A DNA stretch of 64,000 nt from Halomonas salipaludis. GTDB taxonomy: Bacteria; Pseudomonadota; Gammaproteobacteria; Pseudomonadales; Halomonadaceae. The DNA is taken from contig NZ_NSKB01000007.1 of assembly GCF_002286975.1 (NCBI RefSeq), positions 124,001-188,000 on the forward strand, in the 5' to 3' direction. A program made the position numbers and the translations under genes. Below the pieces are notes generated by a model, which saw nothing but the letters and a program-made list of their open reading frames with translations, made no database searches and was not told the DNA's origin. Shown piece by piece: positions 1 to 64,000 of the stretch. Each line of letters starts with the position of its first letter. Position 1 is the first letter of the stretch.

Positions 1-1311
1 AAGCGCGTCCGCGCCAAGGACCTGTGGCGCAAGATGCTCTCGATGCTGTTCGAGACCGGCCACCCCTGGATCACCTTCAAGGACCCCTGCAACCTGCGCA
101 GCCCACAGCAGCACACCGGGGTGGTGCACTCCTCCAACCTGTGCACCGAGATCACCCTCAACACCAGCCCCGACGAGATCGCGGTGTGCAACCTCGGCTC
201 GGTGAACCTGGCCCAGCATGTAACCGATGGCCAGCTCGACGACGCCAAGCTGCGGCGCACCGTGCGCACCGCGGTGCGCATGCTCGATAACGTCATCGAC
301 ATCAACTATTACGCGGTGCCCCAGGCGCGCAACTCCAACCTCAAGCACCGCCCGGTGGGGCTCGGTATCATGGGCTTCCAGGACGCCCTCTACGCCCACG
401 GTATCGCCTACGCCAGCCAGGAAGCGGTGGCCTTCGCCGACCGCTCCATGGAGCTGGTCAGCTACCACGCCATCGAGGCCTCAAGCGACCTGGCCGCCGA
501 GCGTGGCCGCTACGAGAGCTTCGAGGGCTCGCTGTGGAGCCAGGGCGTGCTGCCCATCGACTCCATCGACAGGCTCAAGACCGAGCGCGGCGAGAAATAC
601 ATCGCGGTGGACACCTCCGCCACCCAGGACTGGTCGAGCGTCCGCAGCAAGATCGCGACCCAGGGCATGCGCAACTCCAACGTGATGGCGATCGCCCCCA
701 CCGCCACGATCTCCAACATCTGCGGCGTGTCGCAGTCGATCGAACCGACCTATCAGAACCTCTACGTGAAATCGAACCTGTCGGGCGAATTCACCGTGGT
801 CAACGCCTACATGGTCAACGACCTCAAGGAGCGCGGCCTGTGGGACGAGGTGATGATCAACGATCTCAAGTACTACGACGGTAGCGTGCAGCCCATCGAG
901 CGGGTTCCCGAGGACCTCAAGGCCAAGTACGCCACCGCCTTCGAGGTCGAGCCCAAGTGGCTGGTCGAGGCCGCCTCGCGGCGCCAGAAGTGGATCGACC
1001 AGGCTCAGTCGCTGAACCTCTATATCAAGGGTGTCTCGGGCAAGAAGCTCGACGTGACCTATCGCATGGCCTGGTACCTGGGGCTCAAGACCACCTACTA
1101 CCTGCGCGCCCTGGGCGCTACCTCGGTGGAGAAGTCCACCGTCGAGCGCGGCAACCACAACGCGGTGGGCAACGGCGCCCCGGCGCCCACGCCAACTGCC
1201 ACCCCCGAACCGCGTGGCGTCGACGACTTCCTCACCGGCAAGGCAGGCAGCGGCTCACGCGCCCCCTCGGCCGGGGACATCGACGACCTGGGCTGCGAGG
1301 CCTGCCAGTAA
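1..1311 (+). CDS. nrdA: Ribonucleoside-diphosphate reductase alpha subunit, 5'-truncated by window edge
   Basis: Large catalytic subunit of class Ia ribonucleotide reductase, which reduces ribonucleoside diphosphates in the cytoplasm. The reading frame is open from base 1, so the N-terminal ATP-cone and first part of the barrel lie outside the window. Visible family motifs are NLCTEI and VCNLGSVNL around the active-site cysteine, the [12 protein letters not shown] segment, the paired tyrosines in [16 protein letters not shown] that carry the radical relay, and a C-terminal CEAC pair that is re-reduced by thioredoxin or glutaredoxin. A low-complexity Pro/Ala/Thr linker precedes the cysteine tail, as expected for a mobile tail. 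The partner nrdB follows 191 bp downstream on the same strand, with a 7-bp tandem array between them. The identification is firm; only the start is missing. Confidence 0.97.
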
Positions 1312-1360
1312 CGGCGCTCCGCGCCGGCCCCGGGCTTCGAGCAGCGAGCCGCTAACGGCC

Positions 1361-1444
1361 CGAAGCCCGAAGCCCGAAGCCCGAAGCCCGAAGCCCGAAG
1401 CCCGAAGCCCGAAGCCCGAAGCCCGAAGCCCGAAGCCCGAAGCC
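1361..1444. repeat. 12-copy tandem array of the heptamer CGAAGCC (GGGCTTC on the other strand) between nrdA and nrdB
   Basis: Twelve perfect head-to-tail copies of a 7-bp unit occupy the middle of the nrdA-nrdB gap. The minus strand reads GGGCTTC repeatedly, so a GGG run occurs every seven bases with 4-nt spacers, which satisfies the canonical G-quadruplex pattern several times over. The minus strand is the template for nrdB transcription. A lone inverted copy, GGGCTTCG, lies at 1332-1339 and could pair with the array. The unit length is not a multiple of three and the array is non-coding, so copy number can vary without breaking a frame. Confidence 0.95.
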
Positions 1445-1502
1445 AATATTTGACCACCGGCGTCATGCGATAAACGCCACCAGCGAAGAACAGGACAGAC
1501 AA

Positions 1503-2759
1503 ATGCTGAACTGGGACGAATTCCACGAGGACGACAGCGCGGTCGCTGAATCCAGCCCGCAGTACGCGGCACCCAAGCCCGCACCGGCCAAGCCCGCGGC
1601 GGCGCCAAGTGCCGAGGAGGCGCCCGAGGGCGGTACCGGCAACCGCTATCAGACCGCCGACGAGGAGCGCCTGGCGCGGGCGCGCAAGTCGCTTGAAGAG
1701 CTCGACGTGGCCGCCGGCCTCGAGGAGCTCGAGATGGGCGCGGCACGCATCGAGGTCGACGACAAGCAGATGATCAATGCCCGCGCCGACTTGAACCAGC
1801 TGGTGCCGTTCAAGTACGAGTGGGCCTGGCAAAAGTACCTGGACGGCAGCGCCAACCACTGGATGCCCCAGGAAGTGAACATGAACGCCGACATCGCGCT
1901 GTGGAAGAGCCAGGACGGCCTCACCGCCGACGAGCGGCGCATCGTCGAACGCAGCCTCGGCTACTTCTCCACCGCCGACTCGCTGGTCGCCAACAACCTG
2001 GTGCTGGCCCTCTACCGCCTGATCACCAACCCCGAGTGCCGCCAGTACCTGCTGCGCCAGGCCTTCGAGGAGGCCATCCACACCCACGCCTACCAGTACT
2101 GCGTGGAGTCGCTGAGCATGGACGAGGGCGCGGTCTTCAACATGTACCGCGAGGTACCCTCGGTGGCCGCCAAGTCGGCCTGGAGCCTCAAGCACACCCA
2201 GTCGCTGTCGCGCCCCGACTTCCAGACCGGCACCCCGGAGACCGATCAGGAGCTACTGCGCAACCTGGTGGCCTTCTACTGCGTCACCGAGGGCATCTTC
2301 TTCTACTGCGGCTTCAGCCAGATTCTCTCCATGGGCCGCCGCAACAAGATGACCGGCGTCGCCGAGCAGTTCCAGTACATCCTGCGCGACGAGTCGATGC
2401 ACCTGAATTTCGGCATCGACATGATCAACCAGATCAAGATCGAGAATCCGCACCTGTGGACCCCCGAGTTCCAGGACGAGGTGACCCAGATGATCATCGA
2501 GGGCACCGAGCTGGAGATCGCCTACGCCCGCGACACCATGCCCCGCGGCGTGTTGGGCATGAACGCGGCGATCATGGAGGAGTACCTGCACTTCATCTGC
2601 AACCGCCGCCTGGCGCAGATCGGCCTGAAGGAGCAGTACCCCGGGGCCAAGAACCCCTTCCCGTGGATGAGCGAGATCATCGACCTGCGCAAGGAGAAGA
2701 ACTTCTTCGAGACCCGCGTCACCGAGTACCAGGTGGGCGGCGCGCTGAGTTGGGATTGA
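1503..2759 (+). CDS. nrdB: Ribonucleoside-diphosphate reductase beta subunit
   Basis: Small subunit of class Ia ribonucleotide reductase, which houses the diiron-tyrosyl radical that starts catalysis in NrdA. The protein is 418 residues. Ligand motifs are visible: E190 and H193 in EEAIHTHAY with the probable radical tyrosine Y197 four residues after the histidine, then DESMHLNFG further on with a ligand Glu and His. The first 45 or so residues are a Pro/Ala/Lys/Glu-rich linker that is longer than in the E. coli protein. The ATG is preceded by AGGACAG. It is presumably co-transcribed with nrdA through the heptamer array, although the 191-bp gap leaves room for a separate promoter. A GC-rich hairpin follows the stop codon. 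Confidence 0.97.
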
Positions 2760-2774
2760 ACCGAGCACCATGCT

Positions 2775-2796
2775 CTGCCCTCCCTCGGGAGGGCAG
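2775..2796. terminator. Probable nrdB transcription terminator hairpin
   Basis: CTGCCCTCCC is followed by TC and its exact reverse complement GGGAGGGCAG, 15 bases after the nrdB stop. There is no long T tract, so this is a strong hairpin in the right place rather than a textbook intrinsic terminator. Confidence 0.55.
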
Positions 2797-2865
2797 TCCT
2801 CGCACCCCCTATCCGCCATGCGATAGGCACAACGGATGCCGACCACCCCAATGGAGGGCACTGCC

Positions 2866-3162
2866 ATGAGCGCACCTCTGGCAATCGAGCAGGACGTTTC
2901 ACGACAGTGGCAACAGGCGCTGGACCGCGCCCTGGCGGCCCACGAGCAAGAGAGTGCCACCGCCTACTACACCTATATCGCGCTGGCCTTCCCCGCCGAC
3001 ACACCCTATACCAGCAACGCCAACCCGCTGATCGACTTTCGCTCGCTCAAGCGCTGGGCCCGCGAGCGTGGCTGGCGGGTGCTGCCCTCGCGCCAGGCCT
3101 CGCCCAGCGACAAGTACCGCCCGCCGGTACGCTTCATGCGCCATGCCTCGCCGCTGCACTGA
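2866..3162 (+). CDS. Conserved-looking small protein of unknown function
   Basis: A 98-residue basic protein that I do not recognise. The start chosen is the second in-frame ATG, because GGAGGG lies at 2853-2858 at proper spacing; an upstream ATG at 2836 has no such site. The N-terminal half is helical and polar with a repeated aromatic stretch (AYYTYIALAF). The C-terminal half is Arg-rich (RSLKRWARERGWRVLPSRQ). There is no signal peptide or membrane segment. It ends 19 bp before the Nudix gene, so the two may be co-transcribed. Confidence 0.7.
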   Translation: MSAPLAIEQDVSRQWQQALDRALAAHEQESATAYYTYIALAFPADTPYTSNANPLIDFRSLKRWARERGWRVLPSRQASPSDKYRPPVRFMRHASPLH

Positions 3163-3181
3163 GCGACTCTCGGGGGATTCA

Positions 3182-3646
3182 GTGAACCATCCGACCAACT
3201 CTGCCCCACCCCTGCACATCGCTGCAGCGATCATTGTCGATGATGCAGGACGTCTGCTGCTGGTGCGTAAACGCGATACCCAGGCGTTCATGCAAGCGGG
3301 CGGCAAGATCGAACCCGGCGAGACAGCAGCAGCGGCACTAGTACGTGAGCTTCACGAGGAGTTGGCGCAGCGGCCAGAGCGTCTCGTCTACGTGGGAGAG
3401 TACCAAGCCCCCGCGGCGAATGAGCCAGGCCAGCACATCCGAGCCCACCTGTTCAGGGTCGACATCGCAGGCTGTGTGACCCCTGCCGCCGAAATCGCGG
3501 AGTTGCGCTGGGTAACGCCACACCAGGCGCTTGGCCTGCCGCTGGCCCCCCTGACCCGCAATGAGGTACTGCCCTGGGCCATTGCGAATGCGTCTCGCGC
3601 GTCGCAAACGGGTATTGAAATATCGCCGCTTTCAGGCGCAGACTAA
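3182..3646 (+). CDS. Nudix hydrolase
   Basis: A cytoplasmic Nudix-fold pyrophosphohydrolase of 154 residues, probably acting on a nucleoside diphosphate derivative. The Nudix box is visible as GGKIEPGE followed seven residues later by RELHEEL, matching G-x5-E-x7-REUxEE. The last glycine of the canonical box is replaced by Ala (EELAQ), a mild deviation. The GTG start is chosen because CGGGGGATT precedes it at good spacing; the longer in-frame extension encodes an implausible Cys/Arg-rich leader and overlaps the previous gene. Strands such as IAAAIIVDDAGRLLLVRKR are typical of the fold. The substrate cannot be inferred. Confidence 0.85.
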   Translation: MNHPTNSAPPLHIAAAIIVDDAGRLLLVRKRDTQAFMQAGGKIEPGETAAAALVRELHEELAQRPERLVYVGEYQAPAANEPGQHIRAHLFRVDIAGCVTPAAEIAELRWVTPHQALGLPLAPLTRNEVLPWAIANASRASQTGIEISPLSGAD

Positions 3647-3671
3647 TGAAGGTGTCAGTCATCGTGATCAC

Positions 3672-3689
3672 TGCCCTCAGCGAGGGGCA
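3672..3689. terminator. Weak hairpin after the Nudix gene
   Basis: TGCCCTC pairs with GAGGGGCA around a 3-nt loop with one bulge, 25 bp after the Nudix stop and just upstream of the next small gene. It may be a weak terminator or attenuator. Confidence 0.3.
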
Positions 3690-3715
3690 CGACTGAGTTA
3701 GGAGGCCATATCACC

Positions 3716-3826
3716 ATGAGCAAGAGCATCATCGAACGCGTCTATGTTCCTACCCACGTGCGTCAGCTCCCCAATGGCGAACGCGTCAAGATTCCCGGGC
3801 ATTACAGAAAGCCCACGACCGACTGA
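3716..3826 (+). CDS. 36-residue small protein, unknown function
   Basis: A short ORF with an unusually good ribosome binding site (TTAGGAGG, 8 nt before the ATG). The product starts MSKSIIERVYVPTHVRQ and ends with GHYRKPTTD; it is basic, soluble and has no membrane segment or cysteine. Codon use resembles the neighbouring genes. It was found by reading the sequence and is shorter than usual ORF cut-offs. I cannot assign a function; the strong SD and clean stop are the only support. Confidence 0.6.
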   Translation: MSKSIIERVYVPTHVRQLPNGERVKIPGHYRKPTTD

Positions 3827-3867
3827 TCGATACCGCCACGCTAGCCACCGGGCCACCCGTACCCCGA

Positions 3868-4284
3868 TCAGCGTGGCTTGACACCGGATGCCACCGCCAA
3901 CGCGGCCGCCACCTCGCGGAGCGTATCGCGCTGTTGCTCAGGCAGCGCCCGGTAGGTGTCCAACAGCTCGCGTTCCTCATCACTCATTTCGGTTCTCCAG
4001 GCAGCCGGCGGCTCACCCACGCCTTGGTCGTCCGCTGCCCCATAACGTAACTGCTGCGGCTCCACTTTCAGCCACTGGGCCAGCACCGTCAGCTTGTCCT
4101 GGCTGGGCAGGGACTCGCCGCGCAGCCAGCGACGCACGCCCTGAAACGTGATGGGCTTTCCCCAGAAACGCAGATTGAACTCGCGCTCCAGTACCGAAGG
4201 CCTGGGATCGTACCCTGCCTCCCGCATGGCCTGCTTCAACCGCTCGGCAAACAATCTTTTTTCTTCCATGCCGCGAATGTGAAG
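3868..4284 (-). CDS. XRE-like DNA-binding transcriptional regulator
   Basis: A 138-residue helix-turn-helix protein. The central segment ITFQGVRRWLRGESLPSQDK reads like the recognition helix region of Cro/CI-like regulators, followed by LAQWLKVEPQQLRYG, a common continuation in this small proteobacterial family. The C-terminus (EERELLDTYRALPEQQRDTLREVAAAL) is a helical probable dimerisation region. Translation can begin at the ATG at 4284 or at the one at 4266 (MEEKRLFAERL); an even longer frame starts inside the palindrome at 4290-4307. The gene is divergent from a diguanylate cyclase, and two palindromes lie between them, so autoregulation and control of the cyclase gene are likely. Function is inferred from fold and context only. 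Confidence 0.8.
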   Translation of the reverse strand, partial: LHIRGMEEKRLFAERLKQAMREAGYDPRPSVLEREFNLRFWGKPITFQGVRRWLRGESLPSQDKLTVLAQWLKVEPQQLRYGAADDQGVGEPPAAWRTEMSDEERELLDTYRALPEQQRDTLREVAAALAVASGVKPR

Positions 4285-4289
4285 CATTG

Positions 4290-4307
4290 GTTCAACTCGA
4301 GTTGAAC
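4290..4307. promoter_or_regulatory. Perfect 18-bp palindrome, probable operator of the XRE-like regulator
   Basis: GTTCAACTCGAGTTGAAC is an exact palindrome immediately upstream of the regulator start and within the divergent intergenic region. Its size and symmetry suit a dimeric HTH repressor. Confidence 0.65.
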
Positions 4308-4323
4308 TAAAATTCAATCGATG

Positions 4324-4341
4324 GTTAAACTAGTGGTTTAA
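4324..4341. promoter_or_regulatory. Second, imperfect operator-like palindrome
   Basis: GTTAAACTAGTGGTTTAA contains TAAAC-N5-GTTTA and matches the perfect palindrome at 4290 in 11 of 18 positions when aligned. The two sites are offset by 34 bp, about three helical turns, which would allow cooperative binding on one DNA face. Confidence 0.5.
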
Positions 4342-4455
4342 TCCACCAGCTGTATCCGAGACACATGCGATCGCGGTGCAGGCCTGGCGCAGGAGTGGTG
4401 GAACGAACAATGCCCGCGTTAGCCGACGTTTCGCAGCACGCCGAGGGGGATGGAC

Positions 4456-5901
4456 ATGAGTGTAGACCCTTTGCTCTCTCAGCCTCGCCTTCACGATCTG
4501 GCGACGCTGCTCCCGGAACTGACATGGCTCGGCATGGCCACCGACCAGGATGCCCTTCTCCAGCGCCTGGGCGAGCTGCTCTTCAGGCTTACCGGGCAGC
4601 ACCCGGTGGCACTCTATCGCTACCACCCGGATGGCAAGGCCCACCTCATTCACCACTTGGCGTCGCCTCTGGATTCTCCCCCTCCAGCCCCCTTTGAGCC
4701 CCCTGCGCTCGACCAGCACCGGCCCCTGCTACTCCCGACAGACCCACCGCACTGGGGATACGTACGATGCCATACGGACGACCTGGCAGCTGCTACACGG
4801 CAACTGCTGACCTTGATGCTGAATATCGCCGGCCAGCGCTTGCGCTACCTGAAGTCGCTGCGCTACGAGCATCACCGTGAACAGCTAAAGACCAGGCGGC
4901 GCCTGATCGTCAACGAAATACGCCAGATGCGTGATGCCAATGAGCTGGTCAGGCGCCACGGCGATCACTGGCTATCGCTGCTGCGGGCCCAGGGCGTCGC
5001 CCTGCTGTTGAATGACAGGCATGTGGTGAGGGGAACGACACCGCCGGCAGAGGCTCTGTCGCAGCTGAAATCAGCCCTGGCGGCCATGCGGCGAACGCGA
5101 CGTACCACCACCTTGAGCGAGCTGCCCGCCAACCTGTCAGCGGCGCTACCACGCTCACGATACGGCGACTTGCTTGCCGTACGCATGACCGTCAACAAAG
5201 TGACGATCGGCTGGCTCGTGCTCTTCAGACCGCAGCAACCGAACCACAGCCCTGATCGTGATGCTATCAGCCGGCATGCCGGCTGGCTGGCAATCGAAGT
5301 CCACACCGCCCAGGACCTTGCCGACGACATCGGGATTGCGCTATCGGTCATCGACATCATGCACGCCAACCGCAAGCTGATCAGCACCAATGATCGCTGG
5401 AAACGGCTCGCCCACCGCGATCCACTGACCGGCTGCTGGAACCGCTACCGACTGGATGTCGCCCTCTCCGAGGCCATTGCGCAGAGCGCCCAGACTGGCG
5501 CCCCCCTGTTCCTGCTGTTGATGGATATCGACGATTTCAAGTCGGTCAACGATCAGTATGGCCATAGCGTCGGAGACGACGTCATCGTGCATGTCGCTGG
5601 CCTGATAAAAAGACGCCTGCGTCAGCAGGATAGCTGGGGGCGTTGGGGCGGGGAGGAGTTCATGGTCATCATCTCGCGGGTCACGCCAGAGCAGGCGTTC
5701 AAGATGGCAGAGCGATTGTGCAACGACATCGCGCGAACAACCTGCCCCGCTGGGGCAGGCCGTATCACGATCAGTATCGGTGTCGCCCGCTGGCAGCCTG
5801 GGATGGGGCATCGTCAGCTGATCGAGCTGGCCGACGATGCCATGTACCGGGCCAAGCGGGACGGCAAGAATCGTGTCGTATCGGCGGACAACGCCACCTA
5901 G
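4456..5901 (+). CDS. Diguanylate cyclase with N-terminal GAF-like region
   Basis: A 481-residue cytoplasmic protein that should make cyclic di-GMP from two GTP. The C-terminal GGDEF domain begins near HRDPLTGCWNRYRLD, contains LMDIDDFKSVNDQYGH, and has an intact GGEEF active loop at residues 398-402. The allosteric inhibition site RQQD lies at 389-392, exactly five residues before the loop, so product feedback is expected. The first 300 residues have no clear membrane span and look like a GAF-type sensor. The second ATG (4456) is chosen because GAGGGG at 4444-4449 is correctly spaced for it, not for the ATG at 4450. Divergence from the XRE-like regulator suggests repression by it. Confidence 0.9.
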   Translation: MSVDPLLSQPRLHDLATLLPELTWLGMATDQDALLQRLGELLFRLTGQHPVALYRYHPDGKAHLIHHLASPLDSPPPAPFEPPALDQHRPLLLPTDPPHWGYVRCHTDDLAAATRQLLTLMLNIAGQRLRYLKSLRYEHHREQLKTRRRLIVNEIRQMRDANELVRRHGDHWLSLLRAQGVALLLNDRHVVRGTTPPAEALSQLKSALAAMRRTRRTTTLSELPANLSAALPRSRYGDLLAVRMTVNKVTIGWLVLFRPQQPNHSPDRDAISRHAGWLAIEVHTAQDLADDIGIALSVIDIMHANRKLISTNDRWKRLAHRDPLTGCWNRYRLDVALSEAIAQSAQTGAPLFLLLMDIDDFKSVNDQYGHSVGDDVIVHVAGLIKRRLRQQDSWGRWGGEEFMVIISRVTPEQAFKMAERLCNDIARTTCPAGAGRITISIGVARWQPGMGHRQLIELADDAMYRAKRDGKNRVVSADNAT

Positions 5902-5928
5902 GGCGTCCTGCCTCTCACGACACTGGCG

Positions 5929-6108
5929 CTACCCTTTCGGCCCCAGCAGCAGCCAGACGATCAACCCGACCAGCGGGAAGAACAGCAGGATCAGGATCCA
6001 TAGCAGCTTGGCCACCGGCCCCGCCGAGCTCTTGGCCACCTTGACCACGGCCCATATCACGATGATCAGCCAGATCAGACCCAACAGGCCGCCGACTTCG
6101 ATTCCCAT
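5929..6108 (-). CDS. Small two-TM membrane protein, PLDc_N-like
   Basis: A 59-residue protein made almost entirely of two hydrophobic helices, with the sequence pattern of the phospholipase D nuclease N-terminal (PLDc_N) family: WLIIVIWAVVKVAKS, then LLWILILLFFPLVGLIVWLL and a short charged end. The start at 6108 has AAAGGAGAG just upstream; the longer in-frame reading adds a basic, unlikely leader. Stand-alone PLDc_N proteins are widespread inner-membrane proteins of unknown role. It lies between convergent and divergent genes and is probably transcribed alone. Confidence 0.75.
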   Translation of the reverse strand: MGIEVGGLLGLIWLIIVIWAVVKVAKSSAGPVAKLLWILILLFFPLVGLIVWLLLGPKG

Positions 6109-6260
6109 AATGCACTCTCCTTTGCAGTTCAACGGGCTACCCCGTGCATGGTAGGCATAGTCGTGGCGAATTGCACAGCCGCAACAACGCCCCCTGCCGT
6201 CCCGGCCCTGGCGGGTTATCATGGCTGCTTCTGCCTGCTTACCGCTGAACGGATGTTACC

Positions 6261-8084
6261 TTGGCTACCGACCTGCTCTACAACACCCTGATCTTCCTCG
6301 CTGCCGCGGTACTGATCGTGCCGCTATGCAAGCGCCTCGGCCTCGGTGAAGTGCTCGGCTACCTGGCCGCCGGGGTGGTGATCGGTCCCTCGGTGCTGGC
6401 GCTGGTACCCGACGCCGAAGGCGTACTGCAGTTTTCCCAGGTCGGCATCGTGCTGCTGCTGTTCGTGATCGGCCTGGAACTCAAGCCGGCACGCCTCAAG
6501 GTGATGCGCCATGCGGTGTTCGGTTTCGGCAGCCTGCAGGTCGCGGTGACCAGCCTGGCACTGTCGCTGGGCGCCTGGTGGCTGGGGCTGGCCCCCGTCG
6601 CCGCGCTGGTGGTGGGGTTCAGCCTGGGGCTGTGTTCCACGCCACTGGTACTGCAGCTGCTCGGCGAGCGCAAGGAGCTGCAGACCCGCCACGGCCGCAA
6701 CGCCTTTGCCCTGCTGCTGTTCCAGGACCTGGCGGCGATCCCGGTGCTGGCGGCGATTCCGATCCTCGCCGCGGGGTCGCTGCTGGCCGATGGTGCCGCC
6801 CCGCTGCTGCGCGAGGTGGCCTTTGCCATCGCCGCCTTCGCGGTGCTGATCGTCGGCGGCCGCCTGCTGCTGCGGCCGCTGTTTCGCATGGCCGCCGGCA
6901 CCGCCAGCCGCGAGGTATTCGCCGGCACCACCCTGCTGGTGGTGATCGGCGCCGCCCTGCTGATGGAGCTGGCCGGGCTGTCCATGGCGCTGGGCGCCTT
7001 CATCGCCGGGGTGCTGCTCGCCGACTCCGAGTACCGCCACAACATCGAGGCCGATATCGAGCCCTACCGCGGCCTGCTGCTGGGGCTGTTCTTCATGGCG
7101 GTGGGCATGATGGCGCAGATCGGCCTGCTCGCCGAGATGCCGCTGACCATCCTCGGCCTGACGCTTGGCCTGCTGCTGCTCAAGGGCGCCAGCGTGCTGG
7201 TTGCAGCAAGACTCTACGGCACCTCCTGGAAGGAGGCCAGCAGCCTCGGCATACTGCTCTCCCAGGGCGGTGAGTTCGCCTTCGTGCTGCTGACGGCAGC
7301 CGCTGCCGCGGCGCTGGTCGATGCCACGCTGGTGCAGCTGCTGATCCTGGTGATCTCACTGTCGATGGCTACCACGCCGCTGCTGTTTCTGCTGCATGTG
7401 CGCTGGATTCGACCGCGCTTCGACGCCCCCAGGCCACGACCCGGCTACGATAGCCCGCGCGACGACTCGCCGCGGGTGATCATCGCCGGCTTCGGGCGCT
7501 TCGGCCAGATCATGGGCCGCGTGCTGCAGGGTCTGAAGATTCCCTACACCGTACTCGATATCAATGCCGACCAGGTCGACTTCGTGCGCCGCTACGGCAA
7601 CAAGGTGTATTTCGGCGACGCGTCGCGTATTGACCTGCTCCGCGCTGCCGGGGCCGACAAGGCGCGGATCCTGGTGATCGCAGTGGGTGATATCGAGGCC
7701 TCGCTGCGCATCGCCGAGCGGGTGCGGCGCCAGTTCCCGCACCTGCGGCTCTACGCCCGCGCGCGTAATCGCTATCACGCCCACCGCCTGATGCGCGCCG
7801 GTATCCACCGGCTGATCCGCGAGATGCTGCCGGCCAGCCTGGAGCTGACCCGCGAACTGCTGATCGAACTGGGCCTGCCCACGGATCAGGCCCAGCACAC
7901 CGTGGATACCTTCCGTGAGCACGACGAGCGCACCCTGCTGCGCCAGCTCGAGGTGTTCGGCAACGAGAAACAGCAGATCCAGACCGTCCAGGAAGCCGCC
8001 CGCGAACTCGAGGCGCTCTACGAGGCCGACGAGGATATCGCCACGCCCACTCGCGGCGCCCCCTCGCAGCACGACGAGCGTTGA
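6261..8084 (+). CDS. KefB/KefC-type monovalent cation:proton antiporter with RCK (TrkA-N) domain
   Basis: A 607-residue CPA2-family transporter of the inner membrane. Residues 1-380 hold about a dozen hydrophobic segments, including the start LIFLAAAVLIVPLCKRLGLG and LLSQGGEFAFVLL, both typical of the Kef family. A Rossmann-type RCK domain follows, with GFGRFGQ near residue 410 as in E. coli KefC, then YFGDASRIDLLRAAGADKA. This predicts ligand-gated potassium efflux or K+/H+ exchange, as in protection against electrophiles. The translation start is a TTG whose N-terminus matches the family; no in-frame ATG fits as well. No KefF/KefG-type ancillary gene is adjacent. The exact cation and ligand are not determined. 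Confidence 0.9.
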   Translation: MATDLLYNTLIFLAAAVLIVPLCKRLGLGEVLGYLAAGVVIGPSVLALVPDAEGVLQFSQVGIVLLLFVIGLELKPARLKVMRHAVFGFGSLQVAVTSLALSLGAWWLGLAPVAALVVGFSLGLCSTPLVLQLLGERKELQTRHGRNAFALLLFQDLAAIPVLAAIPILAAGSLLADGAAPLLREVAFAIAAFAVLIVGGRLLLRPLFRMAAGTASREVFAGTTLLVVIGAALLMELAGLSMALGAFIAGVLLADSEYRHNIEADIEPYRGLLLGLFFMAVGMMAQIGLLAEMPLTILGLTLGLLLLKGASVLVAARLYGTSWKEASSLGILLSQGGEFAFVLLTAAAAAALVDATLVQLLILVISLSMATTPLLFLLHVRWIRPRFDAPRPRPGYDSPRDDSPRVIIAGFGRFGQIMGRVLQGLKIPYTVLDINADQVDFVRRYGNKVYFGDASRIDLLRAAGADKARILVIAVGDIEASLRIAERVRRQFPHLRLYARARNRYHAHRLMRAGIHRLIREMLPASLELTRELLIELGLPTDQAQHTVDTFREHDERTLLRQLEVFGNEKQQIQTVQEAARELEALYEADEDIATPTRGAPSQHDER

Positions 8085-8159
8085 CCGACCCTGGGCACCA
8101 CGCCGGCGCCGGGACTCTTCTATACTGAAGCTCTGCCCGATCTGACTGGCGGAGCCGTC

Positions 8160-9491
8160 ATGCAACGTCATGCCCACCGCTTCTGGCCATCGCTCATCAC
8201 TGCCGCCGGCCTCGCCGTCGCCGGGGCCTGGGCTCAAGCGCCTTCCCCCGATGACGAGACCGCGCCACCTCGCCAACCCGTCGAGCGGATGACCTTCGAC
8301 TGGGATCAGAGCGTCGACAGCCTGAGGGTGCTGGATCTCGACGGCCGCGATATCGACGTCGAGATAGCGCCGCAACGGGAGCCGGGGCGCATCAGCCTGA
8401 GCGTACCCACCCGCGAGCCCTTCGTGGTCAAGAGTGACGCGGTCGAGACCCGCCGGCTGACCACGCAAGAGCGGCAGGTGCTGCCGGGTGGGCTCTTCAT
8501 CCCCTCCACGGCCGAGACCGACGAGGTCGTGTTGCCCCCGGGGTTGGGTATCGCGCCACTGCCGCCGCTGCCATCCACAGCGTCCACCTGGCTTCGTCTC
8601 AGCGTCGTGGCCAGTCCGGTACCTGCCATCTGGAACCCGCTGAGCAGCACCTACCACACCCGGCTGAGCTTCGGCGTCTACCCCTCGGATGCCGAGCATT
8701 TCGCGCCTCGACAGGCGCTTGAAGCGCCTGTCGAGATCAGGCTGCGACTGCGCGGCCTGACCACCCGCGAGGAACCCCCTGCCCTGCTGATCGAGGCCCC
8801 GGGGCTGGCCAACGAGCAGTCCCTGGTGCTCGACTTCATGCCCTCGACGGCGACCCCTATCCTGGAGGTCAACTCCACTCTCTCCGACGTCAATCTGCAG
8901 CTCGAGGCGCTGCCGCGGCTGGAGGTTCGTCCGGAATCGACCAGCATGGTGGGCCTCGGGCTGGCCCGGATGGCCGTCAATATCGAGCAGGTGGCGCCCC
9001 ACGGTGAGCCGCTGCGCGCCACGCGCCCTACCCCGATCGCCCTGACGCTCGACGGCCCCGCCACCGCTGCCCCGAGCGAGCTGCACATCGCGCCAGATCA
9101 GTCCACGGCGACGTTCGAACTGCGCTCTTCCGGCCTCTCGCCGATTACCGTCAGCGCCGTCGCCGGCAGCCTTAGGGGTGAGGCAAGCGTCGAGCAGCGC
9201 GTGCCCTGGGGGCCAATCGTCACTGCCTTGCTGGGTGGTGCCCTGGGAGGATTCGGCCGGCGCTTCGTCAAGGGCGCGCACCGGGTGTCGACGCCGCTAC
9301 GTATGCTCGAGGGCCTCGTCGTGGCGCTGATCGCCTACGTTGCCGGCGTGCTTGGCGTCGGTTATCTCGCCTTGCCGATGGCCGTGGTCGCCACCGAGGC
9401 CGGCGCCTTCCTGACCGGCGCCCTGAGTGGATTCATCGGGGTGAACGTACTCGAACGCCTCCACACCAGGGCATCGCCACACGCCGGTTAG
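8160..9491 (+). CDS. Exported protein with Ig-like region and C-terminal membrane helices, unknown function
   Basis: A 443-residue protein with an N-terminal signal peptide (hydrophobic stretch LITAAGLAVAGAWAQA ending at a plausible AQA cleavage site). The body is beta-rich and polar. Residues about 300-350 (ALTLDGPATAAPSEL and LRSSGLSPITVSAVAGSLR) resemble a bacterial Ig-like repeat. The last 100 residues contain three hydrophobic segments, including VTALLGGALGGFGRRF and a Gly/Ala-rich pair. The topology therefore looks like a periplasmic domain tethered to the inner membrane. I do not recognise the family. GGCGGAG precedes the ATG. It may be transcribed with the antiporter 75 bp upstream. 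Confidence 0.75.
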   Translation: MQRHAHRFWPSLITAAGLAVAGAWAQAPSPDDETAPPRQPVERMTFDWDQSVDSLRVLDLDGRDIDVEIAPQREPGRISLSVPTREPFVVKSDAVETRRLTTQERQVLPGGLFIPSTAETDEVVLPPGLGIAPLPPLPSTASTWLRLSVVASPVPAIWNPLSSTYHTRLSFGVYPSDAEHFAPRQALEAPVEIRLRLRGLTTREEPPALLIEAPGLANEQSLVLDFMPSTATPILEVNSTLSDVNLQLEALPRLEVRPESTSMVGLGLARMAVNIEQVAPHGEPLRATRPTPIALTLDGPATAAPSELHIAPDQSTATFELRSSGLSPITVSAVAGSLRGEASVEQRVPWGPIVTALLGGALGGFGRRFVKGAHRVSTPLRMLEGLVVALIAYVAGVLGVGYLALPMAVVATEAGAFLTGALSGFIGVNVLERLHTRASPHAG

Positions 9492-11827
9492 ACAGCCGGC
9501 ATCCCTGACAGCCGCCACCAGGCCGGCAGCAGTGCCAGGTTGTCGACCTCACCGAAGCGATCATCGAGCAGCACCACCACGCCGCGATCCTCGGGGCCGC
9601 GAATCACCCGACCGGCGGCCTGCACCACCTTGGTCAGGCCGGGGTAGCGGTAGGCGTAGTCGAAGCCGCGTCCGAAGCGCGCCTCCAGCCGCGCCTTGAG
9701 TATCTCGTTGTCGGCGCTTAGCGGCGGCATGCCCAGGGTGGCGATAAAGGCGCCCACCAGACGCTCCCCGGGCAGGTCTATGCCTTCCGCGAAAGCCCCG
9801 CCCAACACCGCGAAACCGATCCCCCGCCCGCCGGCCACGAAGTCATCGACGAAGGCCTGGCGCGACGCTTCATCCATGCCGCGTCGCTGGCAGCGGGTGG
9901 GGATATCGGGGTGATCGCGGGCCAGACGCGTCAGCGCCGCGTCGAGGTAGGCGAAGCTGCTGAAGAACGCCAGGTAGTTGCCCGGCGCACCACGGTACTG
10001 GTCGGCGATCACCGCCACCAGGCCATCCAGTGAGTGCTCGCGATCGCGCCAGCGGGTCGAGAGATGCCGCGCCAGGCGCACCTCCAGCTGCGTGCTGTCG
10101 AACGGCGAGGCGACCTCCCACCACACCGCATCGTCGGCCAGCCCCAGCAGGTCGCGGTAGTAGTCGGCGGGGCTCAGGGTGGCCGAAAACAGCACCGTGG
10201 TGTGGCTGGCGGCCAGCCGCGGCGCCAGGAAGTCGGCGGGTATCAGGTTGCGCAGCGTCAGGGTCGCGCGCCCGCGACCGCGGCGGGTCAGCAGGCAGAT
10301 CGAGTGGTCGGCGAACGACTCCGTCAGCCGGCACAGCGCCAGCGCCTCGAACAGGAACGCCTGCAGCTCATCGACCTCGCCGCTGGGGTGCTCGGCAAGG
10401 TAGTCCCCCACCGCCGAGACCGCCTGCTGCAGGGCCAGGACCAGGCCCGCCGGCAGCGTCTCCAGCAACCGCGGCGCCGCATCATCGGCGGGCGACTCGG
10501 CGGCCAGCAGCTCACGCCACTGCCGCACCACGCGCCCCAGCGGTTTGGCCAGAGCCGGCGGTGCGCGTCGCTGCACGGCGTTGCAGCGCTGCTGGTCGAG
10601 GCTGGCGCTGTACATGCCGCGGGCCCGCTCGACCAGGTTGTGGGCCTCGTCGACCAGCACCGCGACCCGCCACTCCTGGGCCTGGGTGGCGGCGAACAGC
10701 AGCGCGCTGGTATCGAAGTAGTGGTTGACGTCGCCTACTGTCAGGTCGCACCAGCGCACCAGCTCCTGCCCCAAGTAGTAGGGGCAGATATCGTGGGCCA
10801 GCGCCAGTTCGCGCAGGGTCGGCCGGTCGAGCACGCGGCCGCACTCCACCGCCGCCTGACGCGCCGCCGGCAGGCGATCGTAGAAGCCCCGCGCCAGCGG
10901 GCAGGCGTCGCCGTGGCAGGCCTTGCCGGGATGCTCGCAGGCGGTGTCGCGGGCGACCAGTTCCAATACCCTCAGCGGCATCCTCGGCGGCGCCTCGTCA
11001 GCCCCCGGCTCGGGGGCATTGGCAACGCCCAACGTCCGCAGCGCCTCGAGCGCCAAGCGCCGCCCCGGGGTCTTCATGGTCAGGAAGAACGCTCGGTCTA
11101 GCCCCTGGCGGGGCATGGCGGCAAGCATCGGAAACAGCGTGCCCAGCGTCTTGCCGATCCCGGTGGGGGCCTGCAGCAGCAGCTGGCGACCGGTGCCGGC
11201 GGCCTTGTAGACCGCCTCGGCCAGCTCGCGCTGACCGCGGCGGAAGCCTGCGTGGGGGAAGCGCAGTGTCGACAGGGCGGCATCGCGGCGGCGGCGATGG
11301 GCGGCCTCCTGCTCGGCCCAGGCCAGGAAGCGCTGGCACTGGTCGACGAAGAAGGCCTCCAGCTCGCTGGCCGTGGCCGGCTCGCTCAGACGAGTCTCCT
11401 GTCCCGAGCCGATCTCCAGGTAGACCAGCGCCAGCTCGACCCGCTCGAGCTGGCGGGCTCGGCACAGCAGGGCGCCGTAGACCTTGGCCTGAGCCCAGTG
11501 CAGGGCGCGCTGATTGGCCCCCATCCGCGCCAGGCTCCCGCGGTGGGTCTTGACCTCCTCGAGGCGCCGGGCGGCGGGATCGAAGCCGTCGGCGCGCCCA
11601 CTCACCACCAGCCGTGCCCCGTCTACCACCACCTCGCCGCACAGGCTCAGTTCGCTCTCGTAGCCCGCTCCGCGCCGCTCGGCGATCAGCTGGTGCCCTT
11701 CGATGCCCTGCTGGGCGGTGGGCGACGGCGTGAAACGGTGGTCCAGGTCGCCGGCCCGGGCGGTGAAATCGCACAGCGCCCTGACCGCCACCCGGTAGCA
11801 GGGTTGTGCCGCCGGCAGCGGGTTCAC
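9488..11827 (-). CDS. XPD/DinG-like Fe-S DNA helicase with N-terminal PD-(D/E)XK-like nuclease domain
   Basis: A 779-residue superfamily 2 helicase. Residues about 70-130 contain SGRADGF, LEEVKT and HWAQAKVYGALL, the arrangement of a RecB/Cas4-like PD-(D/E)XK nuclease. The helicase core has Walker A APTGIGKT near residue 220, DEAH (VDEAHNL) near 390, and TVLFSATLSP. Between them CEHPGKACHGDAC near 297-312 plus a later ICPYYL supplies four cysteines typical of the XPD/DinG iron-sulfur domain. The start is a GTG that overlaps the TGA of the FAN1-type gene (GTGA), so translation is coupled and the two products probably work together in DNA repair. A longer upstream frame exists but lies inside the nuclease gene. 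The nuclease assignment is by motif only. Confidence 0.88.
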   Translation of the reverse strand: MNPLPAAQPCYRVAVRALCDFTARAGDLDHRFTPSPTAQQGIEGHQLIAERRGAGYESELSLCGEVVVDGARLVVSGRADGFDPAARRLEEVKTHRGSLARMGANQRALHWAQAKVYGALLCRARQLERVELALVYLEIGSGQETRLSEPATASELEAFFVDQCQRFLAWAEQEAAHRRRRDAALSTLRFPHAGFRRGQRELAEAVYKAAGTGRQLLLQAPTGIGKTLGTLFPMLAAMPRQGLDRAFFLTMKTPGRRLALEALRTLGVANAPEPGADEAPPRMPLRVLELVARDTACEHPGKACHGDACPLARGFYDRLPAARQAAVECGRVLDRPTLRELALAHDICPYYLGQELVRWCDLTVGDVNHYFDTSALLFAATQAQEWRVAVLVDEAHNLVERARGMYSASLDQQRCNAVQRRAPPALAKPLGRVVRQWRELLAAESPADDAAPRLLETLPAGLVLALQQAVSAVGDYLAEHPSGEVDELQAFLFEALALCRLTESFADHSICLLTRRGRGRATLTLRNLIPADFLAPRLAASHTTVLFSATLSPADYYRDLLGLADDAVWWEVASPFDSTQLEVRLARHLSTRWRDREHSLDGLVAVIADQYRGAPGNYLAFFSSFAYLDAALTRLARDHPDIPTRCQRRGMDEASRQAFVDDFVAGGRGIGFAVLGGAFAEGIDLPGERLVGAFIATLGMPPLSADNEILKARLEARFGRGFDYAYRYPGLTKVVQAAGRVIRGPEDRGVVVLLDDRFGEVDNLALLPAWWRLSGMPAV

Positions 11828-13533
11828 GGCGCCTCCCGCCAGCGCACCTGGCACACCACCGCGGGAATGTCGTGGGCATGGAAGTAGGCCAGCCAGCGAC
11901 GCTGGTTGTCCTGCAGGCGGTCGCCTGGACCCTTGACCTCGATCAGCCGGTAGCGCGGGCCCTGGAGCACCTCGGGCAGGAATTGGATCAGGTCCGGCAG
12001 GCCGGCGCGGTTGGCGCCGATATCCTGCAGCAGGCGCTCGAACAGCCGCGCCAGGTGCGCCGCCGGCAGCCACGCCAGGGCGCGCTCCAGCAGCGTCTCG
12101 TCGAGCGCTTGCCAGTCGACGAAGGGTGACGCCAGGCCGTGCTTGACGTGCCAGTGGCGGCGAATGGTGTCGCGATAGCGGCCGTCGCGCAGCTGTGCCA
12201 GGCAGGCCGAGAATCGCTCACGACGCCGGCTGACGAAGTCCTCGCGGCGCAGGTCGGCCGGCCCGCGCTGGAAAGGGTGAAAGAAGGCGCCGGGCAGCGG
12301 GGCGAAGATCGCCTCCCAGCACAGCAGCCCGAAGAGGCCACCGATCAACGTATTCTCGACATAGTGGACCGGCGCATCCGGGCCCTGCAGGTGATCGCGC
12401 ACGGCGCCCTCCACGCTCGCGGCGGGGCCCGGCAGCGTCAGCGTCCACTGCTCGATGGCAGGCGCCGGCGGCGCTGGGTCACAGGCCAGCCCCAGCCGCC
12501 GGCGCAGGCGCGGCTGCAGCCGTGCCAGGGCCTGGCCCTCGGCCTCGCTGAGCGGCGGCTGCGCCTCGGCCAGGGCCAGCGCCTCGCGCCAGGCGCCGCG
12601 CCGCTCCAGCAGCCGCAGGCGACGAATGCGCGCCTCACCGCCGCCGCCAGGGTCGCCGCTGGCCGCGGCGTAGGCCTCGAGAGCCAGCTCAGGGTTGGCG
12701 TGGCGCTGCGCCTCGCGACCCAGCTGGAACAGCAGCCTGGCACGCCGCGTGGCCAGCCAGGGGCTGTCCCAGACGTCATCCGCCGTGCTCGATGGTATCT
12801 CGGGCCACAGCGCTTCGACGGCCTCGCCGGCCTCGAGGCGCTCGCGCAGGCGGTGCAACTGTAGATAGGCGTCGACCTCGGCACGCCGCTGAAAAGCGCG
12901 TGAGGCAGGATCCAGTGGCACCTGCTCGTAGCGCTGCATGCCGAGTTCGGCAAGCACGAAGTCGGCCCAGTCCTGGCGCAGGTTGCCGAAGAACATCAGC
13001 CGCAGCCGCTCGCAGTGGGCCATGCAGGTGATTCGCACGATGCGGTCCGGCGCCGCGGGCCACCACTCGCCGAGCCGGCGCGGCTCGCTCAGCCGCGCGG
13101 CCAACGCCTCGCGTAGTCGCGCCTTGCCGGTCGCGGCGGGCAGCCCTGCGGCGCGCATCTCATCGGCCAGCGCCGCGCGCAGCTCGGCCAGGCGCCAGTG
13201 GCGAAACAGCTCGTCGAGGGATAGCAGCGGCTCCTCTTCCACCCAGCCAGCGGCGATCAGCGGCGCCAGGGCGGCGGCGCTGTCACCGATCTCGGCATAG
13301 GCCAGCCGCGCGACGCGAAAGTGCTCGCCGCGGCGCATCACCATGCGCGCCAGCAGCGCCTGGGAAGGCGTCGGCAGGTCGGCAATACCGCGGATAAAGG
13401 CGCGCTCGGCGTCGCTCAGCAAGTCGTCGTAGCGCGCCGCCACCCAATCTAGCACGCAGCGGAAATTGGCCAGGTAGTAGCGCGGGTCGTCGAGGGGAGC
13501 CGCTGCCGGTGGCGCGGGCCGCATACTGTTCAT
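11824..13533 (-). CDS. FAN1-type VRR-NUC structure-specific nuclease
   Basis: A 569-residue bacterial homologue of Fanconi-associated nuclease 1, a length close to the characterised Pseudomonas enzyme. The C-terminal VRR-NUC domain is clear: LPDL near residue 511, then IEVKGPGDRLQDNQRRW around 528-545, giving the PD...ExK catalytic set and the conserved Q. The middle is a long helical TPR-like region rich in Arg, Leu and Ala, and the N-terminus contains a SAP-like segment (GLPAATGKARLREALAARL). In eukaryotes FAN1 unhooks DNA interstrand crosslinks; the same is expected here by homology. It is the first gene of a two-gene operon with the coupled helicase. Confidence 0.9.
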   Translation of the reverse strand: MNSMRPAPPAAAPLDDPRYYLANFRCVLDWVAARYDDLLSDAERAFIRGIADLPTPSQALLARMVMRRGEHFRVARLAYAEIGDSAAALAPLIAAGWVEEEPLLSLDELFRHWRLAELRAALADEMRAAGLPAATGKARLREALAARLSEPRRLGEWWPAAPDRIVRITCMAHCERLRLMFFGNLRQDWADFVLAELGMQRYEQVPLDPASRAFQRRAEVDAYLQLHRLRERLEAGEAVEALWPEIPSSTADDVWDSPWLATRRARLLFQLGREAQRHANPELALEAYAAASGDPGGGGEARIRRLRLLERRGAWREALALAEAQPPLSEAEGQALARLQPRLRRRLGLACDPAPPAPAIEQWTLTLPGPAASVEGAVRDHLQGPDAPVHYVENTLIGGLFGLLCWEAIFAPLPGAFFHPFQRGPADLRREDFVSRRRERFSACLAQLRDGRYRDTIRRHWHVKHGLASPFVDWQALDETLLERALAWLPAAHLARLFERLLQDIGANRAGLPDLIQFLPEVLQGPRYRLIEVKGPGDRLQDNQRRWLAYFHAHDIPAVVCQVRWREAP

Positions 13534-13609
13534 TTATCCATGGTAGCAGGCCCACCAGGCTGGCGGCCAGAGCAACGTCATCGTCGTCAGACGCGCCGCA
13601 CGGCGAGGG

Positions 13610-14590
13610 TCAGCGCTTACGCCATGAATGCGACTTGCCCAGGGTGTCGGCGGCATGGGCGCCGCGCTCCCCCATCGGCCGCGGCTCGCCAACGGTAGTG
13701 TCGTGGCGGGTCTGGCGCTCCATCTCACCGTTGAGCTCGGCGCCCACCAGCACCGTGAAGGCCGACAGCCAGAACCACATCAGCAGCACCACCACCGCTC
13801 CCAGCGAGCCGTAGAGTTCCGTAAAACTGGCAAAGTGGCGGGCGTAGAATGACAGCCCCAGCGAGCCCAGCAACCACATTAGCGTCGCCGTCACCGTGCC
13901 GACACTGAGCCACTCCCAGCGCGGCGCGCGCCGGTAAGGGGCGAACCGATACAGCACCGCGATCACCAGCATCATCATCAGCACCAGGGCTGGCCAGCGC
14001 AGCAGGCTGATCAGGGTCACCAGGGTACTGTCGAGGCCCAGCATGCCGATCACCAGCGGCAGCCCGGCGATGAACACGATGGTCACCAGGGTCAGCACGA
14101 TCAGCCCCACGGTCAGCGCCGAGACCACCGTGGCCTTGTGGGCGAGGCGCCGCCGCTCGTCTTCGCCGTAGACGATATTGAGGCCGAGGATCAGTCCGCG
14201 CACGCCCTTGGAGGCGACGAACATCGCCACCACCAGGCTGCCTACGGCCGCCACGCTGAGCCCGGCGTCGGTGTTCTCGCTGATCTCGTTGGCCTGATGC
14301 TCGATGATCGCCGCCGCACCCGGTGGTATGAAGCGGCTCAGCTCGGCGATCTGACGCGTGATGTCATGGGGGTCGAGCACCAGCGCCCAGATCGAGATGA
14401 TCGCTGCCAATGCCGGAAACACCGCCAGCAGCGCATAGAAGGCCACCCCGGCGGCGAGCATGGTGATGTTGTCATCGCTCATCTCGCGCTTGACCCGCCA
14501 GGCGATGTCCAGCCAGCCGAGACCGCCGATCTGGCCCGGCTGCTCGGCACGACGGCCACGCGGTGAGTGATTCGACCCCTCCTCGGTCAC
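13610..14590 (-). CDS. YihY/BrkB family inner-membrane protein
   Basis: A 326-residue integral membrane protein of the YihY (formerly BrkB, mis-called RNase BN) family. About six hydrophobic helices are visible, beginning with MLAAGVAFYALLAVFPALAAI, which is the family signature, and ending with LGAVVVLLMWFWLSAFTVLVGAELNGEM. Both tails are polar and presumably cytoplasmic. Translation starts at a GTG with AAGGAG six bases upstream; the overlapping ATG is out of frame and meets a stop at once. The molecular function of the family is not established. It is encoded apart from the FAN1 operon by a 76-bp gap and may be read from its own promoter. Confidence 0.9.
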   Translation of the reverse strand: MTEEGSNHSPRGRRAEQPGQIGGLGWLDIAWRVKREMSDDNITMLAAGVAFYALLAVFPALAAIISIWALVLDPHDITRQIAELSRFIPPGAAAIIEHQANEISENTDAGLSVAAVGSLVVAMFVASKGVRGLILGLNIVYGEDERRRLAHKATVVSALTVGLIVLTLVTIVFIAGLPLVIGMLGLDSTLVTLISLLRWPALVLMMMLVIAVLYRFAPYRRAPRWEWLSVGTVTATLMWLLGSLGLSFYARHFASFTELYGSLGAVVVLLMWFWLSAFTVLVGAELNGEMERQTRHDTTVGEPRPMGERGAHAADTLGKSHSWRKR

Positions 14591-14619
14591 ATCCGGCTCC
14601 TTGAGGTTGATAGCCAGGA

Positions 14620-15141
14620 TCAGGGCTCGGGGCGGCTGAGCACCATCTGATCGCCGCTGATCTGGATATCGAAGCGGTTGAGAAAGCTCATGCCCAGCAG
14701 GGCCCTGTCGCCCTCCATCCCGGGATTGATCGAGCCGCGCACCTGGCGGGCAGTGAGGCCGCCCAGGCTGACACGGTCGAGCTCGGTGATAAAACCGTCG
14801 ACGCGGCCGTTGGCGGTCTGGAAGCTGGCGGTACGGCCGGCCTCGAGGGCAAGCTGTTCGGCCAACTCGCTGGACACCGCAATATAGGTCGCCCCGGTAT
14901 CGAGCAGGAACTCCACCGGCTCACCGTTGATGCGGCCGGTGGCGACGAAGTGCCCCGAGGCGTTGCGGGCCAAGGTCACCGGTTCGTCGCCCTCGGTCAT
15001 ATGCACCAGCCCGGCATTGGGATTGCGCCGTTCATCGAGCACGCCCTGGAACCACCAGCTGCCCATGGCCAGTATCAGCAGCCAGAACAGCAGCATCATG
15101 CCGAGCCCGGTACGCCGCACGCCTCTGCCCTGATCATCCAT
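14620..15141 (-). CDS. Membrane-anchored retropepsin-like aspartic protease
   Basis: A 173-residue protein with one N-terminal transmembrane helix (GLGMMLLFWLLILAMGSWWF) followed by a periplasmic single-lobe aspartic protease domain of the bacterial clan AA type. The catalytic motif is FLLDTGATYIAVS; the later ALLGMSFLNRFDI is the usual partner segment. Such proteins should act as homodimers. The start at 15141 is supported by GGAGGTGAG; the ORF can be extended 12 codons but without an SD. It is 29 bp upstream of the YihY gene and on the same strand, so they probably form an operon. Substrate unknown. Confidence 0.87.
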   Translation of the reverse strand: MDDQGRGVRRTGLGMMLLFWLLILAMGSWWFQGVLDERRNPNAGLVHMTEGDEPVTLARNASGHFVATGRINGEPVEFLLDTGATYIAVSSELAEQLALEAGRTASFQTANGRVDGFITELDRVSLGGLTARQVRGSINPGMEGDRALLGMSFLNRFDIQISGDQMVLSRPEP

Positions 15142-15309
15142 CGACTCACCTCCACCGGCCGCTGCCACTCCATACATAGTCGCCGCGAAGAGCGATCGGT
15201 TCCCTCCAGCCTACCAACAACGCAGCCAATACGCGTTAACTGCTGACTTTACCTCGCGTCGATTCGATGCTCGTATGGCGACACCTGCCATCGCTTGGAG
15301 ACACGCATC

Positions 15310-15924
15310 GTGACCGCTACTGCCCTGCCCGCCGACGCCTGGGAGGCCGGCGCCCTGTACCGACTATTCAGCGGCAGCATTGCACCGCGCCCGATCGCCT
15401 GGGTCGCCAGCATCGACGCCGCCGGTACCGCCAACCTGGCGCCCTTCTCGTTCTTCAACGTGGCCAGCGTCGCGCCGCCGGTGCTGGTGTTCTCGCCGCT
15501 GCTCAACGGCCAGGCCGAGGTCAAGGACACCCTGCGCAACCTCGCCGCGGTCCCCGAGTGCGTGATCCATATCGGCGGCGAGGCGCTGACCGAGGCCCTC
15601 AACGCCACCAGCGCCAGCCTGGCCCCGGAGCAGGACGAGTTCGAGCACGCGGGCCTGGCCAAGGCCGAGATGCCGCCGCTAAGGGTGCCCAGGGTCGCCG
15701 CGGCGGCGGTGGCCTTCGGCTGCCGGGTGCGCGACATCCTGCGCTTCGGCGACGGCCCCATGGCCGGCAACCTGGTGATCGCCGAAGTGGAGGTCATCCA
15801 CGCCGACCCGACGGTGTGGAACGGTCGTCACGTCGATCTCGACGCACTCAAGCCGATCGGCCGTCTGGCGGGCAGCGACTACCTGCGCGCCAGCGACCGC
15901 TTCGCGCTCAAGCGCCCCGCCTGA
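15310..15924 (+). CDS. Flavin reductase-like domain protein (FMN-binding split barrel)
   Basis: A 204-residue protein of the DIM6/NTAB flavin reductase-like family. The signature is near the N-terminus: SGSIAPRPIAWVASIDAAG, then ANLAPFSFFNVAS, which binds FMN. The core continues with PVLVFSPLLNGQ and a C-terminal KPIGRLAGSDYLRASDRFAL, again typical. The GTG at 15310 is chosen because GGAG lies 10 bases upstream; the track start at a TTG five codons earlier overlaps that SD. It is likely a cytoplasmic NAD(P)H-dependent FMN reductase or flavin-binding oxidoreductase, with no obvious partner monooxygenase nearby. Confidence 0.87.
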   Translation: MTATALPADAWEAGALYRLFSGSIAPRPIAWVASIDAAGTANLAPFSFFNVASVAPPVLVFSPLLNGQAEVKDTLRNLAAVPECVIHIGGEALTEALNATSASLAPEQDEFEHAGLAKAEMPPLRVPRVAAAAVAFGCRVRDILRFGDGPMAGNLVIAEVEVIHADPTVWNGRHVDLDALKPIGRLAGSDYLRASDRFALKRPA

Positions 15925-15976
15925 GCGTTGCCCCAGGCCGGGCGACCCGACACGCCCAGCAGTGCCAGCGACACAC

Positions 15977-17329
15977 TCACCGTTCAGGCGCCTGCCACTG
16001 CTCGGCGACCCGCTGCCCGCGGGCCTGGTTCACCGCCAGGCAGATCAGGATGGCGACGATGAACAGCCCCGCGCAGAGCAGGATCGAGGCCTGCAGGCCG
16101 ACCACCGACTGCAGCAGCCCCAGGCAGATGATGCCGAACACCCCAGCCAGCTTGTTGGCCAGGCCCCAGAAGCCGAAGAACTCCGCCGACTTCTCCAGCG
16201 GCGAAAACAGCCCCACCAGGGCGCGACTGGCCGACTGGCTCGAGCCCAGGCTGAGCCCCGCCAGGCAACCGACCACCAGGAACAGATGCTGCGCCTCCCA
16301 GTCGAGCCCCCACTGCGCGTTGAGCCAGGCGGTAAGCTCCGGCGTGGCCCAGATGGCGAAAATCGCCGCCACCCACAGCAGCAGAGTGCCGATATAGGTG
16401 ATCTTGGCACCGATGCGATCCTGGATCAGGCCGAAGCCCAGCGCCCCCGCGGCGGCGGTGATCTGCACGATGATGAACATGATATTGCGGATCGACTCGT
16501 CCCAGCCGATCACCTGGGCACCGTAGATGAAGGCAAAGGCGATGATGATATAGACCCCGGCCATCGAGAACAGCAGCGACACCAGGAACACGCCCAGGTC
16601 GCGAAAACGGCGCAGGTCATGCAGCGTCTCGGCGACCCGTTCACGGGCAATGCGATAGTAGGTCATGCCGGCTGGCAGCGCCTGGGGCGTGCCGCGCTCC
16701 TTGAGCCACAGGAAGGTGGGGATCGCCGTGACCAGGAAGAACCCCGCGGCGAACGGCCCCACCCAGCGGATACGCTCGAAGTTCTCGGCGCTGGCCTCAC
16801 CCAGCACCACCAGCGTGAAACCGGCGGCGAACAGGCCACCGACATAGCCCAGCGCCCAGCCGAAGCCGGAGATCTTGCCCAGATCCCGCGGCGGGCCGAG
16901 GTCGGGCAGGAAGGCGGCAATGAATGACTCGCCCATCGAGTAGGCGTAGTTGGAGAGGGTGATCAGCACGAACCCCAACAGCACATAGCCGGGTGCCACG
17001 AAGTAGAGCATCGCGGTGGTGGCGATAGTGGCCAGGTAGCTGACGAACAGAAAGCGCTTCTTGCTCGCCGAATAATCCATCGCCGCCCCGCACAGCGGGC
17101 CGCTAATCACCACCATCAGATAGCTCAGCGCCAGCGCCAGGCTCCACAGCAGATTGGCCAGGCGATAGTCGTCGCCGCGGTCGCCGACGATCACCGTGGT
17201 GAACAGCTCGCCGAAGACCACGGTGATGATCAGCAGCGTGTAGGCCTGGTTGGCGAAGTCGAACATCGCCCAGCCCAGTATCTCCTTGCGCGAGGCCCGC
17301 GTGCGGGGCACGACGCCGGTATGGCTCAT
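15977..17329 (-). CDS. MFS transporter, UMF1 (Atg22-like) family
   Basis: A 450-residue inner-membrane protein with 12 hydrophobic segments. The N-terminus KEILGWAMFDFANQAYTLLI is the hallmark of the UMF1/Atg22-like branch of the major facilitator superfamily, and SKKRFLFVSYLATIATT and SQSASRALVGLFSPLEKSAE are also typical of it. Substrates of bacterial members are not well established; yeast Atg22 exports vacuolar amino acids. An AAAGGA site precedes the ATG. It is convergent with the flavin reductase gene and diverges from the binding protein gene at 17558. Confidence 0.9.
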   Translation of the reverse strand: MSHTGVVPRTRASRKEILGWAMFDFANQAYTLLIITVVFGELFTTVIVGDRGDDYRLANLLWSLALALSYLMVVISGPLCGAAMDYSASKKRFLFVSYLATIATTAMLYFVAPGYVLLGFVLITLSNYAYSMGESFIAAFLPDLGPPRDLGKISGFGWALGYVGGLFAAGFTLVVLGEASAENFERIRWVGPFAAGFFLVTAIPTFLWLKERGTPQALPAGMTYYRIARERVAETLHDLRRFRDLGVFLVSLLFSMAGVYIIIAFAFIYGAQVIGWDESIRNIMFIIVQITAAAGALGFGLIQDRIGAKITYIGTLLLWVAAIFAIWATPELTAWLNAQWGLDWEAQHLFLVVGCLAGLSLGSSQSASRALVGLFSPLEKSAEFFGFWGLANKLAGVFGIICLGLLQSVVGLQASILLCAGLFIVAILICLAVNQARGQRVAEQWQAPER

Positions 17330-17557
17330 GGGACATTCCTTTGTGAGCGTGGCTCGACAAGACTATCAGCAGCGCGGTACTGGCCACCATGCGGCATGGC
17401 AACACTGTCGATCGAATGACAGGCCAACGGTTTCCCTCTAGCTTGAAGCTGAGCTGCCGATAACCTAAATATGTGGTCGGCTTTGCTTGACGGCCAGACT
17501 CAACATGGCGAACGCCACCGCATCCTGGGATGCGTCTAGAGAGGGGGTACAGCGCCC

Positions 17558-18961
17558 ATGATAGCAAGGCTGCTGCTGGCATTGTGCCTGGTTGTGCCGC
17601 TTTCCTCGGCTCTTGCCCTGGAACGGCTGACCTTCATCACCGAAGAGTATCCGCCCTATAACTATCGCCACGGCGAGCGCCTGGAGGGGATCGCCATCGA
17701 CGTCCTCGAAGCACTGTTCGAGGTCACCGAGACCCCGCTCGACCGCAATGCCGTACACTACTATCCCTGGGCGCGCGGCTACGATCTCGCCCTTAGCGAG
17801 CCCGGCACGGTGCTGTTCTCCACCACCCGTACCGAGCAACGCGAAGCACTCTTCCAGTGGGTCGGCCCCATCGCCCGCGACAGCGTTACGCTGCTGGCCC
17901 GGCGCGACAGCGAGATTCGCCTCGACACCCTCGACGACCTGGCCACCCACGACTACCGCATCGCGGTGATTCGCGAGGATATTGGCGCCCAGCGACTCAC
18001 CGAGAACGGCGTCAGCGACAACCTGCTGCGCCCAGCGATCTCCAACCTCAGCGCGCTGAAGATGCTCGAGCACGGCCGCGTAGACCTGTGGGCCTACAGT
18101 CAGAACGTCGCCTTCTGGCTGATGGAGCAGCACGGCATCGACACCCGCCAGTTCGAGCCTGTCTATACGCTGAGCGAGTCCGACCTCTACTTCGCCATCA
18201 ATCGCGACACCGACCCGGCACTGGTCGACACCATGCAGGCGGCACTCGATACCCTCGACCGGCAGGGCCAGTTGGCAAGACTGACCGGTAGTGGGGTGAC
18301 CTTCACCACCGAGGAGTACCCACCCTTCAACTACCTCGACGACCAGCGCCAGGTCGAGGGTCAAGCCACGCGCATGCTGCAGCGCGCGCTGGATGACACT
18401 GGCCATAGCGCCGCTTTCCGGCTAATGCCCTGGGCCCGTGCCATCACCGAGGCGCGCCTACGCGATAACCACTGCGCCTACTCGACCAGCCGCACCGCCG
18501 AGCGCGAGGACCAGTTTCGCTGGGTCGGGCCGCTGGTCAGCAACCGCTGGGCGGCCTTCGTGACCATTGACAGCCCACTGATGGCCGAGGACCTCGATGA
18601 GCTGGCAGGCCTGACCATCGGCAGCTTCCGTGAAGATGCGGTGGGCCAGCACGTCGAGGCCCACGGCATCCCCGTTACCGTGGCCAGCCAGGAGCGTGAC
18701 AACGTCCAGCGCCTCGCCGCCGGGCTGATCGACGTGTGGGTCACCGGCGAGCTGCCGGCCCAGGTGCTCGCCGCCGAGGCCAACATCGAGCTGCGCAAGC
18801 TGTTCGACTTCCACGCGGCCGACCTCTACCTGGCCTGCCACCCTTCGGTCTCCGAGACCTTCCTCGCCGACCTGCAGCGCGCCCTGGACGACCAGCGGCG
18901 CAGCGGGGTCAGCGCCAGAATAGAGGCCGAGGTGCTCGAGACCCTGGGCGTCGCTCCGTGA
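17558..18961 (+). CDS. Periplasmic binding protein with two tandem type-2 (SBP_bac_3) domains
   Basis: A 467-residue exported protein. The signal peptide is MIARLLLALCLVVPLSSALA. Two homologous lobes follow: one opens with LTFITEEYPPYNYRHGERLEG and the second, near residue 247, with VTFTTEEYPPFNYLDDQRQV. Both contain the paired phrase FRWVGP / FQWVGP and a GSFRED-type or IREDIG segment. Such domains bind amino acids or other small polar ligands. No ABC permease is adjacent. Instead the stop codon overlaps the GTG of a membrane GGDEF gene by 4 bp, so this protein probably senses a periplasmic ligand for that cyclase rather than feeding a transporter. The ligand is unknown. Confidence 0.88.
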   Translation: MIARLLLALCLVVPLSSALALERLTFITEEYPPYNYRHGERLEGIAIDVLEALFEVTETPLDRNAVHYYPWARGYDLALSEPGTVLFSTTRTEQREALFQWVGPIARDSVTLLARRDSEIRLDTLDDLATHDYRIAVIREDIGAQRLTENGVSDNLLRPAISNLSALKMLEHGRVDLWAYSQNVAFWLMEQHGIDTRQFEPVYTLSESDLYFAINRDTDPALVDTMQAALDTLDRQGQLARLTGSGVTFTTEEYPPFNYLDDQRQVEGQATRMLQRALDDTGHSAAFRLMPWARAITEARLRDNHCAYSTSRTAEREDQFRWVGPLVSNRWAAFVTIDSPLMAEDLDELAGLTIGSFREDAVGQHVEAHGIPVTVASQERDNVQRLAAGLIDVWVTGELPAQVLAAEANIELRKLFDFHAADLYLACHPSVSETFLADLQRALDDQRRSGVSARIEAEVLETLGVAP

Positions 18962-20196
18962 CGCGCCGCAGCCTCACCGCCAAGCAGGCCGGCCTGACCC
19001 TGCTGATTGCCATTCTGCTGAGCATCGTCGCCGGGGCCCTGGAGCTGGCCTCGGATCTGCGCACGCTGCGCGACGAGGTCCGTGAGCAGACCACCCACAC
19101 CCTGCGCCTGGTCAACGGCACCGCCGCCGAGGCCGCTTTCCAGCTCAATCCCGACCTCGCCGACCAGGTCATCGACGGCCTGTTTGCCGCCGGCAACGTC
19201 CAGCAGGTGGTGATCCGCGACGACTTCGAGCGGGTCATGGCCAGCCGCGAGCTGAGCCGTGACAGCCAGGCCGGCTGGTTGATCGAGCGGCTATTCGGCG
19301 ACATGCTGCATTATCGCGCCAACCTCGACTACGACCTCGGCCAGGGCAGCCCGTCAAGCAGCGTGGGCGAGATCGAGCTGAGCCTGGCGCTGGATAGCCT
19401 CGGCAACGCCTTCATCGAACGCAGCCGCGTGGTGTTTTTACTCAGCGTACTCAAGGCCTTTGCCATCGCCGCGCTGGTGGTCGTGGTGTTTCACGTCTTC
19501 ATCACCCGCCCGCTGCTCAAGGTGCACACGGCGATCGCCGCCACCGACCCGCAGCGCCCCGGCGAGTGGCCGAAGCCGACACTCGGCCACCATCACAACG
19601 ACGAACTGGGCGAGCTGGTGGAAAGCCTCGATGAGCTGCTCAACGCCTTTCAGCGTGGCCTGGAGCAGCGCGACCAGTTGCACCAGATCTCGACCGTCGA
19701 CGGGCTCACCGGGATCGCCAACCGACGCTGCTTCGATGACGTCTACGCGGCAAGTTGGGAGAGCAGCATCCGGGAAGGCACGCCGCTGGCGGTGATCTTC
19801 CTCGATGTCGATCACTTCAAGGCCTACAACGACCACTTGGGTCATGCGGTTGGCGACGACACCCTACGCGCCCTGGCCAAGGCGCTTGCCGCGGTGGTGA
19901 CGCGCCCCGGCGACCTGGTGGCGCGCTACGGCGGCGAGGAGTTCGTCTGCGTACTGGCCAATACCGACCTCGACGCGGCACGGCGGGTCGCCGAACGCAT
20001 TCGCCACGCGATTTACGCACTGGAACTGCCCCACCCCGAAGCCGAGCGGGTCACCGCCAGTATCGGTATCGCCAGCGCCACCCCGGCCGACGGCAGCCTC
20101 GACCGCGAACAGCTGCTGGCCCTGGCCGACCAGCGCCTGTATCGCGCCAAGCACGCCGGCCGCGACCGTATCGTCGCCGACGACGAGACAGGCTAG
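18958..20196 (+). CDS. Membrane-bound diguanylate cyclase coupled to the binding protein
   Basis: A 412-residue inner-membrane protein. Helix 1 spans about residues 9-30 (LTLLIAILLSIVAGALELA), a periplasmic sensor region of about 130 residues follows, helix 2 is LLSVLKAFAIAALVVVVFHV, and a HAMP-like linker leads to a GGDEF domain. The domain starts with STVDGLTGIANRR and has GGEEF at 325-329 with an intact I-site RPGD at 316-319. It should make cyclic di-GMP under feedback control. The GTG start overlaps the TGA of the binding protein gene, and a longer reading runs inside that gene. Together the pair resembles a split form of fused binding-protein-GGDEF receptors. Confidence 0.92.
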   Translation: MTRRSLTAKQAGLTLLIAILLSIVAGALELASDLRTLRDEVREQTTHTLRLVNGTAAEAAFQLNPDLADQVIDGLFAAGNVQQVVIRDDFERVMASRELSRDSQAGWLIERLFGDMLHYRANLDYDLGQGSPSSSVGEIELSLALDSLGNAFIERSRVVFLLSVLKAFAIAALVVVVFHVFITRPLLKVHTAIAATDPQRPGEWPKPTLGHHHNDELGELVESLDELLNAFQRGLEQRDQLHQISTVDGLTGIANRRCFDDVYAASWESSIREGTPLAVIFLDVDHFKAYNDHLGHAVGDDTLRALAKALAAVVTRPGDLVARYGGEEFVCVLANTDLDAARRVAERIRHAIYALELPHPEAERVTASIGIASATPADGSLDREQLLALADQRLYRAKHAGRDRIVADDETG

Positions 20197-20232
20197 ACTC
20201 AGGGTGACGGTTCACCTCATAGGAGCACCATC

Positions 20233-20526
20233 ATGCGCCCCGAGGACGATCTCTTCGCCCGCCTAAAAGCGGCACTGGCCCGGCTCGACGCCGAGATCGA
20301 CGCGCTGGCCGCCAAGGCGCGCCAGGCCGGCGACGAGGCCCGCAGCCGCTACGCCGACGACCTCGAGCGTCTCAAGCGTCGCCGAGTCGAGCTGGAAGTG
20401 CGCCTGGATGCCCTGCGCTGGGCCAGCGAGGCGGCATTCAGCTCCCTGGCCCGCGGCCTGGAAGACGGCGCGGGCCTGGCGCGCAAGGCCTTTCGCGACG
20501 CCAGCGCACGCTTCCGCCAGGGCTGA
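20233..20526 (+). CDS. Small coiled-coil protein, unknown function
   Basis: A 97-residue, strongly charged, almost wholly helical protein with heptad-like spacing (FARLKAALARLDAEIDALAA, then LERLKRRRVELEVRLDAL). There are no cysteines, signal peptide or membrane helix. AGGAG sits just before the ATG. It lies 36 bp after the cyclase gene and runs tail-to-tail into the TelA gene 3 bp away. I do not recognise a family; it is a soluble coiled-coil protein that may act with either neighbour. Confidence 0.7.
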   Translation: MRPEDDLFARLKAALARLDAEIDALAAKARQAGDEARSRYADDLERLKRRRVELEVRLDALRWASEAAFSSLARGLEDGAGLARKAFRDASARFRQG

Positions 20527-20529
20527 CGT

Positions 20530-21738
20530 TTAGGGCCCGTCCGGGCTAGCGTCTTCGCCGGGCTGAGCACGGTTGCCGCGCTGGTAGCGCGACACCGCCG
20601 CCCCGCCCTGGTCGGCAAGCTGCGCCAGGCGGTCGATCTGGGCGTCGAGGGCCGGTAGCGCCTCGCGCCGGTAGCGCGACAGGTCGTCGATGGCGCCCAT
20701 CACCTCACTGAACGACTCTTCCAGCGTTTGCATGTCGAGCATCGCCGACGAGGCGCGGGTCTGGATGTCGACGCCCTGCTGACGCAGCGCCTTGGCGGTT
20801 CCGCTGATCATCTGCGAGGTGGTGGTGTTGAGCGCCTCGACACGATCCAGCACCAGCCGCTGGTTGGCCATCGCCAGCGCCACCGTGACCGCCACCGTCA
20901 GCGCCGAGACGGTGACGTTGATGGCCCGGTCGACGCCGCGCATCAGCTCGCGGTTGTTGCGGATGATCACCTCCAGCGCCAGCACGCCCTGCTGGCTTAC
21001 CGCCTGCTGCTGCTGCAGGTCGACGATGCGCTGGCGCAGCGGAAACAGCAGCTCCTCCTCGACGAAGCGCCGCTGCTCGTCGTTCTCGTCGCGACGGGCG
21101 ATGGCCTGCTGCAGCCGTGCGTCGATCAGCCGCCCCAGTTCGACCTGGCGATTGAGCTGGCTCAGCGAGGCGCGCAGCGCCTCCTGGTCGTCGCCCAGCG
21201 TGATGTTGTCGCGGTTCAGCATGTCGCGACCGCTCTCGAGGTCGGCAATGATCGCGTCCAGCGCCTGCTGGGCGTTCTCGAACTTGCGGAAGTAGCGCTG
21301 CAGGCGGCTGCCGGCACCCGGCACCAGCGCCAGCACGCGGTCCAGCGGACTCGCCGCCAGGCGGTGCTGGGCCGGGTCGAGGCTATGCATGCGACCGCGC
21401 AGGTCGACCAGCGCCTGGGCCACCGGTCCGCCATCATCGCCCTGGTGGGCCAGCTTGCGCAGCGGGGTCTGCAGCATCGCACTCTGGTGGGCGGCCTGCT
21501 GTTGCAGCTCGCGCCCCATCTCGTCCACCGCGCGGCGCTTGCGCGCCAGGTCGGCATCGGCGTCGTCGGCCAGCACATCATCGACGAAGGCCGCGGCCAT
21601 GGATTCGAGCTCGGGGTCGGCAGAGGCCTGCTCGACACCGGGGTCGGCATCGAGGGCGTCCGCTTCATCGAGCTCCCGCTCGATCTCGGCCAGCGGCGGT
21701 AGCGAAAGCGGTGAACGCTGCGGGTCTTGCTCGCTCAT
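20530..21738 (-). CDS. TelA family protein (toxic anion resistance family)
   Basis: A 402-residue helical protein of the TelA family. The central portion is characteristic: SPLDRVLALVPGAGSRLQRY, then LESGRDMLNRDNITLGDD and VVIRNN-like EVIIRNNRELMRGVDRAINV followed by ALTVAVTVALAMANQRLVL. Despite the family name, tellurite resistance is not well explained, and members are often found with XpaC-like membrane proteins and in general stress clusters. The acidic N-terminal 90 residues look disordered. A partner-like gene (23534-24475) is on the same strand 1.8 kb upstream, interrupted by an exported protein gene on the other strand. The substrate and mechanism are unknown. Confidence 0.87.
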   Translation of the reverse strand: MSEQDPQRSPLSLPPLAEIERELDEADALDADPGVEQASADPELESMAAAFVDDVLADDADADLARKRRAVDEMGRELQQQAAHQSAMLQTPLRKLAHQGDDGGPVAQALVDLRGRMHSLDPAQHRLAASPLDRVLALVPGAGSRLQRYFRKFENAQQALDAIIADLESGRDMLNRDNITLGDDQEALRASLSQLNRQVELGRLIDARLQQAIARRDENDEQRRFVEEELLFPLRQRIVDLQQQQAVSQQGVLALEVIIRNNRELMRGVDRAINVTVSALTVAVTVALAMANQRLVLDRVEALNTTTSQMISGTAKALRQQGVDIQTRASSAMLDMQTLEESFSEVMGAIDDLSRYRREALPALDAQIDRLAQLADQGGAAVSRYQRGNRAQPGEDASPDGP

Positions 21739-21908
21739 GGCAGAAATTCCTTGCGTCTCAGCTGTCAGCCTAGATTACCTCACCTGGCTCAACGCCGATA
21801 ATCGGCTGCTCGAAGCTGTTCATCTTCGCCAGAGGCTTTATGATTCATCAACGTATTGGCCTATGCCGCCGCTCCCGCATATCCATGCCCTCGCACAAGG
21901 AAGACACA

Positions 21909-23264
21909 GTGTCTACGTTCACGATCCCTCGTACCCTCCTCCTCGGCCTGATGCTGACGGCGGGCTTCGGCGCCAGCTATGCCGATGACAGCGTCGACGC
22001 GCCAGCCCCCCAAGTGGCAGCGCTCGGCGAACGCCTGACCGGAGAGATCACCAGCGCCGACGAACTCAATGGCAAGGACGGCAGCTTCTACCAGCGGCAT
22101 CACCTCATGCTCGAGGCGGGTAGCGTGGTCGAGTTCGAACTCGGCGGGGCCCTGCGCGGCAGCCTGTCGCTGTTCGCCCCCGACGGCGAGTGGCTGGCAG
22201 CCAGCGGCGATGATGCAGGTGCCAAACTCCGCCAGCGAATCGCCGAAGACGGCAACCATGTGTTGGTCGTCAGTGGCGAGGACGCGCGCAGCTTCGGGCC
22301 CTATCGCCTCGACAGCCGACAGCTGGAAACGCGCAGCGAAGGCGATATCACCGCACCCATCGAGCTGACTGGCTGGCTGGACGGTGACAGCAACCGCTAC
22401 CGGCTGCAGATCGAGGAAGCCGGCCTGTATGTCATCGAGATGCGCTCCCATGAGTTGGATGCCTATCTGGAGCTCACCGGCCCGGACGGTTTCGCCGTCA
22501 GCGATGACGACAGCGGACAAGGCCTCGACGCACGCCTGACCGCACTGCTCGATACCGGCGACTACACCCTGGTGGCGCGTGCCGCCCACGGCTATGGCCA
22601 GGGCATCTACTCGCTGGATATCTCGGCCCAGGCCATGCCGGACGATAGCGATATGCAAAACGGCGGTCCGCTGGACCTGGATACTCAGGTCAGTGGCTGG
22701 TTTTACGGTCAGGATATCGACTATCAGATCACGCTGAGCGAACGCCTCGAGGTAGTGATCGACATGCAGTCCGAGGACTTCGACAGCTACCTGACGCTCA
22801 CCGGCGACGGCGTGACGATCAGCGACGACGACAGCGGCAGCGACCTCGACGCACGCCTTCAGACACTCCTCGATCCCGGCCAGTACACCATCAGCGCCGG
22901 CAGCTTCGGTTCGGGCAGCGGCCGTTTTCGCCTCGCCACGCGGACGCAAGCCGTCACCGATGACGAGGGTAGCGAACTGAGCCTGGACGAACCACGCACC
23001 GCACGCTTGGTACCTGGCGCCCGCGACCACTACACCCTGCAGATCGAGACCCCGGGCATGTACGTGATCGACATGCGCTCGAGCGAGGTCGACGCCTACC
23101 TGGAAATAGAAGGCGAGGAACTCTACCTGAGCGATGACGATAGCGGCGACGGCGTCGATGCGCAGCTGACCGTGCGCCTGGAGGCGGGCCACTATCGCGT
23201 AACGGCCAGGGCGTTCAACAGCAGCGATGTGGGCAGCTATGTGATCAGCGTCACCCAGCCCTAG
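21909..23264 (+). CDS. Exported protein with four PPC-like beta-sandwich repeats
   Basis: A 451-residue protein with a signal peptide (IPRTLLLGLMLTAGFGASYA). The mature part is built from four repeats of about 110 residues resembling bacterial pre-peptidase C-terminal (PPC) domains. Three repeats carry an almost identical acidic loop (SDDDSGQGLDAR, SDDDSGSDLDAR, SDDDSGDGVDAQ) preceded by VIDMRS..DAYL-type strands; the first repeat has a degenerate SGDDAGAKL. Unlike usual PPC domains, no protease is attached. The loops could bind calcium. The GTG at 21909 is chosen for its AAGGAAG site and because it gives a clean signal peptide; a longer ATG reading adds a basic leader. Its role is unknown, perhaps an envelope-bound adhesion or protection protein. 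Confidence 0.78.
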   Translation: MSTFTIPRTLLLGLMLTAGFGASYADDSVDAPAPQVAALGERLTGEITSADELNGKDGSFYQRHHLMLEAGSVVEFELGGALRGSLSLFAPDGEWLAASGDDAGAKLRQRIAEDGNHVLVVSGEDARSFGPYRLDSRQLETRSEGDITAPIELTGWLDGDSNRYRLQIEEAGLYVIEMRSHELDAYLELTGPDGFAVSDDDSGQGLDARLTALLDTGDYTLVARAAHGYGQGIYSLDISAQAMPDDSDMQNGGPLDLDTQVSGWFYGQDIDYQITLSERLEVVIDMQSEDFDSYLTLTGDGVTISDDDSGSDLDARLQTLLDPGQYTISAGSFGSGSGRFRLATRTQAVTDDEGSELSLDEPRTARLVPGARDHYTLQIETPGMYVIDMRSSEVDAYLEIEGEELYLSDDDSGDGVDAQLTVRLEAGHYRVTARAFNSSDVGSYVISVTQP

Positions 23265-23528
23265 GCTTCGTCTGAAAAGTCGGCGAGCGAAGGTCAGGGC
23301 TAGGCCCGTTCCCTACGGGCCCACGCACTCCCCACATCCATGTGGGTCGCAAAGCAAAAATCGGCGACAAATCGTCAGGATTGACGATTTGGGCAGCTCC
23401 GCTGCTCGCAGAGCGAGCGACAAGGATGTCGCGAGTCCAAAGCGGAATTTACGAGGTGTAAATGAGTACTTTGAGCTGATTTTTAACGCCGTATGACCAA
23501 GCGCAGGCACTTTTCGGACAAAGCCCTA
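23262..23528. mobile_element. MITE-like, hairpin-rich non-coding element
   Basis: A 267-bp stretch between convergent genes is bounded by inverted ends: TAGGCTTCGTCTGAAAAGT on the left and, reading inward from the right, TAGGGCTTTGTCCGAAAAGT. CTAG occurs at both outer edges, as would a 4-bp target duplication of the IS5 type. Inside are at least five hairpins (23303-23321, 23331-23346, a perfect 10-bp stem at 23368-23391, 23404-23418 and 23417-23432). The left end supplies the TAG stop of the PPC-repeat gene. No coding capacity is seen. This is consistent with a non-autonomous transposable element. Confidence 0.6.
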
Positions 23529-23533
23529 GTCCC

Positions 23534-24475
23534 TCAGTCGCTGCTGCGCCCGTAACGCTCGGCACGTTCGACGAAGCGGCGCAGCTCCTCCAGGGCCAGG
23601 TCGGTACCGCGCGAGGCCTGGGGGCGCTGGGTCTCGATACGCGCCATGGCCACCGCGGTATCGTCAAGCACGGTCAGCGCCGACTCGTTACGCGCCGCCA
23701 ACTGCTTGAGGCGCCGCTCGGTGCTCTCGAGCAGCTCCAGGCGCCGTTTGAGTGCCACCCGCTCCTCGACGCTGAGCTGGGCCTGCTTGGCCAGCCGGCG
23801 ACGCACGAAGCTCTCATCCACCCCCACCACACCGCTGGCCTGGGAGGCCATCGAGGTCAGGTTGTCCACCGCCCCCAGGCACACCTCGCTGACCAGCTCA
23901 CGAGAGCGCTCGAAGGCCAACTCACCGCGTTCGAAGCGCCCGCCGAGCACGCCCATCACGTGGCGGTAGCGGCTGTACAGGCGGTCGGCCTGGATCGCCA
24001 GGTCGGGGCGATGCACGTCGAGCAGGCGCTGTTTGGCGGCACACAGCGAGCGCACCAGGTCATCGGCGTCCGCTGGCGGCCGCGCCGGGTCGAGCACTGC
24101 CACGCCGGCCTCGTAGGCGCTGCGCTCCTGCTCGGCCCGCTGGCGCTCCGCCTCACGCGCCAGCTGGGCCTGACGGCGCCGTTCGCCGCGTCGTGCCCAC
24201 CAGCCACGCAGCCGCCGCTCCAGCGGCAGCGATACGGCGATCGCCCCCAACCCCGCCAGCCAGCCGATCAGGCTCGGTGAAAAGCCGCCCCATAGCGATG
24301 TCAGCCACAGCAGCACGCTCACGAACGGGAACAGCAGGCAGTAGCGGGCGATGACCTGCCAGCGGTTGGGCGAGGCCAGCGGCACCGCCAGACGCGGGTT
24401 GGCCAGCCCCACCAGCAGCCACGGCAGGCAGGTCATGAACAGTCCATAGGAAAACCCCTGCAGAAATCCCAGCAT
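23534..24475 (-). CDS. Membrane protein associated with TelA, unknown function
   Basis: A 313-residue protein with two or three N-terminal transmembrane helices (FSYGLFMTCLPWLLVGLA, then YCLLFPFVSVLLWLTSLWGG and IGWLAGLGAIAVSLPL) followed by a long cytoplasmic helical, Arg/Glu-rich domain. The architecture and its nearness to a TelA gene recall XpaC-like partners of TelA, but the sequence alone does not let me name the family. It probably forms a functional pair with the TelA protein. The stop lies 5 bp beyond the MITE-like element. Confidence 0.7.
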   Translation of the reverse strand: MLGFLQGFSYGLFMTCLPWLLVGLANPRLAVPLASPNRWQVIARYCLLFPFVSVLLWLTSLWGGFSPSLIGWLAGLGAIAVSLPLERRLRGWWARRGERRRQAQLAREAERQRAEQERSAYEAGVAVLDPARPPADADDLVRSLCAAKQRLLDVHRPDLAIQADRLYSRYRHVMGVLGGRFERGELAFERSRELVSEVCLGAVDNLTSMASQASGVVGVDESFVRRRLAKQAQLSVEERVALKRRLELLESTERRLKQLAARNESALTVLDDTAVAMARIETQRPQASRGTDLALEELRRFVERAERYGRSSD

Positions 24476-24599
24476 CGACTCGTGGTCCTTATCCCGAGGG
24501 CAAGCAGTCTCGAGTGTAGAGTAAGCGTGTCGCCAGGATAAGAGGCCAACGCAGCGTGATACGCTCAGGCTTCGTCAATCAGTACTCCCCGGACCCGAC

Positions 24600-25424
24600 A
24601 TGCCCCACACCGACCTGCTCGCACGCCCCGAATGCCTTGCCTGGCACCAGCAACTGGCGCGCCTGCTGCGTGGCGTTGCCAGCGTCGACTTCCCGCGCCA
24701 GCTGGATCACTGCCTGCGCGAGCTGGTGGCCTACGATACAATCCTGATCAACGCCTACCGCGGCCGCCGCCGGCCGCTGCTGATCCACGACGACTACCCC
24801 GAGGCCCAGCGCGAACAGGGCATCGAACGCTACCTGAGCGAAGCCTACCTGCTCGATCCCTTCTTCACCGCGGTCAGCGACGGCCTCGACCACGGCGCCC
24901 AGCGCCTGCGCGAGCTGGCGCCGGACCGCTTCGAGTCGAGCGACTACTACCACCGCTACTACCGCGACCTGGGGCTGCACGACGAAGTGGGGCTGTTCGC
25001 GCGGGTCGACGAGCAGGTGGTGATCGCGGTATCGCTGGGCTTCGGCGGCAACTCGCCGCCGCTGACGCGCCGCGCGCTGCAGGCGCTGCGTCACCTGGCG
25101 CCGCTGGTCGAGGCGCTGCTCGAGGAGTACTGGAAGTGGCAGGGCGGGCAGTTCCAGCAGCGCCTCGACGAGCGCGAGCCGGTGGAGGCGGCCTTCGCCA
25201 GCTTCGGCCGCGAGGCGCTCACCGCCCGCGAACAGGAGATCGTACGGCTACTGCTGGCCGGCCACTCGACCAAGTCGGCGGCCCGCGCGCTGGATATCAG
25301 CGACGGTACCGTCAAGGTGCACCGCAAGCACATCTACCAGCGCCTGGCGGTCTCCAGCCAGACGCAGCTGTTCCGGCTGTTCCTCGATCACGTGGCGCTG
25401 GTCTCGCGCCAGCGTGGGCGCTGA
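24600..25424 (+). CDS. LuxR-family transcriptional regulator
   Basis: A 274-residue regulator. The C-terminal HTH is clear: LTAREQEIVRLLLAGHSTKSA, then LDISDGTVKVHRKHIYQRL, typical of the LuxR/NarL fold. The N-terminal 200 residues form a sensor-like domain containing YLLDPFF and SSDYYHRYYRDLGLHDE. The same phrases recur in the regulator at 59606, so the two are paralogues. There is no receiver Asp pocket, so this is not a response regulator. The gene borders the low-GC island at 25462 and runs toward it, but its likely targets are unknown. Confidence 0.88.
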   Translation: MPHTDLLARPECLAWHQQLARLLRGVASVDFPRQLDHCLRELVAYDTILINAYRGRRRPLLIHDDYPEAQREQGIERYLSEAYLLDPFFTAVSDGLDHGAQRLRELAPDRFESSDYYHRYYRDLGLHDEVGLFARVDEQVVIAVSLGFGGNSPPLTRRALQALRHLAPLVEALLEEYWKWQGGQFQQRLDEREPVEAAFASFGREALTAREQEIVRLLLAGHSTKSAARALDISDGTVKVHRKHIYQRLAVSSQTQLFRLFLDHVALVSRQRGR

Positions 25425-25461
25425 CTCTCCCCAGACCATTCCGTGCGCAGTTGCTGGTCCT

Positions 25462-27654
25462 TCACGACAAACTCAGGCATAAGCGCATTTTCTCGCTACG
25501 TGCTGGCAGCCACAAGGTATGACCTTCTACGACCTCAACCAAGACATCCTCCAAAGTCGCGTCAGTAATGGCGTAGGATCGCCCCAGGCGCAGCCAGTCG
25601 CCTGCTTGGCCGACTGGCAGCTGCATCTGAAGCGTACCAGATCGCCACTCGATCCAGCAGATACAGCCGCGTAGGGACGTTTCCCATAATATGTCGCTTC
25701 CACGTAGCAGACGGTGTCCACCATTAGGCAGTGGCTCGATGCATAGTCTGCCGAGTGCTGTCTGCAAAGGCCCCAAAGGGCCATCGAGTCTATCACTGGC
25801 GATACTCAGCCCATCCCAAGGCGTAACGTCACATACTTCGGCGATGCTCAACGCAGGCATCAGCGCGCCCCATGTGTAGAACGTATCGGTATCAGGTTGG
25901 TCGGTGATGGCACCGGTTTCGGCGTGAAAGTTCTCACCGCACACTCTGTGCTCCCAGCCGCTCTGAAACAGCTGCCAGCTTTGATCGGCCAGGCGCGCTG
26001 CTTGGGCATCGAAACCGCAGCGACGCAGACCGCGATGAACCCAGAAGTTGAGCGGCGGCCAAATGCGACCACGCCAATAGACATTATCACCGTAGCTGGG
26101 ATCATCACGGGCCACCGAGGGCAGCGAGAAGGTGCCACCGAATTTATGTTGTGGCAGCAGGTAATGTTCGACCATCGTAGCCGCCTGCTCCGGCGTCGCA
26201 GCCCCGGCAACAAGAGGATAAAACGAGGTCGGTGCCAGTTGACGCACAAAACGACCATCCGGAAGACGATTGGCGAACACCTCACGCTGCATGTCCCATA
26301 GATGATCGCGAATGCAGGAGAGGTGTGCTTGATGGCTGGCCCGCAAGCGCTCCAAGCTGACGTTGTCCCCTAGGGCATCTGCCATGGCCACGAGCATTTC
26401 GTTATCCAGCGCCAGGAGGCTGTTGAGCCCTACGTCATAGCACTGCAGTAGCCCGGTAGCGGGATCGAAGAGTGCGTCGTCGTGAACTGGGCTATTATCC
26501 ATCGCCGATTCGTTCTTGGCACCGAGCTTGGTATTCTGATATAGCCCCCTGCCGATATCAGGTGAGGTGCCGTAGGCAACTAGCCCCGCACCGTTCAGCT
26601 CGCGACAGCGCCACCACCAATCGAAGTTGGCCAGTAACCGGGGAAACGCCCACTCAAGCAGTGCCCGATCTCCGCTGCGCTGATAAAGGTTCCACACGAC
26701 ATAACTGAGAATGGGGATCTGACTGCGATCCAGCCAAGCATCGTTGCCCGTTACTAGGCAGGGAAAGTTGCCAGCCACGGTTTGCCAGGCAAAAATGGCC
26801 GCTACATTGTCCTTGGCGATGGATGGGTCAATGTGGCCCCACAGCCAAGCGTGAAATGCCACGTCATCGAGCCAAATACCGAAGCCACCGAACTTGCTAG
26901 TACTCCAGAAGCGAGTCAAAGCCGTATAGGGCCGTTGATTCACACTGTCATAGACATGGTTCCAACGCACCACATCATTGAGCGCTTGTAGGGCCTGCTG
27001 TGATCTTCCAGGCACTTTGACACTTAGAGGCCAAGCCTCGTCGGGAAGTATGGAGAACCCAGGGGAAATTTCGTTGAGATAGCACGTGATGCGCTGCCGG
27101 GGCGCCTCTTCGAGATTGAAGCGCATAGCAGCACAGCGCCCTGATTCACCGCGAGAGGAGAGATAAAAGTAACCATACTCTACGAGTTCATGGCATAAGG
27201 CCTCAAGGTCGTCATGAAACGTAGTCAGTAGTGGAGCGTAGACGGCTTGTAGACCAACTCGGTTTGCACCAACTTGCCCATGCAAGGTGCCATCGTTCCG
27301 TGCATACCACGTTTCATCATGAGAACCTCGCACGCACAGCACGACCCAAAAGCGCAGCCCCCATTCACCACTAGCCTGGGCTCGCCAGTCGATTTCCACC
27401 TCAGTGTCATGAAAGGTAAAGCGCCAGTCCAGGGTGGTACCGGCGTGAGACGTGCGCAGGCAGGCCGTACGACCATCCAAGCCCCTCGTTCCCAGCAGGG
27501 TGGTGGCTGCAGGGGGGATCAGTGACACGTCATTGGCGCTGGCCGAATAGAGTAACGGAGTCAAGGTTACACCCAGCGTAGGGTGGACGATCTCCGCTGG
27601 GCGTTCGGCAGTCCACGTGCCCCACCCCGCTCCGGCAGGTACCTGTTCAGTCAT
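25462..27654 (-). CDS. GH63-like glycoside hydrolase (MGH1-type six-hairpin fold)
   Basis: A 730-residue cytoplasmic inverting glycosidase of the GH63/trehalase-like fold, with an N-terminal beta-sandwich of about 230 residues and a C-terminal (alpha/alpha)6 barrel. Near residue 383 ESAMDNSPVHD corresponds to the ESGMDNSP motif with the catalytic acid; DNVYWRGRIWPPLNFWVHRG and CGENFHAETG near 570 match the conserved aromatic and base regions. Known bacterial relatives cleave alpha-glucosides or the compatible solutes mannosylglycerate and glucosylglycerate. No signal peptide, so the substrate must be imported. The ATG overlaps the end of the isochorismatase gene by 8 bp (ATGACTGA). It is the last gene of a six-gene operon. 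Substrate unproven. Confidence 0.82.
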   Translation of the reverse strand: MTEQVPAGAGWGTWTAERPAEIVHPTLGVTLTPLLYSASANDVSLIPPAATTLLGTRGLDGRTACLRTSHAGTTLDWRFTFHDTEVEIDWRAQASGEWGLRFWVVLCVRGSHDETWYARNDGTLHGQVGANRVGLQAVYAPLLTTFHDDLEALCHELVEYGYFYLSSRGESGRCAAMRFNLEEAPRQRITCYLNEISPGFSILPDEAWPLSVKVPGRSQQALQALNDVVRWNHVYDSVNQRPYTALTRFWSTSKFGGFGIWLDDVAFHAWLWGHIDPSIAKDNVAAIFAWQTVAGNFPCLVTGNDAWLDRSQIPILSYVVWNLYQRSGDRALLEWAFPRLLANFDWWWRCRELNGAGLVAYGTSPDIGRGLYQNTKLGAKNESAMDNSPVHDDALFDPATGLLQCYDVGLNSLLALDNEMLVAMADALGDNVSLERLRASHQAHLSCIRDHLWDMQREVFANRLPDGRFVRQLAPTSFYPLVAGAATPEQAATMVEHYLLPQHKFGGTFSLPSVARDDPSYGDNVYWRGRIWPPLNFWVHRGLRRCGFDAQAARLADQSWQLFQSGWEHRVCGENFHAETGAITDQPDTDTFYTWGALMPALSIAEVCDVTPWDGLSIASDRLDGPLGPLQTALGRLCIEPLPNGGHRLLRGSDILWETSLRGCICWIEWRSGTLQMQLPVGQAGDWLRLGRSYAITDATLEDVLVEVVEGHTLWLPARSEKMRLCLSLS

Positions 27655-28291
27655 ACGTGACGCCCTGCCATTGAGCGAGTATCGCCTCTGTCGAGGCGAG
27701 TTCTATCTGCTGGTCGAAACGCGGGTAGACAAGCTCAAGACAGGCGCGATGAGCGCTGGGATCACTGCTCGCCACCGCATCTCGCGCGATAATAACCCGA
27801 TAGCCAAGATCTACCGCCGAGAGCACCGTCGCCAGCACGCATACATCCGTCTCGATACCGCAGACGATCAGAGCCGGTGGCGCAAGCTTTCTAATATATT
27901 CTCGAAAGGTCGGACCCTGGGGCCCAACAACAGGTGCTTCAAATGCGTTATGCCCCCTTTTGTCGAATACCTGCCCGACCCTGGCATAGGGCACCAGGCT
28001 GGGATGGAGTTCTAACATGTCCGTGCCAGCCTCGACCTGAGTCACACGATGCCAATGGCGATAGTATCGCTTCCAGCAACCTTGAGCGGACTCGGGAGAC
28101 GACGCAGTAATGAAGCGGGTAAATAATGTCTGGACAGAACGCGCCGCGACCAAACGCTCGACCTGCGGCAGAATCGCAACACCGTCGGCGCCATACCACT
28201 CACCCGGTTCAAGAAAAAGCCGCTGCATATCGATGCACAGGACCTGGGCGGCTGCCGGAATCGGCCCGAACGCCAAGCCACCTTTCTCCAT
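27647..28291 (-). CDS. Isochorismatase-family cysteine hydrolase
   Basis: A 214-residue cytoplasmic hydrolase of the isochorismatase/nicotinamidase fold. The catalytic triad is in place: D21 in VLCIDMQ, K111 in FDKRGHNAF and C151 in GIETDVC, followed by ATVLSAVDLGYRV. Members hydrolyse amides, N-carbamoyl compounds or vinyl ethers. The start is the ATG that shares one base with the TGA of the ABC ATPase gene (TGATG). It may release an amine or ammonia from the imported compound. It is distinct from the NicF-type protein at 41274, which has a different sequence. Exact substrate unknown. Confidence 0.85.
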   Translation of the reverse strand: MEKGGLAFGPIPAAAQVLCIDMQRLFLEPGEWYGADGVAILPQVERLVAARSVQTLFTRFITASSPESAQGCWKRYYRHWHRVTQVEAGTDMLELHPSLVPYARVGQVFDKRGHNAFEAPVVGPQGPTFREYIRKLAPPALIVCGIETDVCVLATVLSAVDLGYRVIIARDAVASSDPSAHRACLELVYPRFDQQIELASTEAILAQWQGVTYD

Positions 28292-29346
28292 CACGCTTCC
28301 ACCAAGATAGTATCCCTGGCATACCAAGCCAGTTTGACCAGTTGCCCCGGCACCAGCTCTGCCGCCTCATGGTTCTGGGCAAATACCTGGAGCGGGATGT
28401 CGCCGTAATGCAGCAGATAGTTGAGGCTGTTGCCGGCGAAGACGATGTCGTCGAGCCGGGCCTCCATCACGTTGGCATCACTGGCGAGAACCTCATCATC
28501 AGCGACGATGGATATTTTCTCCGGCCGCACCGCACAGGTTGCCGTACCACCTTCCGGCAGGACGTCGAGACTGCGCAGGCAACTGCCGCCGTCAAGTTCG
28601 AGGGCGCCACTGACAACGCGTCCTTTGAACAGGTTGGCATCGCCGAGGAACGACGCGGCGAATGCCGTGGCTGGCCGCTCGTAGATCTCCCGAGGCGTGC
28701 CTTCCTGCAACAGCTTGCCATCCTTGAGCACGCCGACCTTGTCGCTGAGCGTCAATGCTTCCTCCTGATCATGTGTCACGAGGATCGTGGTCACACCAAT
28801 CTCACGCTGGATGCGCTTCAGCTCGACCTGCATTCCCAGGCGCAGTGCCTTATCGAGTGCGCTAAGAGGCTCATCGAGCAACAGTACCTTGGGGCGGAAG
28901 ATAATAGCCCTAGCCAACGCCACACGCTGGCGCTGGCCGCCAGAGAGTTCATGTGGCTTGCGCCGGTCATATCCAGTCAAGCGGACCAGTTCCAATACGT
29001 CCCCCACTCGTTTGCTAATCTCCTCTTTATTGGTATCGCGTACCATCAGGCCAAAAGCGACATTGTCGTACACGCTCATGTTAGGAAACAGCGCGTAATT
29101 CTGAAACATCATACCGATATTGCGTTTCTCCACCGGCAGTCGCTCGACGGCGGAACCACCAATATGGATCTCCCCCGTATTGGGGAAACTGAAACCGGCA
29201 ATCAAACGCAACAATGTAGTCTTCCCGCTGCCCGACGGCCCCAACAACGAGTAAAGTCCGCCATCGGAAAAGTCGATAGAGATATCGCTCAGCGCAGGAA
29301 AATTACCGAAGCTTTTTGTGACATGAGAAACAGTAACGGATGCCAT
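28291..29346 (-). CDS. ABC importer ATPase, PotA/spermidine-putrescine type
   Basis: A 351-residue ATP-binding subunit. Walker A GPSGSGKT is at residues 36-43, the signature LSGGQRQRVALARA and Walker B VLLLDEPLSALD follow, and the C-terminal 110 residues form a TOBE-type regulatory domain. With two permeases and a PotD/F-like binding protein upstream it makes a complete type I importer. Its ATG overlaps the stop of the inner permease gene by one base. Sequence resembles polyamine-type importers, a group that also includes carriers of opines, quaternary amines and other cations. Confidence 0.9.
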   Translation of the reverse strand: MASVTVSHVTKSFGNFPALSDISIDFSDGGLYSLLGPSGSGKTTLLRLIAGFSFPNTGEIHIGGSAVERLPVEKRNIGMMFQNYALFPNMSVYDNVAFGLMVRDTNKEEISKRVGDVLELVRLTGYDRRKPHELSGGQRQRVALARAIIFRPKVLLLDEPLSALDKALRLGMQVELKRIQREIGVTTILVTHDQEEALTLSDKVGVLKDGKLLQEGTPREIYERPATAFAASFLGDANLFKGRVVSGALELDGGSCLRSLDVLPEGGTATCAVRPEKISIVADDEVLASDANVMEARLDDIVFAGNSLNYLLHYGDIPLQVFAQNHEAAELVPGQLVKLAWYARDTILVEA

Positions 29347-30134
29347 CAGCGAGAATCTCCAAAGCGATAGAAGCGTGACACGATCACCAGCAACGTTATC
29401 GAGAAAGCGATAACGAGGGTGGAAATAGCATTGATCTCCGGTGTAAAGCCTTGCCTAATCGCACTATATATCTCCACTGGTAGGGTGCTGATACCAGGCA
29501 CAGAGAGGAAATAGGAGATCACGAACTGGTCGAACGACACGGCAAAAGCAAACAGAGCGCCAGCAATGATACCCGGCGCCATGTAAGGTAGCGTCACGTA
29601 GCGCACTACCTGCCAAGGAGTCGCACCCAGCGAACGTGCTGCTGCCTCCAAATCGGCGTCGAACCCTCGGAGTCGTGCTGAGACGACGATGATGACGTAG
29701 GGTAACGCAAGGGCAACATGGCCTAGGACCATGGCATGCAGGCCACGGCCGATGCCACTCCAGAAAAAGAACAGCAGCATAGCCGTGCCCGTAATCAACC
29801 AGGGAATGGCGATGGGAGGAAAAAGTGCTGCCTGGAATAGCTTCTTGAAGCGAAATTCATAGCGAAATAACGCAATGGAGGCCGCTGTGCCGAGCACGGT
29901 GGCAATGAGTGTGGTGGCCATCGCTACCAAGATGCTGTTGCGGGTGGCCGCCAGAAGTCGCTGATTACTGCTCAACTGAACATACCAATCGAAGGTCCAG
30001 TCGATAGGCAGTTGATAGAACTGTGAGGTGTTGAACGACATCGTTGCCATAACCACGATAGGTAGGTAGAGGAAGGCTAGCACTAAGGCAAGATAGAGCC
30101 TCCCCACGACCAGAAGAGTAGGGGTAGCTTTCAT
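29346..30134 (-). CDS. ABC importer permease, PotC-like
   Basis: A 262-residue permease with six hydrophobic segments. The conserved cytoplasmic EAA loop is visible as EAAARSLGATPWQVVRYVTLPYMAPGI. The ATG at 30134 overlaps the TGA of the previous permease gene (ATGA) and is preceded by GAGGAGAG; a 30-codon extension inside the upstream gene is unlikely. Part of the six-gene operon. Confidence 0.9.
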   Translation of the reverse strand: MKATPTLLVVGRLYLALVLAFLYLPIVVMATMSFNTSQFYQLPIDWTFDWYVQLSSNQRLLAATRNSILVAMATTLIATVLGTAASIALFRYEFRFKKLFQAALFPPIAIPWLITGTAMLLFFFWSGIGRGLHAMVLGHVALALPYVIIVVSARLRGFDADLEAAARSLGATPWQVVRYVTLPYMAPGIIAGALFAFAVSFDQFVISYFLSVPGISTLPVEIYSAIRQGFTPEINAISTLVIAFSITLLVIVSRFYRFGDSR

Positions 30135-31012
30135 GAGGCTCTCCTCAAGATAGGCTGGAAAACGGCAAAAATGATCAACACACACGCCAACAATAAGAAC
30201 GACAGCGCAGCGCCCAATGGCCAATTGAAGACGGCAGTAAACTGATCTTCGATCACGGTGCCTAGAAAAGTACCCTCGCGTCCACCAAGGATGCGCGGCT
30301 CCATGAAGGAACCGATCACCGGCACAAAGATCAGCACTGCGCCGGCGACGATACCCGGCATTGCTAACGGCAGGATAACCTTACGCAGCACTGTCAAACG
30401 GCTGGCGCCTAGCGATCGGGCGGCGTCTACCAAAGAGTCATCTATAGTCTGCAGCGAGATATAGCATGTGAGGATCATGTAAGGCAGGTAGGAGTGCACA
30501 AGCCCGATGACCACAGCGGGGTAGGTGAACATCAGATCCAGTGAGCCAAAACCAGGGATCAGCCAGGCAAGGAAGCGTTCCAGAATACCATTGCCGCGCA
30601 GCACCATGGTCCAGGAGAATATCCGGATCAAGGCATTGCTCCAGAATGGAATGATGACTAGTAGGAACAGCGCTTCTCGCCAGCGCCCCTTGATAGTCTT
30701 AGCGAGCACATAAGCGCAAGGAAAACCGATTACGAAGCACCATAGAGCGACTTCCGCGCCTAGACGCAGTGATCGCCACATCAGGGTGCGGTAAAACTCC
30801 TGTTGAAAGAAGGCCTCATAGTTGGAGAAGGTGGTGTACCAGTTACGCCCAGCAATAGGCACATCACTGAGGAAGCTGAAATAGAACATGGCTGCCAGCG
30901 GCAGCAGCACGGTGATGATCAGCCACAGGTAGGCAGGCCCCATCAGCCAAGCGGCACTTCTCGCATCGGAGGGCCCCCGGCGGGGCACACTAACGGTATC
31001 GGGTAAAGCCAT
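30131..31012 (-). CDS. ABC importer permease, PotB-like
   Basis: A 293-residue inner-membrane protein with six hydrophobic segments and the EAA loop DAARSLGASRLTVLRKVILP. Together with the PotC-like partner it forms the translocation pore. It starts 9 bp after the binding-protein stop, so it is closely coupled to it. The sequence type is the spermidine/putrescine permease family. Confidence 0.9.
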   Translation of the reverse strand: MALPDTVSVPRRGPSDARSAAWLMGPAYLWLIITVLLPLAAMFYFSFLSDVPIAGRNWYTTFSNYEAFFQQEFYRTLMWRSLRLGAEVALWCFVIGFPCAYVLAKTIKGRWREALFLLVIIPFWSNALIRIFSWTMVLRGNGILERFLAWLIPGFGSLDLMFTYPAVVIGLVHSYLPYMILTCYISLQTIDDSLVDAARSLGASRLTVLRKVILPLAMPGIVAGAVLIFVPVIGSFMEPRILGGREGTFLGTVIEDQFTAVFNWPLGAALSFLLLACVLIIFAVFQPILRRAS

Positions 31013-31021
31013 CGGCCACTC

Positions 31022-32080
31022 TCACTCCTGGAAGTAGGTCTTGGTTTCCTGCCACACTTCCAGCATCTGGCGGCGCATCGTTTCCTCGATGGGTCCCATG
31101 AAGGGCAACCTTTCGACCTGCTCCAAATCTTCCATCAGAGCCTTGTTGAAGGCACCATCGGGTAACGCTGCCACAGCCTCGACGTTGGCCGAGATGGGGG
31201 CTCCAACTTCTCCATCCCAGTAGGTGTAGAAGTCGGGGGCAATCATCCAATCGATGAACTCCCGGGCGGCTTCGGGGTGAGGTGCATCGGTCTGCATCGA
31301 CAGGCCATCGAGCCAAGCGATGGCCCCCTCTCGGGGAGTCACAAACTCGATGGGCAACCCGAAATGGCCACCTGAACGTGCCGCTGAGCCACTCCAGTAG
31401 GTGGCCATATCGAACTCACCGGAGGCCATGTACTGATTCCACTCGTTCTCCGATCCCCAGAAGGTGCGGATCTGCGGTTTGAGGGCATACAGGCGCTCGC
31501 GGATTTCGTCGAAGTCGTCTGGGGCATTGATGTCCTGCCCGGTCAGCAACGCTGCGAACTGTACCGATTCCACAGCATCGTCGCGCCAACCGATACGCCC
31601 TGCATATTGTGGGTCCCATAGCACTTGCAGGGAGTTCGGGGGCTCACTGATGGCCTGAGTATTGATAGCGAAGGATGTCACGCCCCATACCCAAGCGGCA
31701 CCGTAAACCTCTCCATCTAGGCTCAAGTGGGGATGCCCAGCGAGTTCAGCATCCAGACTCTCGGCGTTCGGAATGTCAGCCAAGTCGATGGGCTGGATTA
31801 GGCCTTCTTCTGCGGCTTGCTGGGTGTAGGCCGCATTGATGACAATCACGTCATAGGCCCCAGGATTGGTACGCAGCTTGGTGAGCATCTCCTGCTCGGA
31901 GTTGAAATACTCATGTACGACGCGATGGCCAGTCGCCTGCTCGAACTGCTCGATGGCCCAGCGCTCGTCGGTGCCATAACCTTGCCAGTTGAGCACGCGG
32001 AGCGTATCAGCGTGGGCGAAGGTAGCACCTAGCATCAATGCACCAGTGACGGTGAGAAGTCGATATGAAGGGGTAATCAT
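31022..32080 (-). CDS. ABC importer periplasmic binding protein, PotD/PotF-like
   Basis: A 352-residue exported protein. The signal peptide is RLLTVTGALMLGATFAHA, and the mature part begins DTLRVLNWQGYGTDE, the usual opening of the spermidine/putrescine-type solute-binding fold. The start at 32080 has GAGGTGAA just upstream; the longer frame lacks support. It is the first gene of the minus-strand operon and is divergent from the GntR-type regulator, whose putative operator lies in the 132-bp gap. The ligand is unknown; resemblance to PotD/F suggests a positively charged or amine-containing compound. Confidence 0.88.
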   Translation of the reverse strand: MITPSYRLLTVTGALMLGATFAHADTLRVLNWQGYGTDERWAIEQFEQATGHRVVHEYFNSEQEMLTKLRTNPGAYDVIVINAAYTQQAAEEGLIQPIDLADIPNAESLDAELAGHPHLSLDGEVYGAAWVWGVTSFAINTQAISEPPNSLQVLWDPQYAGRIGWRDDAVESVQFAALLTGQDINAPDDFDEIRERLYALKPQIRTFWGSENEWNQYMASGEFDMATYWSGSAARSGGHFGLPIEFVTPREGAIAWLDGLSMQTDAPHPEAAREFIDWMIAPDFYTYWDGEVGAPISANVEAVAALPDGAFNKALMEDLEQVERLPFMGPIEETMRRQMLEVWQETKTYFQE

Positions 32081-32198
32081 GAACGGTTCACCTCGATTGT
32101 TGGGCTTGTTATCGAACCTGTCACCGGACGGCTGGCAGCCCATCACGCCGGTTGATGAGCTATGCATCAGGTTTGGCTTGCCTTCCGAGACGTCAGGA

Positions 32199-32227
32199 TG
32201 TACAAATTACACATGTCCAAACATGTA
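32199..32227. promoter_or_regulatory. Operator-like repeats at the GntR start
   Basis: ACATGT occurs at 32211-32216 and again at 32221-32226, one helical turn apart, forming ACATGT-N4-ACATGT. A related TGTACA lies at 32199-32204. They overlap the chosen start codon of the GntR-type gene and face the divergent importer promoter, so they are the best candidates for the regulator's binding site. Confidence 0.45.
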
Positions 32228-32920
32228 CGATTTGACAAGAAACAGCAAGTCTTAACCGAACTGATGCGCCGAATCGAAAGCGGCCAGTTAGGTTATGGCA
32301 AGCGCTTGCCAGGCGAGCACCAGTTGGCTAACGAATTCAAGGTTAGTCGCGGCACACTGCGCCAGGCACTGTCGGAGCTCAAGGAGCAGCACTATATCGC
32401 CACCCAGACGGGTGTCGGCTCGATAGTCACCTACGATGGCATACCACTCGACCAACAGCGCGGCTGGGCTCAGGCATTGGCAGACTCAGGGGCTACCCTA
32501 GAAACGCAGTTGCTGCGCCTGGAAAGCATTGAGGATGAGGCGCTAGCGGCAACCTATGGGATGGCTGCCTACATTGCAGTAGAACGCCGCCGAGTCACAA
32601 GCCACGGACTCATCGTCTCACTGGAGCGCTCTCGCATCCCCGCGACGCCAGTATTGCATGACCTACCGCAACGAGGTCTGCTGGACAACTCCCTGACAGC
32701 AACACTGAAGGCGGCAGGCCTGCATGCCGAGCATGGAGAACAGAGCGTCGATGTGGTGATGCTCGATGCAGAGGATGCACGCCTGCTCGGTCGCAAGACC
32801 GGTAGCCCCTTCCTACGCTCCGTACGCACCACCTTCGACCAGCGAGAAGCTCTCGTCGAGCATGTTGTCAGTCTTCTAGATCCTGATCACTTCCGCTTAT
32901 ACCTACGTTTTGGAACCTGA
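32213..32920 (+). CDS. GntR-family regulator with UTRA domain (HutC/YegW type)
   Basis: A 235-residue regulator. The winged HTH is at the N-terminus: LPGEHQLANEFKVSRGTLRQ, followed by ALSELKEQHYI. The C-terminal UTRA ligand-binding domain ends with FLRSVRTTFDQREALVEHVV and RLYLRFG. UTRA proteins usually bind a sugar, sugar phosphate or amine effector. The ATG at 32213 is chosen by comparison with family N-termini, but no start has a good SD; ATGs at 32198 and 32162 are alternatives. The gene leads the plus-strand operon with the ADP-ribosylglycohydrolase and PfkB kinase, the same order of families as E. coli yegW/yegU/yegV. Confidence 0.85.
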   Translation: MSKHVRFDKKQQVLTELMRRIESGQLGYGKRLPGEHQLANEFKVSRGTLRQALSELKEQHYIATQTGVGSIVTYDGIPLDQQRGWAQALADSGATLETQLLRLESIEDEALAATYGMAAYIAVERRRVTSHGLIVSLERSRIPATPVLHDLPQRGLLDNSLTATLKAAGLHAEHGEQSVDVVMLDAEDARLLGRKTGSPFLRSVRTTFDQREALVEHVVSLLDPDHFRLYLRFGT

Positions 32921-32922
32921 CC

Positions 32923-33978
32923 ATGCCCCGCCCCAATGTCAGTTCACGCTTGACCTTCTCCGGCACGGACAACGGCCTGCGGGAGCGGGCTTTGGGGGCC
33001 TTTCACGGCCTGGCACTGGGCGATGCGCTGGGCATGCCAACCCAATCGTTGAGCCGTGCCGAGATCATCGGCGGTTTTGGAACGATTGCTGCCCTGGTGG
33101 ATGCTCACTCCGACCAGCCCATTGCACCAAACATGCCGGCAGGGTCCATCACCGACGATACCGAGCAGGCCATACTGGTAGCTGATCTCCTGATCGAAGG
33201 CCGGGGGCGAATCGCACCAATTGCGCTCGCCAACCGGCTCATTGCCTGGGAGGACAGAATGCGCGAACGAGGCTCCCTCGACCTACTCGGGCCCTCGACC
33301 AAGCGTGCCATTGAGCTAATCGTCGCTGGCACATCACCGCATGAAGCAGGCCGCTTCGGCGCCACTAACGGGGCAGCGATGCGCATCACGCCAGTGGGCA
33401 TCGCCTTCGACATTGACGATGAAGAGCGCTTGTTGGAGGCCGTCTGCGAGGCAAGTTGCGTCACCCACAACACCAACCTTGGCATTGCCAGCGCAGCTGC
33501 AGTAGCGGCGGCGATTTCCGCTGGCCTCAATGGTGCATCACCACGTGAAGCATTGGATGCCGGTGTACGCTTGGCCGAGCGCGCCGAGGCATACGGATTC
33601 TGGATCGCTGGCGCACTCATCGCGCCACGTATCACATGGGCAAGAAAATTAGTACGGAATTGCGATGACCGAGAGGTTATCGAACAGATCCATGACCTGG
33701 TAGGTACCTCGGTAGCTGCACAGGAATCAGTAGTAGCGGCCTTTGCTCTGGCGGAATGGGCTGAGCAGGCCAATGAGCGGCCACAGCGCGTGCTGTGCCT
33801 AGCCGCCAGCCTAGGCGGTGACACTGACACCATCGCCGCCATGCTGGGCGCTATGCTCGGTGCCTGTCACGGCCTAAACGCACTACCCGCGAGGTGGGTC
33901 AAACAAGTGTGCGATGTGAATGGGCTAGCACTGGAGCCACTCGTCGACCAGTTGCTCGTACTACGTGCTGGGGAGTGA
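32923..33978 (+). CDS. ADP-ribosylglycohydrolase family protein (YegU-like)
   Basis: A 351-residue protein of the DraG/ADP-ribosylglycohydrolase fold. Metal-binding motifs are SITDDTEQ near residue 78 and LGGDTDTIAAMLGA near 308, with THNTNLG and GATNGAAMRI in between. The fold cleaves N- or O-glycosidic bonds with two Mg or Mn ions. Many family members act on small metabolites and not on modified proteins, and the kinase and importer around it favour a catabolic role here. The start is 2 bp after the regulator stop. Substrate unknown. Confidence 0.87.
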   Translation: MPRPNVSSRLTFSGTDNGLRERALGAFHGLALGDALGMPTQSLSRAEIIGGFGTIAALVDAHSDQPIAPNMPAGSITDDTEQAILVADLLIEGRGRIAPIALANRLIAWEDRMRERGSLDLLGPSTKRAIELIVAGTSPHEAGRFGATNGAAMRITPVGIAFDIDDEERLLEAVCEASCVTHNTNLGIASAAAVAAAISAGLNGASPREALDAGVRLAERAEAYGFWIAGALIAPRITWARKLVRNCDDREVIEQIHDLVGTSVAAQESVVAAFALAEWAEQANERPQRVLCLAASLGGDTDTIAAMLGAMLGACHGLNALPARWVKQVCDVNGLALEPLVDQLLVLRAGE

Positions 33979-33982
33979 GCCC

Positions 33983-34924
33983 ATGTCAGCCACACCACGC
34001 CTGATCTATACCGGTCAAGCCATCGTCGATATCGTCATGCGGATCGACCAGCTACCACCACGCGGCGGTGAAGTTGCCGCTGCTAGTGCCGACCTGGCCG
34101 TAGGTGCAGGCTTCAACATCATGGCTGCCGCTCGGCGCCAGGGAATGCAAGTCCTCTATGCTGGCAGCCATGGCCGAGGGACAATGGGTAACCGGGTTCG
34201 GCAGGCGCTTGCGGATGAGCAGATCGACTGCCTGGCGCCAGTAGACGAGCGCCGTGACAGTGGCTTCTGCATTGCCCTAATCGATGCTGACGGCGAGCGA
34301 ACTTTCGTCACCCGGCAGGGGGCCGAAGAGGAGGTCGATGCAAAGCAGCTTTGGGCACTCCGCCTACAGCACGGTGACTGGTTGCATGTCAGCGGCTACA
34401 GCCTGCTCTATGCCGCCAAGGCCGAAGCGCTGCTGAACTGGCTGCAGCAGCTCCCTACCGCCCTATCCGTGGTGTTCGATCCAGGCCCACGACTCGCGTC
34501 CATTCCAGTCGAATACTTGGATAGGCTGCTGCCACGCATCAGCGTTTGGAGCAGCAATGCGGAGGAGACCCGATCCTTCGGTGCCCACCAAGATCTCGAA
34601 GCCGCTCTGCGCACTATCGCTCGGCAGTTGGCACCTGATGCCCTACTAATCGCCCGGGATGGAGCCAATGGCTGCCGTCTTTTGCGCCACGGGGTTTGCC
34701 ATAACATTACGGGATTTCCAGTAGTTGCCGTGGACACCAACGGCGCTGGCGATGCTCATAGCGGAGTACTAATCGCCGGGCTCGCCCATCATCTGCCTGC
34801 TGACGAGGCTTGCCATCGCGCCAATGCCGCGGCAGCTATCGCCGTCTCCCGACATGGACCTGCGATGGCGCCCACACAGCATGAACTGAACGACTTCCTC
34901 ACTGAGCATCACAGTACGTACTGA
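33983..34924 (+). CDS. PfkB-family sugar kinase (YegV-like)
   Basis: A 313-residue ribokinase-fold kinase. The PfkB signature 2, DTNGAGDAHSGVLIAGLA, contains the catalytic base Asp near residue 255, and the N-terminus has the GGEVAAASADLAVGAGFN substrate-binding strand. It should phosphorylate a furanose or nucleoside-like product. The ATG at 33983 is preceded by GGGGAG and begins 4 bp after the glycohydrolase stop, so the two are co-translated. It is the third gene of the regulator operon. The phosphate acceptor is unknown. Confidence 0.87.
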   Translation: MSATPRLIYTGQAIVDIVMRIDQLPPRGGEVAAASADLAVGAGFNIMAAARRQGMQVLYAGSHGRGTMGNRVRQALADEQIDCLAPVDERRDSGFCIALIDADGERTFVTRQGAEEEVDAKQLWALRLQHGDWLHVSGYSLLYAAKAEALLNWLQQLPTALSVVFDPGPRLASIPVEYLDRLLPRISVWSSNAEETRSFGAHQDLEAALRTIARQLAPDALLIARDGANGCRLLRHGVCHNITGFPVVAVDTNGAGDAHSGVLIAGLAHHLPADEACHRANAAAAIAVSRHGPAMAPTQHELNDFLTEHHSTY

Positions 34925-34958
34925 GAAGCTCTAAGCACCTGCAGATCTAGATGCGGCA

Positions 34959-37229
34959 TCAGCCGATCGCCTCCACCGACACCGACCGAGCAGCGGCCAG
35001 GGTGCGACGCACCACCTCCGGAGTGAACGGCGGGCGAGTGAAGCGCACCCCGGTGGCATCGTAGAGGGCATTGGCGATGGCCGGCGCGCCGGGCAAGGAG
35101 GTGGACTCCCCCACCCCCAGCGGTGGCGCCTCGGAGTGCTCGACCAGCATGACATCGATCTCGGGTAGCTCGGAGAAACGCAGGATCGGATAGCCGCCCC
35201 ACTCGCGACTCACCGGCAGGCCATCCTCGAAGGCGACGCGCTCCTTGAGCGTCCGGCTCAACGTCTGGATCACATTGCCATGCACCTGGTGGCGCACGCC
35301 GGCAGGATTGATCATCAGGCCGGCGTCCTGCCCCACGATCAAGCGTTCGATGACGATGCGTCCACTGTCGGGATGCACCTTGAGCTCCACCACCCAAGCC
35401 GCCAGGGCGGCGCCGAAGCCGGGAAACTTGCTGTGCACGTACTGGGCATAGGCCACTCCACGTCCGTGCTGCCAGCCATCGACCACGCGAGGCTGCGAAT
35501 GAGCGACCCGCGGCAGCCAACCCGCGCGCACTGCCACGGCCTCGGTGAGCGCCACCGCCCGGGGATCGCTCAGATGACGCAAGCGAAAGGCCACCGGATC
35601 CTCGCCGGCCAATTGGGCCAGTTCGTCGATATGACTCTCATGGGCAAAGGTATTGGGCATCGCCGAAACGCCACGCAACCAAGAGGCACGCACCAGAGTA
35701 GGCACATCGTCGCAGGCGATCTGACGATGGGAGTAGCGGTAAGGCGGGACCGAGGTACGATCGCCCATCTCGAAGGGGATATCGCTGGGTTTGGCGACGC
35801 CCGTCAGCAGCAGGGCCAGGGTGGGGGCATTGTTGGAGGGGTAGCGGGAGACGAAGCGATAGGCGGCGAGCGTGCCATCGGCATGCACCCCGCCCTCTAC
35901 CTCCATCAGTTGGGCTGCCCCCTTGGGCTCCCAGCCATGCTCCTGCTCACGGGACAGCTGTACCCGTACCGGCCGACCCACCGCCCGGGACAGTAGTGCC
36001 GCATCGGCCCCCACATCATCGGCACAGTTGCGCCCGTAACAGCCGGATGCCTCCATCCGGGTGATGGTGATCACGCCCTCATCGAGTCCCATCAGGCGCG
36101 ACAGGTCGGCACGCAGACTGTGGGGATTCTGGGTGCCGGACCACACCCGCAGTCGCTCGTCACGATAGTCGGCCACCGAGCAGGAGGGGCCGATGGAGCC
36201 ATGCAGTTGGAAAGGCCAGACATAGGTGCGACGGATCCGCTGTGCGGCATCGGCCAGTCCGTTCTCCACGTCCCCCTCCTCCAACAGGGGACGGCGTTGC
36301 GCCGGCAGCTCACGCAGGGCCTGCTCTAGATCGTCGAGCCGGGGGAGCCCCTCCGGCTCGCGCCAGGAGACCTGGAGCCGTTTGGCCGCTGCCACGGCCT
36401 GCTCCTCACGCTCAGCGACCACGCCGACGAAGTCGCCGATCACCACCACCTGGATCAACCCGGGCATGTCGGCCACCGAGGCCTCATCCACACCTACCAG
36501 GCTGGTACCGACGAAGCCGCCACGATCATGGCCGGTATAGGGCGGACGGATCACCCGGCCGTGCAGCATGCCGGGCAGGCGCAGGTCATGCACGAACGTC
36601 AGCTGGCCGGCGACCTTGTCGGGAATGTCCACCCGCGGCGCCGCCCGACCCACCAAGCGGTAGTCGCCCACTGGCTTGAACGGTACCTGATCGGCAAGCG
36701 GCAAGGCGTGGCGCGAGCCCGCCAGCAGTTCGCCGTAACCCACGGCGGGTCGATCACCCGCGACCGGTTGAATGGCACCTTCGGCACAATACAAGCTGCT
36801 GCGCGCCACGCCGAAGTGATCACTGGCCAGGTCGAGCAGATGTTCCCGTGCCTGGGCCGCCGCCCGCCTCAGCGGTTCGGCGGTGATCTGGATGGTGGCG
36901 CTGGCAATGGTGGGCCCCTGGTTGGGCACCTCGAAGGGATGCCCCAGCACCATGGTGACCCGTTCCAAGGCCACATCCAGCTCCTCGGCCACGATCTGGG
37001 CCAGGGCGGTGCGAATGCCAGTCCCCAGATCCACGTGCCCATTGAAGGCCATCACCCCGCCATCGGCGAGTACTGCGATAAAGAGCTCGGGCTCCTTGGG
37101 CACAAAATCGGAATGTGTACCCGGTTGACCCGGCGCCGGTTTAGGAGGGATCACGGGGTCCCGGTAGACCACCAGCATATCGGCGCCATGCAGCAGCGCG
37201 TCTCGATCCGGCAGTGATGTAGGCGCCAT
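34959..37229 (-). CDS. NicB-like molybdopterin hydroxylase large subunit without cytochrome domains
   Basis: A 756-residue molybdenum-cofactor-binding subunit of the xanthine dehydrogenase/isoquinoline oxidoreductase type. Visible features are FNGHVDLGTGIRTALAQ near residues 60-76, PNQGPTIASATIQ near 103, RVIRPPYTG near 245, GCYGRNCADDVGADA, and the catalytic GVGES motif with E708. It should hydroxylate nicotinate at C6 together with the [2Fe-2S] NicA. P. putida NicB carries cytochrome c domains; this protein has none and ends after the molybdopterin part. The ATG at 37229 has GGAGAGG upstream. It is divergent from the NicR-like gene, with a candidate operator between. Assignment to nicotinate is by cluster context. 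Confidence 0.82.
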   Translation of the reverse strand: MAPTSLPDRDALLHGADMLVVYRDPVIPPKPAPGQPGTHSDFVPKEPELFIAVLADGGVMAFNGHVDLGTGIRTALAQIVAEELDVALERVTMVLGHPFEVPNQGPTIASATIQITAEPLRRAAAQAREHLLDLASDHFGVARSSLYCAEGAIQPVAGDRPAVGYGELLAGSRHALPLADQVPFKPVGDYRLVGRAAPRVDIPDKVAGQLTFVHDLRLPGMLHGRVIRPPYTGHDRGGFVGTSLVGVDEASVADMPGLIQVVVIGDFVGVVAEREEQAVAAAKRLQVSWREPEGLPRLDDLEQALRELPAQRRPLLEEGDVENGLADAAQRIRRTYVWPFQLHGSIGPSCSVADYRDERLRVWSGTQNPHSLRADLSRLMGLDEGVITITRMEASGCYGRNCADDVGADAALLSRAVGRPVRVQLSREQEHGWEPKGAAQLMEVEGGVHADGTLAAYRFVSRYPSNNAPTLALLLTGVAKPSDIPFEMGDRTSVPPYRYSHRQIACDDVPTLVRASWLRGVSAMPNTFAHESHIDELAQLAGEDPVAFRLRHLSDPRAVALTEAVAVRAGWLPRVAHSQPRVVDGWQHGRGVAYAQYVHSKFPGFGAALAAWVVELKVHPDSGRIVIERLIVGQDAGLMINPAGVRHQVHGNVIQTLSRTLKERVAFEDGLPVSREWGGYPILRFSELPEIDVMLVEHSEAPPLGVGESTSLPGAPAIANALYDATGVRFTRPPFTPEVVRRTLAAARSVSVEAIG

Positions 37230-37330
37230 ATGAACCTCTCCATTGTTGGCTATTGCCAAGATCATGAGCGAATGCCGGCGTAGCGCAGGCGCTAGTGATC
37301 CCGTCCAGCTTGCCCCAATCTGCGTTTGGT

Positions 37331-37348
37331 TATAGTGTATGCACCATA
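37331..37348. promoter_or_regulatory. Near-palindromic site upstream of the NicR-like gene
   Basis: TATAGTGTATGCACCATA is an 18-bp dyad in which all four mismatches are transition-type. Its core GTATGCACCATAA recurs at the nicC and nicA promoters. It overlaps a TATAGT that could be a -10 box. A MarR dimer site is expected here. Confidence 0.55.
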
Positions 37349-37490
37349 AATAAGCATGGCTTGCTCATCGACTGCAAGCCATACAACGATGGCGTTGACA
37401 CTCGAGTCCGTGGTACTCGGCCTCCGGGGTCATCCTTCCCGCTAGCCACCCGTCAACCCAAGATCGTCGCCAGCAGATCGAGGAGATCCG

Positions 37491-37985
37491 ATGACCCAAG
37501 AGACGTCAGCTCACGCCACCAGCGCCAGCGAGCATCTCTCTCCTGCCGAGCAGGGGTATGACTTCTCGCAACAGGTGGGGCACCTTTTGCGCAAAGCCTA
37601 CCAGCGACATACGGCGATTTTTCAGCGCCACAGCTATGACAAGCAGCTGACTGCCATTCAGTTCGTCACCCTATGCACAGTCATGGAACGCGGCGCGAGT
37701 TCTCTCACCGAGATCGTCAATGCCACCGCAATCGACCCCGCCACCATTCGTGGGGTGATCAAGCGCCTCAAGGCGCGGGAGTGGATCACCCTGACCACCG
37801 ATCCCGGCGACCAACGCAAGGTGATGGTGGTCATCACCGAGGCGGGGGAAACACTGGTGGAGAACATGGTGCCCATCGCCAAGCAGATCAGCGATCAGAC
37901 CATGAGTAACCTCAACCCCGCCGAGCGCATCGCCCTGCTGCACCTACTGGAAAAAATGAACGCCGACCAGCTAAGCGCTGACTAG
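37491..37985 (+). CDS. nicR: MarR-family regulator, NicR-like
   Basis: A 164-residue winged-helix regulator. The HTH lies in SSLTEIVNATAIDPATIRGVIKR and the wing contains TTDPGDQRKVMVVIT, both typical of MarR. It is encoded within the nic cluster and divergent from the NicB-like gene, matching the role of NicR, which represses nic operons in P. putida and is relieved by a pathway intermediate. GAGGAG precedes the ATG. The symbol rests on family plus context; the effector is not shown by the sequence. Confidence 0.82.
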   Translation: MTQETSAHATSASEHLSPAEQGYDFSQQVGHLLRKAYQRHTAIFQRHSYDKQLTAIQFVTLCTVMERGASSLTEIVNATAIDPATIRGVIKRLKAREWITLTTDPGDQRKVMVVITEAGETLVENMVPIAKQISDQTMSNLNPAERIALLHLLEKMNADQLSAD

Positions 37986-37991
37986 GTGGGA

Positions 37992-39491
37992 TCAGCACTC
38001 CCGCTGGCGTATTCGCGTCAAGAGCGGCAGCAACAGCGGCAAGGCTATCGCCATCAATGACATGGCCAGCAGCAGCATGGCAATGGGGCTATTCAGGAAC
38101 ACATCCCATGTGCCTCTTCCCAGGATCAGACTACGGCGAAGATTCTCTTCCAACAGCGGGCCGAGAATCAGCCCGAAGGCGAGTGGCGCGGCGGGCAGCG
38201 ACATCAGATACAACAGATAACCGAGCACCCCGAAGAACAGCATGATATAGACGTCCGCCAGGCTATTGCGGATGGAAAAGGCGCCGATCACACACAGCAG
38301 TGCAATGCCGACCAGCAGCAGATGCGTGGGAATGCGCAAGATCCATGTCATCCAGCGCATCAGCAAGAACCCAAGCAGTAAGGTCAACAGCAACGCAATG
38401 GCAAATCCTGCATAAATGCTGGCCACGAACTCCGGATTCTCGGCGAACAGCATCGGTCCTGGGCGCATGCCATGCATCAGCAGCGAGCCCATCAGCACAG
38501 CGGTAATGGCGTCACCGGGCACGCCCAGCGTCATCATCGGAATCAGCGTGCCGCCGATGCTCGAACTATTCGCGGCTTCCGGCGCCACTACCCCCTCGCC
38601 GGCACCCTTGCCGAAACGCTCGGGGTGACGCGACAAGCGTCTTTCCTGGGCATAGGCGATGGCCACCGCAATCGCCGAACCGGCAGCGGGTATCGCGCCG
38701 ATCAACGCCCCAATCGTGGAGCCTCTAAGCGCAGACTTCCAGTACGAGACGAAACTGCGCAAGGCACCCGATGCGGCATCGAGTGAGGCCGCTACCGGTC
38801 TGGTGGCAGGGCGCGACGCCGGGCCAATATGCTTCATCACCTCCGCCAGGCCAAACAGGCCGATGCACAACGGCACCAACTCTACCCCGCCTTGTAGCAC
38901 GCGACTGCCGAACGTGAAGCGCGGCATGTCCGTCATCAGATCGAACCCAACCATGCCGCAGATCACCCCAAGCGCCCCTACCAACAGGCCACGCACCGTC
39001 GAGCCAGGCGAGGCATAGGCCAATAACACCAAGCCGAACACTGCCACCGCGGTAAACTCGGGGCTACGAAACTGCATGGCCATGGCGGCCATCCATGGCG
39101 CCACCACCATCAGCAGCGCCAACCCCACCAGTCCCCCCAGACTGGAGGCCAGAAGAGCATGACTCAGCGCCAGCTTTGCCTGCCCTGCTTGCGCCATGGG
39201 GTAGCCATCCAGTTGGGTGACAATGGCGCCAGGGGTACCAGGAATATTGATGAGGATGGCCGATATCGAGCCGCCATACACGCTGGCCACGAAGACACTA
39301 AGCAGGAAGAGGATCGCCAACTCGGCCTGCATGCCAAAGCTCAAAGGAAGCAGGATCGCCAGGGCCATGGTCGAGCTGACACCGGGCAGAGCGCCGAGCA
39401 CGATGCCCAGCAGGACCCCACCCAGCGCAAGGGCGATCCCCAGGGGCGAGGCCAGGGTGGCCACGAATGCGGTCAAGGTATCGATGAGCAT
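37992..39491 (-). CDS. tctA: Tripartite tricarboxylate transporter, large membrane subunit TctA
   Basis: A 499-residue inner-membrane protein with about twelve hydrophobic segments. The opening GIALALGGVLLGIVLGALPG and the repeated ALPGVSSTMALAILLPLSFG and GTLIPMMTLGVPGDAITAVL motifs are the two conserved TctA loops. It forms the transport channel with TctB and receives substrate from TctC. It is the last gene of tctCBA, convergent with nicR. Substrates of the family are carboxylates; nicotinate or a related pyridine carboxylate is likely from context. Confidence 0.92.
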   Translation of the reverse strand: MLIDTLTAFVATLASPLGIALALGGVLLGIVLGALPGVSSTMALAILLPLSFGMQAELAILFLLSVFVASVYGGSISAILINIPGTPGAIVTQLDGYPMAQAGQAKLALSHALLASSLGGLVGLALLMVVAPWMAAMAMQFRSPEFTAVAVFGLVLLAYASPGSTVRGLLVGALGVICGMVGFDLMTDMPRFTFGSRVLQGGVELVPLCIGLFGLAEVMKHIGPASRPATRPVAASLDAASGALRSFVSYWKSALRGSTIGALIGAIPAAGSAIAVAIAYAQERRLSRHPERFGKGAGEGVVAPEAANSSSIGGTLIPMMTLGVPGDAITAVLMGSLLMHGMRPGPMLFAENPEFVASIYAGFAIALLLTLLLGFLLMRWMTWILRIPTHLLLVGIALLCVIGAFSIRNSLADVYIMLFFGVLGYLLYLMSLPAAPLAFGLILGPLLEENLRRSLILGRGTWDVFLNSPIAMLLLAMSLMAIALPLLLPLLTRIRQREC

Positions 39492-39504
39492 CGGCTCTCC
39501 TCGC

Positions 39505-40008
39505 TTACAACGGCACGTTGAGCAGCATCACGAACACAAGGTGCAGCAGCGCCCCGATCAGCAGGGCGAAGCACGCCGCATGACCCAACGCACGGCGCAA
39601 GCCCCCACCACGGCGATAGCCAAGCCATGCGAGCCAAGGCGCAGCGAATAGCACGCTGGCGGCAAGGAATCCCAGCCAGTCTGTCAGCACCGGTAATAGG
39701 GCGATCGATGAGATCAGCAGCAGGGCATGCAGGTGATCGCCCGGCATCGCCATGCCGGGAGGGCCCAGCCAGCCACTGCGTGCCCAGTTCACCACCCCTT
39801 TCAGCAGGATGACCGCCCCTCCCAGGCCCACCAGCCCGATGACGATCAACGGCAAGAACGCCGGGCCAGGATCGGGACCGCGCCCCAGAGTAGCCGTCAG
39901 GGCAGTGTCGCGGAGCACGGAGTAGCCCACCACGCCTGCCAGTACACTGAACAGTAAGCCGCAGGCGATATCGCGCCAGGCTTCATGACCGAGATGCCGA
40001 GTCGCCAT
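39505..40008 (-). CDS. tctB: Tripartite tricarboxylate transporter, small membrane subunit TctB
   Basis: A 167-residue membrane protein with four hydrophobic segments, the expected size and topology of TctB. The sequence GRGPDPGPAFLPLIVIGLVG is typical of the family. It lies 13 bp upstream of tctA with GAGGA before its ATG, and downstream of the binding protein gene. Confidence 0.88.
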   Translation of the reverse strand: MATRHLGHEAWRDIACGLLFSVLAGVVGYSVLRDTALTATLGRGPDPGPAFLPLIVIGLVGLGGAVILLKGVVNWARSGWLGPPGMAMPGDHLHALLLISSIALLPVLTDWLGFLAASVLFAAPWLAWLGYRRGGGLRRALGHAACFALLIGALLHLVFVMLLNVPL

Positions 40009-40042
40009 GGATCATTCCTCGCGTGTGAGTGCGGAGCGGTAC

Positions 40043-41014
40043 TCAATCGCTGAGCAGGCCCGACTCTTCGAGGATCGCATGCACTTCACGCGAGCGCTGG
40101 TTGAGATAGGACTCGGTAGCGGCACGCGCCATCGGCGTGATCACCAGGCCTAGCTCGCTGGCCTCCTGCAGGAATCCGTCATCGTTGAGCAGTTCGTAAA
40201 AGAGCTGCTCCAATCGGTCGCGCCGTGCCTCGGGCACGCCTTGCGGCAGGTAGAGCATGAAGAAATCTTCCGCGATGAAGTCAAACCCTTGCTCCTTGAA
40301 TGTCGGCACGTCGGGAGCAAAAGGGTGGCGCTCCTCGGCGGCAACACCGAGCAACCTGACCGCTCCCGCGGCGTGCTGGTCAGCGAGCAGGGGAATCGGC
40401 AAGGTGACAGACATCACCTCACCGGACAGCAGTGCCGATACGGTGGGAGCGTAGCCTTGGTAAGGAATCTTGGTGAGGTCGACATCGAAGCGATTCTCCA
40501 ACATGCTGGCCGCGATGTAGGAGAAACCACCTGGAGAGTCATTGCCGTTGACGATGCCACCGGGCATGTCCCGCAGCAGCTCCAGATACTCCTCTATCGA
40601 CTCGATACCGGTATCGTCACCCACCGCCAGTGATGCCGGCTCGGGACCGATGAACACCAGCGGCTCCAGCTCATCCAGCGGGGTGGCGTTGGGATTCATG
40701 TAACTCTGGGCAATGGCGTGGGTCCCCATCATGCCCACGGTGTATCCGTCTGGCGCGGCATCGGCCACGTGTCTCACACCGGTAGACCCCGCGGCACCGG
40801 TCACATTGGTGACGACCAGCGGCTGAGACATCGCCTCTGGAGCATACTCCGCCATCAGGCGGGCAGCGAGATCATAGGCGCCCCCCGCCGGCCAGGGCAC
40901 GACCAGGGAAACGGGACGGGTGGGAAACTCCTCCGCTACCACTGGGGTGAATACCGCAGCGAGCTGGAAGGTAGCCAAAGCGGCCGCAGCCATCAGGGTA
41001 TGACGGGTTTTCAT
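40043..41014 (-). CDS. tctC: Tripartite tricarboxylate transporter binding protein TctC
   Basis: A 323-residue periplasmic binding protein of the Bug/TctC family. The signal peptide (ALATFQLAAVFTPVVA) is followed by FPTRPVSLVVPWPAGGAYDL, the family's N-terminal motif. Later VTNVTGAAGSTGVRHVADAA and FDFIAEDFFMLYLP also fit. It binds a carboxylate in the periplasm. The ATG at 41014 with GGTGAA is preferred over an upstream TTG. A 259-bp gap separates it from the nicF stop, so tctCBA may have its own promoter. Confidence 0.9.
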   Translation of the reverse strand: MKTRHTLMAAAALATFQLAAVFTPVVAEEFPTRPVSLVVPWPAGGAYDLAARLMAEYAPEAMSQPLVVTNVTGAAGSTGVRHVADAAPDGYTVGMMGTHAIAQSYMNPNATPLDELEPLVFIGPEPASLAVGDDTGIESIEEYLELLRDMPGGIVNGNDSPGGFSYIAASMLENRFDVDLTKIPYQGYAPTVSALLSGEVMSVTLPIPLLADQHAAGAVRLLGVAAEERHPFAPDVPTFKEQGFDFIAEDFFMLYLPQGVPEARRDRLEQLFYELLNDDGFLQEASELGLVITPMARAATESYLNQRSREVHAILEESGLLSD

Positions 41015-41273
41015 TGTTTTCACCAATTGTCAGAAGTCTAAGATTAGGCTTGTTATTGCTCTTCCCGATCACTGGCGTGACGATCGTCAAGTGGCAGCAC
41101 GACATGCCTCGACCAAGCCTCCGGCAGCGCAACATGCGATGCCGTGACAAGGCCACCATCCATGCTGTCTTGGCGAATCTCCTTAGCCCAGCAGGGCTGC
41201 TATCGCTTGTTGTCTCACTTGATATGTCATGGCATCCAGCCACTCTCTACTTGCCTGCCATCCGTCGGCAGGG

Positions 41274-41915
41274 TCATGTCGTCACCAAGGTGGCAAAGAA
41301 CTCGTCCTTGCCGATCACATCACCATACTTGCTGTCGATATCGAACAGGTTGGCCTCGTGGGGCGCAGGGTGGCGGTCGCCCACGCATTCACGCATCACC
41401 ATCACGCGGAAGCCGTGCTGCAGACCATCCACCGCCGTGGCACGGATGCAGCCACTCGTCGAGCACCCCATCAGCACCACGGTATCCACCCCCAAGGCGC
41501 GCAGCGTCGGTGCCAGCGAGGTGCCGAAGAACGCGCTGGGATACTGCTTGGTGATCACCAGCTCCTCCGGTAGCGGCGCCACCTCTGGACAGAATTCGGC
41601 ATGCGGGTTGCCTTCCACCATCGCCTTCATCACCGGCGCCTTCTTCAGCCACACGCCGCCGTCGAGGAAGCGTTCGGGCTGGTAGCGAATGTTGGTGTGT
41701 ATGACCGGTAGCCCGGCGCGACGCGCCTGTGCCAGTGCCTCGGCGGCGTGGGGCATAGCCGCGACCACGCCGGGGGCATAGAGTGGAGCCCCGGGTATGG
41801 TGTAGCCCTGCATGAAGTCGACCACTATCAGGGCGCTCTGCTCACCGAAGCCGATCCGGCTGTCCCATACGCCCTTGTAGTTATCCTGCGCGTCATCGTT
41901 GTGAGGGTTGGACAT
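41274..41915 (-). CDS. nicF: Maleamate amidohydrolase, NicF
   Basis: A 213-residue isochorismatase-fold hydrolase that converts maleamate to maleate and ammonia. The catalytic residues are D33 in LIVVDFMQGY, K123 in TKQYPSAF and C156 in GCSTSGC. Its length and its position next to the maleate isomerase, deformylase and monooxygenase genes match nicF. The ATG at 41915 is 10 bp downstream of the nicE stop, with GAGGA upstream; a longer reading would extend through nicE and is rejected. Cytoplasmic, last gene of the nicCDEF operon. Confidence 0.9.
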   Translation of the reverse strand: MSNPHNDDAQDNYKGVWDSRIGFGEQSALIVVDFMQGYTIPGAPLYAPGVVAAMPHAAEALAQARRAGLPVIHTNIRYQPERFLDGGVWLKKAPVMKAMVEGNPHAEFCPEVAPLPEELVITKQYPSAFFGTSLAPTLRALGVDTVVLMGCSTSGCIRATAVDGLQHGFRVMVMRECVGDRHPAPHEANLFDIDSKYGDVIGKDEFFATLVTT

Positions 41916-41925
41916 CAGGGCGTCC

Positions 41926-42678
41926 TCAGTAAGCGCCGGAGAGCAGGGCGCCAGCACCAGGCACCACGGGCTCGAGATCCAGGGCCTTGAGCATGGCATA
42001 GGTCGTGGCGATGGCCGCAGTGACCACCGGCTTGCCGGTGAGCGCTTCGACCTTAGGGACGGCAGCCAGCGAGGGCATCTGCACGCAAGCAGAGAGTACG
42101 ATGGCGTCCACATCGCCATAGTCGAGGCCGGCAACGATCTCCGGCAGGTTGGCGGGATCGTGGCGCGCCACATCGAGGTTGTTGGGGATCTCAAGGGCTC
42201 GATAGTCGACCACGTCGATCCCTTCCTGGCGGACATAGTCCACCACCATCTCGGTGAGCGGCTTCATGTAGGGCGCTACCACCACCACACGCTTGGCCTT
42301 GAGTACCTCGAGGGCATCCACCAGGGCACCGGCACTGGTGACAACCGGGGTGTCGCAACCGTTTTCCTCGGTGCGGCCACGCAGTCGCTGCTGGGATTCG
42401 CGGTGGTAACCCGGCCCCATGGACATGATCGCCACCAGGCAGGCGTAACCCATCACATCCACTGCCGCGTCGGAGAGCTCCAGGGCACAGCGGTCGGACT
42501 CGGCGTCCATGGCGGCCAGTTCGTCCTTGCTCACCGTCTTCATACGCATGCGGCTGGAGTGGAAGGTAAAGCGTTCGGGACGAATCAACTGTCGTGCCCC
42601 CAGCATGGCCGGGATTTCCGTCTCCATGGTGATATTCGAACTGGGTACGATCTGGCCGATGCGGTATGTCTTGGTCAT
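41926..42678 (-). CDS. nicE: Maleate isomerase, NicE
   Basis: A 250-residue Asp/Glu-racemase-fold enzyme that turns maleate into fumarate, which enters the TCA cycle. The two catalytic cysteines are C80 in GYACLVAIM and C198 in LSACVQMPS, with PSSNITMETE near the N-terminus and IPNNLDVARH in the middle, both matching the family. It lies between nicD and nicF in the expected pathway order. The assignment to maleate isomerase and not arylmalonate decarboxylase rests on the two cysteines and context. Confidence 0.92.
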   Translation of the reverse strand: MTKTYRIGQIVPSSNITMETEIPAMLGARQLIRPERFTFHSSRMRMKTVSKDELAAMDAESDRCALELSDAAVDVMGYACLVAIMSMGPGYHRESQQRLRGRTEENGCDTPVVTSAGALVDALEVLKAKRVVVVAPYMKPLTEMVVDYVRQEGIDVVDYRALEIPNNLDVARHDPANLPEIVAGLDYGDVDAIVLSACVQMPSLAAVPKVEALTGKPVVTAAIATTYAMLKALDLEPVVPGAGALLSGAY

Positions 42679-42693
42679 GGCGCTAGGGCTCCC

Positions 42694-44687
<1,994 letters not shown>

Positions 44688-44819
44688 TCATTGCTCTTGT
44701 TGGCATCTCCCCCAGTGCGCCAGGCAGACCAGCCGTTGCAGGTCTACGCCTCGCCGACTCGCCTAGGGCTCAGCCATACAGGGCCGATCAGGCGAGGAAA
44801 ACCGTAGGAGTAAAAACAA

Positions 44820-44846
44820 CGTATACACCAATAAAAAAAGGGTCAA
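44820..44846 (-). promoter_or_regulatory. Candidate nicC promoter with overlapping operator motif
   Basis: On the minus strand TTGACC (44846-44841) and TATACG (44825-44820) are separated by 15 bp, slightly short for a sigma-70 promoter. The motif GTATACACCAATA (44821-44833 on the plus strand) overlaps the -10 and matches the sites at 37337 and 45027, so repressor binding would block polymerase. Confidence 0.45.
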
Positions 44847-44972
44847 GAATTATTTTTCCAACATACCCCCTGTCAAACGACCAGACAGGCCATAATAGAA
44901 AAATACATAAAAAACTTATAAAACAATTATTTATTATCACACTCAATCACGGATAGAGCAAAAAAACAGCAC

Positions 44973-45002
44973 TTGCAAGAATCGCCACGCCAGTGCTATA
45001 TG
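44973..45002 (+). promoter_or_regulatory. Candidate nicA promoter
   Basis: TTGCAA and TATATG are separated by 18 bp, about 130 bp upstream of the nicA start. Spacing and partial consensus matches make this the best sigma-70 candidate in the gap. Confidence 0.4.
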
Positions 45003-45026
45003 TTGTAGACACTAGGATCTAATAGC

Positions 45027-45039
45027 GTACACGCCATTA
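45027..45039. promoter_or_regulatory. Operator-like motif upstream of nicA
   Basis: GTACACGCCATTA is the third copy of the GTAYRCRCCAWWA motif. It lies just downstream of the candidate nicA promoter, where a bound repressor would obstruct initiation. Confidence 0.4.
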
Positions 45040-45130
45040 GCAGCAAGAAAAGTGCACTACCAGCGAGAACCGCACCATTTCTTGCACCAGAGCGGTGCGA
45101 CCGCAGCAGCCAACAATAACGACGACACCC

Positions 45131-45625
45131 ATGACCCAAACCCTGACACTGAACGTCAACGGACAGGCGCAAGCGCTATCAGTGGCACCCGACACGCCGC
45201 TGCTGAATGTGTTGCGCAACGATCTAGCGCTCAATGGCCCCAAGTACGGTTGTGGGCTGGGTGAGTGCGGAGCCTGCAGCGTGCTGGTCAACGGCATGGC
45301 TGCCCGAGCTTGCGTGCTACCGATCTCAGCGGTAGTCGGCCACGAAATTGTTACCCTCGAGGGCCTGGCCCACGAGGGCCGGCTCGACCCAGTGCAGCAG
45401 GCCTTTATCGAAGCGCAGGCCGCCCAGTGCGGCTATTGCCTCAACGGCATGATCATTAGCCTGCGGGCCTTGCTCAATCGAACCCCGCGGCCCACATCGA
45501 CACAGCTCAGAGCGGCGCTGGAGTATCACCTCTGCCGCTGTGGCACCCACCTGGAGATCCTGGAGGCAGCAGAGCGCGCCGTAGACATCAATGCCGCAGA
45601 GTCACTGGAGGCGCCCCGTGACTGA
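45131..45625 (+). CDS. nicA: Nicotinate dehydrogenase [2Fe-2S] subunit, NicA
   Basis: A 164-residue iron-sulfur subunit of the nicotinate hydroxylase. The plant-type ferredoxin cluster is held by C41, C46, C49 and C61 (YGCGLGECGAC then ARAC), and the second cluster by QCGYC and CRCG in the C-terminal helical domain. It passes electrons from the molybdenum site to cytochrome c. The start at 45131 fits the family N-terminus (TLTLNVNGQ), though its SD is weak. It overlaps the next gene by 8 bp (GTGACTGA), and so is translated with the cytochrome subunit. Confidence 0.93.
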   Translation: MTQTLTLNVNGQAQALSVAPDTPLLNVLRNDLALNGPKYGCGLGECGACSVLVNGMAARACVLPISAVVGHEIVTLEGLAHEGRLDPVQQAFIEAQAAQCGYCLNGMIISLRALLNRTPRPTSTQLRAALEYHLCRCGTHLEILEAAERAVDINAAESLEAPRD

Positions 45626-48602
45626 CCGGCCGCTCTCCTCGCCGAGGGCCGACCGTGCAACGCTGCCCGCTGCGCTGGCATCGCCCAAGCGCTTCGGCGT
45701 AGCAATACGGCCTCCCCGCTATGCCTGGAACGGCGAGCACTTCGTCAGCGATCGACTGGTAGACGTGGACAGGGCCAGCGTGGCCGACCAACCGGGGCGG
45801 ATCGAGGTTGTCGTCGAGGGCAACTTCGTGGGCGTGGTCGCCGACAGCCTGGATGCGGCCCAGAACGCCGCACGACAACTGGCCATCGAGTGGCAGGCCA
45901 TCTCCGATACGGGCCATGGCAATGACGTCCGAGCTCACATAGCGACCAAAACGAACAGCAGCGATCCGCTCGCAGAGCATGGCACCCCCAGCCCGGCCCA
46001 CCGCCACGACTATGGCTGGCCAAGCCGTCTACGCTGGGGCGATACCCCCGGCTGGGTGGTGGCCGACTGCTCCGAGCAAAGCCTCATGGTGTGGGTCGAT
46101 AGCATGTCGCCAGAGGCCTTGGCCCACGACTTGGCGACACTTACCGGCCTGGCGCGCGAGCATATCGACCTGTATGGGCCCTCAGCACTGCGAGATGCCT
46201 GCTTGGGACGCCACTGCGGGGACGATGCCGCAGTGGATGCTGCCATCATGTCTCGCCGGCTCGGTTACCCCGTGGCGGTATGGCTGGATGCAACCTACGC
46301 ACGCGATGTGCAGGCCCTGGGCGAGGCCCAGCGCATCTCCTTGCGTGCCGACCTGGCAATGGACGGCGAGATCAGCGACTTCCGCTACCACCAGGCGCAT
46401 ATTTCGGGAGACATTGCTGCCGTGGGCCTATGGCTATGCGGTTGCCCTCCCGTCCAGCCAGCCATGGCCAGCCCAGCTGCGACTTACTCCCCCTATGCCT
46501 TTCGTCGCCACCGGTTGGCGACACGACGCGATGCGGGCACTCACAGCCACAACGACGGGTTCGCCGAGATTCAACAAGCGTTTGCCAGAGAATCCTTCCT
46601 GGACGAGGTAGCCCACGACAGTGGCCAGGATCCACTGGCACTGCGCCAGCGTCATCTCGACGATCCGCGTGGTATCGAGCTGATCGAGTCCGTCTCCCGG
46701 CGCGCCGAGTGGGGTAAAACGTCATCCCCTGCCGATGCCGAGTCACCCGACCTGCTGCGCGGCCGCGGCTTCGCCTATGCGCAACGTCCCGACCGCCATC
46801 AACGTATTGCCGAAGGCGTCCGCTCGGCCTGGATCGCCGATGTGGAGGTCAACCGCGTGACCGGCGATGTCACCCTGACCCGCCTGGTGGTGGGCCAGGA
46901 TGCCGGGCCTGACATCGACACCTCGCGCTTGCAGCAAACCTTGCAAGCGCGTGTGCTGAGTAGCGCGCGTCCGCTGCTTGGGCGCGCCCCCACCTTCGAC
47001 GAATGGGGCGATGGCAGCGAGCCTCCCCCGGACCGGGATAGCGCAACCAGTAGCGCTCTCGTGGAGCCGACCGACACCCTAACCCGGAGAGCAACGAACG
47101 ACATGCCGGCGACGCCGGGCGCTACGGCACTACCTGAGGCAGACCTTGCCCCCGCTGTGGCAGTCATCGCCAATGCCCTGTTCGATGCCACCGGAGTGCG
47201 TTTTCGCCAGCCGCCGTTCACTGCCGGCCGGGTACGCGAGGCCCTGCAGGACCCGACCTCCCCATTGCAGAAAAACGTCTCCGAACCACCAGCCCTTCGG
47301 CGCGGTAAACGCTGGTTCAAGGCAGCGGCACTGACCGCGGTAGCCGGCACAGCGATGATGGCCTGGCCCTGGAAGGGCGCGATCGCCCCGATCCCGCGCC
47401 CTGCCGCCAACCTCTACTCGGCAGAGACCATCGAGCGTGGGCGGCTGGTAGCCGCGGCTGGCGACTGCGCGGCCTGCCACACCGCCGAGGGAGGACAAGA
47501 AAATGCCGGAGGGCATGCCTTCGATACGCCGTTCGGCACCCTCTACAGCACCAATCTAACGCCCGATGAGGAAACCGGGATTGGCCAGTGGTCCTATGCG
47601 GCCTTCGACCGCGCCATGCGTCAAGGCATCAGCCGTGACGGCCGCCACCTCTATCCTGCGTTCCCCTACACGGCCTTTGCCAAGATCAGCGATGCCGACA
47701 TGCAGGCGCTTTATGCCTATCTGATGGCACAGCCCGCAGTGCGCGCCGAGACACCCGCCAACTCGCTGAGCTTCCCCTTCAATATCCGACCATTAATGGC
47801 AGGCTGGAATGCGTTATACCACGATGCCACGCCCTTCGAGCCCGCCCCCGAGCAGAGTGATTTATACAACCGTGGCGCTTATCTCGCCGAGGGCCTGGGC
47901 CACTGCAGCGCCTGCCATACCCCACGCAACGCCATGGGCGCAGAGCGTCGAGGAGAACAGCGCCTGGCCGGCGCCATGGTGGACGGCTGGGAGGCCCCTC
48001 CCCTCAACCAGCAAACTCACTCACCGATTGCCTGGAGCGAGGCCTCTCTCTACGACTATCTGCGCCATGGAGCCTCGTCGCTGCATGGCGTGGCCTCCGG
48101 CCCCATGGCACCAGTAGTAGCCGGCCTGGGCGAGCTGCCGGAGTACGACGTACGCGCCCTGGCGCACTACGTGGCGGCCCAGATGGGCGTACCGGCAGGA
48201 GATAGCGAGAGTGTTCAAGCGGATGCCGCGGAGCGCATTGCCTCGACCCAGAGCGGCCCTATGGGAATGGAGGAAGGTGAGCGCCTATTCGAGGGCGCTT
48301 GCGCTGCTTGTCATATGGAGAGCGGCGCTCCCACCTTTTCCAGCGCCAAAACTTCTCTGGCCCTGAACACCAACCTGTTCAGCGCACATCCCGACAACGT
48401 CATTCAATCGATTCTAGGCGGCGTACATGCCGACCATGTTCCAGGCAGCGGCGCGATGCCTGGTTTCTCCGACAGCCTTAGCGACTCTCAGGTTGCCACT
48501 CTGACGGCTTACCTGCGGGCACGCTTCGCGCCCGACCAAGCACCCTGGAAAGACATCGAATCCCGCACATCGGAGATTCGTTCCTATAACGATAACCCTT
48601 AA
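45618..48602 (+). CDS. NicB-like protein: shortened molybdopterin-like domain fused to three cytochrome c domains
   Basis: A 994-residue protein. Residues about 30-555 resemble the NicB molybdopterin domain but start at the hammerhead-like part (FGVAIRPPRYAWN); the first 220 or so residues of the complete paralogue at 34959 are absent. The catalytic GxGE motif before IANALFDATGVRF is missing. A probable membrane helix (AAALTAVAGTAMMAW) near 566-583 separates this from three cytochrome c domains with CAACH near 617, CSACH near 763 and CAACH near 895. It likely delivers electrons from nicotinate oxidation to the respiratory chain. The molybdopterin-like part may be structural. The GTG at 45618 is chosen for the 8-bp overlap with nicA. 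Confidence 0.82.
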   Translation: MTDRPLSSPRADRATLPAALASPKRFGVAIRPPRYAWNGEHFVSDRLVDVDRASVADQPGRIEVVVEGNFVGVVADSLDAAQNAARQLAIEWQAISDTGHGNDVRAHIATKTNSSDPLAEHGTPSPAHRHDYGWPSRLRWGDTPGWVVADCSEQSLMVWVDSMSPEALAHDLATLTGLAREHIDLYGPSALRDACLGRHCGDDAAVDAAIMSRRLGYPVAVWLDATYARDVQALGEAQRISLRADLAMDGEISDFRYHQAHISGDIAAVGLWLCGCPPVQPAMASPAATYSPYAFRRHRLATRRDAGTHSHNDGFAEIQQAFARESFLDEVAHDSGQDPLALRQRHLDDPRGIELIESVSRRAEWGKTSSPADAESPDLLRGRGFAYAQRPDRHQRIAEGVRSAWIADVEVNRVTGDVTLTRLVVGQDAGPDIDTSRLQQTLQARVLSSARPLLGRAPTFDEWGDGSEPPPDRDSATSSALVEPTDTLTRRATNDMPATPGATALPEADLAPAVAVIANALFDATGVRFRQPPFTAGRVREALQDPTSPLQKNVSEPPALRRGKRWFKAAALTAVAGTAMMAWPWKGAIAPIPRPAANLYSAETIERGRLVAAAGDCAACHTAEGGQENAGGHAFDTPFGTLYSTNLTPDEETGIGQWSYAAFDRAMRQGISRDGRHLYPAFPYTAFAKISDADMQALYAYLMAQPAVRAETPANSLSFPFNIRPLMAGWNALYHDATPFEPAPEQSDLYNRGAYLAEGLGHCSACHTPRNAMGAERRGEQRLAGAMVDGWEAPPLNQQTHSPIAWSEASLYDYLRHGASSLHGVASGPMAPVVAGLGELPEYDVRALAHYVAAQMGVPAGDSESVQADAAERIASTQSGPMGMEEGERLFEGACAACHMESGAPTFSSAKTSLALNTNLFSAHPDNVIQSILGGVHADHVPGSGAMPGFSDSLSDSQVATLTAYLRARFAPDQAPWKDIESRTSEIRSYNDNP

Positions 48603-48632
48603 CCCCGACGTAATAACAATACGAGGTTGATC

Positions 48633-48821
48633 ATGCAAAGAAGCAAATGGATATGGCTAGTTTGGACAGTGGTACTACTGTGCTACCTAGTCCCTTACAC
48701 CCTACTGACCAACGTACAAACATGGCTGGGCAGTTTTCTGTTCTGGACGATTGCCGGGTTGGTGATCATTGCCCTAAACCTCTATATCACCAAAGATTTC
48801 GAGGAGCACGGCAATGACTGA
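48633..48821 (+). CDS. Small two-TM partner of a sodium:solute symporter
   Basis: A 62-residue membrane protein with two hydrophobic helices (WLVWTVVLLCYLVPYTLL and FLFWTIAGLVIIALNLYI) ending in a charged tail (DFEEHGND). Small proteins of this type (DUF3311/YhdT-like) are regularly encoded before SSS-family symporters. The ATG at 48633 has GAGG upstream. The stop overlaps the symporter start by 8 bp (ATGACTGA). It probably assists the symporter's assembly or activity. Confidence 0.82.
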   Translation: MQRSKWIWLVWTVVLLCYLVPYTLLTNVQTWLGSFLFWTIAGLVIIALNLYITKDFEEHGND

Positions 48822-50325
48822 GTCAATGATCTGGTGGTCTATCGCCATCTATTTCTTTATTGCCATTGGGATTGCCATCTTATCTCGCCAAGGCAAGTCG
48901 GAGAGCATGTCGGGTTATTTCTTGGGTAACCGACAAATGAATGGGTTCGTCTCAGCGTTGAGCTACAGCGCCACGACCTATAGCGCCTTTATGATGGTAG
49001 GGCTGGCCGGATTGACCTACGCCGGCGGCGTGGGCGCCCTCGGCTTTGAAATCATCTATTTCGCGGGCGTCTCGCTGGTGGCGATCTTCGGGCCGAAATT
49101 CTGGGCCGTAGGCAAGAAGTTCAACTTCGTGACCCCTAGCGAGATGCTAGGCCATCGCTATAACAGCAAGCACGTCGCCATGGCCGTGTCGATTGCCAGC
49201 TGTATCTTCCTGATTCCCTACGCAGCAGTACAGCTTGCCGGCGTTGGCTATCTACTTCAAGGCACCACCAACGGCGCAATTCCTTTTACCACCGGGGTAA
49301 TGCTGGCAACGGTGATAGCGATTATCTTCTCCTATGTAGCAGGCATTCGCTCAGTCATGTGGACCGACTCCCTGCAAGCCATCATGATGATCATCGCCTC
49401 GACGCTGGTCGCTTTCCTGGTCATCCAGGGACTAGGTGGGTTTACGGCGCTGTTCGACACCCTGGCCAGTGAGCATCCCCAATCGCTAACGGTTCCAGGC
49501 ACTGGTCTATTCAGCTTCATCACCTTCCTCGGCCTGACCATCCCGTGGTTCTTCTTTAGCCTCTCCAACCCCCAGGTCAGCCAGCGGCTATTCATGCCCG
49601 CCTCGCTGCGCTCCATGCGCCAGATGCTGATCGGCTTCCTGGTCTTCGGCTTTATCTACACCCTGGTGTCGGTGCTGTGGGGCTTTTCTGCCCTGGCGGC
49701 CTTTCCTAGCCTGGAGCGCGCGGATCTCGCCACCCCGACGCTGCTGGCATCCGACTTCGTGCCACCGCTCCTGGGCGTTATCGTGATGATCGGCATCATG
49801 GCCGCCGCCGTCTCGACCATCGACTCGATCATGCTGACTCTCTCCTCGATGCTGGCACGTGACGTCTATGCCAATCTCAAGCCCGATGCCAGCGAAAAGC
49901 GTCAGCTGCTGGCCGGCAAGATCGTGATCCCCGTCATCGCCATCATGGCGCTTGGCTTTGCCGAACTCGAGCTCGACCTGATCGCCGTGCTCTCGGTGGC
50001 AGCTTCATCGGGCCTGGTGGCCATGGTGCCAGCGATCATCGGTGCCTTCTACTGGAAGCGTGGCACTGCCGCTGGCGCCCTGGTAAGCGTGCTCGGCACC
50101 GGCGCCTTCGTGCTTTTCGTCTATGCCATTGGCAACTCCTTCCTGGGTCTGCCGGCAGGCGTGTGGGGAATTATCGTGTCCACGACGCTATTCGTAGGTG
50201 TGAGTTTAGCGACCAAACCGCATAAGGCTTCTACCGATCTCTTCCTAAAGGCTATCACCGAGGAGTTAGGCCGCAAGAAGCACACACCATCCGCCAGCCC
50301 TGACCCACACAACGCCACGGCTTAA
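48814..50325 (+). CDS. Sodium:solute symporter (SSS family)
   Basis: A 503-residue inner-membrane carrier with 12-13 hydrophobic segments. SYSATTYSAFMMVGLAGLTY near the N-terminus and VSTIDSIMLTLSSMLARDVY are family signatures that include the sodium site. Sequence type is that of PanF/MctP-like SSS carriers of monocarboxylates. Since it sits between the nicAB electron transfer genes and nicX, nicotinate uptake is a likely role. It would replace the MFS permease NicT of P. putida. Substrate not proven. Confidence 0.88.
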   Translation: MTESMIWWSIAIYFFIAIGIAILSRQGKSESMSGYFLGNRQMNGFVSALSYSATTYSAFMMVGLAGLTYAGGVGALGFEIIYFAGVSLVAIFGPKFWAVGKKFNFVTPSEMLGHRYNSKHVAMAVSIASCIFLIPYAAVQLAGVGYLLQGTTNGAIPFTTGVMLATVIAIIFSYVAGIRSVMWTDSLQAIMMIIASTLVAFLVIQGLGGFTALFDTLASEHPQSLTVPGTGLFSFITFLGLTIPWFFFSLSNPQVSQRLFMPASLRSMRQMLIGFLVFGFIYTLVSVLWGFSALAAFPSLERADLATPTLLASDFVPPLLGVIVMIGIMAAAVSTIDSIMLTLSSMLARDVYANLKPDASEKRQLLAGKIVIPVIAIMALGFAELELDLIAVLSVAASSGLVAMVPAIIGAFYWKRGTAAGALVSVLGTGAFVLFVYAIGNSFLGLPAGVWGIIVSTTLFVGVSLATKPHKASTDLFLKAITEELGRKKHTPSASPDPHNATA

Positions 50326-50348
50326 TTTTCATCGACAATCTACCGCTC

Positions 50349-50401
50349 GGCGCTTTATGTCCGATAAGGGCTAAAGCGCCAAGGTCGGACGCATTAGCCC
50401 T
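50349..50401 (+). promoter_or_regulatory. Structured leader upstream of nicX, pseudoknot-capable
   Basis: GGCGCTTTA (50349-50357) and TAAAGCGCC (50372-50380) form a perfect 9-bp hairpin with a 14-nt loop. The loop region contains GTCCGA (50359-50364), complementary to TCGGAC (50385-50390). AGGGCTAA (50367-50374) is complementary to TTAGCCCT (50394-50401). The last two pairings interleave, as in an H-type pseudoknot, and the second competes with the 3' arm of the hairpin. The nicX start is 34 bases further on. No T tract follows, so it is not a plain terminator. Confidence 0.55.
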
Positions 50402-50434
50402 AACGGTTCCATACAATGGATATTGGGAGTTCTC

Positions 50435-51466
50435 ATGGATCACGCAAGTTTTACCGAAATATGTCTGCACCAGCTAAAAATGTCTGGCGTGCATGAAGGC
50501 GAAAAGCTCATTATCCTTACACAGGGCAATGAACGCCTTGAGTATGCCGATGCGTTTATGGCGGCGGGCCAGCGCTTAGGTGCTAATATGTACCATATGC
50601 GCTTACCGTCCCCACTACCGACGGGCGGTTGGAATGTGGGTACGACAGGTCTAGCCAGCATGCCAGACGCGGTAGAAGCGCTTAAGAATTGCGACATGCT
50701 GATCGACTGTATTTTCCTGCTTTTTTCACCGGAACAAATGGCTATACAGGCGGCGGGGACGCGCATACTGACAGCCGTAGAGCCTCCTGAGTTATTGGCG
50801 CGCATGTTGCCCTCGAAAGAGTTGAGAGAGAAGGTCGAAATCGCTGCCGATATGCTGGACAAGGCCAAGGTAATGCGTATTACCTCGCCCCATGGCACCG
50901 ATGTTACCTACCAATTGAATACCTATCCCACCATCGCCGAATATGCCTGTACCGATGAACCAGGCCGCTGGGATCACTGGCCGTCAGGGTTTGTCTTTAC
51001 CGGCGGCGACGACGATGGTGTTGATGGCCAGATCGTCGTCGCTCCGGGCGATATCCTCTTGCCCCAGAATATCTACGTTCGCGAACCGATCACCTATACC
51101 ATAGAGAAGGGCTGGATCACCGATATTCGAGGAGGCTTCGAGGCCGATATCGTCAAATCCTATATGCAAGACTTCAATGACGAGCGCGGCTATGGCATGA
51201 GCCACGTCGGCTGGGGAATGAACCGGGACGCCAAGTGGCACAGAATGGTGCCCGGAGAGTTCCCCGGTGGCATGGGGATGGAGCCCAGGAGCTTCTACGG
51301 AAACGTGATGTTCTCGACGGGGCCGAATAGCGAGCTCGGGGGGAGCAATGACACCGCCTGCCACTTGGACATTCCCATGCGAGGCTGCTCACTCTTTCTC
51401 GATGACACGCCCATCGTTATCGACGGCGACATCGTTGAAAAGGAGATCATCATCGACCAACCATGA
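50435..51466 (+). CDS. nicX: 2,5-dihydroxypyridine 5,6-dioxygenase, NicX
   Basis: A 343-residue Fe(II) dioxygenase that opens the ring of 2,5-dihydroxypyridine to N-formylmaleamate. The sequence matches the NicX type: ILTQGNERLEYADAFMAAG, RITSPHGTDVTY and the metal-site region GYGMSHVGWGMNRDAKWH followed by SNDTACHLDIPMRGCS, where His and Asp/Glu ligands are expected. Length is close to the P. putida enzyme. The ATG at 50435 with GGGAG six bases upstream is preferred over the TTG at 50423. It completes the pathway from nicotinate to fumarate. It is preceded by a structured leader, so expression may be set separately from the symporter. Confidence 0.93.
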   Translation: MDHASFTEICLHQLKMSGVHEGEKLIILTQGNERLEYADAFMAAGQRLGANMYHMRLPSPLPTGGWNVGTTGLASMPDAVEALKNCDMLIDCIFLLFSPEQMAIQAAGTRILTAVEPPELLARMLPSKELREKVEIAADMLDKAKVMRITSPHGTDVTYQLNTYPTIAEYACTDEPGRWDHWPSGFVFTGGDDDGVDGQIVVAPGDILLPQNIYVREPITYTIEKGWITDIRGGFEADIVKSYMQDFNDERGYGMSHVGWGMNRDAKWHRMVPGEFPGGMGMEPRSFYGNVMFSTGPNSELGGSNDTACHLDIPMRGCSLFLDDTPIVIDGDIVEKEIIIDQP

Positions 51467-51480
51467 TCCTGCAGCGCCCC

Positions 51481-51508
51481 CCCAGGGGCTCACGCCTGAG
51501 CCTCTGGG
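51481..51508. terminator. Hairpin after nicX
   Basis: CCCAGGGGCTCA and TGAGCCTCTGGG pair over 12 positions with a single G-T wobble and a 4-nt loop, 14 bp after the nicX stop. It lies between convergent genes and could end transcription from both sides. Confidence 0.55.
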
Positions 51509-51562
51509 TGATTGCCGCAAAATAGCCCCACATCCTTGGTGCTACTGCTTTCGACAAGCCGC

Positions 51563-52798
51563 TTACTCTCTGCCGGCCAGCTCGATCAGCGCATCGCACA
51601 GCACCTGAGCGCCCAGGGCGCACTGCTCCGGGCTCGAGTACTCCGCCTCGTTGTGGCTGATACCGTCGCGACAGGGGATGAAGACCATCGCCGTGGGCGC
51701 GACCCGCGACACATAGACGGCGTCGTGGCCGGCACCGCTCAGCATGCGCCGGTAGGCAATGCCACGAGCCTTGGCGGCGCCCTCCACGGCGTCGACGCAG
51801 CCGGCATCGAAGCTCACCACCGGCGAGGCCCAGATGCGCTCGCTTTTCGCCTCCACGCCGAAGGCCTCGCCGGCGGCGGCCAGTTCATCCTCGAAGCGCG
51901 CTTCCAGGGCATCCAGCTCACCCTCGTCGATATGACGCAGGTCGACGCTGAGCCGCACCTCTCCGGGCACCACGTTACGCGAGGCGGCGTCGATTTCCAG
52001 GGTGCCACAGGTGACCTTGGTGTCGCCGCTGGGATCCGCCAGGGCGTGGGCCTGGAGGCGGTCGATGCAGCGCGCCGCGGCGGCCAAGGCGTCGCGCCGG
52101 TAGCGCATCGGCGTGGGGCCGGCATGCGAGGACTGGCCGCGCAGCGTGACGTCGAACCAGCGCATGCCCTGCACGCCGGTCACCACGCCGATCGCCTCGT
52201 GGTTCTCCTCCAACACCGGCCCCTGCTCGATATGCAGCTCGAGGAAGCCCGCCAGGCGCGGCTCGCCCACCGCCATCTCGCCGTTGAAGCCGGTCGCGGC
52301 GAGCGCCTCGCCGAGGCTCACGCCGTCGCGGTCGCGGCGCGCCAGGGTCGAGCCGACGCTGAACACGCCGGCATAGGTGCCGGAGGCGACCATGGCCGGG
52401 GCGAAGCGGCTGCCCTCCTCGTTGGTCCACACCACCAGTTCCAGCGGCCGCTGGGTGACCACGCCGTGATCGTCGAGGGTACGCAGCGCCTCGAGGCCGG
52501 CCAGTACCCCCAGCACGCCGTCGAAGCGTCCACCCTTGGGCTGGGTATCCAGGTGGCTGCCAACGCCGATCGGATCGAGATCGTCACGCTTGCCGGCGCG
52601 GCGCAGGAACATGTTGCCGACGCGATCGACGCGCAGCGTAAGACCCAGCGCCTGGCCCCATTCGATCAGCAAGTGCCGGCCGGCGGCGTCCTCGTCGGTA
52701 AGCGCCAGCCGGTGGCTGCCGCCGTTGGGGCTGGGGCCGATCTCGGCCATCGCCATCAGCGAATCCCACAGTCGTTGCCCATCAATGGAGTGCGTCAT
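51563..52798 (-). CDS. M20 amidohydrolase: N-carbamoyl amino acid/allantoate amidohydrolase-like
   Basis: A 411-residue Zn-dependent amidohydrolase of the Hyu/AllC family. GVGSHLDTQPKGGRFDGVLG supplies the metal His and Asp, TNEEGSRFAP the bridging Glu, and ELHIEQGPVLE and GQSSHAGPTPM are further family motifs, with SGAGHDAVYVS near the end. These enzymes cleave N-carbamoyl groups. Next to agmatine deiminase, whose product is N-carbamoylputrescine, it could hydrolyse that compound or an N-carbamoyl beta-amino acid; this is inference. It is on the opposite strand to the aminotransferase and shares a 145-bp promoter region with it. Confidence 0.87.
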   Translation of the reverse strand: MTHSIDGQRLWDSLMAMAEIGPSPNGGSHRLALTDEDAAGRHLLIEWGQALGLTLRVDRVGNMFLRRAGKRDDLDPIGVGSHLDTQPKGGRFDGVLGVLAGLEALRTLDDHGVVTQRPLELVVWTNEEGSRFAPAMVASGTYAGVFSVGSTLARRDRDGVSLGEALAATGFNGEMAVGEPRLAGFLELHIEQGPVLEENHEAIGVVTGVQGMRWFDVTLRGQSSHAGPTPMRYRRDALAAAARCIDRLQAHALADPSGDTKVTCGTLEIDAASRNVVPGEVRLSVDLRHIDEGELDALEARFEDELAAAGEAFGVEAKSERIWASPVVSFDAGCVDAVEGAAKARGIAYRRMLSGAGHDAVYVSRVAPTAMVFIPCRDGISHNEAEYSSPEQCALGAQVLCDALIELAGRE

Positions 52799-52943
52799 GG
52801 GTGCCTCGTTGCGTTGTGGTTATAGGGTGTTGCCAGCTTAGAAAGCGGCCCTGCCTGCCACCATACCCCAATCGGGATATGTTCCCGCCAAGTCGCCCCT
52901 GGCTAGTCTGGTGCTACCGATAACAACAGACGAGGCCACGGCC

Positions 52944-54386
52944 ATGCCCCCGACACCGACCATCAAGCGTTCCGCCCCGCGGCAGTCGAACGCCAGCACC
53001 CGCCAGGACCTCGACGCCCAGGCGCTATGGCAGAAGGACAAGGATCACTTCATCCACCCCTTCACCGACTACAGCCGCTTCCACGACGAGGGCTGCGATC
53101 TGATCACCGACAGCGACGGCATCTACGTGGAAGACGTCCACGGCAATCGCTTTATCGACGGCATCGCCGGCCTGTGGTGCGTCAACGTCGGCCACGGCCG
53201 CGCCGAGATCGGCCAGGCCATGGCCGAGCAGGCCACCCGCATGGCCTACTTCTCCACCTTCAACAACCTTTCCAACGCCCCGGCGACGGAGCTGGCCGCC
53301 AAGCTCGCCGAGCTGGCTCCGGCCCACCTCAACCACGTGTTCTTCAGCTGCGGCGGCTCGACGGCCAACGACGCCACCGTTCGCCTGGTCCACTACTACT
53401 TCAATCGCCTGGGCAAGCCCAACAAGAAGCGCATCCTGTCGCGCAACAACGCCTACCACGGCACCACCTACCTGGCGGCGAGCCTGACCGGCATCGAAAG
53501 CAACAACTGGGACTTCGACACCCTGGATCACCTGGTCACCCACCTCAGCGAGGCCAACCTCTACCGCCGCCCCGAGGGCATGAGCGAGGCGGACTACTGC
53601 GATCACCTGGTGGCCGAGCTGGAAGAGCGCATCGCCGAGATCGGCGCCGACAATATCGCCGCCTTTATCGCCGAGCCGATCATGGGCGCCGGAGGGGTGC
53701 TGATGGCGCCGGCGGGCTATCACGCCCGCATCCAGGCGGTGTGCCGCACCCACGACATCCTGTTCATCGCCGACGAGGTGGTCACCGGCTTCGGCCGCCT
53801 GGGCCACTTCTTCGCCTCCGAGGCGGTCTTCGATACCCAGCCGGACATCATCAACTGCGCCAAGGGGCTCTCCTCGGGCTATGCGCCGCTGGGCGCCACC
53901 CTGATCTCCGACGAGCTCTTCGAAGTCCTGGGCACCCCCCAGGGCAAGGGCGGCGTGCTGAGCACCGGTTTCACCTACTCCGGCCATCCGGTGAGCTGTG
54001 CGGCGGCGCTCAAGAACATCGAGATCATCGAGCGCGAGCGGATCTGCGACAACGTCCGCGAGGTGGGTCCCTATCTGGCGCAGCAGCTCAAAACCCTGGC
54101 AGATCACGAGACTGTCGGCGACGTGCGCGGCAGCCACTTTATGCTGGCCATCGAGAACGTCGCCGATAAGGCCACCAAGGAGCTGCTGCCGGTGGAGGCG
54201 CGGGTCGGCGACCGGGTCGCCGCCGAGGCCCAGAAGCGCGGCCTGATCATCCGCCCGGTGGGCCACCTCAACATCATCTCGCCGCCGCTGATCTGGGACC
54301 GCGACACCGTCGACCGGGTGGTGGCCGTCCTCGATGAGGCCTTCACCGCCGTCACGGCGTCCCTCAAGGCCGACGGGTTTATCTGA
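52944..54386 (+). CDS. Class III PLP aminotransferase (putrescine/omega-amino acid type)
   Basis: A 480-residue fold-type I transaminase. Motifs are GIAGLWCVNVGHGR, SCGGSTANDATVRLVHYYF, IADEVVTGFGRLG and the PLP lysine in INCAKGLSSGYAPLGA. The type is omega-amino acid:pyruvate or putrescine:pyruvate (SpuC-like) aminotransferase. The ATG at 52944 has GAGG seven bases upstream; an upstream ATG-like start gives an unsupported 11-residue extension. It leads a polyamine-type operon with two carriers, agmatine deiminase and an HDAC-fold hydrolase, so a diamine or omega-amino acid donor is likely. Confidence 0.88.
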   Translation: MPPTPTIKRSAPRQSNASTRQDLDAQALWQKDKDHFIHPFTDYSRFHDEGCDLITDSDGIYVEDVHGNRFIDGIAGLWCVNVGHGRAEIGQAMAEQATRMAYFSTFNNLSNAPATELAAKLAELAPAHLNHVFFSCGGSTANDATVRLVHYYFNRLGKPNKKRILSRNNAYHGTTYLAASLTGIESNNWDFDTLDHLVTHLSEANLYRRPEGMSEADYCDHLVAELEERIAEIGADNIAAFIAEPIMGAGGVLMAPAGYHARIQAVCRTHDILFIADEVVTGFGRLGHFFASEAVFDTQPDIINCAKGLSSGYAPLGATLISDELFEVLGTPQGKGGVLSTGFTYSGHPVSCAAALKNIEIIERERICDNVREVGPYLAQQLKTLADHETVGDVRGSHFMLAIENVADKATKELLPVEARVGDRVAAEAQKRGLIIRPVGHLNIISPPLIWDRDTVDRVVAVLDEAFTAVTASLKADGFI

Positions 54387-54453
54387 CCCGCTCGGGGGCC
54401 GGGCGACAGGCCCCCACCCTCACAAGACCACAACGATAAATAGAGAGTGTTGT

Positions 54454-55800
54454 ATGGAAAGTTTTGGCGCCTGGAGCCTGCTCCCCACCGCCGTGGTGCT
54501 GGGCATGGCCGTTATCACCCGTCGCACCATCGAGTCGCTGCTGGCCGGGGCCCTGGTGGGCCTGCTGATGATCGACCCCACCACGGTGGTCACCCAGGGT
54601 TCGGATATCCTGCTCAGCGTGCTGGGCAACGACACCGTGACCTGGATCATCCTGGTCTGCGGCCTGTTCGGCAGCCTGATCGCCCTGCTGGTCAAGACCG
54701 GCGGCGTGCTCAGCTTCGGCGACGCCGTCACCAAGCGCATCCATAGCCGCCGCCAGAGCCTGCTGGCCACCTGGGTGCTGGGGCTGGTGATCTTCGTCGA
54801 TGACTACCTCAATGCGCTGACCATCAGCGCCTCGATGAAGAAGATCACCGACCGCTTCCAGGTCTCGCGGGAGAAGCTCGCCTATATCGTCGACTCCACC
54901 GCGGCGCCGATCTGCATCCTGGTGCCCTTCTCCACCTGGGCAGTATTCTTCGCCGGCCTGCTGGAGGAGAACGACGTGTCCGGCAACGGCATGGGCCTCT
55001 ATATCGAAGCCATCCCGTATATGTTCTACGCCTGGGTGGCCGCCGCCGTGGTGCCCCTGGTGGCCATGGGCTGGATTCCCAACTTCGGCCCCATGAAGGC
55101 CGCCGAGGCCCGCGCCGCCGCCGGCCAGCTGATGCCGGACGGCGTCGACGACAACGCCCTGGAGGTGGAGGACGATGGCCGCATGCGCCCGCACCTGCTC
55201 AATTTCCTGCTGCCCATCGCCACCCTGATCTTCTTCACCTGGTACTTCGAGATCGACATCCTGCGCGGCGTCATCGTGGCGCTGGCCGTGACCCTGGTGC
55301 TGATCGCCGTCCAGAAGCTGCTGAGCTTCCACGACACCTTCGACACCGCCCTGGATGGCTTCAAGGCGATGATCATGCCGCTGGGCACCCTGGTGGCCGG
55401 CTTCACCCTCAAGGAGGTCAACGACGTGCTGGGGCTCACCGACTACGTGATCGCCACCGTCCAGCCGCTGATGAGCCCGGGGATGCTGCCGGCGGTGGTC
55501 TTCGTCACCATGGCTTTCCTGGCCTTCGCCACCGGCTCCTTCTGGGGGCTGTTCGCCGTGGCCATGCCCATCGTACTGCCCCTGGCCGCCAGCATGGACA
55601 GCCATATGCCGCTGGTGATCGGCGCGCTGATCTCGGCCAGCGCCTTCGGCAGCCACGCCTGCTTCTACGGCGACTCCACGGTGCTCTCGGCTCAGGGCAG
55701 CGGCTGCACGCCCATGGCCCACGCCCTGACCCAGTTGCCCTATGTGTTGATCTCCGCAGCAATTGCCGCCGGCATCTTTCTGATCGTAGGCCACCTGTGA
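54454..55800 (+). CDS. NhaC-family Na+/H+ antiporter-like carrier 1
   Basis: A 448-residue inner-membrane protein with about twelve hydrophobic segments. Signature stretches are FVDDYLNALTISASMKK, YIVDSTAAPICILVPFSTWA and ATGSFWGLFAVAMPIVLPLA, followed by SASAFGSHACFYGDSTVLSA, all typical of the NhaC family. Some members exchange sodium-coupled organic ions. Because it and its paralogue flank agmatine deiminase, transport of agmatine, a polyamine or a related amine is plausible. The ATG at 54454 gives the family N-terminus. Confidence 0.88.
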   Translation: MESFGAWSLLPTAVVLGMAVITRRTIESLLAGALVGLLMIDPTTVVTQGSDILLSVLGNDTVTWIILVCGLFGSLIALLVKTGGVLSFGDAVTKRIHSRRQSLLATWVLGLVIFVDDYLNALTISASMKKITDRFQVSREKLAYIVDSTAAPICILVPFSTWAVFFAGLLEENDVSGNGMGLYIEAIPYMFYAWVAAAVVPLVAMGWIPNFGPMKAAEARAAAGQLMPDGVDDNALEVEDDGRMRPHLLNFLLPIATLIFFTWYFEIDILRGVIVALAVTLVLIAVQKLLSFHDTFDTALDGFKAMIMPLGTLVAGFTLKEVNDVLGLTDYVIATVQPLMSPGMLPAVVFVTMAFLAFATGSFWGLFAVAMPIVLPLAASMDSHMPLVIGALISASAFGSHACFYGDSTVLSAQGSGCTPMAHALTQLPYVLISAAIAAGIFLIVGHL

Positions 55801-55808
55801 GAACCGTC

Positions 55809-56924
55809 ATGAACCCACCACAGATCGAAAGCCCCAGCGCCGATACCGCCACCCCTGCAACCCTGGGCTTCGCCATGCCCGCCGAGTTCGCCCCCCACGA
55901 CGCCTGCTGGATGCTCTGGCCGCAACGCCCCGACACCTGGCGCTACGGCGCCAAGCCGGCCCAGCAGGCCTTCGCTGCGGTGGCCTGCGCCATCGCCGAG
56001 AGCGAGACGGTGTTCGTCGGCGTCAACGACGACCAGTACGAGAACGCCCGCCACCAGCTGCCCGCCCATATCCGCGTGGTGGAGCTCTCCAGCAACGACG
56101 CCTGGATGCGCGACGTGGGCCCCACCTTCCTGACCCACCCCGACGGCCGTCTGGCGATGGTCGACTGGGAGTTCAATGCCTGGGGCGGCCTCGACGGCGG
56201 GCTCTATTTTCCCTGGGACAAGGACAAGCGCATCCGTACCAAGATTGCCGAGATGCTCGGCATTCCGCGCTTCACCGCACCGATGGTACTGGAGGGCGGG
56301 GCGCTGCACGTCGACGGTGAAGGCACCCTGATCACCACCGAGGAGTGCCTGCTCAACCCCAACCGCAACCCCGGCCTGAACCGCCGGGAAATGGAGCAGC
56401 TGCTCCGCGACTACCTCGGCATCGACAAGGTGATCTGGCTGCCGCGGGGCTGCCACCGCGACGAGACCGATGGGCACGTGGATAACCTGTGCTGCTTCGT
56501 GGCCCCCGGCCAGGTGGCGTTGAGCTGGTGCGACGACGACGCAGACCCCCAGGCCGCCATCTGCCGCGAGGCGCTGGCGGTGCTCGAGGCCGCCAGCGAC
56601 GCCAAGGGCCGACCGTTGAGCGTGCACAAGCTGCCCCAGCCCGGCCCACTGTATATCGCCGAGGACGAGGCCAGCGGCCTGGATCGCCTCGACAGCTCCC
56701 ACCCGCGGCGCCCCGGCGATCGCATGGCCGGCTCCTACGTCAATTTCTATATCGCCAACGCCGCGGTGGTGATGCCGCTGCTCGACCCTGTCCATGACGA
56801 GGAGGCCAAAGCGATCCTCCAGGGACTCTTCCCCGACAAGCGGGTGATCGGCGTGCCAGCCCGAGAGATCCTGCTCGGCGGCGGCAATATCCACTGCATC
56901 ACCCAGCAGCAACCGCGCGTGTGA
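55809..56924 (+). CDS. aguA: Agmatine deiminase
   Basis: A 371-residue enzyme of the guanidino-group-modifying superfamily that converts agmatine to N-carbamoylputrescine and ammonia. Evidence: FAMPAEFAPHDACWMLWPQ and RDVGPTFL near the N-terminus, VLEGGALHVDGEGTL, GCHRDETDGHVDNLC, and the catalytic Cys at about 363 in GGGNIHCITQQQP. These match bacterial AguA. The ATG at 55809 is used; a GTG at 55797 overlapping the previous stop is an equal alternative. There is no aguB-type N-carbamoylputrescine amidase in the window, though the M20 enzyme at 51563 may serve. Confidence 0.92.
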   Translation: MNPPQIESPSADTATPATLGFAMPAEFAPHDACWMLWPQRPDTWRYGAKPAQQAFAAVACAIAESETVFVGVNDDQYENARHQLPAHIRVVELSSNDAWMRDVGPTFLTHPDGRLAMVDWEFNAWGGLDGGLYFPWDKDKRIRTKIAEMLGIPRFTAPMVLEGGALHVDGEGTLITTEECLLNPNRNPGLNRREMEQLLRDYLGIDKVIWLPRGCHRDETDGHVDNLCCFVAPGQVALSWCDDDADPQAAICREALAVLEAASDAKGRPLSVHKLPQPGPLYIAEDEASGLDRLDSSHPRRPGDRMAGSYVNFYIANAAVVMPLLDPVHDEEAKAILQGLFPDKRVIGVPAREILLGGGNIHCITQQQPRV

Positions 56925-57011
56925 GCCTGCGTTATCCCCTTGGGGACAATGCGGGCGACGTCCCAGCGGTGCTACCAATAGCAGATCGCACAACAACAAA
57001 GGTCATCTACC

Positions 57012-58469
57012 ATGTCGCACAATGCTTCGGGCCTGACGGGCCATTCTCAGCGCTTCGGCAGTGCCACCAAGGGCGGCCTGCTGTTTCTCAGCGTCGTGTT
57101 GGTCGCCAGCCTGAGCGGCTTCGCGCTGATCGATAGTGACTATTACGGCCTCTACAGCCTACTGCCTACCACCGTGGTCATCAGCATGGCGCTGCTCACG
57201 CGACGGACGCTGGAAGCGCTGCTGGCCGGGGCACTGAGTGGCTTCATCATGCTGTCGCCCACCACCGCCGTACAGGATATGGCGGCCAGCGGCCTGGGGG
57301 TGATGCAGGACCCGACCATGGGCTGGATCATCCTGGTCTGCGGCTTGCTTGGCAGCCTGATTGGCCTGCTGCAGTTCGCGCGAGGCACGGAGGCGTTCAG
57401 TCGCGCCGCCGGACGCTACTTCACCACGCGTCGCAGCGCGCTGCTGGGCAGTGTCGGGCTCGGTGTGCTGATCTTCATCGATGACTACCTCAACGCCATG
57501 ACCGTCTCGGCGGCGATGAAACGGCTGGCCGACAAGCTTAAGATATCGCGCTCGATGCTGGCCTATATCGTCGACTCGACCGCGGCGCCCATCTGCTTGA
57601 TCATCCCCTTCTCCACCTGGGCAATTTACCTCTCGGGACTGCTGGAAAGCCACGACGTTGCCGACACCGGCCAGGGCTTCAGCTACTACCTGACTCTCAT
57701 CCCCTACCTGTTCTACCCCTGGGTGGCGCTGATCGTGGTGCTGCTGGTCGCTGGCGGACTGATCCCGGCGCTGGGCAAGATGAAGCGTGCCGAGCAGGGC
57801 GACGAAGAGCGGTTGCCCGAGAACAACGAAGAGGAAAATCCCGAGCAGTTCACGCATCGCCCCGCCAGGTTGATCAATTTCCTGCTGCCGATGGCAACGC
57901 TGATCTTCGCCACCTGGTGGTTCGAGATCGACGCACTGATCGGTGTGGCGTTCGCCCTGCTGGTGACCCTTGGTCTGTACGTGGCGCAAGACATGGCACC
58001 GCTCAACCGCCTGTTCGACGAGATCATCAAGGGACTGCAGTTCATGTTGGTGCCGCTGGGCATCGTCTTCGCCGCCTTCATTCTGCAAGACGTCAACGAG
58101 CAGTTGAGTCTGGCCGAGACACTGATCGACTGGGTCATGCCGGTCATGGCGGGTCAGTGGCTGCCAGCAGTGACCTTCGTGATACTCGCCGGCCTCGCCT
58201 TTGCCACCGGCTCCTTCTGGGGTGTCTATGCCATTGCCTTCCCCATCGTGGTTCCGCTGGCGCTCGCCACCGGCGCCTCGCTGCCACTGACCCTAGGCGC
58301 CATGATCTCAGCGGGAGCCTTCGGTTCGCACGCCTGCTTCTTTGGCGACTCCACGGTATTGAGTGCCCGTGGCTGCAGTGTGACACCGCTGCAGCACGCC
58401 CTGACCCAGCTTCCCTATGTCTTGATCGCCGCGGCCTTTAGTGTGCTGCTATTCATCGTCCTGGCCTGA
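57012..58469 (+). CDS. NhaC-family Na+/H+ antiporter-like carrier 2
   Basis: A 485-residue paralogue of the carrier at 54454, with the same signatures: FIDDYLNAMTVSAAMKR, YIVDSTAAPICLIIPFSTWA and SAGAFGSHACFFGDSTVLSA. It has a longer N-terminus and an acidic cytoplasmic loop (EQGDEERLPENNEEENPEQF) in the middle that the first lacks. It follows agmatine deiminase by 87 bp and is 10 bp upstream of the HDAC-like gene. The differing loop suggests separate control or substrate. Confidence 0.87.
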   Translation: MSHNASGLTGHSQRFGSATKGGLLFLSVVLVASLSGFALIDSDYYGLYSLLPTTVVISMALLTRRTLEALLAGALSGFIMLSPTTAVQDMAASGLGVMQDPTMGWIILVCGLLGSLIGLLQFARGTEAFSRAAGRYFTTRRSALLGSVGLGVLIFIDDYLNAMTVSAAMKRLADKLKISRSMLAYIVDSTAAPICLIIPFSTWAIYLSGLLESHDVADTGQGFSYYLTLIPYLFYPWVALIVVLLVAGGLIPALGKMKRAEQGDEERLPENNEEENPEQFTHRPARLINFLLPMATLIFATWWFEIDALIGVAFALLVTLGLYVAQDMAPLNRLFDEIIKGLQFMLVPLGIVFAAFILQDVNEQLSLAETLIDWVMPVMAGQWLPAVTFVILAGLAFATGSFWGVYAIAFPIVVPLALATGASLPLTLGAMISAGAFGSHACFFGDSTVLSARGCSVTPLQHALTQLPYVLIAAAFSVLLFIVLA

Positions 58470-58479
58470 GGAGTTGACC

Positions 58480-59583
58480 ATGCCACGCACCGGGTTTGCC
58501 TTTCATGAACACTGCATGTGGCACGATGCCGGCCCGTGTTCGATCTTCGACGCCCCGGGAGAGTTCGTGCAACCCGCCGCCGCGGCAGAGCATCCAGAGA
58601 CCAAGCGGCGCCTGCGCAACCTGCTGGAGATGAGCGGCCTGATCGATGAGCTGGTCCTGCTCAAGGGTGAACCGGCTAGCGAGGAGGACCTGCTGCGCTT
58701 TCACACCTCCGCCTACCTCGACCGGCTGGCAGGGATGAGCGAGCGCGGTTTCGGTGATGCTGGCGAGTGCGCGCCGCTGCGCAAGGACAGCTACACCATC
58801 GCCCGCCGCTCCACTGGGCAGGCGATGATCGCCATGCAAGCGGTGCTTAGCGGCCGCTGCGACAACGCCTATGCGCTGTGCCGACCACCTGGCCACCACG
58901 CCGAGCGTGACCGGGGCCGGGGCTTCTGCCTGCTGGGCAATATCCCGGTGGCGATCATGGCGATGATGGCGCACCATCCGCTGAGGCGCGTCGCGGTCAT
59001 CGACTGGGACGTGCATCACGGCAATGGCACCCAGCAAGCGTTCTGGGAGCGTGATGATGTATTGGCCATCTCGCTCCATCATGACAACAACTATCCTCAG
59101 GATAGCGGCCACCTCAGCGAGCGCGGCGAGGGTGCCGGATTCGGCTATACCCTCAACGTGCCGCTACCTGCCGGGAGCGGGATCGGTGCCTACCTGGCGG
59201 CCCTCGACGAGGTGGTCATACCGGCCCTCACTCGCTATCGGCCCGAGCTGATCGTGGTAGCCTGCGGCTTCGATGCCAGCGCCATGGACCCTCTCGGCTG
59301 CATGCTGCTCAACAGCGGCGCCTATGCGACCATGACCCAAAAGCTGTTGAGCGCCGCCGAGCGGCTCTGCTCCGGGCGATTGGTCATGGTCCACGAAGGC
59401 GGTTACTCGGAAGGCTATGTTCCGTTTTGTGGCCACGCAGTGATTCAGACACTGGCCGCTAGTCAGACCGAGGCCTACGATCCGATGGACGCTGAAATCG
59501 CCCGCTGGGGGCAACAAACGCTACAGCAACACCAGCAGCCTTGGATCGACCGGGCCGCCGCGCTAGTGGAGGATATTCGCTAG
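58480..59583 (+). CDS. Histone-deacetylase-fold amidohydrolase (acetylpolyamine amidohydrolase-like)
   Basis: A 367-residue Zn-dependent deacetylase-fold enzyme. The general-base histidines are in RPPGHHAERDRG, zinc ligands in IDWDVHHGNGTQQ and CGFDASAMDPLG, and GGYSEGYVP provides the conserved tyrosine. The sequence is of the class II-like bacterial branch. Bacterial members remove acetyl groups from acetylated polyamines or other N-acyl amines; placement next to agmatine deiminase supports this. The ATG at 58480 has GAGGAG upstream and follows the second carrier gene closely. Confidence 0.88.
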   Translation: MPRTGFAFHEHCMWHDAGPCSIFDAPGEFVQPAAAAEHPETKRRLRNLLEMSGLIDELVLLKGEPASEEDLLRFHTSAYLDRLAGMSERGFGDAGECAPLRKDSYTIARRSTGQAMIAMQAVLSGRCDNAYALCRPPGHHAERDRGRGFCLLGNIPVAIMAMMAHHPLRRVAVIDWDVHHGNGTQQAFWERDDVLAISLHHDNNYPQDSGHLSERGEGAGFGYTLNVPLPAGSGIGAYLAALDEVVIPALTRYRPELIVVACGFDASAMDPLGCMLLNSGAYATMTQKLLSAAERLCSGRLVMVHEGGYSEGYVPFCGHAVIQTLAASQTEAYDPMDAEIARWGQQTLQQHQQPWIDRAAALVEDIR

Positions 59584-59605
59584 GCTTCTAACAGGCTGAT
59601 ATGCC

Positions 59606-60403
59606 ATGCACGAGCCCCGTCACGCCGCCAAACCTCCCGCCAGCCTGGCGCCTGTCGCCAAGCTGGCGGGGCTGGTGCGCTCGCCGGATTTTCTCGATGG
59701 GTTGGGGGAGGTACTGGCGGCTTACTTTCCCGGCATCAGCTATGCGGCCTTCCACTTTTCCGCCCAGGGTCGCCCCGCCATCCTGGCACACAATCTCGAT
59801 GCCACGCGCCATCAACGCGTTCTCATACCGTACATAGAACGCATGTATTTGCTCGATCCGATATTCCAGCACTGGGAGCGACACCGTGCCCGTGGCGTGT
59901 GGTCATTGGATGAGCTGGCACCAGCAGGGTTTCGAGACAGCGATTACTTCGCCACCTACTACCGCGAGCTGGGACTGCATGACGAAGCCGGGGCCTTCTT
60001 TCCCCTCACCGAGCAGGACTGCTTGTCGCTCTCCTTCGGTTTCTATCGCCCCTTGGCCACGCCGGCACCCGACGATGTGCTCGCCGTGCTGACCTATCTC
60101 TTCCCCTTGCTGGAATCGCTGATAGGCCAGTTCTGGCTGGCCAGCAGCCTGCACCTTCCCCGCGTCGACGACCAGGCTCCCAGCCAATTGCACGACTTCG
60201 GTCGCGATGTGCTCAGCGACCGTGAGCGCGACGTGGCTTGGTTAATCCTGCGTGGCTACAGCTCACCGGAGATTGCCCGACAGCTGGGCATCACCCAGGG
60301 GACGGTCAAGAACCACCGCAAGCGCCTCTACAGCCGGCTCAACATCAGTAGTCAGGGCGAGCTTTTCCGCCAGTTCATGCTATTCCAGCAGCCCCTCTCC
60401 TGA
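59606..60403 (+). CDS. LuxR-family transcriptional regulator, paralogue of the one at 24600
   Basis: A 265-residue regulator with the HTH LSDRERDVAWLILRGYSSPEIA then LGITQGTVKNHRKRLYSRL at the C-terminus. The N-terminal sensor-like domain shares with 24600 the phrases YLLDPIF, DELAPAGFRDSDYFATYYRE and LGLHDEAG. It begins 22 bp after the HDAC-like gene in the same direction and is the last gene of the polyamine-type operon, so it probably controls it. No Asp receiver. The ligand is unknown. Confidence 0.87.
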   Translation: MHEPRHAAKPPASLAPVAKLAGLVRSPDFLDGLGEVLAAYFPGISYAAFHFSAQGRPAILAHNLDATRHQRVLIPYIERMYLLDPIFQHWERHRARGVWSLDELAPAGFRDSDYFATYYRELGLHDEAGAFFPLTEQDCLSLSFGFYRPLATPAPDDVLAVLTYLFPLLESLIGQFWLASSLHLPRVDDQAPSQLHDFGRDVLSDRERDVAWLILRGYSSPEIARQLGITQGTVKNHRKRLYSRLNISSQGELFRQFMLFQQPLS

Positions 60404-60471
60404 TCCCACATTGCCCCAAGGCTCGACGGCTTCTAGGGTGACGAGGCAAACCATGGAAAAGGAGAGCTGAT

Positions 60472-60750
60472 ATGTACGAGCAAGGAGCCAAAACCGTTGA
60501 GAGGCCCCGCCACACGCCCCGCGGCCTGCTGAGTCTGGCGGCCATCGCCTTGACTGCGCTGGTGCTGGCCGGCTGTGGCACCACCACCGGCGAACGCGCC
60601 GCCAGCGGTGCCGGCGTCGGGGCCGCGGCGGGTGCTGGGGCAGGCGCCGCCACCGGCGGCAGTGCCACCCGCGGCGCAGTGATCGGTGCGGGCGTGGGTG
60701 CCGCCGCCGGGGCGCTGACCGACGAGGAGGATATCGATCTCAGCCAGTAA
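60472..60750 (+). CDS. Glycine-zipper lipoprotein
   Basis: A 92-residue protein with a lipobox (LVLAGC) after a hydrophobic segment that begins at about residue 19, preceded by a rather long basic leader. After the cysteine the sequence is dominated by Gly and Ala (GVGAAAGAGAGAATGGSATR), a pattern of glycine-zipper outer-membrane lipoproteins. AAGGAG is in place. Its role is unknown, though such proteins are common envelope components in this group. It faces the extensin-like gene, which runs toward it. Confidence 0.8.
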   Translation: MYEQGAKTVERPRHTPRGLLSLAAIALTALVLAGCGTTTGERAASGAGVGAAAGAGAGAATGGSATRGAVIGAGVGAAAGALTDEEDIDLSQ

Positions 60751-60763
60751 CCTCGGGTCTCGC

Positions 60764-61462
60764 CTAGCGGCACAGCCGGAAGCCGCGCATGCCGAAATGG
60801 AAGTGATCGGCATGCGCGGCGTTGTAGTCCGGCCCCAGCACGTTGCCGAAGATATCGCAGGCGCCGTCCCGCGCCTCGCGCAGAAACGCCCCCGCCTCGC
60901 CGTCATCGTCCCAGTCGCCTAGCAGCGTGATGCGCCGCCCGTCGGCGAAGCCGAACCCCGCCACGTCGAACGCGTCGGCGCTGGCATGTTCGCTCAGGCG
61001 TCCGTCCTCGCGGCCATAGACGTTGCGGCAGCTGTAGCTGCCGTAGTGCTCGACGCTTGTCACGCGGCTGCCGAACACCTCCTCGGCGGCGGGCTGCAGA
61101 CGCTGGCGCTCGTAGATCACCCAGGCCAGTGCCAGCGAGCAGCTGGCGACGAAGCTGGCGTTGAAGTCGACCCCGCTGCCCTGGACCCGCACCACGTTCG
61201 CAAGCGGGCACCCCGCCACCGGCTCATGGTCGTCCAGCGCGGTATAGGCCAATTCAGCATCCGGTACCGTATTCAGCGCCGCCAGGCAGCCCTGGCGGTC
61301 GTCGGCCAGCTGGCGCAGCTTCCACTTGCTGACCGGCGTCAGCGGGTCATCCACCGCCAGCGGCTCCCAGGGCGCCCAGTGCTGGGGCACCGCTTCCCAC
61401 ACGCGTTGGTGCGCCGCGGACACTGCCACGGCGATAATCAACAACACGATGAACTTGCCCAT
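60764..61462 (-). CDS. Extensin-like C-terminal domain protein
   Basis: A 232-residue protein with an N-terminal hydrophobic helix (FIVLLIIAVAVSAA) that acts as a signal or anchor, followed by a domain with conserved Cys, and YGSYSCRN, SEHASADAFDVAGF and NAAHADHFHFGMRGFRLC, which are the family's signature segments. The histidines resemble the metal site of DD-peptidase-like enzymes. The likely location is the periplasm, with a possible role in cell-wall modification. It is convergent with the lipoprotein gene. Function not established. Confidence 0.87.
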   Translation of the reverse strand: MGKFIVLLIIAVAVSAAHQRVWEAVPQHWAPWEPLAVDDPLTPVSKWKLRQLADDRQGCLAALNTVPDAELAYTALDDHEPVAGCPLANVVRVQGSGVDFNASFVASCSLALAWVIYERQRLQPAAEEVFGSRVTSVEHYGSYSCRNVYGREDGRLSEHASADAFDVAGFGFADGRRITLLGDWDDDGEAGAFLREARDGACDIFGNVLGPDYNAAHADHFHFGMRGFRLCR

Positions 61463-61532
61463 TCACTACCACCGGCGAAAGATTCGCCTCCAGCCTAAGC
61501 GCTGTGCCTCGCCGATGCGATAACCCCGGATA

Positions 61533-61562
61533 GCAGCAGGCCGCCCGAGGGCGGCCTGCTGC
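61533..61562. terminator. Strong GC-rich hairpin between the TAXI and extensin-like genes
   Basis: A perfect 13-bp stem (GCAGCAGGCCGCC with GGCGGCCTGCTGC) with a CGAG loop sits 29 bp after the TAXI gene stop, in the minus-strand direction. No T tract follows on either side. Confidence 0.55.
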
Positions 61563-61590
61563 GGGTGGCACGGTGCGATCGAGCCAACGC

Positions 61591-62571
61591 TTACTCGGCT
61601 TCGGGCGGCATGACCGCCTCGGGAATCTCCAGACCGGCCTCCTGGTAGTAGCGCAGCGCGCCTGGATGCAGCGGCGTGGTGGTGTTGTCGAGGGCGATCT
61701 GCGCCGTCATGCCCTCCACCGGGGCAAAGCTCTCGGCGATGGCCTCGACGTTCTCCCAGTAGGCGCGGGTCAGGTCGTAGGCGGTCTCCTCGTCCATGCT
61801 GCTGTTGGCAACGATGCCGATGAAGGTGCCCAGGGTGGTGGCCTCGGGCATGTCGCGGTAGGTCTCGGCGGGGATGGTCGCCGGTGACAGGAACGGCAGC
61901 GCTTCGGTCACTGCCTCGAGCTGCTCGTCGCTGAACGACAGGATATGCAGCGGCCGCGAGGAGTGAACCTCGGTGAAGGCCGGGATCGGCGGCACGCCGT
62001 TGTAGCTGAAGCCGACAATGCGCCCGTCGACCACCGCCTCGGCGGCATCATCCATACGCATGCGCTGGAAGTCCGGCTGGATGCCGAGCACCTCGAACAC
62101 CATGTCGGTGATGTACTCGCCGCCACCGCCAATGCTGCTGGGATTGAAGCGCTCGCCCTCGAGTTCCTCGAAGGTCTCGATATCGCGGTCCTGGCGCACC
62201 GCCCAGTGCATGGTCGAGGGCGCGACCCAGGTGATCACCCGCATGTCGGGGTTGTGGTGGTCGGTCTGCTGGCCTTCGCCATGGTAGCCCTCGTAGGCGC
62301 CGATGGCGTCGATCAGCGCCAGGTCGATCTCACCGCCGCGCAGGCGAATGGCGTTCTCCCGCGAACCGCCGGTCTCGCGTACCGAGATCTCGTGGTCGGT
62401 GGCGCCGCTGACGATGCGCGAGACCTCGGAGTAGCCGAAGTACCAGCCGCTGGCGCTGGGCGCCACGCCGATGCTCAGCGACTCGCCGGCCAGCGCCGGG
62501 GTAGCGGCGACCAGGGCCGCGGACATCAGCGCCGTGCCCAGGTGGCGGCGCAGGGATACGGTGGCGTACAT
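61591..62571 (-). CDS. TAXI-family TRAP transporter binding protein
   Basis: A 326-residue exported binding protein. The signal peptide (LGTALMSAALVAATPALA) precedes LSIGVAPSASGWYFGYSEV. TGGSRENAIRLRGGEIDLALI is the usual TAXI family sequence (glutamate- or other carboxylate-binding). TAGGAG lies upstream of the ATG. TAXI proteins deliver substrate to a fused DctQM membrane protein, but none is in the window, so it either works with a distant partner or is a sensory component. It is transcribed in the same direction as the two genes that precede it. Confidence 0.87.
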   Translation of the reverse strand: MYATVSLRRHLGTALMSAALVAATPALAGESLSIGVAPSASGWYFGYSEVSRIVSGATDHEISVRETGGSRENAIRLRGGEIDLALIDAIGAYEGYHGEGQQTDHHNPDMRVITWVAPSTMHWAVRQDRDIETFEELEGERFNPSSIGGGGEYITDMVFEVLGIQPDFQRMRMDDAAEAVVDGRIVGFSYNGVPPIPAFTEVHSSRPLHILSFSDEQLEAVTEALPFLSPATIPAETYRDMPEATTLGTFIGIVANSSMDEETAYDLTRAYWENVEAIAESFAPVEGMTAQIALDNTTTPLHPGALRYYQEAGLEIPEAVMPPEAE

Positions 62572-62623
62572 AAATTAACTCCTAGCTTTTCAGACGCAGT
62601 CTTGGTTGTTATTACGCTCAGAA

Positions 62624-63028
62624 TCACTCGCCGTCGCGGAACGCGATGCCCTCTTCGGCGAGTACCTCGCGGGCCACGCGGAAGCCGTCGATGGCCGCCG
62701 GGAAGCCGCAGTAGGCGGCGCTCTGCAGCAGTACCTCGCGGATTTCCGCCGGCGTGCAGCCATTGTTGAGCGCGCCCTTGAGGTGAATCTTGAGCTCGTG
62801 GGGGCGATTGAGGGCCACCATCATGCCCAGGTTGACCAGGCTGCGGGTCTGCCGCGGCAGGCCCTCACGGGTCCAGATATCGCCCCAGCAGTTGCGGGTC
62901 ACCAGCTCCTGCAGCGGCCAGCTGAAGTCGTCGGCGCCGTCCAGCGAGCGGTCGACGTAGGCATCCCCCAGCACCTCGCGGCGCACGGTGATCCCCTGCG
63001 GATCGAGGCTGTCGTTGCGATGACTCAT
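62624..63028 (-). CDS. Carboxymuconolactone-decarboxylase-fold protein
   Basis: A 134-residue protein of the CMD/AhpD fold, with WPLQELVTRNCWGDIWTREG and the helix SLVNLGMMVALNRPHELKIH, then TPAEIREVLLQSAAYCGFPA, all matching 4-carboxymuconolactone decarboxylase-like proteins. No CxxC pair, so it is not an AhpD peroxidase. The ATG at 63028 is supported by GAGGAG, which lies inside the end of the upstream dehydrogenase gene. Role in the pathway is unknown; context suggests an organic-acid catabolic operon with the dehydrogenase and TAXI protein. Confidence 0.87.
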   Translation of the reverse strand: MSHRNDSLDPQGITVRREVLGDAYVDRSLDGADDFSWPLQELVTRNCWGDIWTREGLPRQTRSLVNLGMMVALNRPHELKIHLKGALNNGCTPAEIREVLLQSAAYCGFPAAIDGFRVAREVLAEEGIAFRDGE

Positions 63029-63039
63029 GGCGCATCTCC

Positions 63040-63963
63040 TCACTCGCTGGCGGCGGCCAGCAGGTTGTCGAAGGCATCGCCGAAGTAGAGCTCGTAGCTG
63101 TCCTTTTCGACGTAGCCGAGATGCGGCGTGGCCACCAGCCCCGGCAGGGCCAGCATGGGATGCTCGAACAGCGGCTCCTGCTCGAAGACATCGATGCCGG
63201 CGCGTCCCGGCCGACCGGCACGCAGCGCCGCTTCCAGCGCGCCGGGCTCGATCAGCTCGGCGCGGCTGGTGTTGATCAACACCGCCTCGGGCTGCATCAA
63301 TGCCAGATGCTCAGCCGTGACCATGCCGCGGGTGTCATCGTTGAGGCGCAGATGCAAGCTGAGCACGTCGCTGCGCGCGAACAGGTCGTCCTGGCTGGCG
63401 GCGACCTCGAGCCCCGCCTCGGCGGCGCGCTGGCGGGTGCCCTCGCGCCCCCACACCAGCAGCTGCATGCCGAATGCCTGGCCGTAGCCGGCCACCAACT
63501 GGCCGATCTTGCCGTAGCCGAAGATGCCCAGGGTGCGGCCCTTGAGCCCGGTGCCCAGGGTGCGCTGCCAACGCCCTGCCTTGAGGTTCTCGACCTCTTG
63601 GGGAATGTGCCGGGTCGCCGCCATCACCAGGCCCCAGGTCAGCTCGGCGGCGGCCACCGGCGAACCGGTACCGGTCAGCACCTTGACCCCGTGGCGGGCG
63701 CAGGCATCCTGGTCGATATGCGCCGCACCGCCGCCGGTCTGGCTGATGTAGCGCAGCTTGGGCAGCCTGGCCAGCAGCGCCTCGCTGATCCGGGTCCGCT
63801 CACGAATCAGCACCAGCGCCTCGGCGTCCTGGAAGCGCTCGGCCAGGGCATCGAGATCGCTCAGGGTGTCGTGATGAATCGTCACATCGTGACCCTCGAG
63901 CTTGCCGAAGGCGTCCAGGGTGCGTACTGCGTCTTGGTAGTCGTCGGAGATCACGATCTTCAT
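63040..63963 (-). CDS. D-isomer-specific 2-hydroxyacid dehydrogenase
   Basis: A 307-residue NAD-dependent dehydrogenase. The Rossmann motif is IFGYGKIGQ in the middle, followed by the family's active-site set: Arg in NTSRAEL, Glu in DVFEQEPLFEHP and His in ATPHLGYVEKDSYE. It converts a D-2-hydroxyacid and a 2-oxoacid. The N-terminus (MKIVISDDYQDAVRTLDAF) is complete, and AAGGA precedes the ATG. It ends 11 bp before the CMD gene, so the two are co-transcribed. Substrate unknown. Confidence 0.9.
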   Translation of the reverse strand: MKIVISDDYQDAVRTLDAFGKLEGHDVTIHHDTLSDLDALAERFQDAEALVLIRERTRISEALLARLPKLRYISQTGGGAAHIDQDACARHGVKVLTGTGSPVAAAELTWGLVMAATRHIPQEVENLKAGRWQRTLGTGLKGRTLGIFGYGKIGQLVAGYGQAFGMQLLVWGREGTRQRAAEAGLEVAASQDDLFARSDVLSLHLRLNDDTRGMVTAEHLALMQPEAVLINTSRAELIEPGALEAALRAGRPGRAGIDVFEQEPLFEHPMLALPGLVATPHLGYVEKDSYELYFGDAFDNLLAAASE

Positions 63964-64000
63964 TGCGCGGGTTCCTTGCCTGCTGCGGGTGAGGAGGAGC

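Follow-up and report, generated by a model that had tools for sequence, protein, structure and literature searches.

The window, a stretch of 64,000 nucleotides from Halomonas salipaludis, contains a degradation locus for nicotinate, vitamin B3, in which the parts of nicotinate dehydrogenase, the enzyme of the first step, would be encoded by three genes. The 2Fe-2S subunit gene nicA (45095..45625, forward strand; Pfam Fer2_2 and Fer2) adjoins the gene that we call pB here and in relatives. Homologues of nicA align from residue 19, and a likelier start is an ATG at residue 13, near 45131. The pB gene (45618..48602, forward) encodes 994 aa, a degenerate molybdopterin (Mo) domain fused to a tri-haem cytochrome c part. 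A stand-alone Mo subunit of 756 aa, MoL (34959..37229, reverse; Pfam MoCoBD_2 and MoCoBD_1), lies about 8 kb from nicA, with Tct and nic genes between them. Divergent from MoL is a nicR-like MarR regulator (37491..37985, forward), which matches PDB 6pco/6pcp (E 3e-49), the former of which we take to be BpsR. The remaining nicotinate pathway is likewise present. PDB matches identify nicC, a 6-hydroxynicotinate 3-monooxygenase (43509..44675, reverse; 5eow, E 8e-176), nicE, a maleate isomerase (41926..42678, reverse; 4fq7, E 2e-112), and nicX, a 2,5-dihydroxypyridine 5,6-dioxygenase (50423..51466, forward; 7cn3, E 2e-93, no Pfam match). Two further genes are assigned by Pfam: an alpha/beta hydrolase (42694..43512, reverse), presumably nicD as judged from its position, and a nicF-like amidohydrolase of the isochorismatase fold (41274..42236, reverse; Pfam Isochorismatase), whose true start probably lies later, as alignments to most homologues begin only at about residue 80-117.

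Translation of pB begins at a GTG at 45618 that overlaps the nicA stop (45623-45625) and has GGAGG ahead of it; the ORFs in loci L009 and L013 begin at the place aligned with this GTG. The mechanical ORF is slightly longer (45591-48602, 1003 aa). Three CxxCH haem sites (47466..48314, forward) lie at residues 617, 763 and 895 of 994. Exactly three such sites occur in 48/48 pB proteins and in 72/73 NicB, and none in 48 MoL, where NicB denotes the fused proteins of loci in relatives and not P. putida NicB itself. The cytochrome part of pB retains 111 of the 126 columns that are invariant in NicB, and its best PDB match is the cytochrome subunit of 8gy3 (E 2e-112). Before haem 1 a Kyte-Doolittle scan indicates a weakly hydrophobic segment (47313..47378, forward), a possible membrane anchor. 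By the same scale, a 19-mer of mean at least 1.0 lies within the 90 aa before haem 1 in 45/48 pB and 73/73 NicB; in the window's own pB no 19-mer of this stretch reaches 1.3.

MoL, with its start at 37229, has all NicB active-site motifs intact, including the GVGES glutamate (E708), and lacks CxxCH. It shares 52-62% identity with the Mo part of one-chain NicB. The remaining Mo paralogues in the genome show at most 37% identity to MoL (full-length ones 32-34%), no CxxCH was found in the ORFs examined for them, and a close NicB-like gene was not found elsewhere in the genome. The AF2 model of MoL resembles chain C of 8gy3 (Z 34.7, rmsd 15.2, 637 aligned) and 5g5g_C (Z 33.1, rmsd 3.6, 520 aligned). 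We strongly infer that MoL would be the catalytic subunit of the nicotinate dehydrogenase.

The Mo-like domain of pB (45696..47246, forward; residues 36-552 of the 1003-aa ORF) has lost much of what MoL retains. It lacks about 220 N-terminal residues, and 52 invariant columns fall upstream of pB residue 36; with MoL as a tblastn query, pB is matched only from MoL residue 185 on (E 6e-63). The N-terminal loops GHVDLGTG and NQGxTIAS, presumably cofactor loops by analogy with xanthine oxidase, are near-invariant in MoL and NicB and deleted in pB, and the motifs SGCYGRN, WLRGVS and GxGE are likewise missing. A tblastn search with the N-terminal portions of MoL and a fused NicB as queries yielded no second copy (best other match E 0.24), which rules out a hidden N-terminal Mo region of pB in another frame. 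The column of the catalytic glutamate holds E in 48/48 MoL and 73/73 NicB; among the 48 pB it holds G in 20, D in 12, E in 6, A in 5 and other residues in 5. With E in 6/48 only, a glutamate in this column is not a conserved feature of pB, and a stray GxGE string in three of the 48 lies elsewhere, in a divergent linker. The window's own pB carries such a lone glutamate (E516 of the 1003-aa ORF, in LPEAD), which lies as far from IANAL as the glutamate of MoL does, with the N-terminal loops and GxG absent. This residue counts against reading the domain as dead.

An earlier note on this DNA had given the nicA-coupled protein the start, the coordinates and the three CxxCH motifs found here, had described MoL as complete with E708 in a GxGE motif, and had held that the Mo-like part of pB lacks its first ~220 residues relative to MoL; all of this is borne out. 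Its further claim that the GxGE motif of pB is gone, a loss that recurs in relatives, holds for the GxG and needs refining for the glutamate, which is still found in the aligned column of the window's pB.

Of the 182 columns in which NicB and MoL share one invariant residue, pB keeps 54 at 95% or more and 29 with the residue still commonest at less than 95%; 10 carry another fixed residue (among these W155, Y236 and L243 in 1003-aa numbering), 14 are mostly gap and 75 are otherwise changed. The AF2 model of the domain has a pLDDT of 71, a fair fold, and a Z of about 22 to Mo hydroxylases (1sij: Z 22.7, rmsd 5.9, 400 aligned; 8gy3_C: Z 22.1, rmsd 5.8, 440 aligned). According to this model the Mo-hydroxylase core fold is partially retained. 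Set against a functional Mo subunit of the xanthine-oxidase family, pB has the predicted fold in part and neither GxGE nor the N-terminal loops.

In a survey of 275 family genomes, pB occurs in 45 and MoL in the same 45, with no genome holding only one of them; in a sample of 390 genomes of the order, 10 have a pB-type protein and the same 10 have MoL, five of them new beyond the family set. At most three candidate stretches were scored per genome in the family survey and at most two in the order sample, so that weaker extra copies may escape these counts. The presence of the same structure in 45 family genomes rules out an assembly artefact. Some copies are broken: pB is spread over three ORFs in G017 and over two in G222, MoL is in two ORFs in G110, and G253 is split between contigs. 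The co-occurrence counts treat these copies as present, and they are mostly outside the motif, tree and dN/dS sets through the length cut-offs (MoL at least 700 aa, pB at least 900 aa, NicB at least 1050 aa). By length and score cut-offs, L075, L085 and L088 (3/73 of loci L016-L088) likewise give no NicB row. The gene order MoL, NicR, nic genes, NicA, pB is conserved in most loci. In four f43 genomes MoL divergently adjoins nicA-pB, in L157 and L158 it is farther away from the rest of the locus, and some loci have no nearby copy of at least one gene among nicD, nicE, nicF and the Tct genes.

MoL and pB each form one clade (99/99 and 100/100) with largely mirrored branching, and the cytochromes of pB group among NicB cytochromes. 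A very long stem, of 1.81 per column, leads to pB, and AU tests on which branch was duplicated rejected none of the clades MoL+pB, NicB+pB and NicB+MoL (p 0.338, 0.216 and 0.335). The degenerate Mo domain is under purifying selection: its dN/dS has a median of 0.205 (range 0.131-0.608, 118 pairs), against 0.08 for the pB cytochromes and MoL. It is therefore not a pseudogene, a candidate explanation that column conservation rules out as well. The domain is nevertheless the fastest-evolving part (mean distance 0.56 vs 0.22 in the pB cytochromes), and its rate of 2-2.6 times that of MoL, NicA and the cytochromes suggests that it is perhaps only loosely needed. In an eight-gene comparison its rates covary most strongly with those of MoL and NicA, whichever of the 500 thinned draws is taken. 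This covariation is not robust: with five genes and 43 genomes the order is NicC 0.43, MoL 0.39 and NicA 0.30.

P. putida NicB is a single protein with a functional molybdopterin domain and cytochromes. We propose, with a probability of about 0.75, that its two jobs were divided between NicB paralogues after a duplication of nicB, so that the nicotinate dehydrogenase here would consist of NicA, MoL and pB. MoL would bind the molybdenum cofactor and convert nicotinate to 6-hydroxynicotinate, the electrons would run over the 2Fe-2S clusters of NicA, and pB would hand them via its three c-type haems on toward the respiratory chain. Most likely a one-chain nicB was duplicated and complementary losses followed, MoL giving up the cytochromes and pB the active site together with its ~220 N-terminal residues. 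The motif loss seen in pB indicates that its Mo-like domain is probably catalytically dead. It may have been retained as a folded scaffold by which the NicA/MoL module is docked to the cytochromes, a plausible role that finds partial support in the rate covariation. The earlier note had likewise moved catalysis to the separate subunit and left a degenerate domain on the cytochromes. This division is supported by motif loss confined to the fused cytochrome protein, by co-occurrence in 45/45 carriers, by gene order, matching clades and purifying selection, and two of the checks that the note had called for, a search for an intact Mo-binding region upstream in another frame and a survey of family genomes, both turned out in its favour.

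Among other explanations, an asymmetric heterodimer is the most probable. Dimers are common among Mo hydroxylases of this family, and the dead domain of pB could stand in for the second protomer of a dimeric parent NicB and pair with MoL. Retention of the core fold while active-site motifs were replaced, the residues fixed specifically in pB, and the rate covariation with MoL would all fit; 8gy3, the nearest solved relative, is however listed with a single large-subunit chain and a single cytochrome chain, and we regard such a pairing as unlikely. The rapid evolution of the domain could also mean that it is a leftover in slow decay and that only the cytochrome part matters, as might the shorter pB of the four f43 genomes (929-972 aa), in which whole-genome search matches begin only at residue 313-315; blastp aligns these from residue 26-36. 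Yet the selection on the domain, the 54 kept and 10 newly fixed columns, its fair predicted fold and its presence in the 48 aligned pB, which come from several families, make decay a decidedly poor account. The least credible alternative, already disfavoured, is that MoL is a separate enzyme for another substrate and that pB and NicA hydroxylate nicotinate alone. Although the distance of MoL from nicA in the window and the glutamate kept in the catalytic column of its pB would agree with this, the scanned neighbours of MoL include no 2Fe-2S gene, MoL is the NicB orthologue by identity and accompanies pB in 45/45 family genomes, and it directly adjoins nicA-pB in the f43 genomes; pB, moreover, lacks the loops and other motifs and seldom has the glutamate.

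The topology of pB, MoL and NicA sits awkwardly with the proposed division, since c-type haems mature in the periplasm and no export signal was seen by eye in MoL and NicA. An RR pair occurs within the first 40 residues of 1/48 MoL, 29/48 pB and 44/73 NicB; as these were counted on mechanical starts, we leave them without interpretation.

The split enzyme appears to be a variant, in salt-loving bacteria, of the known NicAB enzyme of the P. putida class. Common to both are the 2Fe-2S subunit NicA, the families of the Mo domain and the tri-haem cytochrome, and the pathway neighbours; nicA is coupled to a NicB gene, and a complete Mo domain with its glutamate is present in MoL. In 14/14 loci L016-L029 (Pseudomonas, Serratia and related) a fused NicB adjoins nicA, C, D, F and R. 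NicB is one chain there, whereas here separate proteins carry the complete Mo part and the cytochromes, and the NicAB class has no counterpart of the shortened, degenerate second Mo domain on the cytochrome protein. The membrane-bound aldehyde dehydrogenase of Gluconobacter oxydans (8gy3), whose chain C is the nearest solved relative of MoL and chain A that of the pB cytochrome part, also has three subunits, including Mo and cytochrome c and a third that is presumably 2Fe-2S. Its 444-residue cytochrome chain aligns with pB from residue 580 onward only, which leaves no space for a counterpart of the Mo-like domain, some 520 residues long, that pB carries. In L167 (genome G439) and L175-L177, NicA-like, Mo and cytochrome genes are adjacent and the cytochrome gene is without the degenerate domain; a plain cytochrome of 500 aa beside the NicB-like Mo subunit of L167 implies that docking of this kind is not generally required. 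The L167 Mo subunit begins with a twin-arginine-like stretch, RRNFLK, which the window's MoL does not. A more distant relative, the nicotinate dehydrogenase 3hrd, presumably from Eubacterium barkeri, also hydroxylates nicotinate with its Mo domain over two chains, but there one domain is cut in two (330 and 425 residues), whereas here two paralogous copies exist, one complete and one degenerate.

Among the titles and abstract openings listed by searches of open-licence papers, none described such a division of NicB. The system can be seen as a natural experiment: a redox enzyme with fused parts was apparently duplicated, each copy surrendering the other's function, and a degenerate catalytic domain persisted over long evolutionary time in one of them. 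More tentatively, at somewhat less than even odds, we suggest a dedicated pseudo-catalytic subunit in a Mo hydroxylase: after the duplication of nicB, the dead Mo domain would have become an obligate partner that holds MoL and NicA to a tethered cytochrome, possibly replacing the second protomer of the parent dimer. The arrangement of Mo, 2Fe-2S and haem parts in NicB thereby becomes a testable question, and the residues that the degenerate domain still has may point to surfaces on which assembly or electron transfer depends, separate from catalytic ones. For annotation, a pB-type protein on its own should not be taken for a working NicB.

A simple palindrome scan for a regulator site shared by the two intergenic regions, MoL/NicR and NicC/NicA, gave nothing. 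A GTGTATACAC-like site, a pattern chosen after looking, may be a common regulator site and is offered as a lead only; in 19 of 38 genomes the MoL/NicR region matches GTGTATACAC no better than with 3 mismatches. In both regions the site exceeds mononucleotide shuffles across these 38 genomes: with 0-1 mismatch it occurs in 6/38 MoL/NicR regions against 0.2 in shuffles, and in 9/38 NicC/NicA regions against 0.85.

The 994-aa protein coupled to nicA (pB; 45618-48602, forward strand) joins a degenerate molybdopterin-like part, the pseudo-Mo domain, to a tri-haem cytochrome c part. Sequence losses, conservation, selection and co-occurrence together support the proposal of the earlier note that catalysis has moved to the stand-alone 756-aa molybdopterin subunit (MoL) and that the degenerate domain has been kept. 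The arrangement does not define a new enzyme class; it is a conserved variation on a known one, of interest chiefly because a degenerate domain has been retained for so long. Both genes occur in a window that carries a nicotinate-degradation cluster, in which nicC, nicE, nicX and a NicR-like regulator divergent from MoL strongly match the solved structures 5eow, 4fq7, 7cn3 and 6pco, respectively, and nicD-like and nicF-like genes are recognised by Pfam and position. The end of nicA (45095-45625), the gene of the 2Fe-2S subunit, runs into the beginning of pB, whose start is best placed at the GTG at 45618 with GGAGG ahead; MoL (34959-37229) lies on the opposite strand, about 8 kb from nicA.

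The three CxxCH motifs of pB (residues 617, 763 and 895) and the GVGES glutamate of MoL (residue 708) are as previously described. The shortening of the Mo domain in pB is likewise confirmed: the match between MoL and pB in a tblastn search of the window begins only at MoL residue 185, and searches with the N-terminal parts of MoL and of a fused NicB, the one-chain form with Mo domain and cytochromes, turned up no further copy near nicA. Searching the whole genome with MoL returned pB and distant paralogues (full-length ones with 32-34% identity, a short stretch with 37%); no CxxCH occurs in the ORFs available for these paralogues, and hence no second fused NicB was found in the genome.

Active-site motifs were compared in 73 NicB, 48 MoL and 48 pB sequences, the pB rows not being independent, as many come from one genus. 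The GHVDLGTG and NQGxTIAS loops, (nearly) invariant in NicB and MoL, are deleted from pB, and the equally conserved QxHxSIGPSC, GCYGRN, RASWLRGVS and GxGES glutamate are replaced. By analogy with xanthine oxidase, these motifs would contact the cofactor and the substrate; for GVGE the correspondence is seen in an alignment. The glutamate column in pB holds G (20), D (12), E (6), A (5) or other residues (5). The pB of the window is among the six with glutamate (E516 of the 1003-aa ORF) but lacks the GxG; the earlier note does not mention this glutamate. E516 weakens the claim of strict loss for this single protein and slightly raises the reading that pB is itself catalytic; we nevertheless consider that reading very improbable, and the missing N-terminal loops argue against it independently of E516. 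Within the stretch shared with pB, 182 columns hold one and the same invariant residue in NicB and MoL: pB keeps 54 at >=95% and has the same residue as the commonest in 29 more, the rest having another fixed residue (10), mostly gaps (14) or other changes (75). The N-terminal region absent from pB accounts for another 52 such columns, whereas 111 of 126 NicB-invariant columns persist in its cytochromes.

A co-occurrence survey of the family, suggested by the earlier note, found pB (about 50% identity or more) in 45 of 275 genomes and MoL (at least 64%) in exactly those 45, neither occurring alone in any, as tallied from listings; 43% matches in two further genomes (G149 and G169) come from another kind of three-gene enzyme. 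A 390-genome sample of the order, searched twice, gave the pB type in 10 and MoL in the same 10, fused NicB in 3 and a clean division lacking the pseudo-Mo domain in one (G439). MoL is divergently adjacent to nicA-pB in four f43 genomes. Among 369 genomes of the class, pB-type matches were confined to the genome of the window and one of its family. A scan of 84,980 species, each represented by a single genome, yielded 110 confirmed pB relatives, the best 80 of which were retained. Loci L009-L015 carry pB together with MoL (the MoL of L010 is clipped by the locus end, and the pB of L015 lies in three ORFs), and among the 73 loci L016-L088 all but three contain a single ORF of at least 1050 aa with Mo and cytochrome parts, adjoining nicA, nicC, nicD, nicF and nicR in L016-L029. 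For 69 of the 70 fused ORFs the best match is MoL (52-62% identity across the Mo part); pB shares about 40% overall with them. Locus L167 (7556-11558) holds the clean division of G439, with genes for NicA, for a NicB-like Mo protein of 745 aa and, separately, for a cytochrome of 500 aa; the Mo protein begins with a twin-arginine-like RRNFLK stretch and is possibly exported. Locus L009 lies on a 17.8 kb contig of Marinobacter azerbaijanicus (NZ_JASSVS010000024.1), whose MoL and pB hardly differ from the Billgrantia lactosivorans copies (L013/L120; dS 0.04-0.09), reflecting either a very recent transfer or assembly contamination.

In a tree of the Mo region (58 chosen rows: 24 NicB, 15 MoL, 15 pB and 4 others) NicB, MoL and pB each form one clade, and the branching of MoL and pB is largely mirrored. 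In the cytochrome tree pB is one clade amid the NicB sequences, beside a Pseudomonas/Serratia group with weak support (80/23). The dN/dS of a useless domain is expected to drift towards 1; among 118 pairs of intact copies from 45 genomes its median was 0.205 (range 0.131-0.608) for the pseudo-Mo domain, 0.077 for the pB cytochromes and 0.075 for MoL.

An AlphaFold2 model of the pseudo-Mo domain (39 sequences; mean pLDDT 71.4, pTM 0.70), with a low-confidence stretch (459-510) directly ahead of the lost GxGE site, matches Mo hydroxylases (1sij: Z 22.7, rmsd 5.9, 400 aligned; 8gy3_C, of the Gluconobacter oxydans aldehyde dehydrogenase: Z 22.1, rmsd 5.8, 440 aligned). MoL matches 8gy3_C (Z 34.7, rmsd 15.2, 637 aligned) and 5g5g_C (Z 33.1, rmsd 3.6, 520 aligned). 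The pseudo-Mo fold thus appears to be retained in the model, which by itself would not prove a function. In inter-genome distances of nine proteins or parts from 39 genomes, the highest partial correlations of the pseudo-Mo domain are with MoL (0.52) and NicA (0.50), the top two partners in 500 of 500 thinned draws; in a smaller gene set (43 genomes) NicC (0.43) exceeds MoL (0.39) and NicA (0.30), and the covariation, while in line with docking, is therefore suggestive only. We envisage that MoL would hydroxylate nicotinate, that electrons would pass from NicA to the haems of pB, and that the degenerate domain may keep the parts together. A hydrophobic stretch precedes the first haem in 45/48 pB and 73/73 NicB (47313-47378 in the window), between the Mo-like and cytochrome parts as in fused NicB. 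Should this stretch anchor the protein in the membrane, the pseudo-Mo domain would be a tether on one side and the haems would lie on the other, and electrons would have to cross, in fused NicB too. By eye, NicA and MoL carry no export signal.

Palindromes resembling GTGTATACAC occur between MoL and nicR (37335-37344, one mismatch) and between nicC and nicA (44819-44828, two mismatches) and are a candidate NicR operator common to both transcripts. A 437-aa ORF without Pfam match (51512-52825) is overlapped by a 411-aa ORF on the opposite strand. The cluster also includes a tripartite tricarboxylate transporter (TctA, TctB, TctC; 37992-41026), which certain relatives (for instance L125, L139 and L140) also have within the cluster and others do not; it may import nicotinate or an acid of the pathway. 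A sodium:solute symporter (PF00474; 48814-50325), a candidate nicotinate transporter, follows pB in most fetched relatives and, at 71-92% identity, is more conserved than pB.
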